Positions 1 to 64,000 of a DNA stretch of 64,000 nucleotides are shown here, piece by piece. The first letter of the stretch is position 1, and every line of letters begins with the position of its first letter. This DNA is from Chryseobacterium sp. T16E-39 (GTDB lineage Bacteria; Bacteroidota; Bacteroidia; Flavobacteriales; Weeksellaceae), in the NCBI RefSeq assembly GCF_002216065.1, contig NZ_CP022282.1, positions 434,001-498,000 on the forward strand, in the 5' to 3' direction. The notes below the pieces were generated by a model. It had not been told where the DNA came from, searched no databases, and was given only the letters and a program-made list of their open reading frames with translations. The translations under genes were made by a program, and so were the position numbers.

Positions 1-146
1 CAATTATAAGTCTTGATGGAAAAGCAATTCAAAAAGCACCCAATCACAAAGTAATTGATATTGCAGACCTTCCCAATGGGGTGTACGTTGTACAAATCGA
101 ATTCAAAAATGGGAAAATTATTTCGAAAAAGATCAGTAAACAGTAA
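1..146 (+). CDS. C-terminal end of a T9SS-secreted protein (partial)
   Basis: The window opens inside a reading frame (codons from base 3) that ends at TAA 144-146. The 47 visible residues include DLPNGVYVVQIEFKNGK followed by a basic tail ending KKISKQ. This is the usual shape of the type IX secretion system type A sorting domain (beta strands with a PxGxYxV-like core, lysine-rich end), which is recognised at the outer membrane and removed on export in Bacteroidota. The rest of the protein lies outside the window, so its function cannot be given. Confidence 0.8.
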   Translation, partial: IISLDGKAIQKAPNHKVIDIADLPNGVYVVQIEFKNGKIISKKISKQ

Positions 147-169
147 TTGTTTTTTATTTATGGTGATGA

Positions 170-199
170 AGTACTATCTTAAGTGATAGTACTTTTTTT
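170..199 (+). terminator. Rho-independent terminator after the T9SS protein
   Basis: A 9-bp perfect stem (AGTACTATC / GATAGTACT) with a 6-nt loop is followed by a T run at 193-199. It lies between convergent genes and terminates the rightward transcript. Confidence 0.8.
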
Positions 200-219
200 A
201 TGTAAGATGCTTCATGCAC

Positions 220-864
220 TTATGGTACATAAAGGCCATTTTCTTTGGCAAACTTTAAAAGTTCAACGACATTTCTCACCTCATATTTATTTAATAAGTT
301 TCTTCGGTGTGTCTGTACCGTCAGATAACTTAGAAATAGCATATCTGATATTTCCTGCGTAGATTTGCCTTCTGCCAAAAGCTTCAAAATTTCTTTTTCT
401 CTTTGGGTTAATCTGGGTACAGCTTTCAGATCGTAAACGCTGGTGTTTTCAATAATTTTCTCAACCTGCTGGCTAAAGGCCAATTCTCCGGATGCAGCTT
501 TATTCATGCAGTTTTTAAATTCTTCTAAAGAAGCACTTTTTAAGAGATATCCCTGAGCCCCGTTTTTGATCATTTGGAGAATGATACTGCGTTCAGACTG
601 GCTGCTCATACCCAATATGATTATTTTAGGATACGTTTTTTTGATTTTCAGGCACAGGTCAATACCATTAGTGTCCGGAAGGAATATATCGAGTAAAATA
701 ATATCTATCTTATCGAGATTCTCATAGGCTAAAAGCGCTTCACCGGTTTTAAAACTTTTAATGATCTCGACATCATCTGATTTTGAAAAAAGAAGCTGCA
801 AGCCTTCCGTAACGATGGGATGATCGTCAACGATAACTGTTTTGTATGGTTTTATGATAGCCAT
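220..864 (-). CDS. NarL/FixJ-family two-component response regulator
   Basis: 214 residues. The N-terminal receiver domain (about 1-125) has the acidic pair in IVDDHP, the phospho-acceptor D59 in DIILLDIFLPD and the late K in LLKSAS. A LuxR-type HTH occupies about 151-214 (LTQREKEILKLLAEGKS, then TVQTHRRNLLNKY). It is a DNA-binding transcription factor activated by phosphorylation. Only 5 nt separate it from the upstream histidine kinase on the same strand, so the two form a cognate pair in one transcript. The target genes are not evident from the context. Confidence 0.93.
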   Translation of the reverse strand: MAIIKPYKTVIVDDHPIVTEGLQLLFSKSDDVEIIKSFKTGEALLAYENLDKIDIILLDIFLPDTNGIDLCLKIKKTYPKIIILGMSSQSERSIILQMIKNGAQGYLLKSASLEEFKNCMNKAASGELAFSQQVEKIIENTSVYDLKAVPRLTQREKEILKLLAEGKSTQEISDMLFLSYLTVQTHRRNLLNKYEVRNVVELLKFAKENGLYVP

Positions 865-869
865 TGCTA

Positions 870-2873
870 TTAAATAGAAAGTTCAATATTAAAGACTGTG
901 TTGCTGTTTTGTGAAGAATGAATATCCATTTTTCCATTGAGGAGTTCCACCCTGTTTTTGAGATTTTTTAGTCCCTGACCTGTAAAGTTATCGGCTTGTG
1001 TAGGGTCAAACCCAGTTCCATTATCCTCTACAGTAATGTGAAAATGAGATCCGTTTTGGCTGCAATCAACCAGGATTTCAGTACATGAAGAATGTTTCAA
1101 AGCATTATTGAGCAATTCCTGTACGATCCTGTAAATCATGATCTGAACACTTTCCGGGATATCTTTTTGGATCTTATTGGCCTGGAAGTAAATATTAACT
1201 TCGTCGGTTACTAAAAGATGGCAAAGATCACTAAGGGCATGTTCAAGTCCTAATTTAAGCAGTGTTTCAGGGATAAGATTAAAAGAGATCTGTCGCAATT
1301 CTGTAATAGAATTATTTAAGAGCGTATTCATGTTTTCAATTTCGTTGGGTTGAGCAGGCTCAGAAGAATTACTGATCTTTAAAAACCTGATCTTAAGAGA
1401 AGAAAGCATACTTCCAATACCATCGTGGAGATCTCTTGCTATTCTTTTACGCTCATCTTCCTCACCTCGGATCATGGCCTGCGTCACTTCCATTTCTTTT
1501 TGAGTTTTAAGCGTTTCTATGTTCTGAGCATAATTTTGAGCATGTTGGACCGCTATTTTTTTCTGGTTTTTAGAATTGACCCAAAGGAAGATGACCAGTA
1601 ATAATAATATAACAGAAATCGCTGCAAGTAAACCATAATAGAGCTTGTTGTTTTCTGCAACCAGTTTGTCGCGCTGTCGCTGTGCTTCAAGCATACTGAT
1701 CTTTTTTTCATTTTCAGACTTATTGAATTTGGCTTCCAGTGCTGCTACTTTGCCTTGCGATTCGCTCACATTTAAACTGTCATTAATTGTGTTATATCTC
1801 GAAAGATATTTATATGCATTTTTAGTATCTCCAAGGTCTTCATAAATAAAAGCCAGTTCTCTGGTGAAGTTTCTTTGATCAAGAGCAAATTGTGTGGTAC
1901 TTCCTAACAGGTCCAATAAGAGATTTTTTGCATCCTCCAATCTGTTCAAAGCTTTCAAAGGCATGTATTTTGAAAATTTTAAACGGTTGGCCTGAAGTGG
2001 ATCCTTGTGAAAATTACTGTTAGCAATACCTTTATCATAACTTTTTAAAGAATTATTGAATTGCCCCACCTTGTAAAAGTAATAGCCCTCTGCGGTGTAA
2101 TAGCTTCCATTCATATTAGAATTAGGATAGTTTTTTAGAATCTCATATGCTTTATCAAGTGATTTTTTTGCTTCAGCAAGCATGTTAAGATAACACAGAT
2201 TTTCAACATCCGTAATATAGATATCTGCTTTGGTCTCAAGATAAGTGTAAGAAGAAGTGCTGGCTTTTTCAATATATTCTTTAGCTATTTTCAGATAGGT
2301 ATTAGCCTTCGGCCTTTGATTACTATTCATGAATATCACAGCAATGGACTTATAAAGAATACTCAGAACTTCAAGGTCACCTCCTTTTTTTGCTAAAGGA
2401 ACGGCTTCATTAACCAGGAGCCTCATCGCTTCCACTTCATTGTTATGAAGGACCTCGACGAGAGACAGGTTTTTTAGAATAAATGCCTGCAGGACATAAG
2501 AATCTTTGGTTTTATATTTCTTCAGTTCGGTATTGGCCAGATTCAATTGCTTGGCATAATTGTCAAAATCGCCTTTACCTACTAATCCTGCCGCATTGTA
2601 ATAGATCGCCACCGTTTTTAAAAAAGGATATTTGGGAGCAATTTTATTGGCAATAAGAAGATATTGATCTGCTAATTCATTTTTTTTGCTCCTCCTGAAC
2701 AAATCAGCAAGTTTAAAACTGGTTATGCCTCTTATGCTGTCTGATTTTGCGGATTTGATGACCTGAGTGAGACTGTCGATGTAAGGGCCATCATTATCAA
2801 GTGTAAAAAACCTCTGAGCATTCAATCCATAGGTGAACAGAAGCAAGAGTACAAAGCATAATTTTTTTTTCAT
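870..2873 (-). CDS. TPR-containing NarX-type sensor histidine kinase
   Basis: 667 residues. A signal peptide (MKKKLCFVLLLLFTYGLNAQ) is followed by a periplasmic TPR-like helical region (about 40-380), a coiled coil, one membrane segment near 412-432, a HisKA_3 dimerisation domain with phospho-acceptor H483 in ARDLHDGIG, and a HATPase_c domain (NNALKH N-box, DNGTGFD G1 box, GQGLKNL). The periplasmic sensor would detect an unknown signal and phosphorylate the response regulator encoded 5 nt downstream. TPR-fronted HisKA_3 kinases are common in Flavobacteriia. The ligand is unknown. Confidence 0.92.
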   Translation of the reverse strand: MKKKLCFVLLLLFTYGLNAQRFFTLDNDGPYIDSLTQVIKSAKSDSIRGITSFKLADLFRRSKKNELADQYLLIANKIAPKYPFLKTVAIYYNAAGLVGKGDFDNYAKQLNLANTELKKYKTKDSYVLQAFILKNLSLVEVLHNNEVEAMRLLVNEAVPLAKKGGDLEVLSILYKSIAVIFMNSNQRPKANTYLKIAKEYIEKASTSSYTYLETKADIYITDVENLCYLNMLAEAKKSLDKAYEILKNYPNSNMNGSYYTAEGYYFYKVGQFNNSLKSYDKGIANSNFHKDPLQANRLKFSKYMPLKALNRLEDAKNLLLDLLGSTTQFALDQRNFTRELAFIYEDLGDTKNAYKYLSRYNTINDSLNVSESQGKVAALEAKFNKSENEKKISMLEAQRQRDKLVAENNKLYYGLLAAISVILLLLVIFLWVNSKNQKKIAVQHAQNYAQNIETLKTQKEMEVTQAMIRGEEDERKRIARDLHDGIGSMLSSLKIRFLKISNSSEPAQPNEIENMNTLLNNSITELRQISFNLIPETLLKLGLEHALSDLCHLLVTDEVNIYFQANKIQKDIPESVQIMIYRIVQELLNNALKHSSCTEILVDCSQNGSHFHITVEDNGTGFDPTQADNFTGQGLKNLKNRVELLNGKMDIHSSQNSNTVFNIELSI

Positions 2874-3008
2874 AAGCGTAAAATATTAACTATAATACAA
2901 TTAATACAGTGAAATGGTTGGTGTAAAAATATACATTTATAAGACTAAAATTATAGGTTTTTAATTTTGATTAGAAATTTTTATAATATTTGTTACATGT
3001 TTGCTTTG

Positions 3009-3641
3009 TTAGATAAGGTTGGGGTCAACAATATTTTTTTTCAAAGAACGCTTCCTGTTGATAAAATAAGCGACCATAAGATTAGGAACCCAGCATAACC
3101 AGGCAACAATAAGATAAGAAAGACCTGGAGTTGTTATGATAGATTTTAATAAAGGCATCCATAATCTAAGGGTTACTGCTGCAAAAGTACAGGCATAGCT
3201 ATACGTCATAAAATTCTGATGCTGGATAATATCTCCTCTTTTAATTTTTAAAAAAGCAAGAACTGTTGTGATGAACCAAATAACTCCCAAACTAACGAAC
3301 CCAGACGACGAAACAATATTACCATTAGCATAAAATCCCAAATAAATCCCAGCCATTGAACTAATAATAACTGATAATATGTAGATTTTACCCATGAGTC
3401 GATGAAGCTTTTTATGTTTATTTCTGAATCCGGCTCCAAATTGTCTCCAGCCAATCAAAAGAGATATAGCCCCCAAAATAATGTGACAAAAAAAGGCAAA
3501 TCTCCATATCGAATTACTCAGAATTTCGGATGTTTTAGAACTCAAAAAAGTGTACTTATGATCAACCAGAACATAAATCAAAGGATATAATCCAATGAGT
3601 AGTGCCAGAACTGCAAGAATGATGAACAAGAATTTTTTCAT
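3009..3641 (-). CDS. DUF2306-family membrane protein
   Basis: 210 residues with about six or seven hydrophobic helices and conserved histidines in transmembrane context (FCHIILGAISLLIG, KHKKLHRLMGK, IIQHQNFMTYSY). This pattern matches the DUF2306 family, whose role is unknown; paired membrane histidines could bind haem or a metal, but that is inference. The gene stands alone on the minus strand, 135 nt from an array of 7-nt repeats. The start MKKFLF gives a normal first membrane segment. Confidence 0.7.
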   Translation of the reverse strand: MKKFLFIILAVLALLIGLYPLIYVLVDHKYTFLSSKTSEILSNSIWRFAFFCHIILGAISLLIGWRQFGAGFRNKHKKLHRLMGKIYILSVIISSMAGIYLGFYANGNIVSSSGFVSLGVIWFITTVLAFLKIKRGDIIQHQNFMTYSYACTFAAVTLRLWMPLLKSIITTPGLSYLIVAWLCWVPNLMVAYFINRKRSLKKNIVDPNLI

Positions 3642-3776
3642 AGCTAAAGAATAAGATTAATGGATTCATCATGAGTTGGTTAAGCGATGAATACTTCAGC
3701 AAAAATGAAAAATGTTTCAAACTTAAATGCTCCAAAATATAAGGTGGAACTAATTTTATTTGTAAAAAAGGGGGGC

Positions 3777-3967
3777 GGGTTTCGGGGTTCGAGTTATGAG
3801 AAGCGAGATGCGGGTTTCGGGTTTCGGGATTCGAGGTTTGTATGATTCAAATTATTACTTTTGTTCTAACTTCTAACTTCTAACTTCTAACTTCTAACTT
3901 CCAACTTCCAACTTCCAACTTCCAACTTTCATCTTCCACTTTCCACTTTCAATTTTCAACTTCTAAT
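3777..3967. repeat. Heptad-repeat array A (inverted-type, two arms)
   Basis: Nearly all of this intergenic stretch is in 7-nt register. From 3777 nine units run in phase (GGGTTTC, GGGGTTC, GAGTTAT, GAGAAGC, GAGATGC, GGGTTTC twice, GGGATTC, GAGGTTT). After about 24 nt, from 3864, come five TTCTAAC, four TTCCAAC and several variants up to 3967. Read on the minus strand, the second arm is a run of AGTTRGA-type units beginning about 8 nt after the stop codon of the AraC gene at 3976. The units match the phase of arrays B, C and D but not their exact sequence. Confidence 0.85.
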
Positions 3968-3975
3968 CGAATTAA

Positions 3976-5082
3976 CTATTCCAATTCCAAATTCTGGTTC
4001 TTTAAAAAATCCCGTGGCGAGCATTGCACATATTTCTTAAAGTTTCTGTTAAAAGAGGTTTTTGAATTAAACCCACTTTCAAATGCCAGTGTTAGAATAG
4101 TGAATTTTTGATTTTCGGGTAAAACTGCGATTCTTTTGAACTCATCAATTCTTTGTGTGTTGATATAATCGTAGAAGTTTTTATTTTCAATGGTATTGAT
4201 GACCTGAGAAAGGGTGTTCGGATGAATTTCTAAGAGGGAAGCAATAGTATTCATATTTAAGTCAGGATCTTTAAAGAGCTTTTCTGATTTCATCCTTTGG
4301 GAAAGCCTATCATAAATCATCTGGATATTTTCATCAGTTAAACCTGACTTCTGGTATTTTACAGCAACCTCAGTCTCGTTGATGATCTTTTCGTTTTCAA
4401 TATATTCAGTTTTCAGTTCGGGTAAATTTAAAATGCCCGCTTTAGTAATTCCAAAATAGGCGGTAAACAAAACGAAAAGAACTACGGAGGTAAACGTAAT
4501 GGTGTCATTTTTTAAAATAAGGGAAGCCCAAACGATGGAAATTCCTATAATAAGATAATATACCCAGTTTAGGTTTATTTTTTCAATATTTGAATATTGT
4601 CTTGAAATTTTCTTTTTGTATTTCTGAAGCGATAAAAGACTTAAGGTAACATAGGAGATTCCCGATATGTATACGAGCATGCTAATACCTTTTCGCAATC
4701 CTTTATAGATCATACCTCCATTTTCATAGATTACCATCTTTTCTTTGGGAGAGAGCATAAAGAAATTCCATAAAATAAGATAAACAGCCAGAGCAGGGAG
4801 AAAATGTAACATCTGAAGATATGGATTTCTGCCCTGTCCGCTAAGGTTTAGAATATATAAAAAGAGCATAGGACCATGAATCAATGGAAGGGGGATTTCC
4901 AGTCCAAGCAGGTAGGGTGCCTGAATATAACTTCCGAAGAAATTTAAAAAAACTAAAGTCAGATGGAGACCTATAATAAAAAACCACAGAGCTAATAAAT
5001 AATCTGCACCTGCTTTCTTTTTCTTTCCCAGAATAAGAAAAGAAGAAAAAAAAGCAATAAAGATCCCGGCTAAATAAAACAT
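3976..5082 (-). CDS. AraC-family regulator with membrane-embedded N-terminal half
   Basis: 368 residues. The first ~215 residues hold about six or seven hydrophobic helices (MFYLAGIFIAFFSSFLIL onward), and a C-terminal AraC-type double HTH covers about 258-365 (MNTIASLLEIHPNTLSQVIN, then FNSKTSFNRNFKKYVQCSP). A transcription factor tethered in the inner membrane may respond directly to a membrane or periplasmic signal; the ligand is not inferable. Its 3' end directly abuts heptad array A. Nothing in its neighbourhood points clearly to a regulon. Confidence 0.88.
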   Translation of the reverse strand: MFYLAGIFIAFFSSFLILGKKKKAGADYLLALWFFIIGLHLTLVFLNFFGSYIQAPYLLGLEIPLPLIHGPMLFLYILNLSGQGRNPYLQMLHFLPALAVYLILWNFFMLSPKEKMVIYENGGMIYKGLRKGISMLVYISGISYVTLSLLSLQKYKKKISRQYSNIEKINLNWVYYLIIGISIVWASLILKNDTITFTSVVLFVLFTAYFGITKAGILNLPELKTEYIENEKIINETEVAVKYQKSGLTDENIQMIYDRLSQRMKSEKLFKDPDLNMNTIASLLEIHPNTLSQVINTIENKNFYDYINTQRIDEFKRIAVLPENQKFTILTLAFESGFNSKTSFNRNFKKYVQCSPRDFLKNQNLELE

Positions 5083-5373
5083 GTAAATGATGTATAAGAA
5101 TGATAGGTCTATTGATGAGCTAAAAATAAAATATTAAAATGATATTTAAGATGTTTATTTTTTTAATAACAAAGGGATAAAAAATAGAAATATTTTAATG
5201 ATTGATATTTTAAATTTTCATCATTTTATCAAAAACACGGAAAAATAGAATAGCTAAGTCAAAATTTAAGTGTACTTTTAAATATAATCACAATATTCAA
5301 GCACCTACTTTTATGAAGGAGTACTATAAACGATGGTAAAGAACGTGCTTACCAAACTATATGAAAACGTACA

Positions 5374-6357
5374 ATGAACTCAAACACCAATTCTCAAATA
5401 AAAAGCAATCCCAGTAAAACCGAAAATTTTTTCATAGATGTAAAGAAAGGCCTGGAAAATAATCCTAAGAGATTATCTTCCAAATACTTTTATGATGAAG
5501 TGGGAGACCATCTTTTTCAGAAAATAATGGCAATGCCTGAATATTACCTCACCAAATGTGAGCTTGATATATTTCAGAATAAAACAGCAGATATTGCCGA
5601 GCTTATTGCCTTTGACAAACAACCTTTTGACCTTATTGAGCTAGGTGCTGGTGATGCCATGAAATCATCTCATCTTTTAAAGTATATGGTTGAAAAAGGC
5701 TTGGATTTTACCTATATGCCCATTGATATTTCCGGAAACATCCTCTCGATTCTGGATCGGAAATTAAGTGAAAGCATACCCGATCTAAATGTCGTTCTTT
5801 TAGAGGGTGAGTATTTCGAAATGCTGAATAAAGCAGCTTCACTCTCTTCAAGAAGGAAAGTGATTCTGTTTCTCGGAGGTAATATCGGAAATATGGAATT
5901 CGAAGAAGCCGGTCTGTTTTGTTCCGGTTTAAAAGAACACCTGGCAACAGGGGATAGAGTACTCGTAGGTTTTGATCTTAAAAAAAATCCGAATACGATC
6001 TTAAATGCATACAACGATAAAACAGGTATTACAGCAGAGTTTAATCTCAACCTTCTTGCCAGAATCAACCGGGAGCTTGATGCTGATTTTAATCTCGATC
6101 AGTTTCAGCACTATCAGACCTATGATCCTGTAAGCGGAGCCTGCAGAAGTTATGTGGTCAGCCTTATTGATCAGATTGTAACCATTGACCATACAGAGAT
6201 ATCATTTAAAGAAAATGAATTGATTGATATGGAAGTGTCCCAAAAGTTTTCAGAAACAGATATAAAAGAACTTGCTGAAAAATCAGGTTTTGAAATCGAA
6301 GGGGAAATAAAGGATTCAAAAAAATGGTTTATCGATTCCGTTTGGAAAGTGAAATAA
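5374..6357 (+). CDS. egtD: L-histidine N-alpha-methyltransferase EgtD
   Basis: 327 residues, the usual length. EgtD trimethylates histidine with SAM to give hercynine, the first step of ergothioneine synthesis. Family signs are KYFYDEVGDHLFQKI and MPEYYLTKCE near the N-terminus, the SAM-binding LIELGAGDAMKSSHLL, GGNIGNMEF in the substrate region, and E287/S289 in DMEVSQKF, the pair that in the mycobacterial enzyme contacts the histidine imidazole. It starts a five-gene run with egtB 19 nt downstream. About 290 nt of AT-rich DNA precede it; the nearest -7-like sequence is TACTTTTA (5306-5313), one base off consensus. Confidence 0.95.
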   Translation: MNSNTNSQIKSNPSKTENFFIDVKKGLENNPKRLSSKYFYDEVGDHLFQKIMAMPEYYLTKCELDIFQNKTADIAELIAFDKQPFDLIELGAGDAMKSSHLLKYMVEKGLDFTYMPIDISGNILSILDRKLSESIPDLNVVLLEGEYFEMLNKAASLSSRRKVILFLGGNIGNMEFEEAGLFCSGLKEHLATGDRVLVGFDLKKNPNTILNAYNDKTGITAEFNLNLLARINRELDADFNLDQFQHYQTYDPVSGACRSYVVSLIDQIVTIDHTEISFKENELIDMEVSQKFSETDIKELAEKSGFEIEGEIKDSKKWFIDSVWKVK

Positions 6358-6376
6358 TAATTAAAAATCTAAAAAG

Positions 6377-7549
6377 ATGATAGCAAATCCTAAGATTATT
6401 GATGTCGTAAAGAAATTCACAGATGTTCGTGAGCATTCTGTAGCGATCTGTGCCCCTTTGGAAATAGAAGATTTTGTGGTACAGCCTATTGTAGATGTGA
6501 GCCCGCCTAAATGGCATTTAGGGCATACGACCTGGTTTTTTGAAACTTTTATATTAATACCGAATTTTCCGGGCTATGAGGTTTTTGATCCTCAATATAA
6601 CTTTGTTTTTAATAGTTACTATGAAACCATTGGAGCACGGGTGATCCGTACTGACCGGGGAAATCTGAGCCGTCCATCCGTTGCAGATGTATACCGCTAC
6701 AGAGAATATGTCGATCAGCAAATGATCAGTTTTCTTCAAAGTGATTCGTTGAATGCAACCATTGAAACCCTTGTGGAACTTGGATTGAATCATGAGCAGC
6801 AACATCAGGAATTATTGCTTACGGATATCAAATATATTTTGGGACACAATCCGCTTTTTCCTGCCTATAAGAAAGGTCAGAGAAGTGAGAAAGTTAACTC
6901 TGGTTCTGCTAAAATGATCAGTTTCCCTGAAGGAATTTATGAAATTGGCTTTCAGGGAAGTGGATTCTGTTTTGATAATGAACTGGACAGACACAAAGTA
7001 TATTTGCAGGATTTTGAGATCAGTGATCGCGCAGTGACTAATGGTGAGTATCTGGAATTTATGAAAGATAACGGATATACAGATTTCAGGCATTGGCATG
7101 CGGAAGGTTGGGACTGGGTGAAACAAAATGAAGCAAAAGCACCACTATATTGGCATCAGATCGATGGTAAATGGATGTATTATACTTTAGAAGGTTTGAA
7201 GGAATTGAATCTCGATGAAGCGGTTTGTCACATTAATTTTTACGAAGCTTCTGCTTTTGCTGCATGGAAAGGAATGCGCCTGCCTACCGAAGCGGAATGG
7301 GAGGTAGCTTCGGAACAATTTCCATGGGGAAACCGTTGGGAGTGGACAGGAAGTGCTTATCTGCCTTATCCCGGATTTAAAAAGGAAGCCGGAGCAGTAG
7401 GCGAGTACAACGGAAAATTTATGGTCAATCAAATGGTTTTGCGTGGTGCCTCAGAAGCAACACCTAAAGGACACAGCAGAAATACCTATCGTAATTTCTT
7501 TCATGCCAGTCTAAAATGGCAGTTCACAGGAATCAGATTAGCGAAATAA
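6377..7549 (+). CDS. egtB: Ergothioneine sulfoxide synthase EgtB
   Basis: 390 residues. EgtB is a non-haem iron enzyme joining hercynine to a thiol substrate with O2. An N-terminal DinB-like domain carries the three-His iron site, read here as H50 in WHLGH and H139/H143 in HEQQHQE. A C-terminal FGE/sulfatase-modifying-type domain shows MRLPTEAEWE, WEWTGSAYLPYPGF and the closing RNTYRNFF...WQFTGIRLAK. No EgtA (gamma-glutamylcysteine ligase) or EgtC (amidohydrolase) gene lies in the operon, which suggests cysteine rather than gamma-glutamylcysteine as sulfur donor; that is inference. It sits 19 nt after egtD and 9 nt before the transporter ATPase. Confidence 0.93.
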   Translation: MIANPKIIDVVKKFTDVREHSVAICAPLEIEDFVVQPIVDVSPPKWHLGHTTWFFETFILIPNFPGYEVFDPQYNFVFNSYYETIGARVIRTDRGNLSRPSVADVYRYREYVDQQMISFLQSDSLNATIETLVELGLNHEQQHQELLLTDIKYILGHNPLFPAYKKGQRSEKVNSGSAKMISFPEGIYEIGFQGSGFCFDNELDRHKVYLQDFEISDRAVTNGEYLEFMKDNGYTDFRHWHAEGWDWVKQNEAKAPLYWHQIDGKWMYYTLEGLKELNLDEAVCHINFYEASAFAAWKGMRLPTEAEWEVASEQFPWGNRWEWTGSAYLPYPGFKKEAGAVGEYNGKFMVNQMVLRGASEATPKGHSRNTYRNFFHASLKWQFTGIRLAK

Positions 7550-7558
7550 GTCTTGCCT

Positions 7559-8476
7559 ATGATTAAAGTAGAATCAATTTCTAAAAAATTTGATGACCGG
7601 ATTGCCGTTGATAGTATTTCTTTTCAGGCTCACGATAAAGAGATATTGGTTCTTTTAGGAACCAGTGGATGTGGAAAAACAACCACTCTTAAAATGATCA
7701 ATCGGTTAATAGAAGCCGATTCCGGTGATATTTGGATAGATGGAGAAAATATCCGTGAAAGAAAAATAGAAGAACTGCGTATGCACATCGGTTTCGTTAT
7801 GCAGCATGCAGGCTTATTTCCTCACTATACCATCCGGCAGAACATAGCCGTAGTTCCGGAATTATTAAAATGGGACAAAAAAAAGATCAGAAGCAGAACG
7901 GAAGAACTAATGGCTAAACTTCATTTACCTGAAGAATTGTTGAGCCGTTTCCCCCAGGAACTCAGCGGTGGACAGCAACAAAGGGTTGGGATTGCAAGGG
8001 CTCTGATTGCAGATACTCCCATTTTATTAATGGATGAGCCTTTTGGGGCATTGGACAATATTACAAAGGCTGATATCCATTCTGAATTTAAATCATTAGA
8101 AGAGCTTAAAAATAAAACCATCATTCTTGTTACACACGATGTACAGGAAGCATTTGAATTGGGGCATAGGATATGTTTGATGGATAAAGGACAAATTGTT
8201 CAGATCGGAACTCCCAAAGAAATGCTTTACCGTCCGGTGAATGATTTTGTAAAAGAATTTTTTGCAGAGAGTAGGCTCCTGCTGGAATATAAAGTAGCCA
8301 CTTTAGAAAATCTACGACCTTTCCTGAGCTATTCGGAAAATCTGGATCAGGGGTTTAATAGTGATGAAAATGTGTGGAATATTTTACAAATACTAAGTAT
8401 TAATAATGGTGATGCAGATGAGTACGAAAAACTGTCAGATGCATTCAATAAGTATAGAAAAGTACAGGCAGAATGA
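7559..8476 (+). CDS. egtUA: ABC transporter ATP-binding protein, OpuC/EgtUA type
   Basis: 305 residues from ATG 7559; an in-frame TTG at 7553 adds two residues but is less likely. Walker A is GTSGCGKTT, the signature is LSGGQQQR, Walker B is ILLMDEP with D-loop GALD, and the H-loop is LVTHD. It belongs to the quaternary-amine (OpuC/ProV) ATPase group but has only about 60 residues after the core, so it lacks the tandem CBS pair of osmoregulated OpuCA proteins. Its position between egtB and a fused permease/binding protein suggests ergothioneine import, as for EgtUA of Streptococcus pneumoniae. A betaine or choline substrate is the alternative. Confidence 0.85.
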   Translation: MIKVESISKKFDDRIAVDSISFQAHDKEILVLLGTSGCGKTTTLKMINRLIEADSGDIWIDGENIRERKIEELRMHIGFVMQHAGLFPHYTIRQNIAVVPELLKWDKKKIRSRTEELMAKLHLPEELLSRFPQELSGGQQQRVGIARALIADTPILLMDEPFGALDNITKADIHSEFKSLEELKNKTIILVTHDVQEAFELGHRICLMDKGQIVQIGTPKEMLYRPVNDFVKEFFAESRLLLEYKVATLENLRPFLSYSENLDQGFNSDENVWNILQILSINNGDADEYEKLSDAFNKYRKVQAE

Positions 8477-10038
8477 CGCAACAAAGTCTCTGGCAATTTA
8501 TTGCCGAACAACAAGATAAACTCCTGATTCAAGTTGTACAACATCTTGGATTAACTTTTGTATCGTTACTTTTAGCCATCATCGTGGGTGTTCCTCTGGG
8601 AATATTAATAGCCAGGAAGAGATTATTTGCTAATCCTGTTCTAGGAACTGCAGGAATTTTACAAACAGTTCCTAGTATTGCTCTGCTGGGATTTATGATT
8701 CCTGCCTTTGGCATTGGGGCAACTCCGGCGATTGTAGCATTATTAATCTATGCCCTTTTACCCATTATCAGGAATACCTATACAGGAATTACAGGAGTAG
8801 ATCCGGCTGTTGTTGAGGCTGCAAAAGCAATGGGAATGAACAGGAAGCAATTGCTTTTCAAAGTAGAGCTTCCATTGGCAATGCCGGTCATCATTGCGGG
8901 GATCCGAACCGCAGCTGTAATCAATGTAGGAGTAGCCACATTGGCTTCTTTTGTTGCAGCGGGTGGGCTTGGAGAATTTATATTCGGCGGGATTTCACTT
9001 AATAATACGAATATGATCCTTGCTGGTGCTATTCCAGCGGCATTACTTGCCATTATATTGGATCAGTTGATTGCTATTTTACAAAGAGCAGGATATCGGA
9101 GGTTTCGCCAGGTTTTATTTGTAGTTCCTGTAATATTGGTGATTGTGGGTGGTTTATACCTGTTAACTTCACATTCCGGGAATAAACTTAAAGCGGGATT
9201 TACGCCGGAATTTATGGGACGGCAGGATGGTGATATCGGATTACGGGCGGTTTATGGATTGAATGCACAACCCACCATTGTAAGTGATGCCATTATGTAC
9301 AAAGCAGCTTATGATAAAGAACTGGACATCATAAGTGGTTATTCTACCGATGGGAGGATCAAAGCGTATGATCTGTATGTATTGGATGATGATAAAAAAA
9401 TATTTCCGCCATATTTTGCAGCACCGATCATCAAGACAAAAACATTACAAAAGTTTCCGGAGCTGAAAAAAACATTAAATTTACTCGCTGGAAAGTTTAC
9501 TGATTCCATCATGACGGATCTCAATTACCGCTCTGATTATCTTCATCAGACTCCGGAAAAGATTGCGAAAGACTTTTTAAAACAAAATGGATTATTAAAA
9601 ACTCAGAGAAAGGGAAGTGCGGGAACCGTACGGATTGGATCCAAGATTTTTGGCGAACAATATATCCTTACCGAAATGTATAAAATGCTTATTGAAGGCT
9701 ATACCGATTATAAAGTAGAAACCAAAACAGGGTTAGGGGGAACTAAAATTTGTTTTGATGCCTTAGTGAACGATGCCATCGATTTCTATCCCGAATATAC
9801 AGGAACGGGGCTTTTGGTTCTTTTAAAACCAACTGAATCAACCATTAAAGAGGTAAGCCAAAGTGCTGAAAAAACATATAAATATGTCAATACAGAATTT
9901 AAAAACCAATATGGGATAGAATGGCTGGAGCCTTTAGGGTTTAATAATTCTTATGCATTAATGATGCGAAGAACACATTCTCAACAATTAAAAATAAAGA
10001 GCATTTCAGATCTTAAAAACTATTTAGATACTCCTTAA
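8473..10038 (+). CDS. egtUBC: Fused ABC permease/substrate-binding protein, EgtUBC/OpuCBC type
   Basis: 521 residues. Residues 1-210 are an inner-membrane permease with the ProW-type motif EAAKAMGMNRKQLLFKVELP. After a further membrane helix near 215-235, about 240-521 form a periplasmic glycine-betaine-type (OpuAC) binding domain (VRIGSKIFGEQYILTEMYKM; DFYPEYTGTGL). Permease-binding protein fusions of this kind are the EgtUBC/OpuC type. The start overlaps the ATPase stop (ATGA at 8473-8476), so translation is coupled. Operon context favours ergothioneine as ligand; sequence alone cannot exclude choline or betaine. Confidence 0.86.
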   Translation: MTQQSLWQFIAEQQDKLLIQVVQHLGLTFVSLLLAIIVGVPLGILIARKRLFANPVLGTAGILQTVPSIALLGFMIPAFGIGATPAIVALLIYALLPIIRNTYTGITGVDPAVVEAAKAMGMNRKQLLFKVELPLAMPVIIAGIRTAAVINVGVATLASFVAAGGLGEFIFGGISLNNTNMILAGAIPAALLAIILDQLIAILQRAGYRRFRQVLFVVPVILVIVGGLYLLTSHSGNKLKAGFTPEFMGRQDGDIGLRAVYGLNAQPTIVSDAIMYKAAYDKELDIISGYSTDGRIKAYDLYVLDDDKKIFPPYFAAPIIKTKTLQKFPELKKTLNLLAGKFTDSIMTDLNYRSDYLHQTPEKIAKDFLKQNGLLKTQRKGSAGTVRIGSKIFGEQYILTEMYKMLIEGYTDYKVETKTGLGGTKICFDALVNDAIDFYPEYTGTGLLVLLKPTESTIKEVSQSAEKTYKYVNTEFKNQYGIEWLEPLGFNNSYALMMRRTHSQQLKIKSISDLKNYLDTP

Positions 10039-10042
10039 TTCA

Positions 10043-11206
10043 ATGAACTATAATTTTGACGAAATAATACCAAGACGCGGAACCAATTCTATCAAATGGG
10101 ACTCCGTTGCAGATGATAATGTATTACCAATGTGGGTGGCTGATATGGATTTTAAAACTCTACCTGAAATCGTGGAAGCACTCTCGAAGAAAGCGGAACA
10201 GGGGATATTTGGATACAGCTTTACTCCACAAGCGTTGTATGATGCAATTATCAATTGGTGGGAAGTGAGCCATCAGGTCAGACTTCAAAAAGATTGGTTG
10301 TTGCCTGTTCCCGGTATGATTCCGGCTCTTTCTGCAATTGTAAGAGCCTATCTCAAACCTGGTGATAATATTATCGTACAATCCCCTGTATACAATCATT
10401 TCTTTACACTTATCGAAAACTGCGGATGCAACGCGATCGAAAACCATTTGATTTATGAAAACGGAAACTATCAAATAGATTTTGCAGATCTGGAACTAAA
10501 AGCTTCTGATCCACAAACCAAAATGCTATTATTCTGTAGTCCCCATAATCCTGTAGGTAGAGTTTGGAAACGGGATGAACTTGAAAAGATAGCTTCCATA
10601 TGCTCAAAACATAATGTAATGGTTGTTTCAGATGAAATCCATGCTGATCTTGTTTATAAAGGACACCAACATATTCCATTTGTTTCCGTTGCTGAAAACT
10701 ATGATCTGATTTCTGTTACGTGCGGTTCTCCGTGTAAAACATTTAATTTATCCAGTCTGCCGGTATCATACGTTATTACTAAAGATCAGGAAATTAAAAA
10801 GGCGATTGCAAAAATATTGTCCATACAGGAGACTTACAGTATTAATCCATTTGCGGCTGAAGCTTTAATTGCTGCCTATACTCATGGCAGGAATTGGATG
10901 GAAGCATTGAAAGAATATGTATACAGTAATTATCTATTTCTAAATGACTTCTGTAAAAACAATTTACCGGATATATCGGTTAGTCCATTACAGGCAACCT
11001 ATCTTGTTTGGATGGATTGTCGTGCTTTAGGGAAGGGATCTGATGAACTTTCCAAGATGTTATTTAAAGACGAAAAGCTGTGGCTGAATTCAGGTACGAT
11101 GTATGGAAGCTCTGGTGAAGGCTTTTTGCGTATGAACATCGCGTGTCCCAAAGCGATTTTGGAAGAAGGATTGAAACGATTGGAAAAATATATCAATAAG
11201 AAATAA
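10043..11206 (+). CDS. MalY/PatB-family PLP C-S lyase, probable EgtE role
   Basis: 387 residues of fold-type I PLP enzyme in the cystathionine beta-lyase (MalY/PatB) group: WVADMDF near the N-terminus, the CSPHNPVGRVW loop, VSDEIHADL and PLP lysine K232 in SPCKTFNLSSLP. It begins 4 nt after the transporter gene and closes the operon. Ergothioneine synthesis needs a PLP C-S lyase (EgtE) to cleave the sulfoxide made by EgtB, and this gene is the obvious candidate. Ordinary cystathionine beta-lyase activity, or breakdown of imported thiol compounds, remains possible. A strong terminator follows. Confidence 0.85.
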   Translation: MNYNFDEIIPRRGTNSIKWDSVADDNVLPMWVADMDFKTLPEIVEALSKKAEQGIFGYSFTPQALYDAIINWWEVSHQVRLQKDWLLPVPGMIPALSAIVRAYLKPGDNIIVQSPVYNHFFTLIENCGCNAIENHLIYENGNYQIDFADLELKASDPQTKMLLFCSPHNPVGRVWKRDELEKIASICSKHNVMVVSDEIHADLVYKGHQHIPFVSVAENYDLISVTCGSPCKTFNLSSLPVSYVITKDQEIKKAIAKILSIQETYSINPFAAEALIAAYTHGRNWMEALKEYVYSNYLFLNDFCKNNLPDISVSPLQATYLVWMDCRALGKGSDELSKMLFKDEKLWLNSGTMYGSSGEGFLRMNIACPKAILEEGLKRLEKYINKK

Positions 11207-11225
11207 TATTGGTCTGCTATTTTAT

Positions 11226-11258
11226 AAAACCTTCCGGAATTACCGGAAGGTTTTTTTT
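11226..11258 (+). terminator. Terminator of the ergothioneine operon
   Basis: A stem of about 12 bp (AAAACCTTCCGG / CCGGAAGGTTTT) with a 5-nt loop and a run of eight T. It ends just before the minus-strand gene at 11262, so the A-rich 5' side can also serve that gene's transcript. Confidence 0.9.
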
Positions 11259-11261
11259 CTT

Positions 11262-11507
11262 TTATAGATTTCTATTGGCTTTCTCCTTTTTTAATTGATT
11301 CCACTTATTAATATTTATAATTAAAATAGGAAGGAGGGCAATAGGGATTACATTCGAGGCATTAAATCCGTTTTTGAGTGTTAAAAGCATATTGGCTAAG
11401 AATAGAATGGGGATCGCAACCATTAGCATAACACTTATGGCTTTCATTTTCTTTTCATTGCTGATGATTTCTTCGTCAGTATATTCGGTTATAGGTTTAT
11501 TTTTCAT
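11262..11507 (-). CDS. Small two-helix membrane protein, unknown
   Basis: 81 residues from ATG 11505-11507. A longer frame reaching 11558 would overlap the upstream gene, and the internal start lies 1 nt past that gene's stop, so I chose it. Two hydrophobic segments (ISVMLMVAIPILFLANML and NVIPIALLPILIININKW) flank a short loop, with a charged N-terminus and a KKEKANRN tail. I recognise no family. Probably co-translated with the 198-residue membrane protein upstream. Confidence 0.6.
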   Translation of the reverse strand: MKNKPITEYTDEEIISNEKKMKAISVMLMVAIPILFLANMLLTLKNGFNASNVIPIALLPILIININKWNQLKKEKANRNL

Positions 11508-11508
11508 T

Positions 11509-12105
11509 TTATTTTTTGTTAATGACTTCAAGGGTATTAATTTTTCCAACCGGAGCAATCCTGATATTTTTATCTCCTTTGGTTACATAAAAATAATAAG
11601 TACTGTTAATATCAATCATATAAATATCTGTGGGTTCACCAGATTCGGAAGTGAGGGTATAATTGTACTTAAGGGTTTGGGTATCTATTCTTTTTTTGAT
11701 AATACTGCCTTGCCCTATTCCTAAGCCTACAAATAAGGCGAGGAGTTCAATGGCTACGAGTATCGTAAAAATTGGAATCATGGTTTTTCGCAGTTCTTTT
11801 TTATCACTTTCAGTATTTATTCTATAGCTTCCTAATAATTTTTTGCTCCAGTTTTTATCCCTGTTTCTGATGAGAATGACTTGAAATAAAAAGAAAAAAA
11901 GAACAACAGAAATGATTACAATAATCAAAATCGGACTTGAAGCCATATCAGCAATCGGACTGATCAGGATATCTGTTATAGAGGAGTATTTTAAAATATT
12001 GACTCCCAATTGATAAAAAAGTATACTTTCCTTTAAAAGTCCAAGAATGATAAGATATAAATAGCCTAATGGTAATAATCCTTGAATTTTTTCTAAATAT
12101 TTCAT
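11509..12105 (-). CDS. Multi-pass membrane protein, unknown
   Basis: 198 residues with three or four hydrophobic segments (LPLGYLYLIILGLL, SPILIIVIISVVLFFFLFQV, IPIFTILVAIELLALFVGLG) and a soluble, beta-rich C-terminal portion (about 135-198; ESGEPTDIYMIDINSTYYFY). I recognise no family. Directly followed on the same strand by another small membrane protein, suggesting a two-gene unit. Confidence 0.6.
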   Translation of the reverse strand: MKYLEKIQGLLPLGYLYLIILGLLKESILFYQLGVNILKYSSITDILISPIADMASSPILIIVIISVVLFFFLFQVILIRNRDKNWSKKLLGSYRINTESDKKELRKTMIPIFTILVAIELLALFVGLGIGQGSIIKKRIDTQTLKYNYTLTSESGEPTDIYMIDINSTYYFYVTKGDKNIRIAPVGKINTLEVINKK

Positions 12106-12205
12106 GAAACTAAGATATTATTTTATTTCAAACTTTTAATCATTTGCATGATTTGTTGTCTTTATCATAAAATAATTTGTTTCTAGCTATTGATGACTGC
12201 ATACT

Positions 12206-12892
12206 TTATAGATTATGATTGATAAAGTTAGCCAGCATCTGGGTATTATTTCCATAATGATGGTTTCCCGGAATATGTTTCATTCGGTAATTACCTCCCA
12301 GGGTTATTTGTTTATAAGGAAAATGGAGAAATTCAAAGTCACTTAAAATAAGCATAACAGGAACTGATCCCATTTCATTGATCTCAGGAATAACCTGTAA
12401 ACTGCCTTTGGGTTCAACGCCAAAGTATTCATCAAGATGGATTTGAAAATCATTGCTTTTTGAAGGCCCCATAATGAATACTTTTTGAATTTTACTTTTC
12501 AGATCCGGTGTAAAACGATTATAAACAAATGGTGTAACATCAGCTCCAAATGAATATCCTAACAAAATAACCTGTTGATTCTTTCTGCCCTGCAACTGCT
12601 CGTTGATGTAATTCTCAATATCCTGGGAAGTTTGCTCCGGCGTTTTTTTATTCCAGAAATAAGCTTTCGTATCCAATGCAAATACATCGTATCCTAAGGT
12701 GTGGAGATCAGTACCCAGGCCTTTGGTAAACGTATTAAAACCAGCATCTCCACTTATGTAAAAGATGATTGGCTTATTGGTACCTGAATTCCATTCTGTT
12801 ATTTTAAAATCTTCATCCTTTTGACAACCGGAAAGCAGTACCAATGCAGATAAAGAAATAATTCGTAGAAATTTACTTAGTTTATTCTTCAT
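12206..12892 (-). CDS. VirJ/AcvB-type lipoprotein hydrolase
   Basis: 228 residues. A lipoprotein signal (SALVLLSGC, cysteine about residue 23) precedes an alpha/beta-hydrolase fold: FYISGDAGF near the start, nucleophile elbow GYSFGAD, an aspartate in LILSDFEF and a late histidine in IPGNHHYGNN. This matches the VirJ domain. In Agrobacterium and Rhizobium, AcvB/AtvA is a periplasmic hydrolase of lysyl-phosphatidylglycerol encoded beside the synthase lpiA (mprF family). Here the gene overlaps mprF by 11 nt on the same strand, so the same synthesis/hydrolysis pairing is likely. Substrate identity in a Bacteroidota membrane is inferred, not shown. Confidence 0.82.
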   Translation of the reverse strand: MKNKLSKFLRIISLSALVLLSGCQKDEDFKITEWNSGTNKPIIFYISGDAGFNTFTKGLGTDLHTLGYDVFALDTKAYFWNKKTPEQTSQDIENYINEQLQGRKNQQVILLGYSFGADVTPFVYNRFTPDLKSKIQKVFIMGPSKSNDFQIHLDEYFGVEPKGSLQVIPEINEMGSVPVMLILSDFEFLHFPYKQITLGGNYRMKHIPGNHHYGNNTQMLANFINHNL

Positions 12893-15473
12893 TTTTCTGT
12901 GGTTTCATAACCTTGTTTAATGCGGTAGGAATCTGTAGCAATTCAAAATCATTGTTATATACCAGGTATTTGTTTTCCCAGATGTCAGCATATTTTTCCT
13001 TGAAGTTTCTTAGTGTCTGATAATGTTTAAAACTTCCTACTCTTTGATATGCAAATTTCATAATTTCCTCAGCGGTATTGTTGGGCTGTTCGATCCCTGC
13101 CATCGGGGTCATTCCCATATTTACATATTTAAGGTTCTTGCTTTTGGCATATTCTACCAGTTTCACGATCAATACGTCTACGCTGCCATTGGGGGCATTT
13201 TCAGTTTTTCTGATCATATCATAACTGCATTCATCCGGAGCACAATAGGGGATAATATTAAGGAATGCAACACATAGACCATCTGCATCAAAAATGGTAA
13301 TAAGATCCTGATCTCTCACCACCTCACGGTCAAACATACCTTCCGCAAATACAATCTCCTTTTTATCAAACTCTCTAAGCCATTCATCGGAGACGCTTTG
13401 GATATGATCAATAATGTCATTGTTTTGGGGTGCATATAGTATAGTTGTAGTATAGCCAGATTTCTCAACGGCATTGATCCCGTTTCTAATAGTTTTCTTA
13501 TCCTTTCCGGTAAGACTAAAGTTTTCGGCATCTAAAATTGCATCCTGTCCGATGAATAATTTTTGTTTTTTTAAAGGATTGAAATATGGGATTCCACTTT
13601 CGCTGACCCTGTAATAACAGGTCTTTAAACTATTTTTCTTGCAATATTGGTCGAACTCTTTAATCAGATCTGTTTTATGCTGCTCAGCACATACCGGCTC
13701 TTCCAAAACTACTGCAAAACCATTTGCCGCTCGGAATGAAACAAGGCCATTGATTTCTTCTGAAAAGTAAAACTGCTTTTCCTTTGTCAGTTTAAAATAA
13801 TCCAGTGAAGAGGCCCCGTATTGCTCTACCAGATGTTCGGCTGCAATATGGTTTTCTTTCTGATCTTTTTTTACCCAGGAGTGGGTTCTATAAAATGATA
13901 AGATAAGAACCAGCCAGGAAATGACCCCCAGAATATAATTCAGATTCTGAAAATCCCGTGCAAATCCCGTAAGGGGAGTCAGCCCTGAATCTTTAAATAA
14001 GAGGAAAGTATGTAAAGTGTAATAAAGAGCTTCCTCTTTCGTAAAATCGATACCAAAATGAGATTTACTGATGAAATAAAAACTGAAATAATTGAAGACT
14101 AAAATAATTGTGAAAATCCCCAAAAACCAACTGAAACCTCTTTGTAAAGAAACAATTTTGGTGGTAAAGCTATATTCTTTCCGGCTATACCATAGCAGCC
14201 CTAAAGTAAACGAGGCAAACAATGCTTCTTCATAATCCAACGCTTTTAATAAATTGAAAATAATCGAAAAGATGGTAAGGGTCAACGCAAAATACCATGC
14301 TCTTTTATATCCTCTGAAAAGATTGGCAGAAGTGACTAAAAGTAATACCCCCGAAATAAGCGTGATCATCTTTGAAATATGGATCAGTTCCCACGGTAAA
14401 TAATTCTTCAGAATATGCAGACGGTCCGTTAGTGCAGGAGTAATTACGGAAAGGATATTGATGATACCTAGTAAAAATATCATCACTACCGGCGAAATCC
14501 GGGCAAACAGTTTTCGACCACTCCAGAGGTACGCTGCTATTCCTAAAAGTAAGGGGATCCAGAATTCGAAAAAACGGTATAGCAGGGTAATGCCTAAACT
14601 ATCAGCATGTTTATATCCAAAATTAGCAAGAATGTAAGTGAGAGAGAATTCTACCGCTCCAAGGCCCCGCAGAAAAGGGGAGACGATCATTAATAAAATA
14701 GAAACCACATACGATATGGCTGCCGCTGAAAATGAAGCAGGAACTCCAAATGCATACATCGCAATCAAAAGGTGGAAGACCCCGCAAAACTCTATGACAA
14801 CAGAAACTAAAACGGTAATCCAAAAGTATCTTTTATCTATTTCATTGCTGAATATTTCATCTATTGAGCTAATGAATTTTGGAAATTTTTTATCAAGGAA
14901 TTGGTAAAAGGAATTTTTCTTTCGAAAAGAGATAAAAAGAAGATAACTGCCCAAAAGTATGGCAGCAAGGACTACTATTCCTACCCAGCTATCATTGAAA
15001 TTTTTGTTGATGAAAACTGCGTAGGCAATCAGAGGAATCCCGACAATCATTACCGTCAGTAAACCAACAAATCCATAAATGGCACTTGCCTGGTGGATCT
15101 TTGATGATTTATAACCTTTGGTTCTGATATTCCGGGGAAGGTAAGCCAGAGAACTTACACCACCGGCGGGAAGAAAGATGCTTAAAAAATTCCGTTTTAA
15201 AAATAAACTGGTAGCATCAGATAGGCTGACGTTCAATTGAGTAGCACGAAAGCTTGTAACGTACATTAGACCCTGGAGAAGTACATAAACAAAAGTCAGT
15301 AATACCCCAACTAAGACCCATTCCAGTTTTGAATTTTGAAGTTCAGGACCAATAGTTGCCAGTTCATGTCTTTCGCTTCTGAAAAAAACGAAAGCCAGTA
15401 ACAAAATAATAACTGCTACAACTTCCTTCCAGCGAACCAGTTTGAAAACTTTTGAAAATTTTACATTTTTCAT
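12882..15473 (-). CDS. mprF: Aminoacyl-lipid synthase/flippase MprF
   Basis: 863 residues, typical length. About 12-14 membrane segments fill residues 15-540: an N-terminal LPG_synthase_TM flippase region, with FLSIFLPAGGVSSLAYLPRN characteristic, then further helices. The cytosolic C-terminal domain (about 545-850) is the GNAT-like DUF2156 aminoacyl transferase (SGIPYFNPL, VNMGMTPMAGIE). MprF transfers Lys or Ala from aminoacyl-tRNA to a polar lipid and flips it, lowering surface charge and giving resistance to cationic peptides. The downstream hydrolase overlaps it. Since phosphatidylglycerol is usually minor in this phylum, the acceptor lipid is open. Confidence 0.9.
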   Translation of the reverse strand: MKNVKFSKVFKLVRWKEVVAVIILLLAFVFFRSERHELATIGPELQNSKLEWVLVGVLLTFVYVLLQGLMYVTSFRATQLNVSLSDATSLFLKRNFLSIFLPAGGVSSLAYLPRNIRTKGYKSSKIHQASAIYGFVGLLTVMIVGIPLIAYAVFINKNFNDSWVGIVVLAAILLGSYLLFISFRKKNSFYQFLDKKFPKFISSIDEIFSNEIDKRYFWITVLVSVVIEFCGVFHLLIAMYAFGVPASFSAAAISYVVSILLMIVSPFLRGLGAVEFSLTYILANFGYKHADSLGITLLYRFFEFWIPLLLGIAAYLWSGRKLFARISPVVMIFLLGIINILSVITPALTDRLHILKNYLPWELIHISKMITLISGVLLLVTSANLFRGYKRAWYFALTLTIFSIIFNLLKALDYEEALFASFTLGLLWYSRKEYSFTTKIVSLQRGFSWFLGIFTIILVFNYFSFYFISKSHFGIDFTKEEALYYTLHTFLLFKDSGLTPLTGFARDFQNLNYILGVISWLVLILSFYRTHSWVKKDQKENHIAAEHLVEQYGASSLDYFKLTKEKQFYFSEEINGLVSFRAANGFAVVLEEPVCAEQHKTDLIKEFDQYCKKNSLKTCYYRVSESGIPYFNPLKKQKLFIGQDAILDAENFSLTGKDKKTIRNGINAVEKSGYTTTILYAPQNNDIIDHIQSVSDEWLREFDKKEIVFAEGMFDREVVRDQDLITIFDADGLCVAFLNIIPYCAPDECSYDMIRKTENAPNGSVDVLIVKLVEYAKSKNLKYVNMGMTPMAGIEQPNNTAEEIMKFAYQRVGSFKHYQTLRNFKEKYADIWENKYLVYNNDFELLQIPTALNKVMKPQKNEE

Positions 15474-15591
15474 ATTCGTGATCTAGACTCTTTTCAAGTA
15501 CTTTTTGCACCAAAAATGCCTTAAATCAAAAATAAATAAAAAATCCTTTAGCAGTCTATAGATATTTTACTTTCTTCATCGTCAACAAAAC

Positions 15592-15978
15592 TTAGTTTTG
15601 ATAGCACTTTTGACAAATACCACTCACTACAAAATTGTAACTTTTTGCGATAAAATGCTTTGGTAATGTAATTTCCGGAACTACATTTTCTATGCAGGTT
15701 ACCGACATACATTTTTCACAATTAAAGTGAATGTGGTTATGAGAGTGGTCATTTTCTGTACAATGATGGCATTTAGCATAATTGACTACACCATCTACAT
15801 TGACGATCTTGTGAATTTTTCCCTCTTCTTCTAAGCGGTCCAATACACGATAAGTGGTTACACGATTGCACAGATCCCCAACTTTTTCCTGAATGGCAGT
15901 ATGGGATAATGCACTGTCAGAACTATTAATGATATTTAATATTTCTGTTTTGGCCTGGGTGTTTCTAACCTGTTTCAT
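15592..15978 (-). CDS. zur: Fur-family metal regulator, Zur-like
   Basis: 128 residues. An N-terminal winged helix (about 1-75; VTTYRVLDRLEEEGKIHKI) and a metal-binding half with HSHNHIHF, the structural CEKC and the terminal CQKC pair. Fur-family proteins repress with bound metal. It is transcribed away from a merC-like gene and a COG0523 GTPase, both zinc-homeostasis types, and a near-palindromic box (GCAACTTAGTTGC) lies 9 nt before its start, so autoregulated Zur is the best call. Fur or Mur specificity cannot be excluded from sequence alone. Confidence 0.82.
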   Translation of the reverse strand: MKQVRNTQAKTEILNIINSSDSALSHTAIQEKVGDLCNRVTTYRVLDRLEEEGKIHKIVNVDGVVNYAKCHHCTENDHSHNHIHFNCEKCMSVTCIENVVPEITLPKHFIAKSYNFVVSGICQKCYQN

Positions 15979-15985
15979 GATTTTA

Positions 15986-16005
15986 TTGCAACTTAGTTGC
16001 GTTAA
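15986..16005. promoter_or_regulatory. Zur-like box 1
   Basis: TTGCAACTTAGTTGCGTTAA contains the perfect palindrome GCAACTTAGTTGC (15988-16000). It covers the TTG (15997-15999) that serves as -33 element for the rightward promoter and lies directly before the regulator's start. Two related boxes occur at 16025 and 17650. Confidence 0.7.
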
Positions 16006-16019
16006 TTAAATTTAATGTA

Positions 16020-16027
16020 TACCTTTG
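16020..16027 (+). promoter_or_regulatory. Promoter -7 element for the merC-like/GTPase pair
   Basis: TACCTTTG matches the Bacteroidota -7 consensus TAnnTTTG, with TTG at 15997-15999, 20 nt upstream, as -33 element. Zur-like boxes overlap both elements, which fits repression by a zinc-loaded regulator. Confidence 0.7.
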
Positions 16028-16044
16028 CAACAAAGTTACGATAA
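16025..16044. promoter_or_regulatory. Zur-like box 2
   Basis: TTGCAACAAAGTTACGATAA shares the pattern TGCAACnnnGTTnCGnTA with box 1 and with the box before the alkaline phosphatase. It overlaps the end of the -7 element and the expected transcription start. Confidence 0.65.
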
Positions 16045-16069
16045 GTATTTTAAACTCAAATAATCATTT

Positions 16070-16408
16070 ATGAAATCAAAAATCTTAGATGCAGTAGGAA
16101 TTTCAGCAGCGGTTTTATGTTTGATCCACTGTATTGTTTTCCCTTTATTAATCATTATTCCTTTGGGAATTTCTCATAACCCTTATGTCGACCTGGCTTT
16201 CCTGCTAATTGGTACAGTAGTGGTTTACAGACTAACAAAGAGAATTTCGAAATCGTGGTTGAAATGGTTGTTTTGGATCTCAATTCTATTGATCTCCGTC
16301 TCTGTATTCGTTGATCTGATCTTCGAAGTTCACATTCCCCTAATCTATTTTGGAGCTGCAGGATTAATAGCGGGTCATATCATTAATTTTAGACAACATC
16401 AACATTAA
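16070..16408 (+). CDS. MerC-domain membrane protein
   Basis: 112 residues with four membrane helices and the family-typical Cys/His in the first helix region (AAVLCLIHCIVFPLL) and HINFRQHQH at the C-terminus. MerC proteins move metal ions across the inner membrane; chromosomal Bacteroidota copies often sit in Zur-type regulons, so zinc or another divalent metal is more likely than mercury (no other mer gene is present). It is 6 nt upstream of the GTPase gene and shares its Zur-boxed promoter. Confidence 0.8.
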   Translation: MKSKILDAVGISAAVLCLIHCIVFPLLIIIPLGISHNPYVDLAFLLIGTVVVYRLTKRISKSWLKWLFWISILLISVSVFVDLIFEVHIPLIYFGAAGLIAGHIINFRQHQH

Positions 16409-16414
16409 TTTATC

Positions 16415-17617
16415 ATGGATAAAAGACTTCCCGTAACAGTACTTAGCGGATTTCTCGGTGCTGGAAAAACAACACTGCTCAATCATATTTTACATAATAA
16501 AGAAGGTTTGAAAGTAGCAGTGATTGTAAATGATATGAGCGAGATAAATATCGATGCACGCCTGGTGGAAAATCAGAACATGCTGTCGAGAACGGAAGAA
16601 AAACTGGTTGAGATGAGTAATGGCTGCATTTGTTGCACGCTTCGCGAGGACCTGATGGTAGAAGTGGAAAAGCTGGCCCGTGAAAAACGATTTGATTACC
16701 TCTTAATTGAAAGTACAGGCATCAGCGAGCCGGTTCCTGTAGCGCAGACCTTTACGTTTATCGATGAGGAAAGTGGAATAGACCTCTCAGCATTCAGTTA
16801 TATAGATACTATGGTTACCGTAGTGGATTGTTTTAATTTTTTTAAGGATTTTGGTTCCAATGAATTGTTAATGGATCGTGAACTGACCGATATGGAGGGG
16901 GATTTAAGAACGATTGTTAATCTGCTAATCGATCAGGTAGAATTTGCTAATGTTATTATACTCAACAAAACAGATCTTGTCAATGGGGAAACCATTAACT
17001 TTTTAAAGGCAACTATCCGGAAATTGAATCCTGGTGCAAAGCTCATTACTTCTGAATTTGGAAAAGTGGCTCCCAGAGAAATATTGAATACCAAATTATT
17101 TGATTTTGATGAAGCCCAACAGTCTGCGGGATGGCAAAAGGAGCTGGAAGCGGAACACCACACGGCTGAAACAGAAGAATATGGAATCGGATCATTCGTA
17201 TTTAGGAATAAAAAACCCTTTCACCCCATGCGGTTCTGGAGATATATTAACGAACAGTACCCGGAGGGTGCTTTACGAGCAAAAGGTTTATTCTGGCTGG
17301 CTTCCCGTCCTCAGGATGCATTAAATTTTTCACAGGCAGGCGGTTCTTTCCGTTTGGAAAAAGCAGGAGTATGGTGGTCGAGTATGCCGATGAGTAACCG
17401 TGTACAATACGCTTCATTTCTACAAAATCAGGAATATATTGAAGGCAGATGGGATAAAAGTTGGGGAGATAGAATCAATGAATTGGTTTTTATCGGACAG
17501 GATTTGGATCAGGAAAAAATGATGAACGATCTTGAAGACTGTCTTATAACAGGTGAAGAAAAAGAAATGTTTGATGCTTCGGCAATTTTCCAGGATCCTT
17601 TTCCTCAAAATATATGA
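16415..17617 (+). CDS. COG0523 (CobW/ZigA-type) GTPase, zinc chaperone candidate
   Basis: 400 residues. P-loop GFLGAGKTT (12-20), the signature metal motif GCICC (70-74), a NKTDL guanine-specificity motif and a C-terminal CobW_C domain (RAKGLFWLA). COG0523 GTPases deliver zinc or other metals to client enzymes, and the Zur-linked ones act in zinc starvation. The gene follows a MerC-like transporter under a promoter flanked by two Zur-like boxes and precedes an alkaline phosphatase with a third. The client metalloenzyme is not known. Confidence 0.88.
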
Positions 17618-17651
17618 TCAAATCATTAAAATTAAATTCATAAATATTTAA

Positions 17652-17669
17652 TGCAACTTTGTTTCGTTA
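17652..17669 (+). promoter_or_regulatory. Zur-like box 3, upstream of alkaline phosphatase
   Basis: TGCAACTTTGTTTCGTTA aligns to boxes 1 and 2 (TGCAACTTAGTTGCGTTA and TGCAACAAAGTTACGATA). It lies 45 nt before the phosphatase start, with a degraded -7-like TATATTG (17685-17691) in between. Confidence 0.62.
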
Positions 17670-17714
17670 TTGATTTTTATTCTTTATATTGCAACGTGAA
17701 ATGTAAATGAAAAA

Positions 17715-19130
17715 ATGGACAGACGTAAATTTCTTAAAGGTTCAGCTTTGCTTTCCGGATTACTTACTATTAATCCGATCGATTTACTGGCCAACCAAAC
17801 GCTAGTCAATCCGAAATCCAACAAAAAGGCCAAAAATATCATCTTTATGGTAAGTGACGGAATGAGTTCCGGAACACTGGCAATGGCTAATCTCTATTCG
17901 CAGAATATCCTTGGGAAAACAGGCAATTGGATTAATCTTTACAAAGAAAATAAAGTGTCCAGAGCATTAATGGATACCGCTTCAGCAAGCTCCATTGTTA
18001 CAGATTCTGCTGCCGCAAGTTCGTCTTTTGGGGGTGGATTTCGCGTGAAAAACGGAGTTTTGAACATCGGAGCAAATGGCGAGAAATATCTTCCCATCTG
18101 GCAAAAGTTTAAGAAAGCGGGTAAAAAGACAGGCTGTGTAACTACAGTAACGATTACCCATGCTACTCCTGCTGGATTTTGTGTGAACTCAGCCAGTAGA
18201 AATGCAGAACCTGAAATAGCTGAGATGTATGCTGAAATTGGTTTCGATGTAATGATGGGTGGGGGAGATGAGTTTTTTAATGCGGCAACAAGGGAGGATA
18301 AGAAGGATGTATATGCGCTGTATAAGCAGAAAGGATATCAAATTCTAAAAACACGTTCCGATCTTCAGAAGGTGGAAAACAATAAGCAGATTCTGGGTGT
18401 TTTCAATAAAGGAGCATTACCTTATTCCATCGACCGGACGAATACACCTGCATTACAAAGTACACCCACACTGGCAGAAATGGCGAAGACAGCGATTGAT
18501 CAGATGAAAGATCATAAAGAAGGTTTTGTGCTTCAGATAGAAGGGGGAAAAGTAGATTGGTCTGCTCATGCCAATGATGTGGCAGCACTTATCCATGATC
18601 AGATTGCTTTTGAAGAGGCTGTAAAAGTAGCTGTAGATTTTGCAGAAAAAGATAAAAATACTTTGGTAATCATCACAACAGATCATGGAAATGCCAATCC
18701 GGGAACGATTTACGGAGCAGATGCTACTAAAAATTTCAATAGTATAGCGAATTATAAATTCACAAATGAGTATGTACTGAATGCTATTCATCCTGATTTT
18801 AATCTTCAACAAACCAAAGACTGGATCTATGAGACCAATAAAATAAGCCTGGCTGATGAAGAGGCCAAAAGCCTTTTAGGCTTTTACACCAATCTTGAAA
18901 AAGAGAGTGGATTGTATAATTATAAGAAGCTTCCGTTTAAGCTCTATTCTGATATTCAGAAAAAGCATAATTCCGTGGGTTGGATCAGTATGGATCATTC
19001 CGGAGATTATGTAGAATTAGCTATGCTTGGACCCGGAAGTGAATTACTGAAACCCTTCGTAAAAAACACAGATTTACATTATATTATGCTGGAAGCAACC
19101 GGACTGTCAGTGAATGCTGATAAGAATTAG
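17715..19130 (+). CDS. Tat-exported alkaline phosphatase (PhoA family)
   Basis: 471 residues. The N-terminus MDRRKFLKGSALLSGLL carries a twin-arginine motif, so export of the folded protein by Tat is likely. The catalytic core shows D48 in MVSDGMS, nucleophile S98 in TDSAAAS, and late metal ligands in TTDHGN and SMDHSGD. The enzyme releases phosphate from monoesters with zinc and magnesium at the site. Zinc dependence and the upstream Zur-like box suggest a link to zinc status; a phytase and its TonB receptor follow on the other strand, together suggesting organic-phosphate scavenging. The gene is monocistronic and ends at a hairpin terminator. Confidence 0.92.
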   Translation: MDRRKFLKGSALLSGLLTINPIDLLANQTLVNPKSNKKAKNIIFMVSDGMSSGTLAMANLYSQNILGKTGNWINLYKENKVSRALMDTASASSIVTDSAAASSSFGGGFRVKNGVLNIGANGEKYLPIWQKFKKAGKKTGCVTTVTITHATPAGFCVNSASRNAEPEIAEMYAEIGFDVMMGGGDEFFNAATREDKKDVYALYKQKGYQILKTRSDLQKVENNKQILGVFNKGALPYSIDRTNTPALQSTPTLAEMAKTAIDQMKDHKEGFVLQIEGGKVDWSAHANDVAALIHDQIAFEEAVKVAVDFAEKDKNTLVIITTDHGNANPGTIYGADATKNFNSIANYKFTNEYVLNAIHPDFNLQQTKDWIYETNKISLADEEAKSLLGFYTNLEKESGLYNYKKLPFKLYSDIQKKHNSVGWISMDHSGDYVELAMLGPGSELLKPFVKNTDLHYIMLEATGLSVNADKN

Positions 19131-19190
19131 GATTTCCAGCATCTTAATTATTTGAATAAATATTTTTTCATATTTATATCTTTTGGTGGA

Positions 19191-19227
19191 AATAAGCCTT
19201 TACTTAATTGTAAAGGCTTATTGTTTT
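19191..19227 (+). terminator. Bidirectional terminator between phosphatase and phytase
   Basis: A 13-bp perfect stem (AATAAGCCTTTAC / GTAAAGGCTTATT) with a 6-nt loop followed by TGTTTT. It lies between convergent genes. Confidence 0.75.
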
Positions 19228-19322
19228 CTATCAGCTTAGAAATATATTTGAAGTAATCAATTTTTATTCTTCAATCATGAATACATTTTACATCAATACG
19301 TTAATACAAAAAATATCCCCCA

Positions 19323-20351
19323 TTATTTCTTCATTTGACTCTTAATCCTTTCTTCAACGGTTCTCCAGTCATAAATATGAAATACTTTACCATTACTCAT
19401 GGCTACAAATATTCCTTTTGGAAATTGAGGCCCCAGGTTTACATTGGTCACTTCAGAACCATCGCTTTCACTTGTCGATACAGGGATTTCTGCAACTTTT
19501 CCTTTTGAAGGATTTTCCCTCAGGTATACATTAAAGGTATCTTTTTGTTGATTGGAAACCAGAATATATCCGGCTGTTGCAGAAGTTGCATATATAGAAA
19601 TTCCTTCTACGTCTGATGTAAAATCTCCCTTCCCGAAAACCAAAAGTTCTTCATTTCCTTTTGATGGATCTGCGTAATATTGATGAACCCCAAACTGCTC
19701 ATCAGAATAATAGATATATCCCAATTCATCATCTACCGCAATGCTTTCGATTTCTTTCAAACCGCTGTATTTACCGAATTTTCGTACAACTTCTCCGGTA
19801 ATTTTTCCTTCTTTCTCGGTCAATTTATATTGCCACAAATAACCATCAGCCGGTCCTGATTTTCTTCCTACAATAGCAAAAATCTCATCTGTTTTAGGAT
19901 TTTTATAAATCGAAATTCCCATGGGTGATCGCTCTTTTTCCCCATCAAAAACACTGAACGAACCTATTTCTTTTAAATCTGGAAGTGAGTACAGCTTCAC
20001 GCTGTTGGTTTCTCTTTCCGTAACGGCAGCGAAATCGACTTTCTTTCCATTGAATGGAAAACCATATTCAAGATCTACATTATTGGGACGTTTTAATCCG
20101 GGAACCTTATTAATGATCTTTCCATTCAGATCAAAAGCATATAATCCTCCATTGGTATCCTTATCGGTTCCAATGATGATACTTTTAGATGCATCCTGAG
20201 GATTGATCCAGATTGCGGGATCATCGGTATCATAACCCACTTGTTCCGTAACAGCGGCAGGTTCTATTTTTTTTCCCAATTCATTTTGCCCGGTACAATT
20301 AATAAGTAATGGGAAAGTTAGTATAGCAATACTTTTATTTAGTTTTATCAT
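19323..20351 (-). CDS. Beta-propeller 3-phytase lipoprotein
   Basis: 342 residues. A lipoprotein-type leader (ILTFPLLINC, cysteine about residue 19) precedes a six-bladed beta-propeller phytase with GYDTDDPAIWINP, GLKRPNNVDLEYGF and a run of acidic calcium- and phosphate-binding residues (DVEGISIY). These enzymes remove phosphate from inositol hexakisphosphate. The start is 12 nt after the stop of a TonB-dependent receptor on the same strand, so the two are co-transcribed as a phytate capture and cleavage unit at the outer membrane. Confidence 0.9.
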   Translation of the reverse strand: MIKLNKSIAILTFPLLINCTGQNELGKKIEPAAVTEQVGYDTDDPAIWINPQDASKSIIIGTDKDTNGGLYAFDLNGKIINKVPGLKRPNNVDLEYGFPFNGKKVDFAAVTERETNSVKLYSLPDLKEIGSFSVFDGEKERSPMGISIYKNPKTDEIFAIVGRKSGPADGYLWQYKLTEKEGKITGEVVRKFGKYSGLKEIESIAVDDELGYIYYSDEQFGVHQYYADPSKGNEELLVFGKGDFTSDVEGISIYATSATAGYILVSNQQKDTFNVYLRENPSKGKVAEIPVSTSESDGSEVTNVNLGPQFPKGIFVAMSNGKVFHIYDWRTVEERIKSQMKK

Positions 20352-20363
20352 TTTCTATTATCA

Positions 20364-23174
20364 TTAAAAATCAAACTTGACACCCATCGTAAATCGAGGT
20401 CTGTAATACTCAACCTGAGTTGTTCTGCTCTGGATTCCCTGGTAATATCTTAACGGTTGATTGGTTAAATTATTAGCTTCGGCAAAAACTCTCAGCTGGC
20501 TGGTAATTTTATAAGAGGCATTCGCATCCAGGAAAAGTTGTTTATCGTAATAACGGTCTTCAAATGAATTTCCCCCCAGCTCATCAATATAAGAAGATGC
20601 ATAATTCATTGAAACCCTTGCAGAGAATCGCTTGTTTTCCCACGAAAGTGATCCGTTGAACATATGAGGAGCAGCTCCCGGTAATCCAACATCTGTTCTT
20701 TCATCACCGGCTTCGTTAGTAATTCCTTTAGCTTTAGATTTAGTGTAGGTATAATTAACATAAACTCCCAAACCTTTCCAGAATGCTCCCGGAATAAAAT
20801 CCAATTGTCTTTGTAAAGCGACTTCAAAACCATAGATGTCTACATTGTCACCATTCCTTTGTTGGGTAAATCTCCAGTTGCTTTCTCCTGCAGGAATTGG
20901 GTTGGTTTGACCTGCAAAATCTCCGGAGAAATCCGCTGCAGTATAATTTTTTCTGGAGTAGGTATAAATAAAGTCCTTCAGGTTTTTGTAAAATAAACCT
21001 CCGGAAAGGATCCCGACAGATTTAAAGTACTTCTCAGCCATGAAATCAAAATTATAAGCATAAGTCGCCTTCAGATTAGGATTTCCGGCAGAGATCAGTT
21101 CATCCGCAGAAATTACACTTAGGAATGGAACCAATGCATAATAATTAGGACGGGCTAAAGCGGTGGTAAAAGCAGCACGAAGAACAAGATTTTGTTCAGG
21201 AACATATTTAAAGGAAATATTCGGTAAAATATTCGTGTACGTATTCTTATTGTTGATTTTTCCTACAAGATCTTCTTCATCCTTCACATAATTTCCGGTA
21301 TAATCTATAGATGTTGTTTCAATACGGGCCCCGGCAATCATTGAGAACTTATCACTGAAATCCTGATCCCATCTGATGTATCCCGCATAAATATGCTCTT
21401 TTGCACTGTAATTGTTGGAAAGAAACTCTTCAGGTTTTAGCTCACCATTAAATAAATTAGGATTAAACAGGTCAAGTCCTCCTAAATAACCGGCATTCAC
21501 GAATGTTCCGGGAACATAGTTGCCTGCCTGGAAATTATGACCATCCAGATAAGTCGTAGGAACAGATAGAAGACTGCCTAAGCTATTCACAGGCTCAAAT
21601 GCATAATAGTCATTATCTCTTTCCTTTTGTTTTAAACGTAAACGGGCTCCGACGCGTAATCTTCCCTTTTGATCCTCAATTACAGAAAATGGGAAACGTA
21701 AATTTACTTTGGCTCCAAATTCCTTTTCTTGTGTAAAACTATTGGAATCGGAAAGATCACTTAATTTGTAACTGCCCAAATTGTCGGCTGCAGTAGGAGT
21801 GATCATTGGTCTTTCAGGATCACTTAAATCACTTAGAAAATTTACATTTTTGCGTTCAAACTCGATATAACGTTCATGAGGTTTTTTCTCACTGGCGGTT
21901 GCATAATTCATTGACCAATCCAAATCGATTTTAGAACCGAGTAAATGTTCTCCTCTTAAGGCATAGTTCTGAACTTTTTGCTTCTCAAGACGCGTGTTAT
22001 CATTATCAGAATCTCCACCCTTGTTTTGTCTTGTCATGCTTCCTGTCCACCCCGTAATTTCAGATTCATCTGCATTATAAGTGGGTTTTATTTTATACCC
22101 AAGAGCATATCGGTTTTCTTTATCGTTCCTGAAATTATACATAGCCGATGCATAAATCTTGTTTTTTGAATTGAATTCATAATCCATATTCAAATCAAAA
22201 CTGTGTCGGATACGATGCTCATTGTAATATCGGACACCCATTTTACTGATGTAGGCTGTTTTTGCTACATCATCAGCAAGACTCCAGGTTGGCTCAATAT
22301 TATCTGATCCAAAATTGTTGTTATTATAAGAAAAGCTGAAAACAGCCCCCAGCTTTTTATTAAGAAAACGGTTTCCATATACAAAACCAGCCGTATAATT
22401 TCCTTTTTCACGGATAGGATTATAACCACCGGCTAGTGTTGCAGAAATTCTCTGCCCGTTAGGGGAAGCTCTTGTGATCAGATTGACAGAACCGCCGATA
22501 GCATCAGCATCCATATCCGGTGTCAATGTTTTATTGACTTCTATCGTTGCAATCATGTCAGACGGAATAAGGTCCATCTGAACATTTCGGTTATCACCTT
22601 CTGCAGAAGGAATACGGTCCCCGTTTAAGGTGACTGAATTTAAATTGGGAGCAAGTCCGCGAATAATCAGATTTCTCGCTTCACCCTGGTCATTTTGTAT
22701 TGTAATACCAGGGACACGCTTCAGTGCATCTCCAATATTGGCGTCGGGAAAACGTCCGATCTGATCTGAGGAGATTACATTCGTAATATTGGCGTTATTT
22801 TTTTGCTTGTTGAGGGCTCTTGCCTGATTCTTTAAGGTTGCTCCGGTTACGACAACCTCCTGGATATTCGTTTCTTTTCTGGTAAAGACAATGTTTTGTT
22901 TTGTATTTTTCTCAGCTTCTACCAATATATTATACTCAGCACTTCCATAACCGAGGTAATCTACTTTCATGGTATAATTTCCTGTCGGAACATTCAGGAA
23001 AACAAAATTTCCGTGTTCATCGGATGTAGTGTAAATATTTCCAGGAGTCAGGGAGATCTTGGCTCCCGGTAACGTAATCTTCGAGTCATCATTGATGTTT
23101 CCGGAAACAGTTCCCGATTGTGCATAAAAATAGATCGATGCGCACAATAAAACAGACGTAAAAATTTTCTTCAC
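20364..23174 (-). CDS. TonB-dependent receptor, probable phytate/organophosphate uptake
   Basis: 936 residues starting at GTG (23172-23174). Signal peptide (MKKIFTSVLLCASIYFYAQ), a carboxypeptidase-regulatory-like domain (about 22-105), a plug (VVVTGATLKN; RVPGITIQNDQ) and a 22-strand barrel ending in MGVKFDF, the aromatic C-terminus needed for outer-membrane insertion. No SusD partner is next to it, so it is a SusD-independent TonB receptor. Co-transcription with a phytase suggests an inositol phosphate or a calcium-phytate complex as substrate. A Pho-box-like repeat lies 52 nt upstream. Confidence 0.9.
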   Translation of the reverse strand: MKKIFTSVLLCASIYFYAQSGTVSGNINDDSKITLPGAKISLTPGNIYTTSDEHGNFVFLNVPTGNYTMKVDYLGYGSAEYNILVEAEKNTKQNIVFTRKETNIQEVVVTGATLKNQARALNKQKNNANITNVISSDQIGRFPDANIGDALKRVPGITIQNDQGEARNLIIRGLAPNLNSVTLNGDRIPSAEGDNRNVQMDLIPSDMIATIEVNKTLTPDMDADAIGGSVNLITRASPNGQRISATLAGGYNPIREKGNYTAGFVYGNRFLNKKLGAVFSFSYNNNNFGSDNIEPTWSLADDVAKTAYISKMGVRYYNEHRIRHSFDLNMDYEFNSKNKIYASAMYNFRNDKENRYALGYKIKPTYNADESEITGWTGSMTRQNKGGDSDNDNTRLEKQKVQNYALRGEHLLGSKIDLDWSMNYATASEKKPHERYIEFERKNVNFLSDLSDPERPMITPTAADNLGSYKLSDLSDSNSFTQEKEFGAKVNLRFPFSVIEDQKGRLRVGARLRLKQKERDNDYYAFEPVNSLGSLLSVPTTYLDGHNFQAGNYVPGTFVNAGYLGGLDLFNPNLFNGELKPEEFLSNNYSAKEHIYAGYIRWDQDFSDKFSMIAGARIETTSIDYTGNYVKDEEDLVGKINNKNTYTNILPNISFKYVPEQNLVLRAAFTTALARPNYYALVPFLSVISADELISAGNPNLKATYAYNFDFMAEKYFKSVGILSGGLFYKNLKDFIYTYSRKNYTAADFSGDFAGQTNPIPAGESNWRFTQQRNGDNVDIYGFEVALQRQLDFIPGAFWKGLGVYVNYTYTKSKAKGITNEAGDERTDVGLPGAAPHMFNGSLSWENKRFSARVSMNYASSYIDELGGNSFEDRYYDKQLFLDANASYKITSQLRVFAEANNLTNQPLRYYQGIQSRTTQVEYYRPRFTMGVKFDF

Positions 23175-23226
23175 TTTACTATATTAATTTTCAGTGTAAA
23201 AATATAATCTGGTTACATGAGTGGCT

Positions 23227-23265
23227 TGAACTTATAGTTAACATTATTTTAAAAAATCATTAACA
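23227..23265 (-). promoter_or_regulatory. Pho-box-like direct repeats
   Basis: On the plus strand hexamers stand at exact 11-nt steps: TGAACT (23227), TTAACA (23238), TTAAAA (23249), TTAACA (23260). On the receptor's strand this reads as 7-nt units (TGTTAAT, TTTTAAA, TGTTAAC) split by 4-nt A/T spacers, the architecture of PhoB/PhoP boxes. The flanking intergenic region (23175-23530) otherwise holds only the GH2 promoter and a palindrome. Confidence 0.5.
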
Positions 23266-23455
23266 AATAACTTTATTGTTGCGAAAATTGTAATGTAATC
23301 ATAAGGTGTTTTAGTTGTTTTTTAAGCTAAATTCAATAAGGTTTTCATAAGCAAACGGACCTTTATATTTCAATGGATGGTATGTAAGAGATGTATCGTT
23401 TTCTGAAAGATTTGATAAACAATAGAAAAATAAGGGATGCCTTTGTAATTTCTAC

Positions 23456-23485
23456 TACATTTGTATTTGTCTCTATGTGAGACAA
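23456..23485 (+). promoter_or_regulatory. Promoter of the GH2 gene with a palindrome at the start site
   Basis: TACATTTG (23456-23463) matches TAnnTTTG. Directly after it, TTGTCTC-TATGT-GAGACAA (23467-23485) is a perfect 7-bp inverted repeat overlapping the expected transcription start, so it could be an operator or a 5' hairpin. I see no clear -33 TTG at 19-21 nt spacing. Confidence 0.5.
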
Positions 23486-23530
23486 TAATAAATCATGAAT
23501 GATTCAAACCTTTTATAGATACTCAAAACC

Positions 23531-26170
23531 ATGAACCCACTAAAAAAACTGATTACAATAATAGTACTCATCCTTCCATTTCTACTATTTTCACAACGTA
23601 TCAAACTGAGCATTAATACATCGTGGCAATTTCACAAAGGAGATGAAAGCAATACGAATGAAAAAGGCTATTGGGAGAAAATTAATATTCCTCATACCTG
23701 GAATGCTGAAGATGTAATGGATGATAACCCCGGCTATTACCGTGGAATTGGTTGGTATCAGAAAGAAATTGATATTCCAAAAGGTTGGAAAGACAAGAAT
23801 ATTTATATCTATTTTGAGGGGGCAAGTCAGGTGGCTGAAGTTTTTGTAAATGGAACAAGTGCCGGAACTCATTTGGGCGGTTATCTTGCTTTTAGTTTTA
23901 ATATCACCCAATTCTTACATGAAGGTAAAAATGAGATTAAGGTGAAATTGGATAATAGCCACAATCCGGATATTCCTCCGCTTGGTGGTGATTTTAGCGT
24001 GTATGGTGGTATCTATCGTGATGTATATCTTATCGCTGTAGATAAAAATCATTTTGACATGGATAATTATGCCAGTAATGGAGTATTTATAAGTACTCCT
24101 GTGGTAAATGATGAATCTGCAACGGTACAGGTGAAAGGAAAGGTGGTTTCTGACAGAAAGGTAAAAGTCAAGACCTATATGTATGATGGGGACGGAAAAG
24201 AAATTGCATTATCAGAAAATAAGCCGGACAAAAATGGAAACTTTAGTATTCAGATAAAAAATATTAAAAAGCCGCACCTCTGGAGTCCAGAAAATCCATA
24301 TTTATATAAAGTCGTTAATGTACTAACAGACGAAATGACCGGAGCAATTTATGATGAAATGATCAACCCTTTAGGGTTCAGATGGTATCATTTTGATGCT
24401 GAAAAAGGATTTTATCTTAATGGGAAACCGTATAAAATTATGGGAGCCAGCCGACATCAGGATTTTAAAGGAATGGGCTCTGCGTTGGTAGATGCGTTAC
24501 ACATTAACGATGTACAATGGCTTAAAAATATGGGCGGCAATTTTCTAAGGGTTTCACATTATCCTCAAGATCCTGCTATTATGGAAGCCTGTGACCGTCT
24601 GGGAATATTAACAGCCGTGGAAACACCCGGCAATAACCAGATTACCGAAAGTGAAACATATGCCCATAATATGCTGGATATGCAGCGTGAAATGATCCGT
24701 CAGAATTATAACCACCCAAGTGTTATCATCTGGAGTTATATGAATGAATCTCTTATCCAGCCACTGTACCAGGATAAAACGCAGGAAAGAGAAAAGTACT
24801 GGAATAACCTTCGGGAGCTTGCGCAGAAAATGGAAGATTTATGCAGGGCTGAAGATCCTGAACGCTACACAATGATTGCTTATCATGGAGATTTTGACTT
24901 ATACAAAAGGGTAGGTCTCATCGATATTCCAAAAGTAGCAGGGTGGAATTTATACCAGGGATGGTATGGTGGCAAGTTTGAAGACTTTGAAACTTTTGTT
25001 TTAAAACATCATAAAGAGTATCCGTCAAAACCCCTGATTATTTCAGAATTTGGTGCCGATTCAGATTATCGCCTTCATAACTTTAAACCCACCGTTTTTG
25101 ATAAAACCCAGGAATATGCCAATCTTTATCATGAAGCTTATCTTAAAACAATTAAAAAATACCCTTTCATAGCTGGTGCCATTGTTTGGAATCTGGTAGA
25201 ATTTGGGAATGAGAGCCGACAGGAGGCGGTACCTCACATTAACAATAAGGGACTGCTGACGACAGACAGAAAACCAAAAGATAGTTATTTTATATATAAA
25301 TCAGCATTGGCCAGCGAACCTTTTGTAAAAATAGGCGGATCCGACTGGTTATATCGAGCCCAGCAAGCAGATGAGGGAAGTGACATTCATGCCACTCAGC
25401 CAGTAATAGTGTATACAAATCAAAAGGAGGTGAAACTCTGGTTAAATGGAAAGTTGCTAGGGACCGAAAATACGAATGATGGTAAAGCTATCTTCACAGC
25501 CATCTTCAAAAATGGAACGAATACACTCAAAGCGATTACCAACGACGGTCAGGAAGATTTTATTTCTATCGATTTTCATGTGATTGCCAATCAGCTAAAA
25601 AGTAAAGAAAATACGTTTTCTACTTTAAATGTCAGCCTGGGAGATCAGAGAATGTTCATGGATGATGTAACCAGGGAAAGCTGGATCCCTGAAAAAGAAT
25701 ATACTGCCGGGAGCTGGGGTTACGTAGGTGGAAATATATATAAAGAAGATGAAAAGGGTGAACGCTATGGTTCGAGAAGAAATATATTGGGAACGGCTTA
25801 TGACGCAATATATGAAACACAGCGTGTAGGATTAAAAGCCTTTAAAGCGGATGTTCCCGATGGTTTGTATGAACTGACATTACATTTTGCTGAACTTTTG
25901 AGCCCTGAGCAGCAGGAAAAACTGGTATATAATCTCGGAAACAATGCCGGTCAGAAAATCCGAATTGGCAGGGGGCGTAGCTTTGATGTATCAGTGAATG
26001 GATTGGTGATTCTTGAAGGTCTTTCTAATGATAATGATCTGGTTCCCATAAAAGCATATCACACAAAAACCACCGTTTTGGTGAAGAACGGACAGGGAAT
26101 AACTGTTGATTTTATCCCTAAACAGGGGGATTCTATTTTAAATGGTTTGCAGATCAGAAAATTGTATTAA
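23531..26170 (+). CDS. Glycoside hydrolase family 2 enzyme (beta-galactosidase-like)
   Basis: 879 residues. A signal peptide (LITIIVLILPFLLFSQ), then the GH2 sugar-binding jelly roll (about 25-190), an immunoglobulin-like domain (to about 290) and a TIM barrel with acid/base E406 in SYMNES and nucleophile E506 in ISEFGAD. After the barrel come a DUF4982-like segment and a C-terminal malectin-like module (about 690-879; LYELTLHFAEL). It would cleave terminal beta-galactosides or related residues in the periplasm or outside. No polysaccharide-utilisation partners (SusC/D) are adjacent, so the substrate is open. Confidence 0.88.
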   Translation: MNPLKKLITIIVLILPFLLFSQRIKLSINTSWQFHKGDESNTNEKGYWEKINIPHTWNAEDVMDDNPGYYRGIGWYQKEIDIPKGWKDKNIYIYFEGASQVAEVFVNGTSAGTHLGGYLAFSFNITQFLHEGKNEIKVKLDNSHNPDIPPLGGDFSVYGGIYRDVYLIAVDKNHFDMDNYASNGVFISTPVVNDESATVQVKGKVVSDRKVKVKTYMYDGDGKEIALSENKPDKNGNFSIQIKNIKKPHLWSPENPYLYKVVNVLTDEMTGAIYDEMINPLGFRWYHFDAEKGFYLNGKPYKIMGASRHQDFKGMGSALVDALHINDVQWLKNMGGNFLRVSHYPQDPAIMEACDRLGILTAVETPGNNQITESETYAHNMLDMQREMIRQNYNHPSVIIWSYMNESLIQPLYQDKTQEREKYWNNLRELAQKMEDLCRAEDPERYTMIAYHGDFDLYKRVGLIDIPKVAGWNLYQGWYGGKFEDFETFVLKHHKEYPSKPLIISEFGADSDYRLHNFKPTVFDKTQEYANLYHEAYLKTIKKYPFIAGAIVWNLVEFGNESRQEAVPHINNKGLLTTDRKPKDSYFIYKSALASEPFVKIGGSDWLYRAQQADEGSDIHATQPVIVYTNQKEVKLWLNGKLLGTENTNDGKAIFTAIFKNGTNTLKAITNDGQEDFISIDFHVIANQLKSKENTFSTLNVSLGDQRMFMDDVTRESWIPEKEYTAGSWGYVGGNIYKEDEKGERYGSRRNILGTAYDAIYETQRVGLKAFKADVPDGLYELTLHFAELLSPEQQEKLVYNLGNNAGQKIRIGRGRSFDVSVNGLVILEGLSNDNDLVPIKAYHTKTTVLVKNGQGITVDFIPKQGDSILNGLQIRKLY

Positions 26171-26236
26171 AAGATATTTCGTATAAAAAAAGGTTGTTTT
26201 TATATAAAAGATGAAATAAAATAAGATTTGAAAATC

Positions 26237-26244
26237 TACTTTTG
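26237..26244 (+). promoter_or_regulatory. -7 element before the serine hydrolase
   Basis: TACTTTTG matches TAnnTTTG, 121 nt before the ATG at 26366. No TTG at the standard -33 distance. Confidence 0.4.
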
Positions 26245-26365
26245 AAAACATAAACAGGAGTAGTGATTGAAGAAAATTTTTGATCATTTTTTATATAACT
26301 TTAAATTTCTAATTGTCATGTATTTATCAATTAAAATATTTGAAATTAATTTTAAGAAAACAACC

Positions 26366-27682
26366 ATGAAACATCCATTAGCTCTATTATTTACTGTTTT
26401 TTTATGTTTCTTTGGTCAAAGCCAGGAACAGGTTACTGTAGATATAAAAAGATCTGAAATAGAAAGAAAAACTAACGAGTATTTTTCTGCGATAACCAGC
26501 CTCAAACAGTTTAATGGAAATGTAATTGTGGCAAAAGATGGCTCGGTGATTATTAACAAAACCTATAACATAAATCATGGACCAAAAGGGTTAAAGGTAG
26601 ACCAGAATAGTAAATTTATCATTGCTTCGGTATCCAAAGTGTTTGTGAAATATGGTATTCTGAAACTTGTCGAACAAAAGAAAATATCATTAGAGGACCC
26701 ATTATCCAAATTTATCCCTGATTTTCCTGATGGAAATAAAATAACGATCAATCACCTGATGCACCACCAGTCAGGGCTGCCAAGGGAGATTAAAGATTAT
26801 GAAAAATTTGATAAACTGACCGGTGAGCAGATCATTGAACTGGCAAAAAAAGAAAAACTTCTGTTTGAACCCGGTACAAAGACCTTATATTCAAATATTG
26901 GGTTTCTGTTATTGCATAATATTATCAATAAAACAGCCAGGAACGGATATCTGTCATTTATAAAAAAAGAAATATTTGATCCTATTGGGCTTAAAAATAC
27001 CAATGAATACAATGCTAAAAAGCCTTCAAAGAATTTTGTACGGGGATTTGATAATGATGATGGTAAAATAGTAAAAGCTTCTGCAAAAGACTTGAATAGA
27101 TTTGAGACAGGGAATTACGTTTCGACAATTGGGGATCTGTATCTCTTTTCCAAAGAAGGTTTTAAAGGTAAACATCTCGAAAAAGGACTTATCAAAGAAC
27201 TGTTTGATGAAAATGAAGTATTAGCGCAGGCCGGTGGAAGACCAGGTTACAGAGCTTATTTTTATAAAAATAAAAAGACAGGATTTGATTTTATGTTTGT
27301 CAGCAATTATACAGGGATCCCGATGCAGCAGGTTACAGAAGATATTGTGAAAATTGTAGAAGGAAAGCCTTATAAGGTTCCCAATGCGATCAAAAGAAAA
27401 AAGATAGAACTTTCAGAACAAATAATGAAAAGATATGAAGGGAAGTATGCTTTAGAACTTGATAATACACAATATTTTATCATTACTGTAAAAGATGGAA
27501 AATTATATGTGGCAGGTAAAGATGGCGAGGCTACTGAAGCTGTTCCGGATTCTGAAACAACATTCTTTTTTGATCCGGCTTCAAATGATGGTTTGTTATT
27601 TACTGTAAATAAAGACACCGGAGCATATGAAATGATTATGATATCAGACGGTCTCAATCTTAAAACAAAAAAAATAAACTAA
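26366..27682 (+). CDS. Secreted beta-lactamase-fold serine hydrolase
   Basis: 438 residues from ATG 26366; the frame is open back to a TTG at 26267, but only the ATG gives a proper signal peptide (MKHPLALLFTVFLCFFGQSQ). Class C beta-lactamase/DD-peptidase fold with the SxxK motif SVSK and the Tyr motif YSNIG, plus a C-terminal beta extension (about 350-438; DGLLFTVNKDTGAYEMIMIS). It is more likely an esterase or peptidase of the periplasm than a resistance enzyme, as is usual for such chromosomal copies. It stands alone between the GH2 gene and ohr. Confidence 0.83.
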   Translation: MKHPLALLFTVFLCFFGQSQEQVTVDIKRSEIERKTNEYFSAITSLKQFNGNVIVAKDGSVIINKTYNINHGPKGLKVDQNSKFIIASVSKVFVKYGILKLVEQKKISLEDPLSKFIPDFPDGNKITINHLMHHQSGLPREIKDYEKFDKLTGEQIIELAKKEKLLFEPGTKTLYSNIGFLLLHNIINKTARNGYLSFIKKEIFDPIGLKNTNEYNAKKPSKNFVRGFDNDDGKIVKASAKDLNRFETGNYVSTIGDLYLFSKEGFKGKHLEKGLIKELFDENEVLAQAGGRPGYRAYFYKNKKTGFDFMFVSNYTGIPMQQVTEDIVKIVEGKPYKVPNAIKRKKIELSEQIMKRYEGKYALELDNTQYFIITVKDGKLYVAGKDGEATEAVPDSETTFFFDPASNDGLLFTVNKDTGAYEMIMISDGLNLKTKKIN

Positions 27683-27701
27683 TACCAACTCTATATTATA
27701 A

Positions 27702-27732
27702 AAAATCCACAACAACAAGGTTGTGGATTTTG
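27702..27732. terminator. Bidirectional terminator between serine hydrolase and ohr
   Basis: Stem AATCCACAAC / GTTGTGGATT with a 6-nt loop, A-rich before and T-rich after, between convergent genes. Confidence 0.8.
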
Positions 27733-27739
27733 TATTTTA

Positions 27740-28174
27740 TTAAAGAACGGTTGTTGTTACATTAATATTTCCATGGATGGCCTTCGAATAAGGACAGGTC
27801 TGATGAGCAATGATTACTAGTTCTTCAGCTATATTTCTTTCTAAGCCCGGCAAACTAACGGAGAGCCGTGCTTGTAAAAGGAAATCTCCACCATTCATTC
27901 CCAGATCTACCTCTGCGTCTACATAAGTGTGGGAGGGTATTGTTATTCCCAGTTTTTTCGCTGCCAGTCCTAACGCTCCTATGTAGCACGCCGACCAGCC
28001 TGCTGCAAAAAGCTGTTCAGGATTGGTTCCCGGGATATTTGATCCAGGGGGAGATAATAATAGATCCAGATTTCCATCATCACTTTTAGCGTTTCCTTGT
28101 CTGCCTCCGGTTGTTTTCGTTTTTGCAGTATACAATACCTTTTGTACTTCTGCAGCTTTTTGATTGTTGTTCAT
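27740..28174 (-). CDS. ohr: Organic hydroperoxide reductase Ohr
   Basis: 144 residues of the OsmC/Ohr family. The two reactive cysteines lie in GWSACYIGAL and HQTCPYSKA, and the central NPEQLFAAG is typical for Ohr. It reduces organic and fatty-acid hydroperoxides with lipoylated partner proteins in the cytoplasm. No OhrR-type regulator gene is adjacent. Confidence 0.93.
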   Translation of the reverse strand: MNNNQKAAEVQKVLYTAKTKTTGGRQGNAKSDDGNLDLLLSPPGSNIPGTNPEQLFAAGWSACYIGALGLAAKKLGITIPSHTYVDAEVDLGMNGGDFLLQARLSVSLPGLERNIAEELVIIAHQTCPYSKAIHGNINVTTTVL

Positions 28175-28459
28175 TATTGTAATTTTTGATTAGTAATTAG
28201 GTTAAAATCCTATGCAAAGGAAGTACTGTCTTTAAACGAAAACGAGTATAAATGAGGTGAAGCCGGCATTTTTAACGCTGAAACAGACATAGCAGTTCCT
28301 GATATTTTACAGCAGGATTTTAGGAATCTAAATTCCTTTATACAGGAACATGAAAAGAGGGAGATTATACAATAATTAACGTGAAAAAAGGGATTGTAGA
28401 TTTTAAGTTTTGAAATGACTGGTTCAATACCTATTTAGTCTGGTTGAACCAGGTGATGA

Positions 28460-28490
28460 TTGATTGGCGCTCTTTAGCAAAATACATTTG
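28460..28490 (+). promoter_or_regulatory. Promoter of the epoxide hydrolase
   Basis: TACATTTG at 28483-28490 with TTG at 28460-28462 exactly 20 nt upstream fits the Bacteroidota -33/-7 consensus. The rest of the 358-nt gap between ohr and this gene shows nothing else I can name. Confidence 0.6.
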
Positions 28491-28532
28491 CCGAAGAAAT
28501 AATTAAAAATCAACTTATTTAAAATCAAAACA

Positions 28533-29813
28533 ATGGAAACAAAAAGAAACAATTTAAAAGCTACACTTACTGCAAGCGTATTCGTATTATTATCAGCAAC
28601 AAGTTTTGCACAAAATACGACCAAAGGAACTGATGCTATTCGTCCTTATCATGTAAGTATTCCCGAGACTGCCATTAAAGAACTTCGTCAACGTATCAAC
28701 TCAACAAGATGGCCAGATAAAGAGACGGTAACCGATCAGTCACAGGGAGTGAAGCTACAGCAGATTAAGGATCTTGTAAAATATTGGGGAAATGGATATG
28801 ACTGGCATAAGGCAGAAAACAAATTAAATTCGTTGCCACAATTTATTACTAAAATTGACGGCTTGGACATTCATTTCATACATGTTCGTTCAAAACATAA
28901 AAATGCAATGCCTTTAATCATTACTCATGGATGGCCAGGGTCTATATTTGAAGAATTAAAAGCGATTGAACCGCTTACAGATCCAACAAAATATGGAGGA
29001 AAAGCAGAAGATGCTTTTGATGTGATTATACCGTCAATGCCGGGTTACGGATTTTCAGAGAAACCAAAGACTACGGGATGGGGTGTTGAAAAGATAGGAA
29101 AAAGCTGGGATGTATTGATGAAACGTCTGGGATATCATCATTATGTATCACAGGGAGGTGACTGGGGTGCTGTAATTGCTGATGCAATGGGTCGACAGGC
29201 TCCGGAAGGTCTTTTAGGAATCCATGTGAATATGCCGGCAACTGTACCTGCAGAAATAGCAGATGTTTTGAAAGCAGGAGGTCCGGCTCCCGAAGGATTA
29301 CCTGAAGATGAAAAAGCAGCGTTTACTTCACTGAATAAACTCTATACCCGAGGAGGTGGGTATGCCGGAATGATGGTGACACGTCCCCAGACATTAGGGT
29401 ATGGACTTACAGATTCACCGGTTGGACTAGCTTCTTTCTTCCTGGATAAATTTAATGAATGGACCTATAGTGGTGGTAATGCAGAGAAATCTCTTACAAA
29501 AGACGAAATGCTGGATGACATCAGTTTATATTGGTTCACTGATACTGCTGTTTCATCAGCACAATTGTATTGGGAAAACAATAATAACAATTTCAATGTA
29601 GTAGAGCAGAAAACGAGAGAAATAAAAGTACCTGTAGCTGTTACCGTATTCCCCGGTGAGATCTATCAGGCTCCAAAAAGCTGGACAGAGAAAGCTTATC
29701 CAAATCTGATTTATTTTAACCAGGCAAAAAAAGGAGGACACTTTGCTTCATGGGAAGAACCTCAGGTATTTGCACAGGAACTTCGTGAGGCATTCAGACC
29801 TTTGAGGAAATAA
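28533..29813 (+). CDS. Secreted epoxide hydrolase (EHN family)
   Basis: 426 residues. Signal peptide (SVFVLLSATSFAQ), an N-terminal EHN domain (about 35-145; IRPYHVSIPETAIKELRQRI) and an alpha/beta-hydrolase core with the oxyanion motif HGWPGS, nucleophile Asp in GGDWGAV and catalytic His in KGGHFASWEEP. It opens epoxides to diols. The signal peptide places it in the periplasm, which is also seen in other Gram-negative EHN proteins. Monocistronic with its own promoter and terminator. Confidence 0.88.
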   Translation: METKRNNLKATLTASVFVLLSATSFAQNTTKGTDAIRPYHVSIPETAIKELRQRINSTRWPDKETVTDQSQGVKLQQIKDLVKYWGNGYDWHKAENKLNSLPQFITKIDGLDIHFIHVRSKHKNAMPLIITHGWPGSIFEELKAIEPLTDPTKYGGKAEDAFDVIIPSMPGYGFSEKPKTTGWGVEKIGKSWDVLMKRLGYHHYVSQGGDWGAVIADAMGRQAPEGLLGIHVNMPATVPAEIADVLKAGGPAPEGLPEDEKAAFTSLNKLYTRGGGYAGMMVTRPQTLGYGLTDSPVGLASFFLDKFNEWTYSGGNAEKSLTKDEMLDDISLYWFTDTAVSSAQLYWENNNNNFNVVEQKTREIKVPVAVTVFPGEIYQAPKSWTEKAYPNLIYFNQAKKGGHFASWEEPQVFAQELREAFRPLRK

Positions 29814-29832
29814 CAGAAAAAAATAAGATAAA

Positions 29833-29866
29833 AAAAACCACAATCCTTAAAAATTGTGGTTTTTTA
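29833..29866 (+). terminator. Terminator after the epoxide hydrolase
   Basis: Stem AAAAACCACAAT / ATTGTGGTTTTT with a loop of 8 nt and a T tail. Confidence 0.8.
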
Positions 29867-29883
29867 TATAGCTATTATTTCCA

Positions 29884-30288
29884 TTATTGATGAAATTGAA
29901 TTCTTGTAAATGCTTCTTTTCCAAATAAGCATGAAAATATATTTTGAAATTCGTGAATATATCTGCATCGGATTGAGTTGCCATAGATCTTTAAACCCTC
30001 TACAATTTTTTTGGGACTCAGATCGATATCATATTTAATAAACTCTTCAGGTCGTTCATAGCGGATGCGCTGTTCAGAACTGTATGTTCTCGAAAATCCG
30101 AACTCTTCCAGCCATTCTCCGGTGATCTGAATAGGATTAATGGCATCTGCCGGAGCAGAGATTGTTTGGATATCATTTTCAATCTTGACAAAATAATCTT
30201 TTGTGTTATTTTGAAAAATTTCTGTAATCGTGAAAATTTGATTTTTGTACTCAACTAAATTTCTAATCTTTAAGTCTGCAACGTTCAT
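29884..30288 (-). CDS. Small protein of a Bacteroidota family often seen in mobile DNA
   Basis: 134 residues without signal or membrane segment. The layout (a short N-terminal beta region MNVADLKIRNLVEYKNQIFT, then INPIQITGEWLEEFGFSR, and the end RYIHEFQNIFSCLFGKE) resembles a widespread uncharacterised Bacteroidota family whose members usually end in a YVHQLQNLYFALTG-like motif. I know that family mainly from phages and islands, but no other phage gene is present here. Function unknown. Confidence 0.6.
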   Translation of the reverse strand: MNVADLKIRNLVEYKNQIFTITEIFQNNTKDYFVKIENDIQTISAPADAINPIQITGEWLEEFGFSRTYSSEQRIRYERPEEFIKYDIDLSPKKIVEGLKIYGNSIRCRYIHEFQNIFSCLFGKEAFTRIQFHQ

Positions 30289-30444
30289 AATATTTAGTAT
30301 TAAGGAGGTTATTAAAAATGAGGTAGTACAAAATAGAGTTGCAAATACTATGCCTTACAGAATATATTTTATTTAAATATGTGTTAATATATTAACCTAT
30401 CTTTTATGAATTATTAAATATTACTTAAAACAAATTAGTTTTAC

Positions 30445-31644
30445 TTATGATATTTTGTGAATTCTTTTTAATTTAAAAGATGCAAGTAAATAGGCGGTAA
30501 GTATAGCAATAATAAGGAAAAAGATGAAATAAGTCCACGATGTGCCATGCAATAAATAACCGGTACCACTTCCTAAAATACTGGAACCAAAATAATAAAA
30601 TAACCAATACATTGAAGTCGCAGAAGATTTCCCATCCTTTGCGCGAAGTGCAGTCATCTGGCTTGCCATGGTATGCGCCGCGAAAAATGATAAGGTGAAG
30701 AGTCCCAGGCCGAAAATAACAATATAGATATTTTCAGAAAGTAAAAGCACAATACCTCCAATCATAAATAATATAGCTCCCTGCAATATATTTTTCTGTT
30801 CGATTCTTTTTGATAAACGGCTTGTGATCATCGTTCCAAAAACCCCGAAAGTGTACATTAGAAATATAAATGCTATATAAAAATGATTAAGAGAAAATGG
30901 AGCAGCCTCCAAACGGAAGGTCAGGTAATTGTAGACACTTACAAAAGCTCCCATGATAAGCGCAGCAACCAAGTACAATCTAAGCATATAAGAGTCCATC
31001 AGAAACCTTTTCATCTGTTTTATTTTCAGATGATAATCTACTTTTTGAGGGACAAAAAATTTCGATCCGGGAAATAATTTCCAAAATATGAGCCCTAAAA
31101 TAAGACTTTCAATTCCTATGATCAATACTGCTTTTTGCCATCCAAGCTCTCCGGAAAGGAGGGTTGCCATTATTCTTCCGCTCATTCCCCCAATCGTGTT
31201 TCCACTGAGGTACATACTAATTGCTAAAGCAACTACAGAAGAATGAACTTCTTCCGTAAGATAAGCAAGGGCAACTGCCGAAACACCTGAAATAACAAAG
31301 CCTTTTAGAACCCCGATAAAGATCAATAAAGGAAGATTGGGAATCCATGCAGAAAGAATGGTCAGGACTGCCGAAGATAGTAATGAAAAAGCCATGAGCC
31401 CCTTTCTGGAATAGCTGTCCGCATTAAAAGCAAAGAAAAAAAGTCCGGCTGCCATTCCTATGGTCGAAGAGGAAACAAGTAATGAACTATCTCCCACAGT
31501 GGTATGGAAATAGTCAGCTACAAGGGGAAGCAAAGGCTGGAAAAGATAGAGTTGAGCAAATACAGATAGTCCTGAAAGGAAAATACACAGTTTGATATAT
31601 TGAAAACGTTTACTTTTTTTATCTGCTTTTTCAGGTAAGTTCAT
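30445..31644 (-). CDS. MFS transporter, YnfM-like
   Basis: 399 residues with 12 predicted helices. The fold and motifs (QPLLPLVADYF after helix 1; SYSRKGLMAFSLL between helices 2 and 3; GRIMATLL) fit the YnfM-like MFS subgroup of drug or arabinose-type exporters. No regulator shares the transcript; the LytS-type kinase gene is divergent and 191 nt away. The substrate cannot be predicted. Confidence 0.82.
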   Translation of the reverse strand: MNLPEKADKKSKRFQYIKLCIFLSGLSVFAQLYLFQPLLPLVADYFHTTVGDSSLLVSSSTIGMAAGLFFFAFNADSYSRKGLMAFSLLSSAVLTILSAWIPNLPLLIFIGVLKGFVISGVSAVALAYLTEEVHSSVVALAISMYLSGNTIGGMSGRIMATLLSGELGWQKAVLIIGIESLILGLIFWKLFPGSKFFVPQKVDYHLKIKQMKRFLMDSYMLRLYLVAALIMGAFVSVYNYLTFRLEAAPFSLNHFYIAFIFLMYTFGVFGTMITSRLSKRIEQKNILQGAILFMIGGIVLLLSENIYIVIFGLGLFTLSFFAAHTMASQMTALRAKDGKSSATSMYWLFYYFGSSILGSGTGYLLHGTSWTYFIFFLIIAILTAYLLASFKLKRIHKIS

Positions 31645-31835
31645 AAGAAAGAATATCCGCTTAATAAGTTAGCATTAAGCATTACACAAATTTCAAGATA
31701 AATTTTTAATCTATAAAACGTTTATTTTCGATAATATTGATCGTTTAAACCGATTATGTATAACCTATTATTTTAAATTTTATGATCTTTGAAAGATTTT
31801 GAAATTTTGTATTTTTAACTTTCTTAAATAAACTA

Positions 31836-32909
31836 ATGCAGGAAAACTTAATAGGAGCTGATATCCAACCTGGAAAAGAAAAATTATGGCAACTGCTTTT
31901 GTTGTCGAAAAAATACCGCATTCTGAGACATGTTGTTTTATGCACTATTTTTTTGCTTTTATATGTCATCAACCCGCAAGACAGAGGCTATACCAGTGAA
32001 ATAAACTTCTATGCAAGTATTGTCGATTTCATCTACATTATGCTTGTTTTTTATTGTAACATTTATGTCCTTGTTCCCAAATTATTACTGAAGGGGAAGG
32101 TATATCAATATATTCTGACGATCTTAGTATTGGGCGTTACTACCTTCTTGCTTATCTGTTCAGCAGAAATTTTATTGTCCGATTACAGAGTTTCAAAAGA
32201 TCCGACCCTGGGACAGAACTGGCTGTCAGGATTAGTTTATTTCTTAACCACTTTTATCATTTTAATCTCTTTTACCACAGCCATAAAGGTTTTCCAATAT
32301 CTTGTGATCCATCTGGAAAAACTCAATCGGATTCAGAAATTAAATTTTCAGAATGAATTATCCATCCTGAAAAATCAGGTTTCACCCCATTTTCTCTTTA
32401 ATACACTGAATAATATTAATATTCTCACGGAAACGAATCCAAAGCTAGCCTCAAAACTCATTCTTAATTTATCCGATCTCCTAAGATATCAGATTTATGA
32501 TGGTGTTGAGGATTCTATTTTACTTAGTGCTGATATTACTTTTATTAAAAATTTTCTTTTTATAGAATCATTAAGGAAAGATAATTTTAAATATGATCTT
32601 TCATTTAACGGATCCCAGAAAGATGCATTTCTTCCACCGCTGCTTTTCATTCCTTTTGTAGAAAATTCTGTAAAGCATGTTGATAATGAAAACCCTTACG
32701 TGGAGGTCCGTTTTCAGCTTGATGATAATAATTTGAAATTTGTTTGTATCAATTCTACCAATTTGGATACTAATAAGAAAGAGAAAAATGAAGGAATTGG
32801 TCTGGCTAATATCAAGAAAAGACTACAGTTGCTTTTTCCGGAACAGCATAGTCTTAAGATAGAAAGCAAAGACAATGTCTTTAGTGTAGAATTAAATTTA
32901 ACATTATGA
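31836..32909 (+). CDS. LytS-type membrane histidine kinase
   Basis: 357 residues: four membrane helices (about 32-155), a short coiled coil, the His_kinase domain with phospho-acceptor H185 in NQVSPHFLFNTLNN, and a HATPase domain (PFVENSVKHVDN, GIGLANIKKRL). It overlaps the LytTR regulator by 4 nt (ATGA), so the pair is translationally coupled. Kinases of this type have no extracellular sensor and probably read the membrane state or a small ligand. Three secreted proteins follow downstream and may be targets. Confidence 0.92.
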   Translation: MQENLIGADIQPGKEKLWQLLLLSKKYRILRHVVLCTIFLLLYVINPQDRGYTSEINFYASIVDFIYIMLVFYCNIYVLVPKLLLKGKVYQYILTILVLGVTTFLLICSAEILLSDYRVSKDPTLGQNWLSGLVYFLTTFIILISFTTAIKVFQYLVIHLEKLNRIQKLNFQNELSILKNQVSPHFLFNTLNNINILTETNPKLASKLILNLSDLLRYQIYDGVEDSILLSADITFIKNFLFIESLRKDNFKYDLSFNGSQKDAFLPPLLFIPFVENSVKHVDNENPYVEVRFQLDDNNLKFVCINSTNLDTNKKEKNEGIGLANIKKRLQLLFPEQHSLKIESKDNVFSVELNLTL

Positions 32910-33619
32910 ACTGCATTATTGTAGATGATGAGCCCATTGCAAGGCAAGGAATATTAAACTTGACAGCTAAGGTTCCCGATCTTATTGTAAAAGGACTTTT
33001 CAAGAACTCGAACGAAGCCAGACTGTATCTGGAAAAGAATGTAGTGGACCTTATTTTCTTAGATATTGAAATGCCCGGGATCAATGGAATTGAGTTTGCA
33101 AAAAGTATTTCAAAAAAAACATTGGTGATCTTTACAACCGCTCACGCTCAGTATGCTCTCGAAAGCTATGAAATTGATGCTATAGATTATCTTTTAAAAC
33201 CAATCAGCGAAGACCGCTTTCTAAAAGCAGCTACAAAGGCAATAGAATTTAATTATTTTTTATCGGACGATTTTGAAAAAAGCAGTTTTGAATCTATTGG
33301 AGAAAACAGCATTATAGTAAGGGCAGACCGGAGGATCTATAAAATATTACATAAAGATATTTTCTTCATCGAAGGCATGAAAGATTATTCCATTATCAAT
33401 AGTAAAGATAATAAGATCATAACAGCTATGAATCTTAAAACAATACTTTCCCAGCTTCCTCCTCAGTTTTTTAAGAGGATCAGTAAATCATATATTGTCA
33501 ATTATCATCATGTCCTTTCCGTTTCTCCTCACGCTGTACATCTTCAGGGAATTGAGCTTCCGCTTGGAAATACGTACAGAAATGAATTTATAAATGAATT
33601 TATCAAAAAGAAGGATTGA
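32906..33619 (+). CDS. LytTR-family response regulator
   Basis: 237 residues. Receiver domain (about 1-120) with D53 in LIFLDIEMPG and a C-terminal LytTR DNA-binding domain (about 135-235; FFIEGMKDYSIIN, FKRISKSYIVN). It works with the kinase overlapping it. LytTR proteins bind paired 9-10 nt direct repeats; I did not find a convincing pair in the 111 nt before the next gene. Confidence 0.93.
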   Translation: MNCIIVDDEPIARQGILNLTAKVPDLIVKGLFKNSNEARLYLEKNVVDLIFLDIEMPGINGIEFAKSISKKTLVIFTTAHAQYALESYEIDAIDYLLKPISEDRFLKAATKAIEFNYFLSDDFEKSSFESIGENSIIVRADRRIYKILHKDIFFIEGMKDYSIINSKDNKIITAMNLKTILSQLPPQFFKRISKSYIVNYHHVLSVSPHAVHLQGIELPLGNTYRNEFINEFIKKKD

Positions 33620-33730
33620 TCGGTTTTTCATTTTTCATCTCATTTTTGTATAAGAAATAAGCCTATACGTATAAAATCTGATGCTGATTTTAATTCAGAT
33701 CTATATTTTTGTTTTAGAACTTAAATAGCT

Positions 33731-34399
33731 ATGATGAGGGCTTACTTTATTTTTGTTGTGTATATTATCTTTGGGAATACCTGCCTTTCTGCACAGGGCT
33801 GTTCTGATTTTTATTATTTCAGAAAAGATACAGAGGTCGTATTCTTACACTATGACGCTAAAGGAAATGTATCAGGAAAGGATATCGGAAATACCAGAAA
33901 TATCAATAAGGGTGAAAATATGGCCTTATCCGAATATCCGACCATTACTTATAACGCTGACAGCAAGACTAAAGCAGAATTTTCACAACAAGTTTTCTGC
34001 ATTAATAACAATCTTAAAATTAATTTTCCTGTTTCAGATATTCCGGGTTTTACAATATCTTTATCGTATCCTTCTGAGATGAAAATAGGTCAAGAAATTG
34101 GTAAAGACGTCAGGAAATCATTTAAAATGAGAGTGGGGGATAAAGAAACGGATATCTTATTCAGTATAACAAATCGGAAAGTGATTGGTCAGGAGACAGT
34201 CAAAACTTCTGCCGGAGAATTTAAATCTGAAAAAATACAATATAACCTTAATTTTGAGTACAATATTGCCGGAATTTCTATCCCTTTACAAAAGAAAATT
34301 TGGGAATGGTTTAGTCCGGGATATGGTATTGTAAAAACTGAATTTTACACAAAAGATGGGATATTAGAAAAAGCGTCTGTATTGTCGTCTGTCAATTGA
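33731..34399 (+). CDS. Secreted TapB/DUF3108-like protein
   Basis: 222 residues (a second ATG at 33734 is equally possible). Signal peptide (FIFVVYIIFGNTCLSAQ), then a beta-rich domain with the pattern TVKTSAGEFKSEKIQYNLN and IWEWFSPGYGIVKTEFY, which resembles the TapB/DUF3108 family of periplasmic proteins. The function of that family is unclear. It is followed after 73 nt by a secreted aspartyl protease and may be expressed with it. Confidence 0.6.
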   Translation: MMRAYFIFVVYIIFGNTCLSAQGCSDFYYFRKDTEVVFLHYDAKGNVSGKDIGNTRNINKGENMALSEYPTITYNADSKTKAEFSQQVFCINNNLKINFPVSDIPGFTISLSYPSEMKIGQEIGKDVRKSFKMRVGDKETDILFSITNRKVIGQETVKTSAGEFKSEKIQYNLNFEYNIAGISIPLQKKIWEWFSPGYGIVKTEFYTKDGILEKASVLSSVN

Positions 34400-34472
34400 A
34401 TTGTTTACCCGTAGTTTTGGGAAGTAAGGATGGGAAAAATGGATCCATATTAAAATTTTAATCTATCACATC

Positions 34473-35678
34473 ATGATTAATTTACTTAAGAAAATAAGTG
34501 CTTCTATATTTTTTATGTTGATCTGTAGCTTATATTACGGACAAAGTGCTAAAGAGCAGCTTACCCTGGCAAATGCAGCTGAGCTACAGTCAAAAAGTTT
34601 TTTAGACTCCGTTCGTTTTGAAAACAGATTAGGATATTTTATTATTAAAGTAAAGAATAAGGAAAATACCTATGACTATATATTTGATACCGGAGGTTAT
34701 AATACGGTCAATACTAAAATTCTCAGTAAAGAGGATATTAAAACCAAATTACAGGTAGAAGTTGGAAGTTCAAATCAGAAAAAGTCTAAAATGGATCTTG
34801 TGTTACTGCCTTCATTACAAATTGGATCTGTTGGTTTTAAAAATGTTGGAGTCTTTAATTTTGATTTTGATGAAGCGCCACTTATTAACTGCTTTACTAA
34901 TGGAGGATTAATAGGAAAAGGAATTATCAAAGAAGCGATATGGCAAATCGATGCTAGGAAATCGATAATCAGATTTACGGATCAGATCAATAATTTATCT
35001 CATATTAAAAACGGGAAAAAATTGAAGATTGAATGGGATAAAACCTATAACCCTTTCATCTCCATAAAAGTAAATGGGGTAAAAGAAAAATTTTTGCTGG
35101 ATTTTGGATATGGCGGATTTTTCTCACTCACAGATAAAACATTTGGAAAGCTGAATCTGACTCCCATAAAAAATATACAAGGCGAAGGAAGTATTGGCGC
35201 CAATGGAGTAGTCAAAGAAAAGACAATGATTTCCAGAATTGATAAGGCTGAAATTGCCGGGTTTACTTTTGATAAAATACCTGCTTATTCTGAATCTTCA
35301 AACAATCATAATTTATTGGGATCTGAACTGAGTAAATACTTCATTATTACGATCAATAGCAGAGATAATGAACTTATTCTGACTCCTTATACAGAGAATT
35401 TCACAATAGAACCTCTTCGTAGTTTTGGATTTGATATCAATCTTAAAAACAAGAAACTGTACGTTTCGAAGCTGTATGAGAAAATGTCTGCAGAAAAGGA
35501 AGGACTAAATTATGATGATGTATTGATATCTTATAATGGAAATAAATTAAATGAAGAAACGGTCTGTGAAGACTTTTTTAAGTTTAAGGAAGCACTTAGG
35601 AGTACTGAAAAAATACAAATTGAAGTGTTGAGAAATGGAACTCTTAAAAGCTTTAATTTAATCAAACAGGATATATAA
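34473..35678 (+). CDS. Secreted retropepsin-like aspartyl protease with PDZ domain
   Basis: 401 residues. Signal peptide (ASIFFMLICSLYYGQ), two retropepsin-like half-domains with catalytic motifs IFDTGG (first) and LLDFGYGG (second, with an unusual Phe after Asp), and a C-terminal PDZ domain (about 325-400; KMSAEKEGLNYDDVLISYNG). Such Bacteroidota proteins probably cleave or bind periplasmic peptides. A paralogue with a DSG motif begins at the right edge of the window (63579). The substrate is unknown. Confidence 0.82.
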   Translation: MINLLKKISASIFFMLICSLYYGQSAKEQLTLANAAELQSKSFLDSVRFENRLGYFIIKVKNKENTYDYIFDTGGYNTVNTKILSKEDIKTKLQVEVGSSNQKKSKMDLVLLPSLQIGSVGFKNVGVFNFDFDEAPLINCFTNGGLIGKGIIKEAIWQIDARKSIIRFTDQINNLSHIKNGKKLKIEWDKTYNPFISIKVNGVKEKFLLDFGYGGFFSLTDKTFGKLNLTPIKNIQGEGSIGANGVVKEKTMISRIDKAEIAGFTFDKIPAYSESSNNHNLLGSELSKYFIITINSRDNELILTPYTENFTIEPLRSFGFDINLKNKKLYVSKLYEKMSAEKEGLNYDDVLISYNGNKLNEETVCEDFFKFKEALRSTEKIQIEVLRNGTLKSFNLIKQDI

Positions 35679-35699
35679 TTCTGTTCCAAACCTACTGCA

Positions 35700-37112
35700 A
35701 TGGATATTCTTGGAATCCGTCTTTATTTTTTGATAGTAGCTTTTTTTACCACATCGCTGGGGAAAGCGTGTACCATTTTCATGGCAAATGACGGGAAAAA
35801 CATATGGATAGGAAATAATGAAGATGAAAGTTCTGAAATGAATTACCGGTTATGGTATTTCCCTAAAGAAAACACATCGCTCGGTTATATGTTGTGGTCT
35901 GAAAAGCTTGATGGGCACGATTCTGAGATGTGGCAATATCCACAGGGTGGACTTAATGAATATGGACTTTTCATGGACTACACTGCGATTGATGATATTC
36001 CCGTTATTATTAGTCCTTTAAAAAAAAGGCGGGAGCAGGAAGTCGTAAACGATATCCTGAAAAGCTGTAAAACAGTAGAGGAAGCGTTGGGTTTTATCAA
36101 TCAGTTTAATTTGGTGAAATTATCCGGGGCACAGCTTTTTATTGGTGATGCCTCCGGAAATTATGCAACGGTTCATGGTAATTATGTAGTCAGAAAAACA
36201 GATCGTAATTTTTCTTTAACGAATTACTGTATTGCCAATGGACACAAGGAAGTTTGCTGGCGAAGGGAAACAGCGTATTCAAAATTGACTGCATTCAAAT
36301 CCTTTAATAAGGATAATGTTTCTGGTATTCTTCGTGAAGCAGCCCAGAAATGGCCAGGAGATGTTGTTACAAATTATTCAATGGCTGTTAATTTAAAAAA
36401 GCAGGAAATAATCCTTTATTATAAAAATGATTTCAAAACTCCACGCACTATAAATCTTTCTGTAGAACTTAAAAAAGGAAAGCATTTCAGAGATATGGCT
36501 GCGTATTTTCCTTATAGCTTAACTACGGTTTTAAAAGATCAGTATAAGCAGAAAGGAATTAAAGAAGTGATTTATCGATACAATGAACTAAAGCGGGACT
36601 CATCTAAAGTTTTTAATTTCAATAATAATGATGCAATACAGTTCGGAGCTCATCTCTTGTCCGAAAACAAAACGGAAGATGCAGTTCAGTTTTTCTCTGA
36701 TCTTCAAAAACAGGATAAGAAAAATAATGAATTAGCAAACTGGTTGGGAATTGCTTATAAATACAATCGTAATTTTTCTTCAAGTAAGACCTGTTTTGAT
36801 GCAGTATTTAAATCTTCCCCGGATAATTACCTTGCTAATTTATTTTATAAAAGGAAAGATGGGAATGTTGTATTTAAAATCCGAGAATGGAGTGGAGCAG
36901 AAACTGTGGAACTGATTGGTGATTTTACAGGCTGGCAAAAGCAACCCATAAAAATGAAAAAGGAGAAAGGATATTGGTATTGTGAGATTGCTATACCTGA
37001 AGGAAAATATCAGTATAAATTTTTAATTGACGGGGTTTATTATCTTCCGGATCCTGTAAATCTCATGTATATATGGAAAGGGGACACCATTAATTCTCTT
37101 TTATATGTATAA
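35700..37112 (+). CDS. Ntn hydrolase (C45/choloylglycine type) fused to a CBM48 module
   Basis: 470 residues. A signal peptide ends just before C24 in GKACTIFMAN, which would become the N-terminal catalytic cysteine of an Ntn hydrolase; WIGNNEDE and GGLNEYGLFMDY fit the acyltransferase/amidase branch. About 300-375 looks TPR-like (HLLSENKTEDAVQFFSDLQK), and about 385-470 is a glycogen-binding-type CBM48 (LIGDFTGWQKQPIKM, KYQYKFLIDG). Chemistry would be cleavage of a linear amide; the carbohydrate-binding end suggests action on or near a glycan. Start 22 nt after the protease gene. Confidence 0.78.
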   Translation: MDILGIRLYFLIVAFFTTSLGKACTIFMANDGKNIWIGNNEDESSEMNYRLWYFPKENTSLGYMLWSEKLDGHDSEMWQYPQGGLNEYGLFMDYTAIDDIPVIISPLKKRREQEVVNDILKSCKTVEEALGFINQFNLVKLSGAQLFIGDASGNYATVHGNYVVRKTDRNFSLTNYCIANGHKEVCWRRETAYSKLTAFKSFNKDNVSGILREAAQKWPGDVVTNYSMAVNLKKQEIILYYKNDFKTPRTINLSVELKKGKHFRDMAAYFPYSLTTVLKDQYKQKGIKEVIYRYNELKRDSSKVFNFNNNDAIQFGAHLLSENKTEDAVQFFSDLQKQDKKNNELANWLGIAYKYNRNFSSSKTCFDAVFKSSPDNYLANLFYKRKDGNVVFKIREWSGAETVELIGDFTGWQKQPIKMKKEKGYWYCEIAIPEGKYQYKFLIDGVYYLPDPVNLMYIWKGDTINSLLYV

Positions 37113-37233
37113 AAAAATCAGAAATCAATATTGAAATTAATGTAAGACTTATCTTTTTGTATTATAAATTTTATTTTTTCTTTGGATTAAAAGTCTGCAA
37201 ATCATTATCATTGTACTTCTAAAACATGATATA

Positions 37234-38811
37234 ATGATTGAAAATTTTCCCTTCTACTTGTCGCTTATCTTCGCTATTATTTTACTGATTATGCTGGCTA
37301 ATAAAATAAAGGTCGCATATCCGGTTCTTTTGGTGATAGCAGGATTACTGATCAGTTTTATTCCCGGGATCCCTTCAATAAAGATCGATCCCGAACTTAT
37401 ATTTATTATTTTTCTTCCTCCCTTACTGTATGAAGCAGCGTGGGCTATTTCGTGGAAAGAACTATGGAAATGGCGACGGGTTATTGGAAGCTTTGCTTTC
37501 ATTGTGGTTTTTCTTACCGCAATTAGTGTAGCTTTTGTTGCTAATTACTTTATACCTGGATTTTCCTTGGCACTTGGTTTTTTATTAGGGGGTATTGTAT
37601 CTCCACCAGATGCTGTAAGCGCGGGAGCTATTTTAAAGTTTGTAAAAGTTCCCAAAAGAATGTCGTCCATATTAGAAGGCGAAAGTCTCTTAAATGACGC
37701 TTCTTCACTGATCATTCTACGGTTTGCTCTCATCGCTGTAGCTACAGGACAGTTTGTGTGGCACGAAGCTGCATTAAGTTTTTCATGGATGGTTATCGGA
37801 GGAATCGGAATTGGAGTGTTCATCGGATGGATTTTCATGAAATGCCACAAGTATCTTCCTACAGATGCCAATATGGATACTATTCTTACGATTGTTGCTC
37901 CTTACATCATGTACATTTGTGCAGAAGAGGTTCATAGTTCAGGAGTGCTTGCCGTAGTAAGTGGTGGATTGCTTTTATCGAATCACCGACATCGTATTCT
38001 AAGTGCATCTTCCCGGTTACGGGGGATCAATGTTTGGGAAAGTTTTGCATTTGTCTTAAATGGGTTGGTCTTTATGCTTATCGGCTTAGATCTGCCGGAA
38101 ATTACTTCAGGTTTAGAGGGAGTAAGCCTTTCAGCAGCGGTGGGCTACGGACTTTTAATAACGGGGGTGCTTGTTGTTGTAAGGATTCTGTCTGCATATG
38201 GTGCGGTAATAATTACGTTAATAGCCAGAAATTATATCCCTGTCGCAGATAAGAGAAGTCCCGGATTTAAAGCTCCACTGATCTTAGGTTGGACAGGAAT
38301 GCGTGGGGTAGTCTCATTAGCGGCTGCACTTTCCATACCCATTCAGTTATATCCCGGAGGACCTGATTTTCCTCAGAGAAACCTGATCCTGTTTATTACT
38401 TTTATTGTCATTTTGACGACTCTTCTTCTTCAGGGGTTAACTCTACCATTTATTATCAAAAAGGTCAATATGCCTTCTTTTAACGATCATCTTCCGGATG
38501 AAGAAGCTGATGAGCAGATTAAAAGAGAAATGGCTCAATACACCCTGGAACACATTACTAAAAATTATGGTGAAATGTTGAAGACAAGTCCATTTTTACA
38601 GAACATCCGTGATAAATGGCAAACCAAAATTGGAGACGATGCCCAGATCAGAATTTCTCCCGAGGTGAAACTGGCTTATATGGATATTCTTAATCAGCAA
38701 AGATTATGGCTTGTTGACCAGAACCATGATAACCAATATGACGAAGATATCATCAGAAAACATTTAATGAGAATAGATTTAGAAGAGGAGAGAATCAATT
38801 ATACCCACTGA
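37234..38811 (+). CDS. CPA1-family Na+/H+ antiporter
   Basis: 525 residues with about 12 helices. Ion-binding signature GGIVSPPDAVSAG (D126) and the following LEGESLLNDASSL (D155) are typical of CPA1/NhaP exchangers, as is WTGMRGVVSLAAAL late in the membrane part. A hydrophilic C-terminal tail of about 110 residues follows. It exchanges sodium or potassium for protons across the inner membrane. It faces a convergent small gene with no gap (stop codons adjoin). Confidence 0.9.
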   Translation: MIENFPFYLSLIFAIILLIMLANKIKVAYPVLLVIAGLLISFIPGIPSIKIDPELIFIIFLPPLLYEAAWAISWKELWKWRRVIGSFAFIVVFLTAISVAFVANYFIPGFSLALGFLLGGIVSPPDAVSAGAILKFVKVPKRMSSILEGESLLNDASSLIILRFALIAVATGQFVWHEAALSFSWMVIGGIGIGVFIGWIFMKCHKYLPTDANMDTILTIVAPYIMYICAEEVHSSGVLAVVSGGLLLSNHRHRILSASSRLRGINVWESFAFVLNGLVFMLIGLDLPEITSGLEGVSLSAAVGYGLLITGVLVVVRILSAYGAVIITLIARNYIPVADKRSPGFKAPLILGWTGMRGVVSLAAALSIPIQLYPGGPDFPQRNLILFITFIVILTTLLLQGLTLPFIIKKVNMPSFNDHLPDEEADEQIKREMAQYTLEHITKNYGEMLKTSPFLQNIRDKWQTKIGDDAQIRISPEVKLAYMDILNQQRLWLVDQNHDNQYDEDIIRKHLMRIDLEEERINYTH

Positions 38812-39147
38812 TTACTCAATATTGAGAATCGATAGGAGCTTTTGGAGGTACTCATCTTCTTTGAGTACTTTCTGATAGGACTGTCTTGCATAGTCGGGAG
38901 AAAGTTTATAGGCTTCCGATACATGATGAAGGTTTTCATTTTCAACAGACAGATTAAAGGAGTTTATATAATCAGAAATATATTTGTCAATTCTCTTTTT
39001 CTTTATTTCACATAAAGTACAGTTCTTTATCTTGCGTAAAGAATCTAATATTAAGGACTTATCCCCATGGAAATTAATAATATTTTTTACAAACGATAAA
39101 TTATGTTTATCCTGCAATGCTGAGTGAGAATCATCTTCAAAAATCAT
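38812..39147 (-). CDS. Small soluble protein, unknown
   Basis: 111 residues, helical and charged, without signal or membrane segment. It carries a CTLC pair (KNCTLCEIKKKRIDKYI) that could bind metal, but only one such pair is present. I recognise no family. Its stop codon touches that of the antiporter gene. Confidence 0.5.
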   Translation of the reverse strand: MIFEDDSHSALQDKHNLSFVKNIINFHGDKSLILDSLRKIKNCTLCEIKKKRIDKYISDYINSFNLSVENENLHHVSEAYKLSPDYARQSYQKVLKEDEYLQKLLSILNIE

Positions 39148-39397
39148 AATTTGCTAATGTTTTTTAATGTCAATAATAAACAAGATAAATATTTTGATGC
39201 ATATTTGAAATTTTTACTTCAAAAACTTAACCAAAATACATAATATATTTGAAAATGTGTTTTTAAGAACTTCCTCTTCAAGCATTCTTTTATGGGAAAT
39301 GAATTTCAAATAAAATCTATGTTGAGGTTAGAATTATTTCTATAAGAAGTGATTTTTTATTCTATGTAAATAATTTTATTTACAGGAATGAGAGTGA

Positions 39398-39564
39398 TAT
39401 TTTTGCTCGGTTGCTTTTTTCTCCATGTTAATTCTTTTTTTTAAAGGATACTTTTTTTTAAATTATAGAAGCATAACCAATAGATACGCTTTTCTAGAAG
39501 TACAAATGTTTAAGGCTGGAAACGACCCGGTTCCCCTATAGAGATTTTCAGCCTTATCTTTTTT
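39398..39564 (+). ncRNA. Candidate small RNA ending in an intrinsic terminator
   Basis: In a 577-nt stretch without a gene, TATTTTTG (39398-39405) matches the -7 consensus, and at 39512-39564 lies a clear terminator: 11-bp stem AAGGCTGGAAA / TTTTCAGCCTT (one G-U), a 22-nt loop with CGACCCGG, then ATCTTTTTT. No ORF of note lies between. A transcript of about 150 nt is possible; no -33 element is obvious. A palindrome TGTAAATAA-TT-TTATTTACA-like sequence stands at about 39365-39384. Confidence 0.35.
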
Positions 39565-39724
39565 ATTCAGTAAAATAGTTGAGTTTGTGAAATAAATTCA
39601 TAGACATTACTTAATTTTAATATAAAATCAACCTGTTGTTTATTAGGAGTTTATATGTTTTGTTGATGAAATAAGCGTAATGGTTTTGGTCTCTTTTTTG
39701 ATCATTATGATCAAACACAATACG

Positions 39725-39934
39725 ATGATGAGAGAAAAATTCAAGCATTTGCTTGGAAAAACCCGTGATGAAATTACCAAAGAAATAGGAGATGGCTTTA
39801 ATTTTCACGATAATGAAGTCTGGACTTATGAGGTTGGGAAAACCTGGATAGGCAGAAGGATTATTCTATCGATTAAATTTAAAGGAAAAAACGCTTCAGA
39901 AATTGCTTTTTACAAAAGCTTCAGGAAATGCTAA
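39725..39934 (+). CDS. Small BamE-fold-like protein, first of two tandem paralogues
   Basis: 69 residues from ATG 39725; the frame opens earlier (39680), but this start matches the start of the paralogue at 40200. The body HLLGKTRDEITKEIG ... VWTYEVGKTWIGRR ... LSIKFKGKNASEIAFYKSF resembles the SmpA/BamE fold pattern (G-x-T-x2-E/V-x-LG, W-x-Y, L-x-V-x-F-x-D/N), yet there is no signal peptide. I know no function for such cytosolic forms. About two thirds of residues match the second copy. Confidence 0.6.
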   Translation: MMREKFKHLLGKTRDEITKEIGDGFNFHDNEVWTYEVGKTWIGRRIILSIKFKGKNASEIAFYKSFRKC

Positions 39935-40199
39935 GTTCTTTTCTTCCATTAATTCATAATTATCATTTTTATTTTTAAAAATCTTTCAAAATAATGAGGT
40001 GTAAAATCATCATTAAAATGATTGATAATTCACTTTTGAAACAATTGGTCTAAAGGTTTTAATTTAAATTTTTTTAATGTTTTTTGACTTGGCTTAATTG
40101 TCTGTTTTTCAATGCTGCACGGTCTTTTCAAAATGTTGGGAAATACAGGGTTTTATGCCTTGTTATGGTCTGTTTTTTGATGCCTGATGTCAAAATACA

Positions 40200-40412
40200 A
40201 TGATGAAAAAACAACTATTTATTAATTTAATTGGGAAGACTCGCTATGAAGTGGCACAAGAGCTGGGCTACGGTTTTAATTGTTTTGATAACGAAATCTG
40301 GATTTATGAAGTCGGAAAAACATGGATAGGAAGAAGGGTAATTTTATCCATTAAATTTGAAAATGACAAAGCATCTGAATTATTCCTGTATAAGACCTTC
40401 AATAAACGATGA
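40200..40412 (+). CDS. Small BamE-fold-like protein, second tandem paralogue
   Basis: 70 residues: NLIGKTRYEVAQELG ... IWIYEVGKTWIGRR ... LSIKFENDKASELFLYKTF. It aligns end to end with the protein 265 nt upstream, and the 40-odd bases before both starts are also alike (a TGGTCT-TTTTTTGAT stretch, then TCAAA and ATGATG), so the duplication included the leader. No signal peptide. Function unknown. Confidence 0.62.
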   Translation: MMKKQLFINLIGKTRYEVAQELGYGFNCFDNEIWIYEVGKTWIGRRVILSIKFENDKASELFLYKTFNKR

Positions 40413-40455
40413 CCGGTTTGCTGTAGAGACATAGTGTTGTAAGCAGTCTATTTGC

Positions 40456-40463
40456 TAAATTTG
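40456..40463 (+). promoter_or_regulatory. -7 element before the LysR gene
   Basis: TAAATTTG matches TAnnTTTG, 44 nt before the start. Between it and the ATG lies TACC-ATCTAC-GGTA, a small dyad suited to LysR-type autoregulation. Confidence 0.45.
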
Positions 40464-40507
40464 TACAGTACCATCTACGGTATGAGATATAAAATCGAAA
40501 ATTACAA

Positions 40508-41380
40508 ATGGAACTTAGACAGCTGCGATATTTTCTAAAAGCTAAAGAACTGCTCAATTTTACAGAGGCTGCTAATCATTTATACATCAGCCAAAGTACA
40601 CTTTCTCAACAGATTAAACAGTTGGAAGATGAATTGGGAATCCCTCTTTTCAACAGGATTGGGAAAAGAATTACGTTAACGGAAGCAGGTGAAGTTTTTG
40701 CAAAATATGCTCAAAAAAGCCTCCTGAAATCTCAGGAAGGCTTTCTGGCATTGAGGGATCTTAAAGAATTAAAGAGTGGTGAGCTATCTATGGGAGTCAC
40801 TTATGGACTGCGTTCCACGATGATAAAAGCTTTGATTCAGTTTTCAAATAGGTATCCTGAAGTAAGGATAAATATTGTTTTTGGGACAACGTCTGAGCTG
40901 ATGGAAAAGCTTCACCATGGGGAGCTCGATTTTGCGCTTACTTTTGCCAAAGGAACGCGGGAAAAACTATTTACCTATATTCCTCTTTTTACTTCACCAA
41001 TGGCTTTGGTTGTTTCAAAAAATTCTAATCTGGCAGATAAAAAAACAGTGACCTTAAAGGAAATTGTTGATTTTCCTCTTGTTATGCCGAGTGGAGGGTA
41101 TAGTACCACAAGATTTGTGATGAAAGCCTTTGAAACTGCCGGGCTTAAACCTGATGTTTTGATGCAGATCAATGATGTGGCAGCTTTACTGGAAGTTGTA
41201 AAAAACGGAAACTGGTGTACTATTTTAGCGGAAACCACTGTGACCGGTCAGGATCAGTTGGCTACTATTCCTATTAAAGGAAAAAATATGATCAGAACAG
41301 CAATGTTGATCTCGCTAAAAGATGCGTACGAGAAGAAAGCAGCAAAAGTATTTTGCACATTTCTACCTTTCACTCAATAA
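40508..41380 (+). CDS. LysR-family regulator, CynR/CysB-like group
   Basis: 290 residues. The N-terminal winged HTH (MELRQLRYFLKAKELLNFTE; HLYISQSTLSQQIKQLED) is followed by a LysR substrate-binding domain (about 90-290). No divergent target gene is next to it, unlike the common LysR layout; the tandem small paralogues lie upstream on the same strand. The effector is unknown. Confidence 0.9.
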   Translation: MELRQLRYFLKAKELLNFTEAANHLYISQSTLSQQIKQLEDELGIPLFNRIGKRITLTEAGEVFAKYAQKSLLKSQEGFLALRDLKELKSGELSMGVTYGLRSTMIKALIQFSNRYPEVRINIVFGTTSELMEKLHHGELDFALTFAKGTREKLFTYIPLFTSPMALVVSKNSNLADKKTVTLKEIVDFPLVMPSGGYSTTRFVMKAFETAGLKPDVLMQINDVAALLEVVKNGNWCTILAETTVTGQDQLATIPIKGKNMIRTAMLISLKDAYEKKAAKVFCTFLPFTQ

Positions 41381-41383
41381 AAA

Positions 41384-41410
41384 ACCTCCCTAAAAGAGAG
41401 GTGTTAAAAA
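41384..41410. terminator. Bidirectional terminator between LysR and DUF1349 genes
   Basis: Imperfect stem ACCTC(C)CT / AG(A)GAGGT, with A-rich and T-rich flanks suited mainly to the leftward transcript. Confidence 0.55.
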
Positions 41411-41443
41411 AAATTGACTGTATATTGAAGTGTAATTCAATCA

Positions 41444-42091
41444 TTATTTATTGTTTTCAAGCCATTTTAAACGACGTTCATCAGGTAAGTGTTTTACTTT
41501 GAAATTCTCGAAAATGGCATTGAAACCTGTGCCATCCGGACATGCTGCCATCAATCCAACCATAACCGGTGTATTGTCCTGTAGATGGGCATTACGCATT
41601 AATGTATAATTTTTATCATCAAAGGAGTAGAAAATCTCAACAGCATCAAGTCTTCTTACCGCTTTTATCCAGACTGCCGGTGGAATTTTATCTAAAGTAA
41701 TAACACTCCAGTCACTTGTGGTATGTGTGACTACCGTACTCAGATTATACTTACCATCCACAAATTCAATTCCAGCTTTGATGTAATTTTCTTTGTCGAC
41801 TCTTAACATTAAGCCCATTTGATCAAATCTGGCTTTATAGCTTCCATTGATTTTTACTTTAGCTTCAAACTCTCCGCCATAAGTTGTATAATAAAATGGT
41901 GCATCATCTACTGTAAAACCATAATGGGAAATCCTCCAATAGTCACTCTGAGGGGTTACAAACATGGAGAGGCTGTTGTTTTTGACCTCCCACTTTTCCG
42001 GTTCATTAAACCAGGTCATTTTTTCTAAAGTCTGAGCAAAACTCTTATTGATCGACACTAGTATACAAAACCCTACAATTATTCGCTTCAT
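41444..42091 (-). CDS. Secreted DUF1349 (concanavalin A-like fold) protein
   Basis: 215 residues with a signal peptide (MKRIIVGFCILVSINKSFAQ). The beta-sandwich shows the DUF1349 hallmarks: DYWRISHYGF, QMGLMLRVDKENYIKAGIEF, and VGLMAACPDGTGFNAIFENF. This lectin-like fold is found in glycan-active or stress proteins; no activity is established for the single-domain form. Monocistronic, divergent from the LuxR-type gene. Confidence 0.82.
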   Translation of the reverse strand: MKRIIVGFCILVSINKSFAQTLEKMTWFNEPEKWEVKNNSLSMFVTPQSDYWRISHYGFTVDDAPFYYTTYGGEFEAKVKINGSYKARFDQMGLMLRVDKENYIKAGIEFVDGKYNLSTVVTHTTSDWSVITLDKIPPAVWIKAVRRLDAVEIFYSFDDKNYTLMRNAHLQDNTPVMVGLMAACPDGTGFNAIFENFKVKHLPDERRLKWLENNK

Positions 42092-42194
42092 CGCACAAAT
42101 ATATTTTGTTATAATTATAACTGGATGTAAATTATTAATTTAGCAAAAGTATAACTTAACTGAAGCAGTATCAATACTGATAAATAACCATTTT

Positions 42195-42947
42195 ATGAAG
42201 ATTCTAGAGACATTGAATGAAACATTACTGAATAAGGAACCACACAAAAAAGATGAATGTTTATTGGATATTGATATATATAAGAATGTTGCTTTAATGT
42301 ATTGCCAAATAGAAAATTCAATTTCAGTGTTAAGTGACATGCGTGATAATAAAAGTTATGTCTATAAATCCAATACCGCTTTAAAACTTGGGTTGAGTAA
42401 AGGTAAAAATCCATCTGTGGTAGACTCAATCTGGGAAGAAGAAATTCTCAAAAAAATACATCCGGATGACAAGCTTAAAAAATACATTCATGAATTAAGA
42501 TTTTTTAAGCTCATGGATTCATTAGATCCAAAAGCCCGCACAGATTATAATGTTGTATCGAGAATACGCGTAAAAGACGAGAATGATGAATATAAATTTG
42601 TACAGCACCGAATGTACTATATCTATTCACCATACAACGGGAAATTAAGATTTTCTTTATGTCTTTATGGTATTTCCATTGATCAGTCGATCCTTTTGCC
42701 TTCAGATTTTCTTATTATCAATTCCGTAACAGGAGAGGTGATAGTAGAAGACAGGCTTAATTATACAACTATTTTAACCCAAAGAGAATTAGAAATCCTG
42801 AAGTTTGTAGGAGAAGGTTTTACAAGCAAAGAAATAGCTGGATTTCTCTTCATCAGCGTCAATACCGTCAGTCGCCACCGTCAGAATATTCTTGAAAAAC
42901 TAAAAGTGAAAAATTCCATAAAAGCATTTAAAGAAAGTTTTCATTAA
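42195..42947 (+). CDS. LuxR-type transcription factor with PAS-like N-terminus
   Basis: 250 residues. The first ~170 residues look PAS-like (NEDEYKFVQHRMYYIYSPY; LRFSLCLYGISID), and the C-terminal 65 form a LuxR-type HTH (LTQRELEILKFVGEGFTSKE; TVSRHRQNILEKLKVKN). There is no receiver aspartate, so it is not a response regulator; it may sense a ligand directly. It is followed after 93 nt by a short AraC regulator. Confidence 0.83.
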   Translation: MKILETLNETLLNKEPHKKDECLLDIDIYKNVALMYCQIENSISVLSDMRDNKSYVYKSNTALKLGLSKGKNPSVVDSIWEEEILKKIHPDDKLKKYIHELRFFKLMDSLDPKARTDYNVVSRIRVKDENDEYKFVQHRMYYIYSPYNGKLRFSLCLYGISIDQSILLPSDFLIINSVTGEVIVEDRLNYTTILTQRELEILKFVGEGFTSKEIAGFLFISVNTVSRHRQNILEKLKVKNSIKAFKESFH

Positions 42948-42965
42948 TACACTCTGTTTAATCTT

Positions 42966-42982
42966 CCGAAAAGTTCACCATA
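42966..42982 (+). promoter_or_regulatory. Repeated 17-nt word upstream of araC-type gene
   Basis: CCGAAAAGTTCACCATA occurs here, 58 nt before the AraC-type gene, and again at 43419-43435 before the SDR gene. A plausible operator for the AraC protein encoded between them. A -7-like TATTTTTA (43010-43017) follows. Confidence 0.55.
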
Positions 42983-43040
42983 CAATTACACCAGATCTTT
43001 TTAAATTAGTATTTTTAGTGAAACACATTAAGATGCTTGT

Positions 43041-43436
43041 ATGAAAAAAGATGAAAAAAATATAAAGAGAGGAGAAGAAATCACCAACAGATTTTTAGCT
43101 TTTCTGGATCAGCATATTCAGGATGTTATTTCCGGTAATACCTTTGAATTTATGGAGCTTAATGAAATAGCACAGCGTCTGGCGATCTCTCATACCCATC
43201 TTACGGATACCGTAAAAAAAGAAAAAGGTAATCATCCATGCCATTTTTATGATATTAAAATTATTGAGCAGGCACAGATCATGTTGTCCGAAAGCAATAA
43301 GCCTGTTGCAGAAATAGCCAGGATATTTACTTATGACCCATCCAATTTTTCCAAATTTTTTAAAAAACTTACCGGTCTCACTCCTGGAGGGTACAGAAAA
43401 CTAACTCAGAGTAAATTCCCGAAAAGTTCACCATAG
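43041..43436 (+). CDS. Short AraC-family regulator (HTH only)
   Basis: 131 residues: a brief N-terminal helix region and the double AraC HTH (LNEIAQRLAISHTHLTDTVK; PSNFSKFFKKLTGLTPGGYR). It lacks a ligand-binding domain. A 17-nt word lies both upstream of this gene and over its final codons, where it precedes the SDR gene; this suggests control of itself and of the SDR. Similar short AraC plus SDR pairs are common in Flavobacteriia, as far as I recall. Confidence 0.85.
   Translation: MKKDEKNIKRGEEITNRFLAFLDQHIQDVISGNTFEFMELNEIAQRLAISHTHLTDTVKKEKGNHPCHFYDIKIIEQAQIMLSESNKPVAEIARIFTYDPSNFSKFFKKLTGLTPGGYRKLTQSKFPKSSP
43419..43435 (+). promoter_or_regulatory. Second copy of the 17-nt word, before the SDR gene
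   Basis: The exact copy of 42966-42982 lies over the last codons of the AraC gene (its stop is 43434-43436). A -7-like CATATTTG (43456-43463) follows 20 nt later, and the SDR start is at 43496, so this copy sits at the usual -33 position of an activated promoter. Confidence 0.58.
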
Positions 43437-43495
43437 AAGTATTGTACCTAATATTCATATTTGTAAGACATAACTAATTAAAAAAGAACATAATT

Positions 43496-44251
43496 ATGTC
43501 AAAAAATGATTTAAAAGGTAAGGTGGTATTAATTGCCGGGGGTGGAAAGAATCTTGGAGGATTATTAAGCAGGGATTTCGCAAGAAAAGGAGCTAAACTG
43601 GCTATTCATTATAATAGTGAAAGTTCAAAGCAGGAAAGCGAGAAGACCTTAAGCGAGGTTAAAGCTTTAGGAGCAGAAGCTTTTCTGCTTCAGGCTGACC
43701 TTACAAAGGTTGAGAATATTACAAAGCTATTTGATGAAACCTTGAAAACCTTTGGAGGAATCGATATTGCGATCAATACAGTTGGAATGGTTCTTAAAAA
43801 ACCTTTTGTAGAAACTACAGAGGCGGAATATGATTCTATGTTTAATATTAATTCCAAAGTGGCTTATTTCTTTATTCAGGAAGCAGGTAAGAAATTGAAT
43901 GATCATGGTAAGATCTGTACCATAGTAACTTCGTTATTGGCTGCGTACACAGGATTATACTCTACCTATGCCGGCGCAAAAGCTCCCGTAGAACATTTTA
44001 CGAGAATGGCGTCTAAGGAATTTGGTGATCGGGGAATTTCTGTTACTGCTGTAGCTCCCGGACCAATGGATACTCCATTCTTTTATGGTCAGGAAAGTGA
44101 GGATGCGGTGAGTTATCATCAGTCGGCTTCTGCTTTAGGAGGCTTAACCGACATAAAAGATATTGCTCCTCTGATAGAGTTCCTGGTAAGTGATGGATGG
44201 TGGATCACCGGGCAGACGATTTTTGCCAATGGCGGATATACAACCAGATAA
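43496..44251 (+). CDS. SDR-family oxidoreductase
   Basis: 251 residues of classical short-chain dehydrogenase. Nucleotide-binding glycine motif GGGKNLGG (about 16-23), NxxG-type motif NTVGMV and catalytic Tyr/Lys in YAGAK; the C-terminal end ITGQTIFANGGYTT is typical of beta-ketoacyl-ACP-reductase-like members. It reduces or oxidises a carbonyl/alcohol pair with NAD(P)H; the substrate is unknown. Probably switched by the AraC regulator directly upstream. Confidence 0.88.
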   Translation: MSKNDLKGKVVLIAGGGKNLGGLLSRDFARKGAKLAIHYNSESSKQESEKTLSEVKALGAEAFLLQADLTKVENITKLFDETLKTFGGIDIAINTVGMVLKKPFVETTEAEYDSMFNINSKVAYFFIQEAGKKLNDHGKICTIVTSLLAAYTGLYSTYAGAKAPVEHFTRMASKEFGDRGISVTAVAPGPMDTPFFYGQESEDAVSYHQSASALGGLTDIKDIAPLIEFLVSDGWWITGQTIFANGGYTTR

Positions 44252-44270
44252 CCCTCCCTCCAAATGAATG

Positions 44271-44302
44271 AAAAAGCAGCTGTAAAACAGCTGCTTTTTT
44301 TA
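44271..44302 (+). terminator. Terminator after the SDR gene
   Basis: Perfect 12-bp stem AAAAAGCAGCTG / CAGCTGCTTTTT with a 5-nt loop, then further T. Confidence 0.9.
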
Positions 44303-44492
44303 TGATTTATTTTTAATACGATAGTGATTAATTTATTAAATGTTACAATAAATTAATTTTGTTGTCAAATTGTTTGATTTTCAATGGATAAGGTTGAAAT
44401 ATTGTATGTGTAATGAATTTTGGGGGAAAATAAAAACTGGTGAGTGTGAATTATTTATATATTTGTTCACTAAACAACTAATAATTTAAAGG

Positions 44493-45749
44493 ATGAATAT
44501 TGATTTTACAACGGCAACTTTCAAGGATTTTGAGAATATTCCTGATTATGATATTGCTCAGAGAGCAGATTATTTTTATGAATTTTTAGATCACATGAAA
44601 TCCAGAGGACACATGAATTACAGATTAAGAAATACTTCTGGAACCAATTCAACATTAAACATAAACATCGCAAATGAGAATAAAGAGTACATTAGCTTTG
44701 TTTCGAGTGATTATTTAGGGTTTACGCAACACCCTAAAATAAAGCAGGCAGCAATAGATGGGATAGAAAAATATGGTACCGGTACCGGAGCTACACCTCT
44801 TATTGGTGGGTATTTTGATTATCATTATGCTTTAGAAAAGAAAATTTCAAGTTTCTTTGGCAGGAACGAAGACGAAGCTGTATTGTTTACCACAGGATAT
44901 ACTGCTAATAGCGCTACTTTACAGATATTAATGCAGAAAGAAGATATTGCCATTCTCGATATGTCTGTACATGCCAGTGTACATGAAGGATGTGCATTCA
45001 CTAATAAAAAAACATTTCCACACAATAATTTGGAGGCTTTGGAACACATTTTGAAGATATCAGAAAATATGTACCGTACAAAGCTTGTTGTAGTTGATGG
45101 AGTATACTCGCAGGATGGAGACACCTCACGTGTAAGTGAGATATATGATTTGGTTAAAAAATATAATGCCTATCTGATGGTGGATGATGTACATGGCGTT
45201 GGGATTTTAGGAGAAACAGGAAGAGGAACACTTGAGCAGGCTGGTTTAATGGATAAAGTAGATTTTATAACAGGTACATTCAGCAAAACTTTTGGTAACC
45301 TGGGAGGATTTGTAATTACAAACAAAAAAATAGCATCATTCCTTAAATTTCAGTCTCGACAGCAAATTTTTTCTGCTACCGCACCGCCTTCATCTTTAGG
45401 AATCGTTAAGGCTATTGAACTGATCGATGAAGAGCCGTTTTGGCGGGAAAAATTATGGAATAACATCAATTATTTTAAAAAAGGACTTAATGCTTTAGGT
45501 TTGGATACCGGGGTCACTTGTTCTGCCATTATTCCAGTGAAAATAGGAGACCAAAGCAAAATGTGGGATATCGGAAGAATATTAATTGAAAAAGGAGTAT
45601 ATACAAATCCTATTATGTACCCCGCTGTACCGAGAAAAGATGCACGAATCAGAATGAGTGTGACGGCAAGACATGAAAAAGAACATTTAGATAAAACACT
45701 TAATATATTTGATGATATTAATAAAAAAATGCATATTGCGAAAAAATAA
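44493..45749 (+). CDS. Alpha-oxoamine synthase (SPT / cysteate acyltransferase type)
   Basis: 418 residues of PLP fold-type I alpha-oxoamine synthase: H160 stacking on the cofactor in MSVHAS, MVDDVHGVGILG, and PLP lysine K265 in GTFSKTFGNLGG. The family condenses an amino acid with an acyl thioester (serine palmitoyltransferase, KBL, AONS, cysteate acyltransferase). The N-terminal extension (about 1-50) and lack of biotin genes speak against BioF. In Chryseobacterium both sphingolipids and sulfonolipids are made by such enzymes, so a lipid-base synthase is the best guess. A TetR gene follows 5 nt downstream. Confidence 0.8.
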   Translation: MNIDFTTATFKDFENIPDYDIAQRADYFYEFLDHMKSRGHMNYRLRNTSGTNSTLNINIANENKEYISFVSSDYLGFTQHPKIKQAAIDGIEKYGTGTGATPLIGGYFDYHYALEKKISSFFGRNEDEAVLFTTGYTANSATLQILMQKEDIAILDMSVHASVHEGCAFTNKKTFPHNNLEALEHILKISENMYRTKLVVVDGVYSQDGDTSRVSEIYDLVKKYNAYLMVDDVHGVGILGETGRGTLEQAGLMDKVDFITGTFSKTFGNLGGFVITNKKIASFLKFQSRQQIFSATAPPSSLGIVKAIELIDEEPFWREKLWNNINYFKKGLNALGLDTGVTCSAIIPVKIGDQSKMWDIGRILIEKGVYTNPIMYPAVPRKDARIRMSVTARHEKEHLDKTLNIFDDINKKMHIAKK

Positions 45750-45754
45750 TAATT

Positions 45755-46387
45755 ATGCCTAGAAAAGTGGTGCAAGGTCCGATTAGGGACAAAGAAAAAA
45801 CAAAACAGAAACTGCTTGCTGCAGTTGGCAAAATTCTTAGAGTAAAAGGCTATTCTGGTCTTAAAGTAAGTAAAATTGCTGCGGTAGCGGGCTTTGACAA
45901 AAAGCTTATCTATGAATACTTCGGTAGTACAGATAAACTTATTGATGAATATATAAAGTCTCAGGATTATTGGAGCAAGTTCAGCCCGAATATTGAAGAA
46001 GAGAAAAATACAACCATTGGTAGGGAGGCTTTAACGCAGGGAATTCTTATGCAATTTGAGAGTTTGAAGAAAAACAAAGAACTTCAGAAAATTATTCTTT
46101 GGGAACTTTCAGAAAGTAAACCGATCCTTCGTAAACTGGTTCAGGAAAGAGAAGATGTAGGAGCCAATTTGTTCGGAAATGTTACCGATCCATATTTTGG
46201 AGAAGATGCAAAAAGATTTAGAGCAATTATCGCTTTGATTGTTTCAGGAGCTTATTATCTGAATTTATATCCAGCTTATAATGCAACTGAATTTTGCGGA
46301 CTTAATATGAAAACTGAGGAAGGAAGATCTGAAATTGAAAAAGCTATTGTTGATATAATAGATTTTGCATATCAGAAAAAGAAATAA
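45755..46387 (+). CDS. TetR/AcrR-family regulator
   Basis: 210 residues. N-terminal TetR HTH (about 12-60; ILRVKGYSGLKVSKIAAVAG; LIYEYFGSTDKLIDEY) and a helical ligand-binding part. It starts 5 nt after the oxoamine synthase and shares its transcript, so it may regulate that lipid gene in response to a lipid or acyl-CoA; this is inference. Confidence 0.85.
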   Translation: MPRKVVQGPIRDKEKTKQKLLAAVGKILRVKGYSGLKVSKIAAVAGFDKKLIYEYFGSTDKLIDEYIKSQDYWSKFSPNIEEEKNTTIGREALTQGILMQFESLKKNKELQKIILWELSESKPILRKLVQEREDVGANLFGNVTDPYFGEDAKRFRAIIALIVSGAYYLNLYPAYNATEFCGLNMKTEEGRSEIEKAIVDIIDFAYQKKK

Positions 46388-46472
46388 TCAGTAAATTTTT
46401 TTCTGTTTAATAAGAAATATATTTTGTGGATAATTTGAAAACTTTTGACTTTCAAATTAGAACTATATTTCT

Positions 46473-46480
46473 TATTTTTG
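46473..46480 (+). promoter_or_regulatory. -7 element of dnaX (near-leaderless)
   Basis: TATTTTTG matches TAnnTTTG and ends only 4 nt before the ATG at 46485, so the mRNA would begin at or next to the start codon. TTG at 46445-46447 is the nearest -33 candidate, at a long 25-nt spacing. Confidence 0.5.
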
Positions 46481-46484
46481 ACCA

Positions 46485-47588
46485 ATGGAAAATTTCATCG
46501 TATCTGCAAGAAAATATCGCCCACAAGAGTTTGACACTGTTGTTGGGCAATCACATATTACGGATACTTTAGAACATGCAATTGAAGAGAATCAGTTAGC
46601 ACAGGCTTTGCTATTTTGTGGGCCTCGTGGTGTTGGTAAGACAACCTGTGCCAGAATTCTGGCCAGAAAAATCAACGAAAAGGACGGTTCCGTTTCAGAA
46701 GATGGCTTTGCTTATAATATTTATGAGCTGGATGCTGCCTCAAACAATTCAGTGGATGATATTCGCGAATTGATCGATCAGGTGCGCTTTGCACCCCAGG
46801 TTGGACAATATAAAGTATATATCATTGACGAGGTACATATGCTGTCTTCTGCAGCCTTCAATGCTTTCCTTAAAACGCTTGAGGAACCTCCTGCGCATGC
46901 AATTTTTATTCTAGCAACAACAGAAAAGCATAAGATCATTCCAACGATTTTATCACGTTGCCAGATCTATGATTTTAAAAGAATCGTTATTGAAGATATT
47001 CAGGGCCATTTGAGAAATATTGCCCAAAAAGAAAATATTCAATATGAAGACGATGCTTTATATCTTATTGCTCAAAAAGCTGATGGCGCATTAAGAGATG
47101 CACTTTCTATTTTCGACAGACTTTCAACATTTTCTCAAAAGAATATTACGCTTGCTAAAGCAGCAGAAGTATTGAATATTCTGGATTATGACCAGTACCT
47201 GAATATCCTTGATCTGGCTAAAGAAAATAAAATTCCGGAAGCCCTTTTTGCATTTAATGAAATTGTAAAAAAAGGATTTGATGCCCATATCTTTATTGCG
47301 GGATTGGGAAATCATTGCAGGGATTTGATGATGGCTCAAAATACGTCGACAATCGATTTGATCGAGGTAGGAGAGAAAACTAAAATTAAATTTGTTGAAC
47401 AAAGCCAGAAATGGAATGCTCAGCAGTTAATTGACGCCATCGAAATCTGTAATCATGCTGATATCAATTATAAAAATTCTAAGAATCCAAGACTTACTGT
47501 AGAAATTGCGTTAATGCAATTATGTTCTCTGACGGCTCAGTCAGATGTTAATAAAAAAAAAGTTCATAATATTAGCTCCCTTTCTTAA
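46485..47588 (+). CDS. dnaX: DNA polymerase III gamma/tau, gamma-length frame
   Basis: 367 residues. AAA+ clamp-loader ATPase with Walker A GPRGVGKTT (46-54), Walker B VYIIDEVHML and sensor motif FILATTEKHKIIPTILSRCQ. The usual four-cysteine zinc module between Walker A and ELDAASNNS is missing; the segment is short and Cys-poor. The frame ends soon after a run of nine A (47553-47561), giving a gamma-like protein that stops at LS; the tau continuation is open in another frame. DnaX assembles the clamp loader and, in its tau form, joins polymerase cores. Either slippage at A9 or a sequence error explains the break. Confidence 0.92.
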   Translation: MENFIVSARKYRPQEFDTVVGQSHITDTLEHAIEENQLAQALLFCGPRGVGKTTCARILARKINEKDGSVSEDGFAYNIYELDAASNNSVDDIRELIDQVRFAPQVGQYKVYIIDEVHMLSSAAFNAFLKTLEEPPAHAIFILATTEKHKIIPTILSRCQIYDFKRIVIEDIQGHLRNIAQKENIQYEDDALYLIAQKADGALRDALSIFDRLSTFSQKNITLAKAAEVLNILDYDQYLNILDLAKENKIPEALFAFNEIVKKGFDAHIFIAGLGNHCRDLMMAQNTSTIDLIEVGEKTKIKFVEQSQKWNAQQLIDAIEICNHADINYKNSKNPRLTVEIALMQLCSLTAQSDVNKKKVHNISSLS

Positions 47589-48186
47589 GGAAAAGCAGGA
47601 GGTAAAAATTGTACAAAAAGAAAATCCTCAGCCTCTTAAGCAGGAAAAAATTGAAAAAGTCCCCGAAGTAAACAATCCTTCAGCAGAACCTGCAATCAAA
47701 AAGACCTCTAAACCTTTATCTAAGGGACTTTCCTCAGGATTTAGCATTAATTCCTTTCTTAATAAAGAGGAAAAGGTGGAAAATGAAGAAGCTGTTGTTA
47801 CCAAAGCAGAAAATCTCCCACAGCATCATTTTACTGAAACTGATCTGCTCATGGAATGGAATTTATTCCTGAAACAAATCCAATTCAAGCAAGCGGTAGT
47901 TTTTAATGCAGTTAAATCTTTTAAATTGGTTAAAATCGATGAGACTAAGATCCAGGTTTTATACCCTTCGGACTCTGCAAAGGTCGAATTTGATAAAATA
48001 AGCGGGGAATTTTTTAATCATTTTAAAAGAAAAGTGTTAAATTATTCAATTGAAATTGAGTATAAAAAAGACGTACAAAACCTTAAAATAGAGGTGGTTA
48101 CGAAGAAAAAGATATTCGAGAAATTCATTGAGAAGAATCCCTTACTAAAAGATCTTGATGATTTAATGAAGTTTGATTTGTCATAA
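47545..48186 (+). CDS. dnaX: DnaX tau C-terminal region in the shifted frame
   Basis: This frame is not an independent gene: it continues DnaX once the frame moves at the A9 run. Losing one A (or gaining two) joins codons up to 47561 to those from 47563, giving about 566 residues. The segment has a Pro/Lys-rich linker (PQPLKQEKIEKVPEV) and a C-terminal domain of about 110 residues (LMEWNLFLKQIQFKQAVVFN; FFNHFKRKVLNYSIEIEY) typical of Bacteroidota tau. The ATG at 47545 lies before the slip site and is not credible as a start. Confidence 0.82.
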   Translation: MLIKKKFIILAPFLKEKQEVKIVQKENPQPLKQEKIEKVPEVNNPSAEPAIKKTSKPLSKGLSSGFSINSFLNKEEKVENEEAVVTKAENLPQHHFTETDLLMEWNLFLKQIQFKQAVVFNAVKSFKLVKIDETKIQVLYPSDSAKVEFDKISGEFFNHFKRKVLNYSIEIEYKKDVQNLKIEVVTKKKIFEKFIEKNPLLKDLDDLMKFDLS

Positions 48187-48191
48187 TTTTA

Positions 48192-48199
48192 TATCTTTG
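48192..48199 (+). promoter_or_regulatory. Promoter -7 element for the aromatic leader and DAHP synthase
   Basis: TATCTTTG matches TAnnTTTG just after the dnaX stop, with TTTG at 48172-48175 (16 nt upstream) as -33 candidate. Transcription from here would give a leader of nearly 400 nt before the ATG at 48598. Confidence 0.55.
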
Positions 48200-48282
48200 T
48201 CAAATATTTTTGTTTAAAATACATTTTTGACAAAAGCAAATTATAAATTGTAAAGCTAGAAATAGACGATTCACAGTATAAA

Positions 48283-48426
48283 GTGGAAAAATTATTGATC
48301 CCATATCTGTCTACTTTAAACCTTTTTGGTTTTATACCCGCTGATTATTTTAGCGGTTATTCTAGTTTTTTTGCTACTTATTATAGAAATTTTAGAAGTT
48401 ATTACCGATTTTATTGGTATTACTAA
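48283..48426 (+). CDS. Aromatic-rich leader peptide (candidate attenuator)
   Basis: A 47-codon frame from GTG 48283 (alternatively TTG 48295) to TAA 48424, preceded by an A-rich stretch usual for starts here. Its last 24 residues, beginning SGYSSFF and ending RFYWYY, contain 8 Tyr, 4 Phe and 1 Trp. It lies alone in the long leader of the gene for the first enzyme of aromatic amino-acid synthesis. Small hairpins overlap its codons: CCGCT/AGCGG (48338-48356) and TACCGAT/ATTGGTA (48403-48419). A ribosome short of charged Tyr/Phe/Trp tRNA would stall over these. Not a stable protein in my reading; its role is regulatory. Confidence 0.78.
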   Translation: MEKLLIPYLSTLNLFGFIPADYFSGYSSFFATYYRNFRSYYRFYWYY

Positions 48427-48597
48427 TTAAATTTCTTTCCAAAAAATAGGAATAAAAGATCTTCTCTTGTTTAATTCCTAACTCCAATAAAAATTTTTTA
48501 ACGGCATTTTTTGAAAAGAATTATAAAATAAATTTTATAAGGGAAGAACTTGTTGTGTATAATAATATTAAAAATAAGATAAAAATAAATTAACAAA
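48427..48597 (+). promoter_or_regulatory. Leader segment between aromatic peptide and DAHP synthase
   Basis: Downstream of the leader peptide a hairpin TAGGAAT ... ATTCCTA (about 48447-48480, 7 bp plus imperfect inner pairs) is followed by AAAAATTTTTT (48490-48500). This may be the switchable structure; it is not a textbook terminator because the T run does not directly follow the stem. The remaining bases to 48597 are AT-rich. Confidence 0.4.
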
Positions 48598-49677
48598 ATG
48601 AATTTAAAAGATTTAAAAAACGATTGGATTAATGAGTTTTCACAGCCATTAATGATCGCCGGACCATGTAGCGCTGAAAGTGAATCGCAAATGCTGGAGA
48701 CTGCAAGAAGGATAAAAGAAACGAATGCACAAGTACCTGTTTTTCGTGCTGGTATCTGGAAGCCCCGTACGAAACCAAATGGTTTTGAGGGAGTTGGGGT
48801 GATCGGATTGAACTGGTTAAAGAAAGTAAAAGAAGAATATGGTTTTAAAACGGCTACCGAAGTCGCTAATGCACACCATGTTTTCGCTGCTTTGGAAGCA
48901 GATGTTGATATCCTTTGGATTGGTGCAAGATCTACAGTAAATCCATTTACCGTTCAGGAAATTGCAATGGCGTTGAGGGGTACTGAAAAAACTGTATTGG
49001 TTAAAAACCCGGTTAATCCGGATTTAGCATTGTGGATCGGGGCTTTAGAAAGACTTTTAGGACAGGGTATTCAGAACCTTGGAGCAATTCACAGAGGTTT
49101 TTCTACCTACCAGAAAACAAAATACAGAAATAATCCGAACTGGCAGATTGCTTTGGATTTTAAAAGCCAATTCCCTAATATTCCAATGCTAATTGACCCA
49201 TCTCATATTTGTGGAAATAGAACAGGCTTGGCAGATGTTACTCAGGAAGCTATGAACGTTGGTTACCAGGGTGCTATCATAGAAAGTCACTGTAATCCTG
49301 ATGAAGCGTGGAGTGATGCTTCACAGCAAATCACGCCTGAAGTTTTATCAGAATTAATTGGTAATCTGAAAATGAGAAACTCAGGATTAGCAGGATTTGA
49401 TGGAGAAATGGGAAGACACAGAACATTAATTTCTGATCTCGATTTTCAACTAATTGAATTACTTTCTCAAAGAATGAAAATTTCTGAGAAAATAGGTAAA
49501 CTTAAGAAAGAAAATGATATCGCTATTTTCCAGCCTGAACGATGGAAAGTAATTACTGAATATGCTACTCAAAAAGCTAAGGAAACAGGAATGTCTCAGG
49601 ATTTTATTGAGAAAGTTTTCAAAGCGATTCATGAGGAATCTATTGAGGTACAGAATAATATTATGATAGAAAGATAG
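48598..49677 (+). CDS. Bifunctional DAHP synthase / chorismate mutase type II
   Basis: 359 residues. About 1-260 is the KDPS-like type I-beta DAHP synthase (IAGPCSAESESQML; VFRAGIWKPRTKPNGFEG; IDPSHICGNR; IIESHCNPDEAWSDA), joining PEP and erythrose 4-phosphate. About 270-359 is an AroQ chorismate mutase (LISDLDFQLIELLSQRMKIS; IGKLKKENDIAIFQPERW), which makes prephenate. The fusion is standard in Bacteroidota and couples pathway entry with the Phe/Tyr branch, so control by Tyr/Phe supply is expected; the leader peptide upstream fits. A heptad array follows its stop. Confidence 0.93.
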   Translation: MNLKDLKNDWINEFSQPLMIAGPCSAESESQMLETARRIKETNAQVPVFRAGIWKPRTKPNGFEGVGVIGLNWLKKVKEEYGFKTATEVANAHHVFAALEADVDILWIGARSTVNPFTVQEIAMALRGTEKTVLVKNPVNPDLALWIGALERLLGQGIQNLGAIHRGFSTYQKTKYRNNPNWQIALDFKSQFPNIPMLIDPSHICGNRTGLADVTQEAMNVGYQGAIIESHCNPDEAWSDASQQITPEVLSELIGNLKMRNSGLAGFDGEMGRHRTLISDLDFQLIELLSQRMKISEKIGKLKKENDIAIFQPERWKVITEYATQKAKETGMSQDFIEKVFKAIHEESIEVQNNIMIER

Positions 49678-49685
49678 TCGGCAGA

Positions 49686-50056
49686 AGACAATAGTTAGTA
49701 GATTTTAGGGCTTAGGAATGAGGAGAGTACGAGAGTGAAATTTCGACGTATCCTGAATCTTAGGTCCTAATTTTTGTTGGGAGGGAGGTAATAGGTAGCA
49801 GGATTTAGGTATTAGGTATTAGGTATTAGGTATTAGGTATTAGGTATTAGGTAGCAGGATTTAGGTAGTAGGAATTTGGGAGGATAGGAGCTAAAAGTTA
49901 GCTGGGTTGATATATCACGCCTTAATTTTGTTATCAAATATGAGAAGTAACAAACACTTGATTTCTAATATCCAACACTATAACTATAACCTATAACCTA
50001 AATCCTGCTACCTACTACCTGACGCCTGCAACCTAATACAACCTATCACCTAATTC
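49686..50056. repeat. Heptad-repeat array B (two inverted arms)
   Basis: Eight nt after the stop codon six 7-nt units start in phase, each beginning AG (AGACAAT to AGGAGAG, 49686-49727). From 49786 thirteen more units follow in strict register: AGGTAAT, AGGTAGC, AGGATTT, six AGGTATT, AGGTAGC, AGGATTT, AGGTAGT, AGGAATT (to 49876). At about 49985-50055 the inverted arm reads, on the minus strand, AGGTAGT, AGGTAGC, AGGATTT, AGGTTAT. The two arms share GGTAGCAGGATTTAGGT exactly, so a long imperfect hairpin can form. Confidence 0.88.
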
Positions 50057-50058
50057 CT

Positions 50059-50066
50059 TATATTTG
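50059..50066 (+). promoter_or_regulatory. -7 element of rsgA
   Basis: TATATTTG matches TAnnTTTG and lies 12 nt before the ATG at 50079, so the 5' UTR is only a few nt. It directly follows heptad array B. Confidence 0.55.
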
Positions 50067-50078
50067 CAATCTCTACAT

Positions 50079-51005
50079 ATGAAAGGAAAAATAATTAAAT
50101 CTACAGGAAGTTGGTATCAGGTTTTAGAAATGGAAACCGGTAGAATTTTCGAAGCCAGAATTCGTGGGAAATTTAAACTGATCAAGACCCGACTCACCAA
50201 TCCACTTGCTGTAGGTGATTATGTAGAATTTCAACTCGAGCAGGATGATATTGCTTGGATCACGAAGATAGAACCGCGCAAAAACTACCTGATAAGAAAA
50301 TCAGTAAATCTTTCTAAGGAAGCTCATATTATTGCCTCTAATATTGATTTAGCATGTTTTATTTTTACCCTTCGGTATCCTGAAACATCTTTAGGGTTTT
50401 TAGATCGCTTTTTAGCATGTTGTGAAGCTTATAATATTACCCCACTTATTTTATTTAATAAAATTGATGTTCTTCATGAAGAGGAAATTGAAATTGTAAA
50501 AGATATTGAATTTCTTTATCAGGAAATCGGATACGAGACTCTGGAGATCTCCTCTTATTCCAAGCTTAACCTTGATAAACTACAGGATATTTTAAAAGAT
50601 AAAACTTCTGTGTTTTTTGGACATTCAGGTTGTGGCAAATCAACATTGGTCAATGCCATGCAACCGGGATTAAACTTAAAGACATCAGAAATATCTGATA
50701 CCCATCTTAAAGGAAAACATACCACGACTTTTGCTCAGATGCATTTTTGGAATTTTGGAGGGAATGTAATTGATACTCCGGGTGTACGAGAATTTGCAAT
50801 GATTGATATTGAAAAAGAAGAGGTGCAGCATTATTTTCCTGAAATTTTTAAGAAAAGGGAAGAATGTAAATTCCATAATTGTATGCATGTTAATGAGCCA
50901 AAATGTGCGGTGATCGAGGCTTTAGAAACTGGAGAAATTCAGCATTCCAGATACGCTACTTATATAAAATTAATGGATGAAGCAGAAGAAGCTTCACAAA
51001 AATAA
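50079..51005 (+). CDS. rsgA: Ribosome small-subunit GTPase RsgA
   Basis: 308 residues from ATG 50079; the earlier in-frame TTG (50064) overlaps the promoter -7 element and is rejected. An OB-fold (about 1-70) precedes the circularly permuted GTPase (LFNKID, then FFGHSGCGKSTLVNAMQPG, then DTPGVREF) and a C-terminal zinc finger (CKFHNCMHVNEPKC). RsgA acts late in 30S subunit maturation. It follows array B and is 8 nt upstream of an AraC regulator. Confidence 0.93.
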   Translation: MKGKIIKSTGSWYQVLEMETGRIFEARIRGKFKLIKTRLTNPLAVGDYVEFQLEQDDIAWITKIEPRKNYLIRKSVNLSKEAHIIASNIDLACFIFTLRYPETSLGFLDRFLACCEAYNITPLILFNKIDVLHEEEIEIVKDIEFLYQEIGYETLEISSYSKLNLDKLQDILKDKTSVFFGHSGCGKSTLVNAMQPGLNLKTSEISDTHLKGKHTTTFAQMHFWNFGGNVIDTPGVREFAMIDIEKEEVQHYFPEIFKKREECKFHNCMHVNEPKCAVIEALETGEIQHSRYATYIKLMDEAEEASQK

Positions 51006-51013
51006 TCTTCTTC

Positions 51014-51829
51014 ATGAGCCAGGGAAAACATATTCCTATCCACAACCTCACCTATCAGGAATTTCAGATGACTACCCTCGAAAATGGTCATCCTGAAAAT
51101 TTTGATGATATTCACAGACATAACTTTTTTGAGATCCTTTGGTTTACAGAAGTGAAGAAGGATAGTCAATTAGAACTGGATTTTGAACATTATACCATCA
51201 AAAACAATCAGATTTGCATCATCGCTCCAGGTCAGGTGTTTAACATGAAACTTCGGGGTGAAAAAGGATATGTTTTTGCAATAAGCCGGGAGATTTTCCA
51301 GGAAATTTGTGACATCGAACTCGTTCTTACAAGTGGGATATCTCCTTTTTTTCTGAATGTTGAGAGTCGGAAAAATTGTGAGGGACTTATTACACTTCTT
51401 GAACGTGAATACGAGTCAGATTCCCGCTTAAATTTACTCAAAGCCTATTTAAAAGCTTTTTGTATTGTCATTACCGAAGATCTAAGCTCACAGGAATCAT
51501 CTGCAAATGACAAACAACGTATTCAAAATCTGATCGTACTAATCGAGAATTATTATACTACTAAAAAGGAAACTTCATTTTATGCTGGTGAGTTAAATGT
51601 AAGTACCCATCACCTTAATGATATCGTGCGTATTTCCAGAGGGACTACGGTAAAGAAAATGATAGCCCAAAGAATTTTACTTGAAGCGAAAAGGGAACTA
51701 AGCTTTGGAGCCTTAACGGTAAAAGAAGTAGCTTTTCAATTAGGTTTTAACGATGCTTCTTACTTTTCCCGCTTTTTTAAAAAGCAAACAGGTTATAATC
51801 CTGAGCAGTTTAAGAATATAAAAGAGTAA
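51014..51829 (+). CDS. AraC-family regulator with cupin N-terminus
   Basis: 271 residues: an AraC ligand-binding cupin (about 1-150; IHRHNFFEILWFTEV; IIAPGQVFNMKL) and a C-terminal double HTH (YAGELNVSTHHLNDIVRISR; EVAFQLGFNDASYFSRFFKK). Only 8 nt after rsgA, but functionally it points forward: the next gene, 126 nt on, is a drug-type exporter that it may activate on ligand binding. Confidence 0.87.
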   Translation: MSQGKHIPIHNLTYQEFQMTTLENGHPENFDDIHRHNFFEILWFTEVKKDSQLELDFEHYTIKNNQICIIAPGQVFNMKLRGEKGYVFAISREIFQEICDIELVLTSGISPFFLNVESRKNCEGLITLLEREYESDSRLNLLKAYLKAFCIVITEDLSSQESSANDKQRIQNLIVLIENYYTTKKETSFYAGELNVSTHHLNDIVRISRGTTVKKMIAQRILLEAKRELSFGALTVKEVAFQLGFNDASYFSRFFKKQTGYNPEQFKNIKE

Positions 51830-51955
51830 ATCCCTAAATAATCCTCAGTTTGTGCTGGTATGCCCTCAATTGTTTCATTGAGTGTCATCTGTTTTTATAA
51901 GAATTTTGCATGATGTAAAAGTCGATGTTGACGTGTAATGATTTTAAAATTCTTT

Positions 51956-53146
51956 ATGAAAAACCTGAGTATTATTGTATTTATTTTAGCTCTTTTAAAC
52001 ACTTTAGAGTCTCTGAGTATTGATCTGTATTTGCCTGCCTTTCCAAGTATGTCCAAAATTTTCCAGACCGATATCGGGCATATCCAGATTTCTATCTCTA
52101 TATTTTTTGCGGGTTTTGCTATTGGGCAGCTATTGTGGGGACCTTTATCCGATAAAAAAGGAAGAAAACCTATGCTGTATTGTGGATTGATTCTTTTTAT
52201 AGTAGGTGCGGTTGCCATAATTTTCACAAAAAATATCTATGTGTTATGGACAATGCGTTTTCTCCAGGCATTTGGCGGAAGTGCGGGTATTGTTATTGGC
52301 AGGGCGATCGTTATAGATTTGTATGATAAAGAAAAAGCCGTGGCCATTTTTTCCAAGCAATCTCAGATCAGTGGTATTGCTCCTATTGTTGCTCCTTTAC
52401 TGGGAAGTATCTTTTTAAGATTTTGGGGATGGAACAGCGCCTTTAGTTTTTTAAGTATTTTAGGGGCTTTAACTTTATTACTTGTTGTAAGATACATCCC
52501 TGAAACTAATTCTAAATTAACATCCCCTAAAACAACTGCAAATGAGATAGGGTTAAAAGAACAGTTAAGAATAATTCTTTCGAATAGAGATTTTATAATT
52601 AATACAATTATCGGAAGTATCGCTTTTGCTTCATTAATTATCTACATTTCCAATGCACCACTGCTGTTTATGGAGATACATGGATTTTCCAGTGAGGTCT
52701 TCAGTTTTATATTTGCTTTTAATTCTTTGGCACTGATATTAGCCGCCTATATAACCCCTAAATTAATACAGCGAATAAAGAATATCAAGATTTTATTATC
52801 AGCAACTATTTTGCTGCTTTCCATGAGCAGTCTGCATTTATTGGTGTCATTATGTCAGTTGCCTGTAGGCCTTGAAGTTGTGGTGTTATTTTCTTCTCTT
52901 ATTGCAATTGGTATTCTCTTTCCTATCACTACGGCTCATGCATTATCTCCTTTTAAAGAGGGGCGTGGTACTGCAGCGGCATTAATGGGCTTTATGCAAT
53001 TAATGGTTACTTTTTTGATGTCAGGATTAGTAGGAATGTTGGAAGCTAAATCCATCATACCAATGATCATTACGCGGATTGCCCTTGCTATGATAGCTGT
53101 GTATTTTGCATACTATACTTTTTCCCGCAAAAAAGTTTTAGCATAG
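51956..53146 (+). CDS. Bcr/CflA-family drug exporter (MFS)
   Basis: 396 residues from ATG 51956 (an ATG at 51938 would add six residues). Twelve helices with the Bcr/CflA signs SIDLYLPAFPSM after helix 1, GPLSDKKGRKPMLYCGL between helices 2 and 3 and RFLQAFGGSAGIVIGRAIV in helix 4. Members export bicyclomycin, chloramphenicol or sulfonamides with proton drive; the actual substrate is open. The AraC gene upstream is the likely regulator. Confidence 0.88.
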   Translation: MKNLSIIVFILALLNTLESLSIDLYLPAFPSMSKIFQTDIGHIQISISIFFAGFAIGQLLWGPLSDKKGRKPMLYCGLILFIVGAVAIIFTKNIYVLWTMRFLQAFGGSAGIVIGRAIVIDLYDKEKAVAIFSKQSQISGIAPIVAPLLGSIFLRFWGWNSAFSFLSILGALTLLLVVRYIPETNSKLTSPKTTANEIGLKEQLRIILSNRDFIINTIIGSIAFASLIIYISNAPLLFMEIHGFSSEVFSFIFAFNSLALILAAYITPKLIQRIKNIKILLSATILLLSMSSLHLLVSLCQLPVGLEVVVLFSSLIAIGILFPITTAHALSPFKEGRGTAAALMGFMQLMVTFLMSGLVGMLEAKSIIPMIITRIALAMIAVYFAYYTFSRKKVLA

Positions 53147-53349
53147 AATATCGATAAAAAAGGAAATGGAAGAGGTCAATACTTAAAATTATTCAATTTT
53201 TAAAGTACAATTAATCATATTTAAAAATGAATTTTTAAAGCCAATTCTATTGAACACGTGATTAATTTTTGCTATTTTTTGATCTTCATCATTAGTTTTG
53301 GGGATTTTTATCTGATAAAGTGAATAGAATTTTTCAGGTATTAGCAATA

Positions 53350-53395
53350 AAAAACCCAGCCGAAGCTGGGTAAAAACTAATAACCATGAAAACTC
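53350..53395 (+). promoter_or_regulatory. Hairpin plus AAACTAATAACCAT motif
   Basis: In the 405 nt between the exporter and ndk, a perfect hairpin ACCCAGC-CGAA-GCTGGGT (53354-53371) is followed by AAACTAATAACCAT (53375-53388). The same 14-nt motif recurs near 56657. No gene depends on it here; nothing else is visible in the gap except the ndk promoter. Confidence 0.4.
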
Positions 53396-53519
53396 AAATT
53401 AAACATGAGAATCGGAATAGAATAAACAATTACTGTGCCAAAGATTAATCTTGCATTTCTTAATAAAAGTTATTTTTATGTTAAAAAAAAATTAAAATAC
53501 AAGTAAGAATATTTTTTTG

Positions 53520-53527
53520 TAATTTTG
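53520..53527 (+). promoter_or_regulatory. -7 element of ndk
   Basis: TAATTTTG matches TAnnTTTG, 24 nt before the start of ndk. Confidence 0.55.
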
Positions 53528-53551
53528 CGGCATTAAAAAAAATATACGTTT

Positions 53552-53968
53552 ATGTCTAACATTACATTCACTATGATTAAGCCTGATGCGGTAGCAGACG
53601 GACATATCGGTGCTATATTAGGTAAAATTGCAGAAGGGGGTTTTAAGATCAAAGCTTTAAAGCTAACTCAACTTACTGTTGCTGATGCTAAAAAATTCTA
53701 TGAAGTACATGCTGAAAGACCATTCTATGGAGAATTAGTAGAATTCATGAGCTCAGGACCAATCGTTGCAGCGGTTTTAGAAAAAGACAATGCTGTTGAA
53801 GATTTCAGAACTCTTATTGGTGCTACTAATCCTGCAGAAGCAGCAGAAGGTACTATTAGAAAAATGTTTGCAAGAAGCATAGGAGAGAATGCTGTTCACG
53901 GTTCAGATTCTAACGAAAATGCTCTTATTGAGGCTCAATTCCATTTTTCTGGAAGAGAGATTTTCTAA
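53552..53968 (+). CDS. ndk: Nucleoside diphosphate kinase
   Basis: 138 residues, full length. FTMIKPDAV at the N-terminus and the active-site H116 in [12 protein letters not shown] define the family. It passes the gamma-phosphate of NTPs to NDPs through a phosphohistidine. Monocistronic with its own promoter and terminator. Confidence 0.96.
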
Positions 53969-53990
53969 GATAAAATTTTTTCAAAATATA

Positions 53991-54018
53991 AATCCGGAGA
54001 TGATTCTCCGGATTTTTT
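53991..54018 (+). terminator. Terminator of ndk
   Basis: Stem AATCCGGAGA / TCTCCGGATT with a 4-nt loop and a run of six T. Confidence 0.9.
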
Positions 54019-54022
54019 GTTT

Positions 54023-54071
54023 TATAACCACTTTGGTAGCTGAGGCTCTCGAAGCTACCAAAGTGATTATA
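54023..54071. repeat. Long hairpin over the alpha-fucosidase stop codon
   Basis: Arms TATAACCACTTTGGTAGCT (54023-54041) and AGCTACCAAAGTGATTATA (54053-54071) pair over 19 bp with a single mismatch, loop 11 nt. The right arm covers the stop codon of the minus-strand fucosidase gene. No T run follows on either strand, so it is not a standard terminator. Confidence 0.8.
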
Positions 54072-55905
54072 AATTACTTTCAATGGCTCCTACTTTTTCT
54101 CGATATAGCTCTAGTGGCTTGTCAAGTAATACAGCAATAACCGTTATGTTTTTATCCAATCTTTCTTTTGGAATATCTATATAAATAATTCCGGGTCTGT
54201 CATTCCAGTATAATTTATTATAGATATGATGACTGATTATCGAACCTTCACCTACAATACGGATTCTTGAGATATTATTTTTAATGCCTTTTAAAGCAAT
54301 AGGTCCTGTAGGTATTCCTTCTACAAAAAGATAAAGCGTTTGTTTATCTTTCGAAAGACTGCTCATTCCAGGATAATGTCCACCAGATAGCCCTTTCCCG
54401 GTTTCAAAGAGGGATTCGGCATGCTTGCTTATCCAGGATAAGGTTTGTGTATTTATTTTTGATGTTTTAGAGATGGTCATATCCATGCCATCCTGAGTAA
54501 GGCCCGATTGATCAAAAATATTGTTTCCTGCATGAACCTGTTCGGCAATTTCATAAATAGCTGATGATGTATCAGGATTTTCTATAAGTTTTCCTAAGGT
54601 AGAAATTTCTTTTCCTGTAGCCGTAATTGGTCTTATTTCTTTATCAAAATCCAATTCAACGACAGTAACATCCTGATCAAAATTAAGATTTGAAAAACGC
54701 AAAGTGAGATTTCCTTTAGGTTCCGGTATCATATTTACTTTTCCCTGAGGATCTCCAAGAACTTTTGCCGAAGTTGGTATGGAATTAAGTCCGTAAATTT
54801 TTGTGAGGTTTTTGGCTTCTTCCAGATAAATGAATAATTTTTTTTGATCCTTAGATAATGCAGATTTTCCCTTATAATTTTCGAAAGGAAGGCCCCGGCG
54901 GGTTCCATAAACGGCTTGTGGATATTTTGAAGTCCAACGTCCGATATTCTGTAATATTTCTATCTGTTCTTTAGGAAGGGTTCCGTCTTCTTTTGGCCCT
55001 ATATCAAGCAGAAGATTTCCGCCCATACTGATTACATCAGCCAAGGTGCGGACCAGCATATTCGGGGTTTTGTAATTGTGATCAAAAGGCTGGTAGCCCC
55101 ACGAATCATTCATTGTGTAGCATAACTCCCAATATGGATTTTGAGGTGTAATTACCGGAATGCCTTGTTCAGGGGTTTCATAATCTCCATGATCGTTTAA
55201 TCTGGAATTAATAATGATCTCCGGATTGTACTTTTTTAGAGTTTCTAAGGCTTTTGAAGCTTGCCATTCTTCTGAAGTATGTTCCCAATTTCCGTCGAAC
55301 CATAATAAATCCGGACGGTATTGATGGGAGAGATCTTCTAGCTGACTTTGATAATAATGAACGAAACTTTGCCATCGCTGGGGATCATTCTTGATGTCAT
55401 ACCTCTTTTTTGTTCTGGTATTCGTATCATAATAAGGATGGCTCCAATCCGGAAGAGAGTAGTAGAGACCCGTTTTTAAACCTGATTTTTTTAATTCTTC
55501 GACAAATGGTGTCAAAACATCTTTTTGGGCTAAAGAATTTTTGGGGATGGTAATAGCTTTTTCCGCTTTAGAGTCCCAAAGTGAAACACCATCATGATGT
55601 TTTGTTGTGATCACAGAATATTTAGCTCCCGAAGCTTTAATTAATTTCATCCAATATTGAGGATCAAATTTAGAAGCAGAGAATCCCTTCAGCTGCTTCA
55701 TATAATTTTCATGATTAATGTAATTATTAAAAAAAGACCATGATTCTGAAATCCCATCAACAGAGTATATTCCCCAATGAATAAATATTCCGAGCTTAGC
55801 ATCCTGAAACCATTCCATTTTTTTTAAATTAGTTTTATCCTGGGCATTGACATTGCCTGATGCCAGAACTCCTAATAAAAAAACGAAGATCCATTTGTTT
55901 TTCAT
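54067..55905 (-). CDS. Alpha-L-fucosidase (GH29)
   Basis: 612 residues with signal peptide (MKNKWIFVFLLGVLASGNVN). GH29 barrel: GIFIHWGIYSVDG, TTKHHDGVSLWDS and nucleophile D204 in LLWFDGNWEH; C-terminal beta domains (about 350-612) follow. It cleaves terminal alpha-L-fucose from glycans, in the periplasm or at the surface. No SusC/D or other glycosidase is adjacent, so it is not in a visible polysaccharide locus. Confidence 0.92.
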   Translation of the reverse strand: MKNKWIFVFLLGVLASGNVNAQDKTNLKKMEWFQDAKLGIFIHWGIYSVDGISESWSFFNNYINHENYMKQLKGFSASKFDPQYWMKLIKASGAKYSVITTKHHDGVSLWDSKAEKAITIPKNSLAQKDVLTPFVEELKKSGLKTGLYYSLPDWSHPYYDTNTRTKKRYDIKNDPQRWQSFVHYYQSQLEDLSHQYRPDLLWFDGNWEHTSEEWQASKALETLKKYNPEIIINSRLNDHGDYETPEQGIPVITPQNPYWELCYTMNDSWGYQPFDHNYKTPNMLVRTLADVISMGGNLLLDIGPKEDGTLPKEQIEILQNIGRWTSKYPQAVYGTRRGLPFENYKGKSALSKDQKKLFIYLEEAKNLTKIYGLNSIPTSAKVLGDPQGKVNMIPEPKGNLTLRFSNLNFDQDVTVVELDFDKEIRPITATGKEISTLGKLIENPDTSSAIYEIAEQVHAGNNIFDQSGLTQDGMDMTISKTSKINTQTLSWISKHAESLFETGKGLSGGHYPGMSSLSKDKQTLYLFVEGIPTGPIALKGIKNNISRIRIVGEGSIISHHIYNKLYWNDRPGIIYIDIPKERLDKNITVIAVLLDKPLELYREKVGAIESNL

Positions 55906-56045
55906 CGTAATAATTTTCTACTAAAATAAGGAAAGTCTCCAGCAATTCACTGTTTGAAGGCTAAATTCATTTTATGTTAAATTATATTCAGAATAAAGTT
56001 ATTTTTATAAAGTAAATAGTGAATGTAATCACCAAAACAAAATAT

Positions 56046-56537
56046 ATGAAAATGACAACAATTATTTTGATTATCACAGGAACATTAACCGCTCTTATCG
56101 GAGGTTTGTTTTATGCCTATTCCTGTTCAGTTATTTTAGGACTGGGAAAATTATCGGATGTCGAATATCTTAAAGCGATGCAATCCATCAACAGAGAAAT
56201 TCTTAATCCTGTATTCTTCCTGAGTTTTATGGGGACTGCAGCAATGCTTCCTATTGCTACTTTCGTATTTCGGGCACATCATCCTGTTTTTATTTTGCTT
56301 TTATTGGCTTCGATTGTTTATCTGATCGGTGTTTTCGGAGTTACGATTGTTGGTAACGTTCCTTTGAATGACCAGTTAGATCAGTTTGATATTGGAAATG
56401 CTACGGTAGAGGCAATAAGAAAAATGCGTGATGTTTTTGAAAACAGGTGGAATTTTCTGAATCATATAAGAGCCGTGTGCTCTACTATGAGCATTATTCT
56501 GGTCATTTGTGCCTGTATTTGGTCAAAAGTTGAATAG
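56046..56537 (+). CDS. DUF1772 (anthrone oxygenase-like) membrane protein
   Basis: 163 residues from ATG 56046 (a GTG at 56019 would add nine). Four helices with the family signs GGLFYAYSCSVILGLG in helix 1, NREILNPVFF in the first loop, NVPLNDQLDQFD and RWNFLNHIRAV before the last helix. Named after fungal anthrone oxygenases, but the bacterial members have no proven activity. Stand-alone gene. Confidence 0.78.
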   Translation: MKMTTIILIITGTLTALIGGLFYAYSCSVILGLGKLSDVEYLKAMQSINREILNPVFFLSFMGTAAMLPIATFVFRAHHPVFILLLLASIVYLIGVFGVTIVGNVPLNDQLDQFDIGNATVEAIRKMRDVFENRWNFLNHIRAVCSTMSIILVICACIWSKVE

Positions 56538-56654
56538 TTTTAAGTAGTAATACTTAATGCAAATTCCGTGTTTTTACGGATGCATTGTATTGCAATTTAT
56601 TGAGATCTTTACGCCAGCATAGAATAAAGAAAATTGAAGCTAAAGTCTTACGAC

Positions 56655-56719
56655 TGAAACTAATAACCATACTAAGCTCAGGTTTTCAAAGAAGAAAGGC
56701 AGCCTAAGGCTGCCTTTTT
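56655..56719 (+). terminator. AAACTAATAACCAT motif and bidirectional terminator
   Basis: A perfect stem AAGGCAGCC / GGCTGCCTT (loop TAA, 56697-56715) with T tail lies between convergent DUF1772 and rpe genes. About 25 nt before it stands AAACTAATAACCAT (56657-56670), also present at 53375. Upstream, small dyads (TCCGT/ACGGA near 56567; AGTC/GACT near 56645) give the transcript end some structure. Confidence 0.6.
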
Positions 56720-56745
56720 GTATGTTTTTTATTTTTAAAAGATCT

Positions 56746-57396
56746 TTAAATCTTTAAAAGCTCAATAGTTCTTTCCGGGCTTTCGGATGAGAAAACGGCA
56801 TTTCCTGCTACTAAAACATCAGCTCCTGCTTCAAATAATTTTGCTGCATTATCTAAATTAACGCCTCCATCCACTTCAATAAGGGCAGTGGAGTTGTTGG
56901 TTAAGATCAGATCCTTAGTTTCAGCGATCTTTTTGTATGTATTCTCAATAAATTTCTGACCTCCAAATCCTGGATTTACACTCATTAACAATACCAAATC
57001 TACATCTGCTATAATATCTTCCAACATTAAAACCGGGGTAGAAGGATTCAATACAACGCCTGCTTTCGCTCCTTTGCTCTGGATTAAGTGAATTGTTCTG
57101 TGCAAATGAGTACAAGCTTCATAGTGGATAGAAATCAGATCTGCTCCATGGTCAATAAATTCTTCAACATACTTTTCAGGTTCAACGATCATCAAATGAA
57201 CATCAACAAACTTTTTAGCGTGCTGCTGAACTGTTTTCATCACTGGAAAACCAAATGAAATATTAGGTACGAATCTCCCATCCATTACATCGATATGGAA
57301 CCAGTCTGCCTGAGAATTGTTCAGCATTTCAATGTCTCTTTGCAGATTCCCGAAGTCTGCGGATAAAAGGGAAGGAGCAATTAGCTTAGTTTTCAT
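56746..57396 (-). CDS. rpe: Ribulose-phosphate 3-epimerase
   Basis: 216 residues from ATG 57394-57396 (MKTKLIAPSLLSADFGNL); the frame is open further up to 57477 but that part is repeat-derived sequence. The TIM barrel shows WFHIDVMDGRFVPNISFG (metal ligands His, Asp), DVHLMIVEPE and VNPGFGGQKF, all standard for Rpe. It interconverts ribulose 5-phosphate and xylulose 5-phosphate in the pentose phosphate pathway. Array C lies 26 nt upstream of the start. Confidence 0.95.
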   Translation of the reverse strand: MKTKLIAPSLLSADFGNLQRDIEMLNNSQADWFHIDVMDGRFVPNISFGFPVMKTVQQHAKKFVDVHLMIVEPEKYVEEFIDHGADLISIHYEACTHLHRTIHLIQSKGAKAGVVLNPSTPVLMLEDIIADVDLVLLMSVNPGFGGQKFIENTYKKIAETKDLILTNNSTALIEVDGGVNLDNAAKLFEAGADVLVAGNAVFSSESPERTIELLKI

Positions 57397-57422
57397 TTTT
57401 ACTTTTATATTAGATTTATTAA

Positions 57423-57500
57423 AGATATCAGATGCAAGACACCAGATATCAGACCTGGTTTTTGCAAAGTCTGACATCTAATATCTTTTATCTGATGTCT
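57423..57500. repeat. Heptad-repeat array C (inverted arms)
   Basis: Left arm 57423-57457: AGATATC, AGATGCA, AGACACC, AGATATC, AGACCTG. Right arm 57466-57500: AAAGTCT, GACATCT, AATATCT, TTTATCT, GATGTCT. Both are in strict 7-nt register and are roughly inverted copies. On the minus strand the array starts 3 nt after the M42 peptidase stop codon with AGACATC, AGATAAA, AGATATT, AGATGTC, AGACTTT. Confidence 0.85.
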
Positions 57501-57503
57501 TTA

Positions 57504-58580
57504 TTAATGGTATTTCAATTTCATTTCCGGTTTTATTTTCAAAATAGTTTCGTAGATCAATGAGATGACATTTCCTACATCTTCTTTAGAAACCATTTCT
57601 ACCGTTGTATGCATATAGCGCAAAGGTAAAGAAATCAATGCACTTGGAACACCACCATTGGAGTGCGCGAACGCATCTGTATCCGTTCCTGTAGCTCTGC
57701 TTGCTGCGGCTCTCTGGAAAGGGATTTTTTTCGTTTTTGCTGTATCTATGATCAATTCTCTGATCGTATGATGAACACTTGGCGCAAAGAATATTACCGG
57801 ACCATCACCACATTTTTGATCACCTTCTTTTTTCTTTTCGATCATAGGGGTGGTCGTATCATGCGTAACGTCTGTTACAATAGCAATATTAGGTTTTATG
57901 GTGTCAGCAATCATATCCGCTCCATATAAACCTACTTCTTCCTGAACAGAATTTGTGATATATAAACCAAAAGGAATTGTCTTTTTATTTTCCTTTAAAA
58001 GCCTTGCAACTTCTGCGATCATAAATCCACCGATCCTGTTGTCTAAAGCACGACACACAAAATAACGGTTGTTCATCTCAAAGAATTCGTCTGGATAGGT
58101 GATCATGCACCCTACGTAGATCCCCATTTCTTCAACCTCTTTTTTCGAAGTTGCTCCACAGTCGATGAAGATATTTTCTATTTTTGGTGTGGGCTCATTT
58201 TGATTAGCACTTCGGGTATGAATAGCCGGCCATCCGAAAACACCTTTTACAATACCATTTTCTCCATGGATATGAACCACTTTTGAAGGAGCGATCGTTT
58301 GATCTGAACCTCCGTTTCGGATAACATAAATCAGTCCATCGTCTGTAATGTAATTAACATACCATGAGATCTCATCTGCGTGAGCTTCAATAACCACCTT
58401 GAATTCAGCTTCAGGATTGATAATTCCGTAACATGTTCCGTAGTGATCAACTTCAATTTTGTCCACATAAGGTCTGATATAATCCATCCAAACTTCCTGT
58501 CCTTTGTGCTCGTAACCGGTCGGAGATGATGTATTTAGGTATTTTTCTAAAAATTTTAAAGATTTCTTTTCAAATTTCAT
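57504..58580 (-). CDS. M42-family metallo-aminopeptidase
   Basis: 358 residues. Co-catalytic metal site residues in VIEAHADEISW, RALDNRIGG, SVQEEVGLYGADM, TDVTHDT and the closing MHTTVEMVSKED. M42 peptidases form tetrahedral dodecamers in the cytoplasm and trim N-terminal residues from peptides. Array C abuts its stop codon; rpe lies beyond on the same strand. Confidence 0.92.
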   Translation of the reverse strand: MKFEKKSLKFLEKYLNTSSPTGYEHKGQEVWMDYIRPYVDKIEVDHYGTCYGIINPEAEFKVVIEAHADEISWYVNYITDDGLIYVIRNGGSDQTIAPSKVVHIHGENGIVKGVFGWPAIHTRSANQNEPTPKIENIFIDCGATSKKEVEEMGIYVGCMITYPDEFFEMNNRYFVCRALDNRIGGFMIAEVARLLKENKKTIPFGLYITNSVQEEVGLYGADMIADTIKPNIAIVTDVTHDTTTPMIEKKKEGDQKCGDGPVIFFAPSVHHTIRELIIDTAKTKKIPFQRAAASRATGTDTDAFAHSNGGVPSALISLPLRYMHTTVEMVSKEDVGNVISLIYETILKIKPEMKLKYH

Positions 58581-58631
58581 AAAAAGGAATGATTTTTGCG
58601 TTCAATATTTGCTATAATACGCGTAAAAATA

Positions 58632-59336
58632 ATGAATTTTAGCAAGATTTTTTGTCTTTTTCTTTTCTTTTTTGGGATTGGTGTTTTTGGACAAACGGAT
58701 TCTATTATTGCTAAACCTCTGAGCCAATATCCTCCAGAGGCACTAAAAGTAGATGAATTTGGAAATAAATATTACTACGATGAAAGACAGAAAGCCAAGT
58801 TCTATGAGATAAATGGAGAAACAGTGGTGGTGATGGATGAGTTGGTATTACTCAATAAGCCCAAATTCAATAACCAGCTGGACAGAAACTATTATTATTT
58901 CCTTAATAAGAAATTGTACAGGGTATATCCCTTGTTTGTAGCTGCTTTACAGCAATACAGAGATATTCAGAAGGAAATGACCAATCTGGATAGTAAGGCT
59001 AAAAGAAAGTATGTGAGGGATCGGCAGAATATGTTGGCAGACCAATATGAAAAGCAACTGCGGGATCTTACAACAACAGAAGGGCAGGTTTTTGCTAAAT
59101 TAATGAACAGGGCAACAGGAAAGAATGTTTTTGAGATCATCAAAGAACTGAGAGGTGGATGGAGTGCCTTCTGGTGGAATGTAAAAGGAAAAATGGCAAG
59201 TATTGATCTCAAAGATCAGTATGACCCGCATAGAAACAGGACAGACGAATTTATAGAATCGCTGCTACAGTCTAACTGGAATTCAGGTTATCTTCAACCT
59301 TATCCGGGAGCTGGTGATTTTAAAGTAAAGAAATAA
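58632..59336 (+). CDS. Secreted DUF4294 protein
   Basis: 234 residues from ATG 58632; the frame is open to a TTG at 58596 but only this start gives a signal peptide (IFCLFLFFFGIGVFGQ). The body, with YYYDERQKAKFYEINGET, KKLYRVYPLFVAALQQYRDI and LMNRATGKNVFEIIKELRGG, matches DUF4294, a Bacteroidota-specific family of unknown role. It is divergent from the M42 peptidase, a neighbourhood I recall as common in Flavobacteriia. Confidence 0.8.
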   Translation: MNFSKIFCLFLFFFGIGVFGQTDSIIAKPLSQYPPEALKVDEFGNKYYYDERQKAKFYEINGETVVVMDELVLLNKPKFNNQLDRNYYYFLNKKLYRVYPLFVAALQQYRDIQKEMTNLDSKAKRKYVRDRQNMLADQYEKQLRDLTTTEGQVFAKLMNRATGKNVFEIIKELRGGWSAFWWNVKGKMASIDLKDQYDPHRNRTDEFIESLLQSNWNSGYLQPYPGAGDFKVKK

Positions 59337-59338
59337 TA

Positions 59339-59370
59339 AAAAATACCTGTAAGCAATTACAGGTATTTTT
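59339..59370. terminator. Bidirectional terminator DUF4294/NUDIX
   Basis: Perfect 12-bp stem AAATACCTGTAA / TTACAGGTATTT with A and T flanks. It overlaps the stop codon of the NUDIX gene (59357-59359). Confidence 0.85.
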
Positions 59371-59773
59371 CTTTTAATTTATCAAATACTATTTGGTCGA
59401 TAGGTAAAGGAAAAGGATTGTCCGGTCTGTTGATGTCTATCCATTCTGTTTTTTCAATGCAGGGATCCATAATCAGGAAATCTTCTTCATTGATAATATT
59501 GACTATATAATATATAGTAAGGAGTTGCTCATTTTCTCTGAACCTGGACACCAGAAAATCTTCCTGTGTATAAAAATGCTCTACAATATTTACCTTTACA
59601 TTAAGTTCTTCATCAAACTCCCGATGAAGACATTCCAAAAGTCCCTCTCCATATTCCAGCCCTCCTCCCGGAAATTTTATTAACTGATCACCTGCATATT
59701 CTTCAAATAAGGTAAGCACTTTATTATCTTTTACAGCACAGGCATATACCCTGACGTTGATCTTATCTATCAT
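59357..59773 (-). CDS. NUDIX hydrolase
   Basis: 138 residues. The Nudix box reads GGGLEYGEGLLECLHREF followed by DEELNV; the usual Gly near its end is Asn here, a tolerated change. Such enzymes hydrolyse nucleoside diphosphates linked to another moiety; the substrate is not predictable. Array D begins 37 nt upstream of its start. Confidence 0.85.
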   Translation of the reverse strand: MIDKINVRVYACAVKDNKVLTLFEEYAGDQLIKFPGGGLEYGEGLLECLHREFDEELNVKVNIVEHFYTQEDFLVSRFRENEQLLTIYYIVNIINEEDFLIMDPCIEKTEWIDINRPDNPFPLPIDQIVFDKLKEKYL

Positions 59774-59810
59774 ATAAACTATTTTGTATAGCTAAATTAA
59801 GGAAATTCGT

Positions 59811-59908
59811 GATAAGTTGAAAGTTGAAAGTTGAAAGCTGAAAGTTCAAAATTGAAAATGGGATTTCGGGGGCTTATTCCACTTTCCTTTTTCAACTTTC
59901 AACTTATC
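59811..59908. repeat. Heptad-repeat array D with perfect 19-bp inverted ends
   Basis: Left arm GATAAGTTGAAAGTTGAAA (59811-59829) and right arm 59890-59908 are exact inverted copies. Inside the left side three GTTGAAA units and GCTGAAA, GTTCAAA, ATTGAAA follow in 7-nt phase (59816-59857); the centre has GGGATTTCGGGGG, like the GGGATTC/GGGTTTC units of array A. The right end lies 1 nt from the mnmD stop codon; on that strand the units read AGTTGAA, AGTTGAA, AAAGGAA, AGTGGAA. Confidence 0.88.
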
Positions 59909-59909
59909 G

Positions 59910-60599
59910 TTACTTCTTCACAGCATTCAGCATCTCTCTCTTTCCCGGTGGGCCCTGTTTCTTTTCAACACTAAAATTTAGTTCCTGGAGGATTCTCCTT
60001 ACACTGCCTTTAGAGGAGTAGGTCGTTAATAATCCGTTCACACTCATTTTGTCCGAAACCATTTCAAATAATGGCTTTTCCCATAGGTCTGGTTGTACAC
60101 GGGCACCAAAACAATCGTAATAAACGAGATTTATTTTAGGTAAATCAATGTTTTTTAACTCAAAAAAATCACATTTTATCTTTTTTAAATTAAAATTTTT
60201 AATGATTTCAACTGGTTTTTCCCACTCTGCTGTGTGAATTTTCTGATAAATTTCTTTGAATTCAATGTTATCAAAAAGTTCAAAATAGGATAAATCTTTA
60301 ATTTCTGATTCATTTATGGGATATTTTTCCAGCGTGAAATAATTAATTACATGATTTTTGTCAGTTTTTAAATATTCATTAATTGTAACCAAAACATTCA
60401 AACCTGTTCCAAAACCGAGTTCTAAAATATTAATTTCGTAATCATTTATCAAAATTAGTCCATTTTTGATAAACACATGTTCGGCTTCTTGTAAGGCTCC
60501 ATGATGGGAATGATAATTTTCATTTAATTCACTGATAAACAATGTTTTACTGCCGTCGTTTGTGGTCTTTATTTCTCTTTTCACCCTTTTTTTTGTCAA
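59910..60599 (-). CDS. mnmD: tRNA mnm5s2U34 methyltransferase MnmD
   Basis: 229 residues of the MnmC1/MnmD family: ELNENYHSHHGALQEAEHVF near the N-terminus, SAM motif ILELGFGTGLNVLVT, and YYDCFGARVQPDLWEKP with TTYSSKGSVRRIL downstream. It methylates the aminomethyl group on U34 of wobble-position tRNAs; it lacks the FAD oxidase half of E. coli MnmC, which is the norm outside Proteobacteria. Array D abuts its stop codon. Confidence 0.92.
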   Translation of the reverse strand: MTKKRVKREIKTTNDGSKTLFISELNENYHSHHGALQEAEHVFIKNGLILINDYEINILELGFGTGLNVLVTINEYLKTDKNHVINYFTLEKYPINESEIKDLSYFELFDNIEFKEIYQKIHTAEWEKPVEIIKNFNLKKIKCDFFELKNIDLPKINLVYYDCFGARVQPDLWEKPLFEMVSDKMSVNGLLTTYSSKGSVRRILQELNFSVEKKQGPPGKREMLNAVKK

Positions 60600-60635
60600 A
60601 TTTAGTCTAAAATTTTTATATTTAGAAAATTATGT

Positions 60636-60643
60636 TAAATTTG
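60636..60643 (+). promoter_or_regulatory. -7 element of ilvE
   Basis: TAAATTTG matches TAnnTTTG, 25 nt before the ilvE start, in the 69-nt gap shared with the divergent mnmD. Confidence 0.5.
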
Positions 60644-60668
60644 TAGAACATCATAAAAAATTTTAGAA

Positions 60669-61742
60669 ATGATAATTCAAAAAACTGAGAATTCCAGACT
60701 TTCTTCATTCGACCCCAATAATTTTTCTTTTGGGAATACTTTCATAGACCATATGGTAATATGTGAGTATGAGAATGGAAAGTGGGGGGACGTAAAATTG
60801 GTACCTTATGGACCATTGGCATTTACGCCCGCAATGATGGGGGTAAATTACGGACAAGCTTGTTTCGAAGGAATGAAAGCTTATAAAGATCAGGAGGGGC
60901 AGGTTTTCCTTTTCAGGCCTGAAAAGAATTTTGAACGTATCAATAAATCGGCTTCGCGTCTTGCAATGCCTGAGGTAACGGAAGAAATGTTTTTAGATGG
61001 TCTGAAAGCATTGGTAGATATCGATAGAAACTGGATTCCTCAGGGAGAAGGAATGTCTTTATACATCAGACCTTTGATTTTTGCTACGGAAGAAGCATTA
61101 AAAGCAAGAGTTGCTGAAAAATATATGTTTGCAATTGTTGCAACACCAGCGAAAAGCTATTATACAGAGCCTGTTTCTGTAAAAATTTCTGATCATTATT
61201 CAAGAGCAGCTAATGGAGGTGTAGGTTCAGCTAAAGCAGCTGGTAACTATGCTGCATCTTTTTACCCTACTCAATTGGCTATCGAGGAAGGCTATGACCA
61301 GATTATCTGGACAGATGATGCAACGCATGAATATTTCGAAGAAAGTGGAACAATGAACGTTTTCGTTAGAATTAATGATACTGTTTACACACCACCAACT
61401 TCTGAAAAGATTTTAGATGGGGTAACAAGAGATAGTTTCATCGCATTAGCTAAGAAAAGAGGAATTGAAGTAAAAGTTGAACAAATTCCAGTGAAAACTG
61501 TAATAGAAGCTCAGAAGAATGGAACTCTAAAAGAAGTTTGGGGAGTAGGAACTGCAGTCGTAACTACTGTTTTCCAGGCATTAGGATACCAGGGAGATAA
61601 ATTAGCATTACCTAAATTATCGGATGAAGAAAGTTATGCTGCTATTCTTAAAAATGATTTAGTGAATATACAGACTAATCATTCAGAAGATTCTTTCGGA
61701 TGGAGAGTATTGGTAGAGAAAAATGTATTGGAAACCGTTTAA
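60669..61742 (+). CDS. ilvE: Branched-chain amino acid aminotransferase
   Basis: 357 residues of fold-type IV PLP enzyme, BCAT class II length. Key parts: YGQACFEGMKAYK, PLP lysine K189 in GSAKAAGNYAAS, EESGTMNVFV and ILDGVTRDSFI. It performs the last step of Leu/Ile/Val synthesis and the first of their breakdown, in the cytoplasm. Single gene; codons are regular, as for a well-expressed housekeeping enzyme. A terminator follows directly. Confidence 0.95.
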   Translation: MIIQKTENSRLSSFDPNNFSFGNTFIDHMVICEYENGKWGDVKLVPYGPLAFTPAMMGVNYGQACFEGMKAYKDQEGQVFLFRPEKNFERINKSASRLAMPEVTEEMFLDGLKALVDIDRNWIPQGEGMSLYIRPLIFATEEALKARVAEKYMFAIVATPAKSYYTEPVSVKISDHYSRAANGGVGSAKAAGNYAASFYPTQLAIEEGYDQIIWTDDATHEYFEESGTMNVFVRINDTVYTPPTSEKILDGVTRDSFIALAKKRGIEVKVEQIPVKTVIEAQKNGTLKEVWGVGTAVVTTVFQALGYQGDKLALPKLSDEESYAAILKNDLVNIQTNHSEDSFGWRVLVEKNVLETV

Positions 61743-61763
61743 TTTCAATATAAGAATTTATAT

Positions 61764-61791
61764 AAAAGCCAAGATATTCTTGGCTTTTTTT
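61764..61791 (+). terminator. Terminator of ilvE
   Basis: Stem AAAAGCCAAGA / TCTTGGCTTTT, loop TAT, then further T. Confidence 0.92.
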
Positions 61792-61832
61792 GTTTATTAT
61801 ATCCTGTGAAATGCTTATTTTCGCAAAAGTTT

Positions 61833-62342
61833 ATGAAAAAAATACTCTTCATATCAATATTGGGGCTGTTGAGCTGTAACAGGAATACACAGACACATCC
61901 GCCTTTGGGTGGGGTTTTGAGCCAAAAAGATCTGGATGTTTCTAAAGCAAGGATGAAAAATCTTAATGCTTCAGAAAGAATGCATATTCAGGAGTGGGTC
62001 AATGGGCAGTCTGTGAAATTTTATACTACTCAGCTTAACTATTGGGTCAATACAAAAGATTTTGATACAAGAGAAAAGAGACCGGATAATTCTCTGATTT
62101 CTTATTCTTACGATCTTTATGACTTTGATCAGACGAAGATCTATGATCAGCCTTTTGAAAGAAGAGATGCCAAATTCGGGCACTTTGATGAATTAAAAGC
62201 GGTAGAAAATGCTTTGCGTTTTATACGTGATGGTGAGGAAATTACGATTTTGGTTCCATCTTCTCTTGCCTACGGGACTTATGGAGACGAAAAGAAAATA
62301 GATAACGACATTCCATTAATTATAAAATTAAAAGCGCTATAA
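61833..62342 (+). CDS. gldI: Gliding motility-associated peptidyl-prolyl isomerase GldI
   Basis: 169 residues from ATG 61833 (an ATG at 61806 adds nine residues and spoils the leader). Lipoprotein signal with lipobox LGLLSC, then an FKBP-type domain (SYSYDLYDFDQTKIYD; FIRDGEEITILVPSSLAYG). GldI is a periplasmic or outer-membrane lipoprotein needed for gliding in Flavobacterium and is often kept in non-gliding relatives with the type IX secretion system. Its stop directly adjoins the start of the next isomerase gene. Confidence 0.88.
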   Translation: MKKILFISILGLLSCNRNTQTHPPLGGVLSQKDLDVSKARMKNLNASERMHIQEWVNGQSVKFYTTQLNYWVNTKDFDTREKRPDNSLISYSYDLYDFDQTKIYDQPFERRDAKFGHFDELKAVENALRFIRDGEEITILVPSSLAYGTYGDEKKIDNDIPLIIKLKAL

Positions 62343-63458
62343 ATGAAATTGTTTAACAAGAATATAATTCTGGCAGCGGCAAGTATTTCGCTGATGAGTT
62401 GTACACCAATTTATAAAAAAATGAACGTAGACAAAGAAACTTACGAAGGTCTTAAAGACGGACTTTATGCTAATCTTCAAACTTCTAAGGGTAACCTTAT
62501 TGTAAAATTTGAAGATAAAAAATCGCCTGTTACTGTAGCTAACTTTGTTGGTCTTGCAGAAGGGAAAATTGATAACAAATCTAAAGCTAAGGGAGTTCCT
62601 TTTTATGACGGAACTATTTTCCATAGAGTAATCAAAGATTTTATGATTCAGGGGGGAGATCCTCAGGGAACAGGAATGGGAGATCCAGGATATAAATTCG
62701 AAGATGAAAGAAATGACCTTCACCACACAGGGAAAGGTGTTCTATCAATGGCTAACTCAGGACCTAATACCAACGGTTCTCAGTTTTTCATTACCGAAGT
62801 AGCGACTCCGTGGTTAGATGGAAGACACACCATCTTTGGAAAGGTAATAAAAGGGGATGATGTGATTGATGCTATTGCTAATGTTGAAAAAGGAGCACAG
62901 GATAAACCTAAAACAGATGTTGTTTTAGAAAAAGTAAACATTTTCAGCAAAGGTGATGAATACAAGAACTATGATGCTGCTAAAACTTTCACTGAAGGAA
63001 AAGCTAAAATCCAGGAAAATAACAAAGCATATTTAGCAAAAGAAGAAGCTGAGAAAAAGAAAAAAGAAGAGGAATTTAAAGCAAACCAGGAAAAGTTAGT
63101 AGATAATTTAAAAGCTGGAATGCAGAAAACTGAATCTGGTTTATATTATAAGATTACAAAAACTACTGATGGAAAAGCTCCAAAATCCGGAGATAATGTA
63201 TCAGTGCATTATGCAGGGAAGTTAATTGACGGAACTAAGTTTGATTCTTCATTCGACAGAAATGAGCCGATTGAGATTCCAATTGGAATGGGAAGAGTGA
63301 TCAAAGGATGGGATGAAGGTATCTTATTGTTAAAAGAAGGTGAAACGGCTACTTTATTGATCCCGCCAGCAATGGGTTATGGAGAAAGAGGAGCAGGAGG
63401 AGTAATTCCGCCAAATGCCTGGTTAATCTTTGATGTTGAGCTTGTAAAAGTGAAATAA
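62343..63458 (+). CDS. Two-domain peptidyl-prolyl isomerase (cyclophilin + FKBP)
   Basis: 371 residues beginning right after the gldI stop. Lipoprotein leader (SISLMSC, cysteine about residue 20), a cyclophilin domain (about 38-200; FHRVIKDFMIQGGDPQGTG; NTNGSQFFITE), a charged coiled coil (about 215-255; EEAEKKKKEEEFKANQEK) and an FKBP domain (about 260-371; VSVHYAGKLIDGTKFDSSFD; LLIPPAMGYGERG). Both catalytic folds look intact. It would assist folding of exported proteins on the periplasmic side, together with GldI in the same operon. Confidence 0.92.
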   Translation: MKLFNKNIILAAASISLMSCTPIYKKMNVDKETYEGLKDGLYANLQTSKGNLIVKFEDKKSPVTVANFVGLAEGKIDNKSKAKGVPFYDGTIFHRVIKDFMIQGGDPQGTGMGDPGYKFEDERNDLHHTGKGVLSMANSGPNTNGSQFFITEVATPWLDGRHTIFGKVIKGDDVIDAIANVEKGAQDKPKTDVVLEKVNIFSKGDEYKNYDAAKTFTEGKAKIQENNKAYLAKEEAEKKKKEEEFKANQEKLVDNLKAGMQKTESGLYYKITKTTDGKAPKSGDNVSVHYAGKLIDGTKFDSSFDRNEPIEIPIGMGRVIKGWDEGILLLKEGETATLLIPPAMGYGERGAGGVIPPNAWLIFDVELVKVK

Positions 63459-63475
63459 TTCAAATGCGATTATAG

Positions 63476-63506
63476 AAAAAGCCGGCTTTTAAGTCGGCTT
63501 TTTTGT
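63476..63506 (+). terminator. Terminator of the gldI-PPIase operon
   Basis: Stem AAAAGCCG / CGGCTTTT with a partly paired loop and a T tail. Confidence 0.85.
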
Positions 63507-63578
63507 TTTCCACGACCATTTAGAAAATATTTTTTTTCACTCAATCACAAAATCGCTACTTTAGCACAAAATAAATTC

Positions 63579-64000
63579 ATGAAGAAGATTTCAAGCTTGT
63601 TTTTCATTTTTTTCTTAACGATCACTTCAGCTCAGGGAAAGCGGTTCTTCGAAAGTGGGGATGTTGAATTAACCAAGCCAGTAGAAAAAATCAATTTAAA
63701 CTACACCAACGATTTACCTCTTGTAAAAGTAAGTATCAATGGGAAATCATATGATTTTTTATTTGATTCCGGGGCCCCTACCGTTATTTCCAGTACAATT
63801 TATAAGGAACTTAATCTTCAGAAGGAGCATAAAAGTAAAGTAAAAGATTCTCAAAAAAATAAGCAGGAGCAGATCTTCACTACATTGCCGGAGATGACTG
63901 TCGATCAGGTTGTTTTTAAAAATATTGGAGCCATAGTAATGGATCTAAATGGTTCTGAACTGGGATGTTTTAAAATTGATGGTATTCTTGGTGCTAATCA
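63579..64000 (+). CDS. Secreted retropepsin-like aspartyl protease (truncated by window)
   Basis: At least 140 residues from ATG 63579, running off the right edge. Signal peptide (SSLFFIFFLTITSAQ), then the first retropepsin-like half with active motif FLFDSGAPTVIS and a later LGCFKIDGILGAN, the start of the conserved G-x-LG turn. It is a paralogue of the protease at 34473 (IFDTGG there). Whether a PDZ domain follows cannot be seen. Confidence 0.78.
   Translation, partial: MKKISSLFFIFFLTITSAQGKRFFESGDVELTKPVEKINLNYTNDLPLVKVSINGKSYDFLFDSGAPTVISSTIYKELNLQKEHKSKVKDSQKNKQEQIFTTLPEMTVDQVVFKNIGAIVMDLNGSELGCFKIDGILGAN

Follow-up and report, generated by a model that had tools for sequence, protein, structure and literature searches.

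A probable ribosome-sensed aromatic leader peptide before the only DAHP synthase gene found in Chryseobacterium sp. T16E-39

In the trpL and pheL attenuators of Escherichia coli the ribosome stalls at codons for the end product and alternative helices form around the leader stop codon, and both systems need a terminator before the structural gene. The two attenuators are named in a review (PMC11802643) which also describes, citing Neshat 2014, an aroR leader that precedes aroF (DAHP synthase) in Corynebacterium glutamicum. According to the summary in a paper from 2010 (PMC2965389), leader peptide systems were known in Proteobacteria and Actinobacteria and, beyond these, just from that paper's own find in Firmicutes. 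In Bacteroides, small open reading frames in long 5′ UTRs have been called "reminiscent of leader peptides" (PMC7366714), and a study that touches on flavobacterial amino-acid operons (PMC9723704) mentions conserved structured 5′ elements before pheA and hisG and strong clues of leader attenuation upstream of such operons. The same source names a TAnnTTTG consensus and states that translation start in Bacteroidota uses signals other than the Shine-Dalgarno sequence.

Here, we describe an element upstream of a DAHP synthase/chorismate mutase gene, here called aroG, in Chryseobacterium sp. T16E-39 (the window is a 64,000-nucleotide stretch of contig NZ_CP022282.1, positions 434,001 to 498,000). 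Judged from its sequence and that of its relatives, the element is likely to be a leader sensed by the ribosome that controls the sole DAHP synthase gene of the genome, with aroG expression going up on aromatic shortage. C. glutamicum aroR is likewise an aromatic leader peptide before a DAHP synthase operon, but it belongs to another phylum and is set apart by the review's description, where Phe-Tyr-Phe alone is named; the leader described here has 41–52 codons, carries 9–14 aromatic residues among its last 24, contains a hairpin and is followed by no terminator-like site. With the E. coli attenuators it shares product codons and helices around the stop codon, but no terminator was found. Leaders containing Phe or Tyr also occur at 7 of 19 pheA loci of relatives: L167 and L179 come from two genera of the window's family, the remaining five (L168, L172, L173, L176, L178) from other Flavobacteriales. 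These are likewise placed ahead of an aromatic-pathway gene but precede pheA, not aroG, and in six of the seven the scan detected a terminator-like hairpin followed by a T-run. Chryseobacterium sp. T16E-39 also has a his leader (L181), which is likewise rich in its end product but short and followed by a strong terminator; by its sequence it appears to be a classical histidine attenuator. The aroG element is thus a known sensing idea with a different anatomy, and it is lineage-specific. No published report of it was found in the open-licence papers searched, from which absence from print is not claimed. If true, the proposed regulation would explain how entry into aromatic synthesis is controlled at the sole DAHP synthase gene in a large genus, and since leader attenuation needs a ribosome close behind RNA polymerase, the element would constitute a natural test of coupling in Bacteroidota.

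The leader frame, its promoter box and its target gene

The features that the initial annotation had described from the letters of the window, a promoter element directly after dnaX, a 47-codon GTG frame with an aromatic tail and two hairpins (P2a and P4 in Table 1), were all found in place, with the promoter box located immediately past the dnaX stop. The final 24 residues of the frame include 8 Tyr, 4 Phe and 1 Trp and end in RFYWYY, as claimed. When the intergenic stretch was shuffled 2000 times with its dinucleotides preserved, 4 shuffles attained 13 aromatic residues in 24 open codons, so that the tail exceeds chance; the frame is unusual by sequence alone, and the comparison with relatives is decisive.

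Table 1. Predicted features of the aroG leader region, in window positions, and the his leader of the same genome
Feature	Position	Strand	Sequence and remarks
-7 promoter box	48192..48199	+	TATCTTTG; flavobacterial TAnnTTTG type; motif
Leader ORF	48283..48426	+	GTG start, 47 codons, TAA stop: MEKLLIPYLSTLNLFGFIPADYFSGYSSFFATYYRNFRSYYRFYWYY
P1 hairpin	48338..48356	+	CCGCTGA/TTAGCGG; inside the ORF, U-rich Tyr/Phe codons next; terminator-like or pause-like
P2, strand 1	48386..48395	+	GAAATTTTAG, with one bulged T; Arg-Asn-Phe-Arg codons
P2a hairpin	48403..48419	+	TACCGAT/ATTGGTA; within Tyr-Arg-Phe-Tyr-Trp-Tyr codons
P2, strand 2	48427..48435	+	TTAAATTTC; immediately 3′ of the leader stop
P3, 5′ strand	48435..48446	+	CTTTCCAAAAAA; first base shared with P2 strand 2
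P4 hairpin	48448..48479	+	AGGAAT/ATTCCT; sequence varies in relatives
P3, 3′ strand	48507..48518	+	TTTTTTGAAAAG; complementarity
P5 A/U hairpin	48521..48540	+	TTATAAA/TTTATAA; consensus fold
aroG, DAHP synthase/chorismate mutase	48598..49677	+	profile matches
his leader (L181)	before hisG		MKPNFLTLHHYYHHLC, then terminator CCGTCTGAGTAACAGACGG + T7

The aroG protein scores above the cut-off of PF00793 and matches models of DAHP synthase and chorismate mutase, while all 25 NCBIfam models shown remain below their curated cut-offs. Searches with PF00793 and the class II profile found aroG as the sole DAHP synthase gene in the genome: the profile search for a class II enzyme gave none, and the other PF00793 match is KdsA, which scores above its own cut-offs and is not a second DAHP synthase. 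The pheA gene of the same genome was considered as a second target and rejected, having no leader upstream by eye; it lies 85 nt after another gene, near a contig end.

A total of 85 leaders were compared, comprising the window, the best 80 of 283 relative loci (78 from Chryseobacterium and two from Weeksellaceae metagenome-assembled genomes) and 4 of 40 further loci (L125, L126 and L127 of genus g28, and L147 of g51). All of the best 80 of 283 loci have an aromatic-rich frame with a form of RNFRxYYRFYWY at its end, 136–177 nt before the gene, a count biased to near relatives because the 80 closest loci were taken. All 85 loci have a TAnnTTTG box within the 200 nt that precede the leader start, positioned at −71 to −98 in 36 of the 38 loci printed and at −48 in L077 and L078, and the comparison thus supports a putative promoter of the leader's own. 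A candidate second promoter, TTGAAAA...TATAA (48511–48540), does not match TAnnTTTG and was dropped on inspection.

The leader frame is open in every one of the 85 loci, against 32 for the +1 frame and none for the +2 frame, and its last 24 residues contain 9 to 14 aromatics throughout. The GTG start, regarded there as a weak point, gains support from the relatives: the chosen start, 41–52 codons before the stop, is ATG in 39 loci, GTG in 38 and TTG in eight, the outermost being taken where several candidates occurred and the GTG in L056. On the basis of 1237 of 3570 sequence pairs, those 80–97% alike, pN/pS was 0.39 for the leader as a whole; the codons preceding P1 gave 0.73, those of P1 itself 0.67 and the aromatic block 0.18. 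The last value indicates strong constraint on the aromatic block at the protein level, and from this conservation we infer that the frame is translated. The comparison of upstream regions, the check originally proposed, accordingly recovers a conserved Tyr/Phe-rich frame in which synonymous changes dominate the aromatic block. The element is not spread over the whole family, as an RNA model, run with stricter filters, matched in 3 of 33 genera.

RNA helices around the aromatic codons

Consensus folding gave six helices, P1, P2, P2a, P3, P4 and P5, some of which overlap the aromatic codons (Table 1). In an alignment of 38 diverse sequences (A1), P1, P2, P2a, P4 and P5 taken together had 94.1% of 1328 cells paired, and 13 of their 35 pairs showed two-sided changes. 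None of 500 shuffles scored as high on any of five measures, and 32–52% of cells were paired when the structure was slid; the shuffles ignore kinship, which by itself can lift sequences above them even where no structure exists. The two-sided changes are concentrated in P1 (6 of 7 pairs) and P4 (4 of 5, with 79.4% of its cells paired), followed by P2 (2 of 9) and P2a (1 of 7), and none occur in P5.

The caveat of kinship is eased by two observations. Four loci (L032, L053, L056 and L076) have lost the bulged U of P2 and regained the frame downstream, by which residues of the motif were rewritten, and P2 has become nine unbroken pairs, including one G-U in three of the four. In the diverged locus L182, which comes from a genome without a match to the covariance model, other bases can form P2 (AGAAGAAT/ATTCTTCT), P2a (CAGTT/AACTG) and P5 (TTATCAT/ATGATAA), as read from its sequence. 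The comparison thereby supports predicted RNA helices overlapping the aromatic codons, and among the proposed features it is the promoter box, the translated frame, the aromatic constraint, P1, P2 and P2a that are supported in this way.

P3 is of a different kind. It is paired in 93.1% of A1 cells yet nearly invariant, and shuffles were not beaten; P3 thus lacks covariation and is proposed from complementarity. As both helices use the bases just past the leader stop, P3 could compete with P2, and in L182 six of these bases can pair either way; L183–L185 have P3 as CTTTTC/GAAAAG. A strict either/or switch between P2 and P3 would be one possibility, yet P3 is almost without covariation and the two helices can coexist in consensus folding.

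Other pairings were set aside. Leader TTTATTGG pairs perfectly with downstream CCAATAAA in the window, but by eye relatives do not keep this complementarity, and a long-range pairing of the U-rich aromatic codons with the A-rich start of aroG, present in one consensus fold, was left aside since U-rich and A-rich stretches pair easily. A search of positions 47900–48800 against Rfam release 15 gave no family match; the sole match up to an E-value of 5, mir-2943 on the opposite strand (17.8 bits against a gathering score of 76, E 2.5), is taken as chance.

Proposed control of aroG and the question of a terminator

The initial annotation had proposed a Tyr/Phe/Trp attenuator in which changed folding opens the operon. 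Its translated aromatic leader, promoter box and helices over the aromatic codons find support here, but its terminator does not: in a scan requiring a stem of 5 or more pairs, 3 of them G-C, with a T-run behind it, none of the 85 loci gave a terminator-like site in the stretch from leader stop to gene, and the doubt already voiced about an imperfect terminator was justified. With the same scan, 6 of the 7 pheA leaders from relatives gave terminator-like sites, the one missed (L172) having a terminator by eye, and so did the his leader in the window's genome. The usual output of an attenuator is therefore missing behind the leader. Within the leader frame, on the other hand, a terminator-like site was present in 78 of 85 leaders compared with 57 of 850 shuffles, and 75 of these 78 are found where P1 lies, 66–73 nt ahead of the last base of the leader stop; P1 is also the only such site in 48150–48650. 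Terminator likeness proves little by itself in this case, since Tyr and Phe codons themselves spell a U-run, and P1 may either pause or stop the polymerase.

The interpretation in the initial annotation is partly supported: sensing of aromatic amino acids by the translating ribosome is the best reading of these observations, but a terminator behind the leader, as in a classical attenuator, was not found. Transcription would start just past 48199 and the 47-codon leader would be translated. RNA polymerase would probably pause at P1, which borders the aromatic block some 70 nt ahead of the leader stop, and wait there for the ribosome to arrive. When charged Tyr- or Phe-tRNA, perhaps also Trp-tRNA, is scarce, the ribosome would come to a halt within the aromatic block and occlude P2 strand 1, leaving P2 blocked and the sequence after the stop free for downstream pairing (P3). 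With charged tRNA in plenty the ribosome would finish and leave, and P2 and P2a could form. That a stall covers P2 strand 1 and that completion lets P2 form follow from the layout; the polymerase pause, the ribosome stall, the direction of control and the exclusion between P2 and P3 are what we infer. The choice of helix would change aroG expression, upwards on shortage, and the final step may act on how far the transcript is elongated (perhaps with Rho involved), on translation or on the stability of the mRNA. A more specific version is put forward tentatively, as a possibility. Here the attenuator would have no terminator following the leader; the U-tract of the terminator-like hairpin in the frame would consist of the very Tyr/Phe codons that do the sensing, so that pausing or termination and ribosome progress would be settled inside the 47 codons, and the conserved P2/P3/P5 RNA would pass the result to aroG by means other than intrinsic termination.

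A classical trp/phe-type transcription attenuator could still be at work if the scan overlooked a weak or atypical terminator, such as P4 or an A/U hairpin preceding the T-run that starts at 48507. The arrangement of helices resembles the 1:2 and 2:3 layout of E. coli attenuators, the T-run has 5–8 T in all 38 rows of A1 and a classical his attenuator is, by sequence, found in the same genome. However, the controls were detected where none of the 85 aroG loci gave a site. The run comprises only 3, 3 and 4 T in the diverged relatives L183, L184 and L185, and just predictions of 2–3 pairs end directly before it in the consensus folds, for which reasons 48507–48512 was rejected as a terminator U-tract. 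This explanation appears unlikely. The termination could alternatively reside in the leader, with P1 and the U-rich Phe/Tyr codons ending transcription unless a ribosome is close behind. The frequency and fixed position of the P1 site agree with this, but its U-run is a by-product of the codons, the site is absent in 7 of 85 leaders, L182 has by eye no U-run after its P1-like hairpin, and stalling at early aromatic codons would give control in the wrong direction. We consider a terminator gated by translation in this manner quite unlikely.

The nascent chain itself might instead stall the ribosome. TnaC is a nascent chain that stalls the ribosome in response to tryptophan, and RNFRxYYRFYWY, which is nearly constant in the genus, could similarly act as an arrest peptide responding to a free aromatic amino acid. 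This is made very improbable by the four loci with a double frameshift, in which motif residues were replaced but the RNA helix was kept, by the loss of the motif in L182 and by the variants RYYWYS, RHYWYS and RFYWLS; these loci leave no strictly kept arrest motif, although a looser one is possible. Least credible of all, and extremely improbable in our view, is that the frame is either incidental to a structured 5′ UTR without translation or encodes a small working protein. The strong RNA structure and the +1 frame open in 32 of 85 loci are compatible with an untranslated region, but the dominance of synonymous changes in the aromatic block, the interchangeable start codons and the frame open in all loci are not expected from it, and the N-terminal part is loosely constrained (pN/pS 0.73), unlike in most working proteins. 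Control through the ribosome that translates the aromatic block thus remains our preferred explanation.

Distribution in the family and neighbouring sequences

A covariance model built on P2 to P5 was used to search 296 genomes of the family, with filters whose stricter settings may lose weak matches. It matched 170 of the 296, once in each, in 3 of 33 genera; by our own count of rows these were 145 of 149 genomes of the window's genus, 23 of g28 and 2 of g51. Of the four genomes of the window's genus without a match by this count, G234 has kept an open 41-codon frame with fewer aromatics. The match ends 51–57 nt before the gene in the four rows compared (G002, G008, G017, G226). A core 27-mer, allowing up to 3 mismatches, occurs once in the window's genome and revealed no second element, and a plasmid search with the stretch gave no match.

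No such frame was seen in the 27 other family loci or in any of the nine loci from the order when the best frames printed from 600 nt were inspected by eye, a scan in which the gene start was unresolved in L117 and may have been placed too far upstream in L133 and L143. Many of these 27 loci have a frame resembling the end of DnaX that stops 5–86 nt before the gene, and in several other genera aroG lies within tens of bases of dnaX with no leader. The element seems to be tied to aroG and to have been gained or kept only in this clade, and its distribution suggests a regulator that originated inside a single family.

The dnaX gene preceding the element (46485–48186) is split between two frames whose overlap falls on nine consecutive A (47553–47561). 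The same kind of split, with 7 or more A in a row, was found in 78 of the best 80 loci, the contigs of L012 and L022 having too little upstream DNA. By its sequence, the run looks like a conserved slippage or frameshift site giving long and short forms of DnaX, and such a site is what Thermus uses to make its long and short DnaX. On the other side of aroG, between this gene and rsgA, an AGGTATT tandem repeat is present in 13 copies (49786–49876), and the unit of a second array at 49988–50039 contains the reverse complement AATACCT. In the g28 loci L125 and L126 a hairpin and T-run is located just upstream of the leader promoter box, in L125 as GCAGATTCGTCTGC followed by TTTTATTTTTTT.
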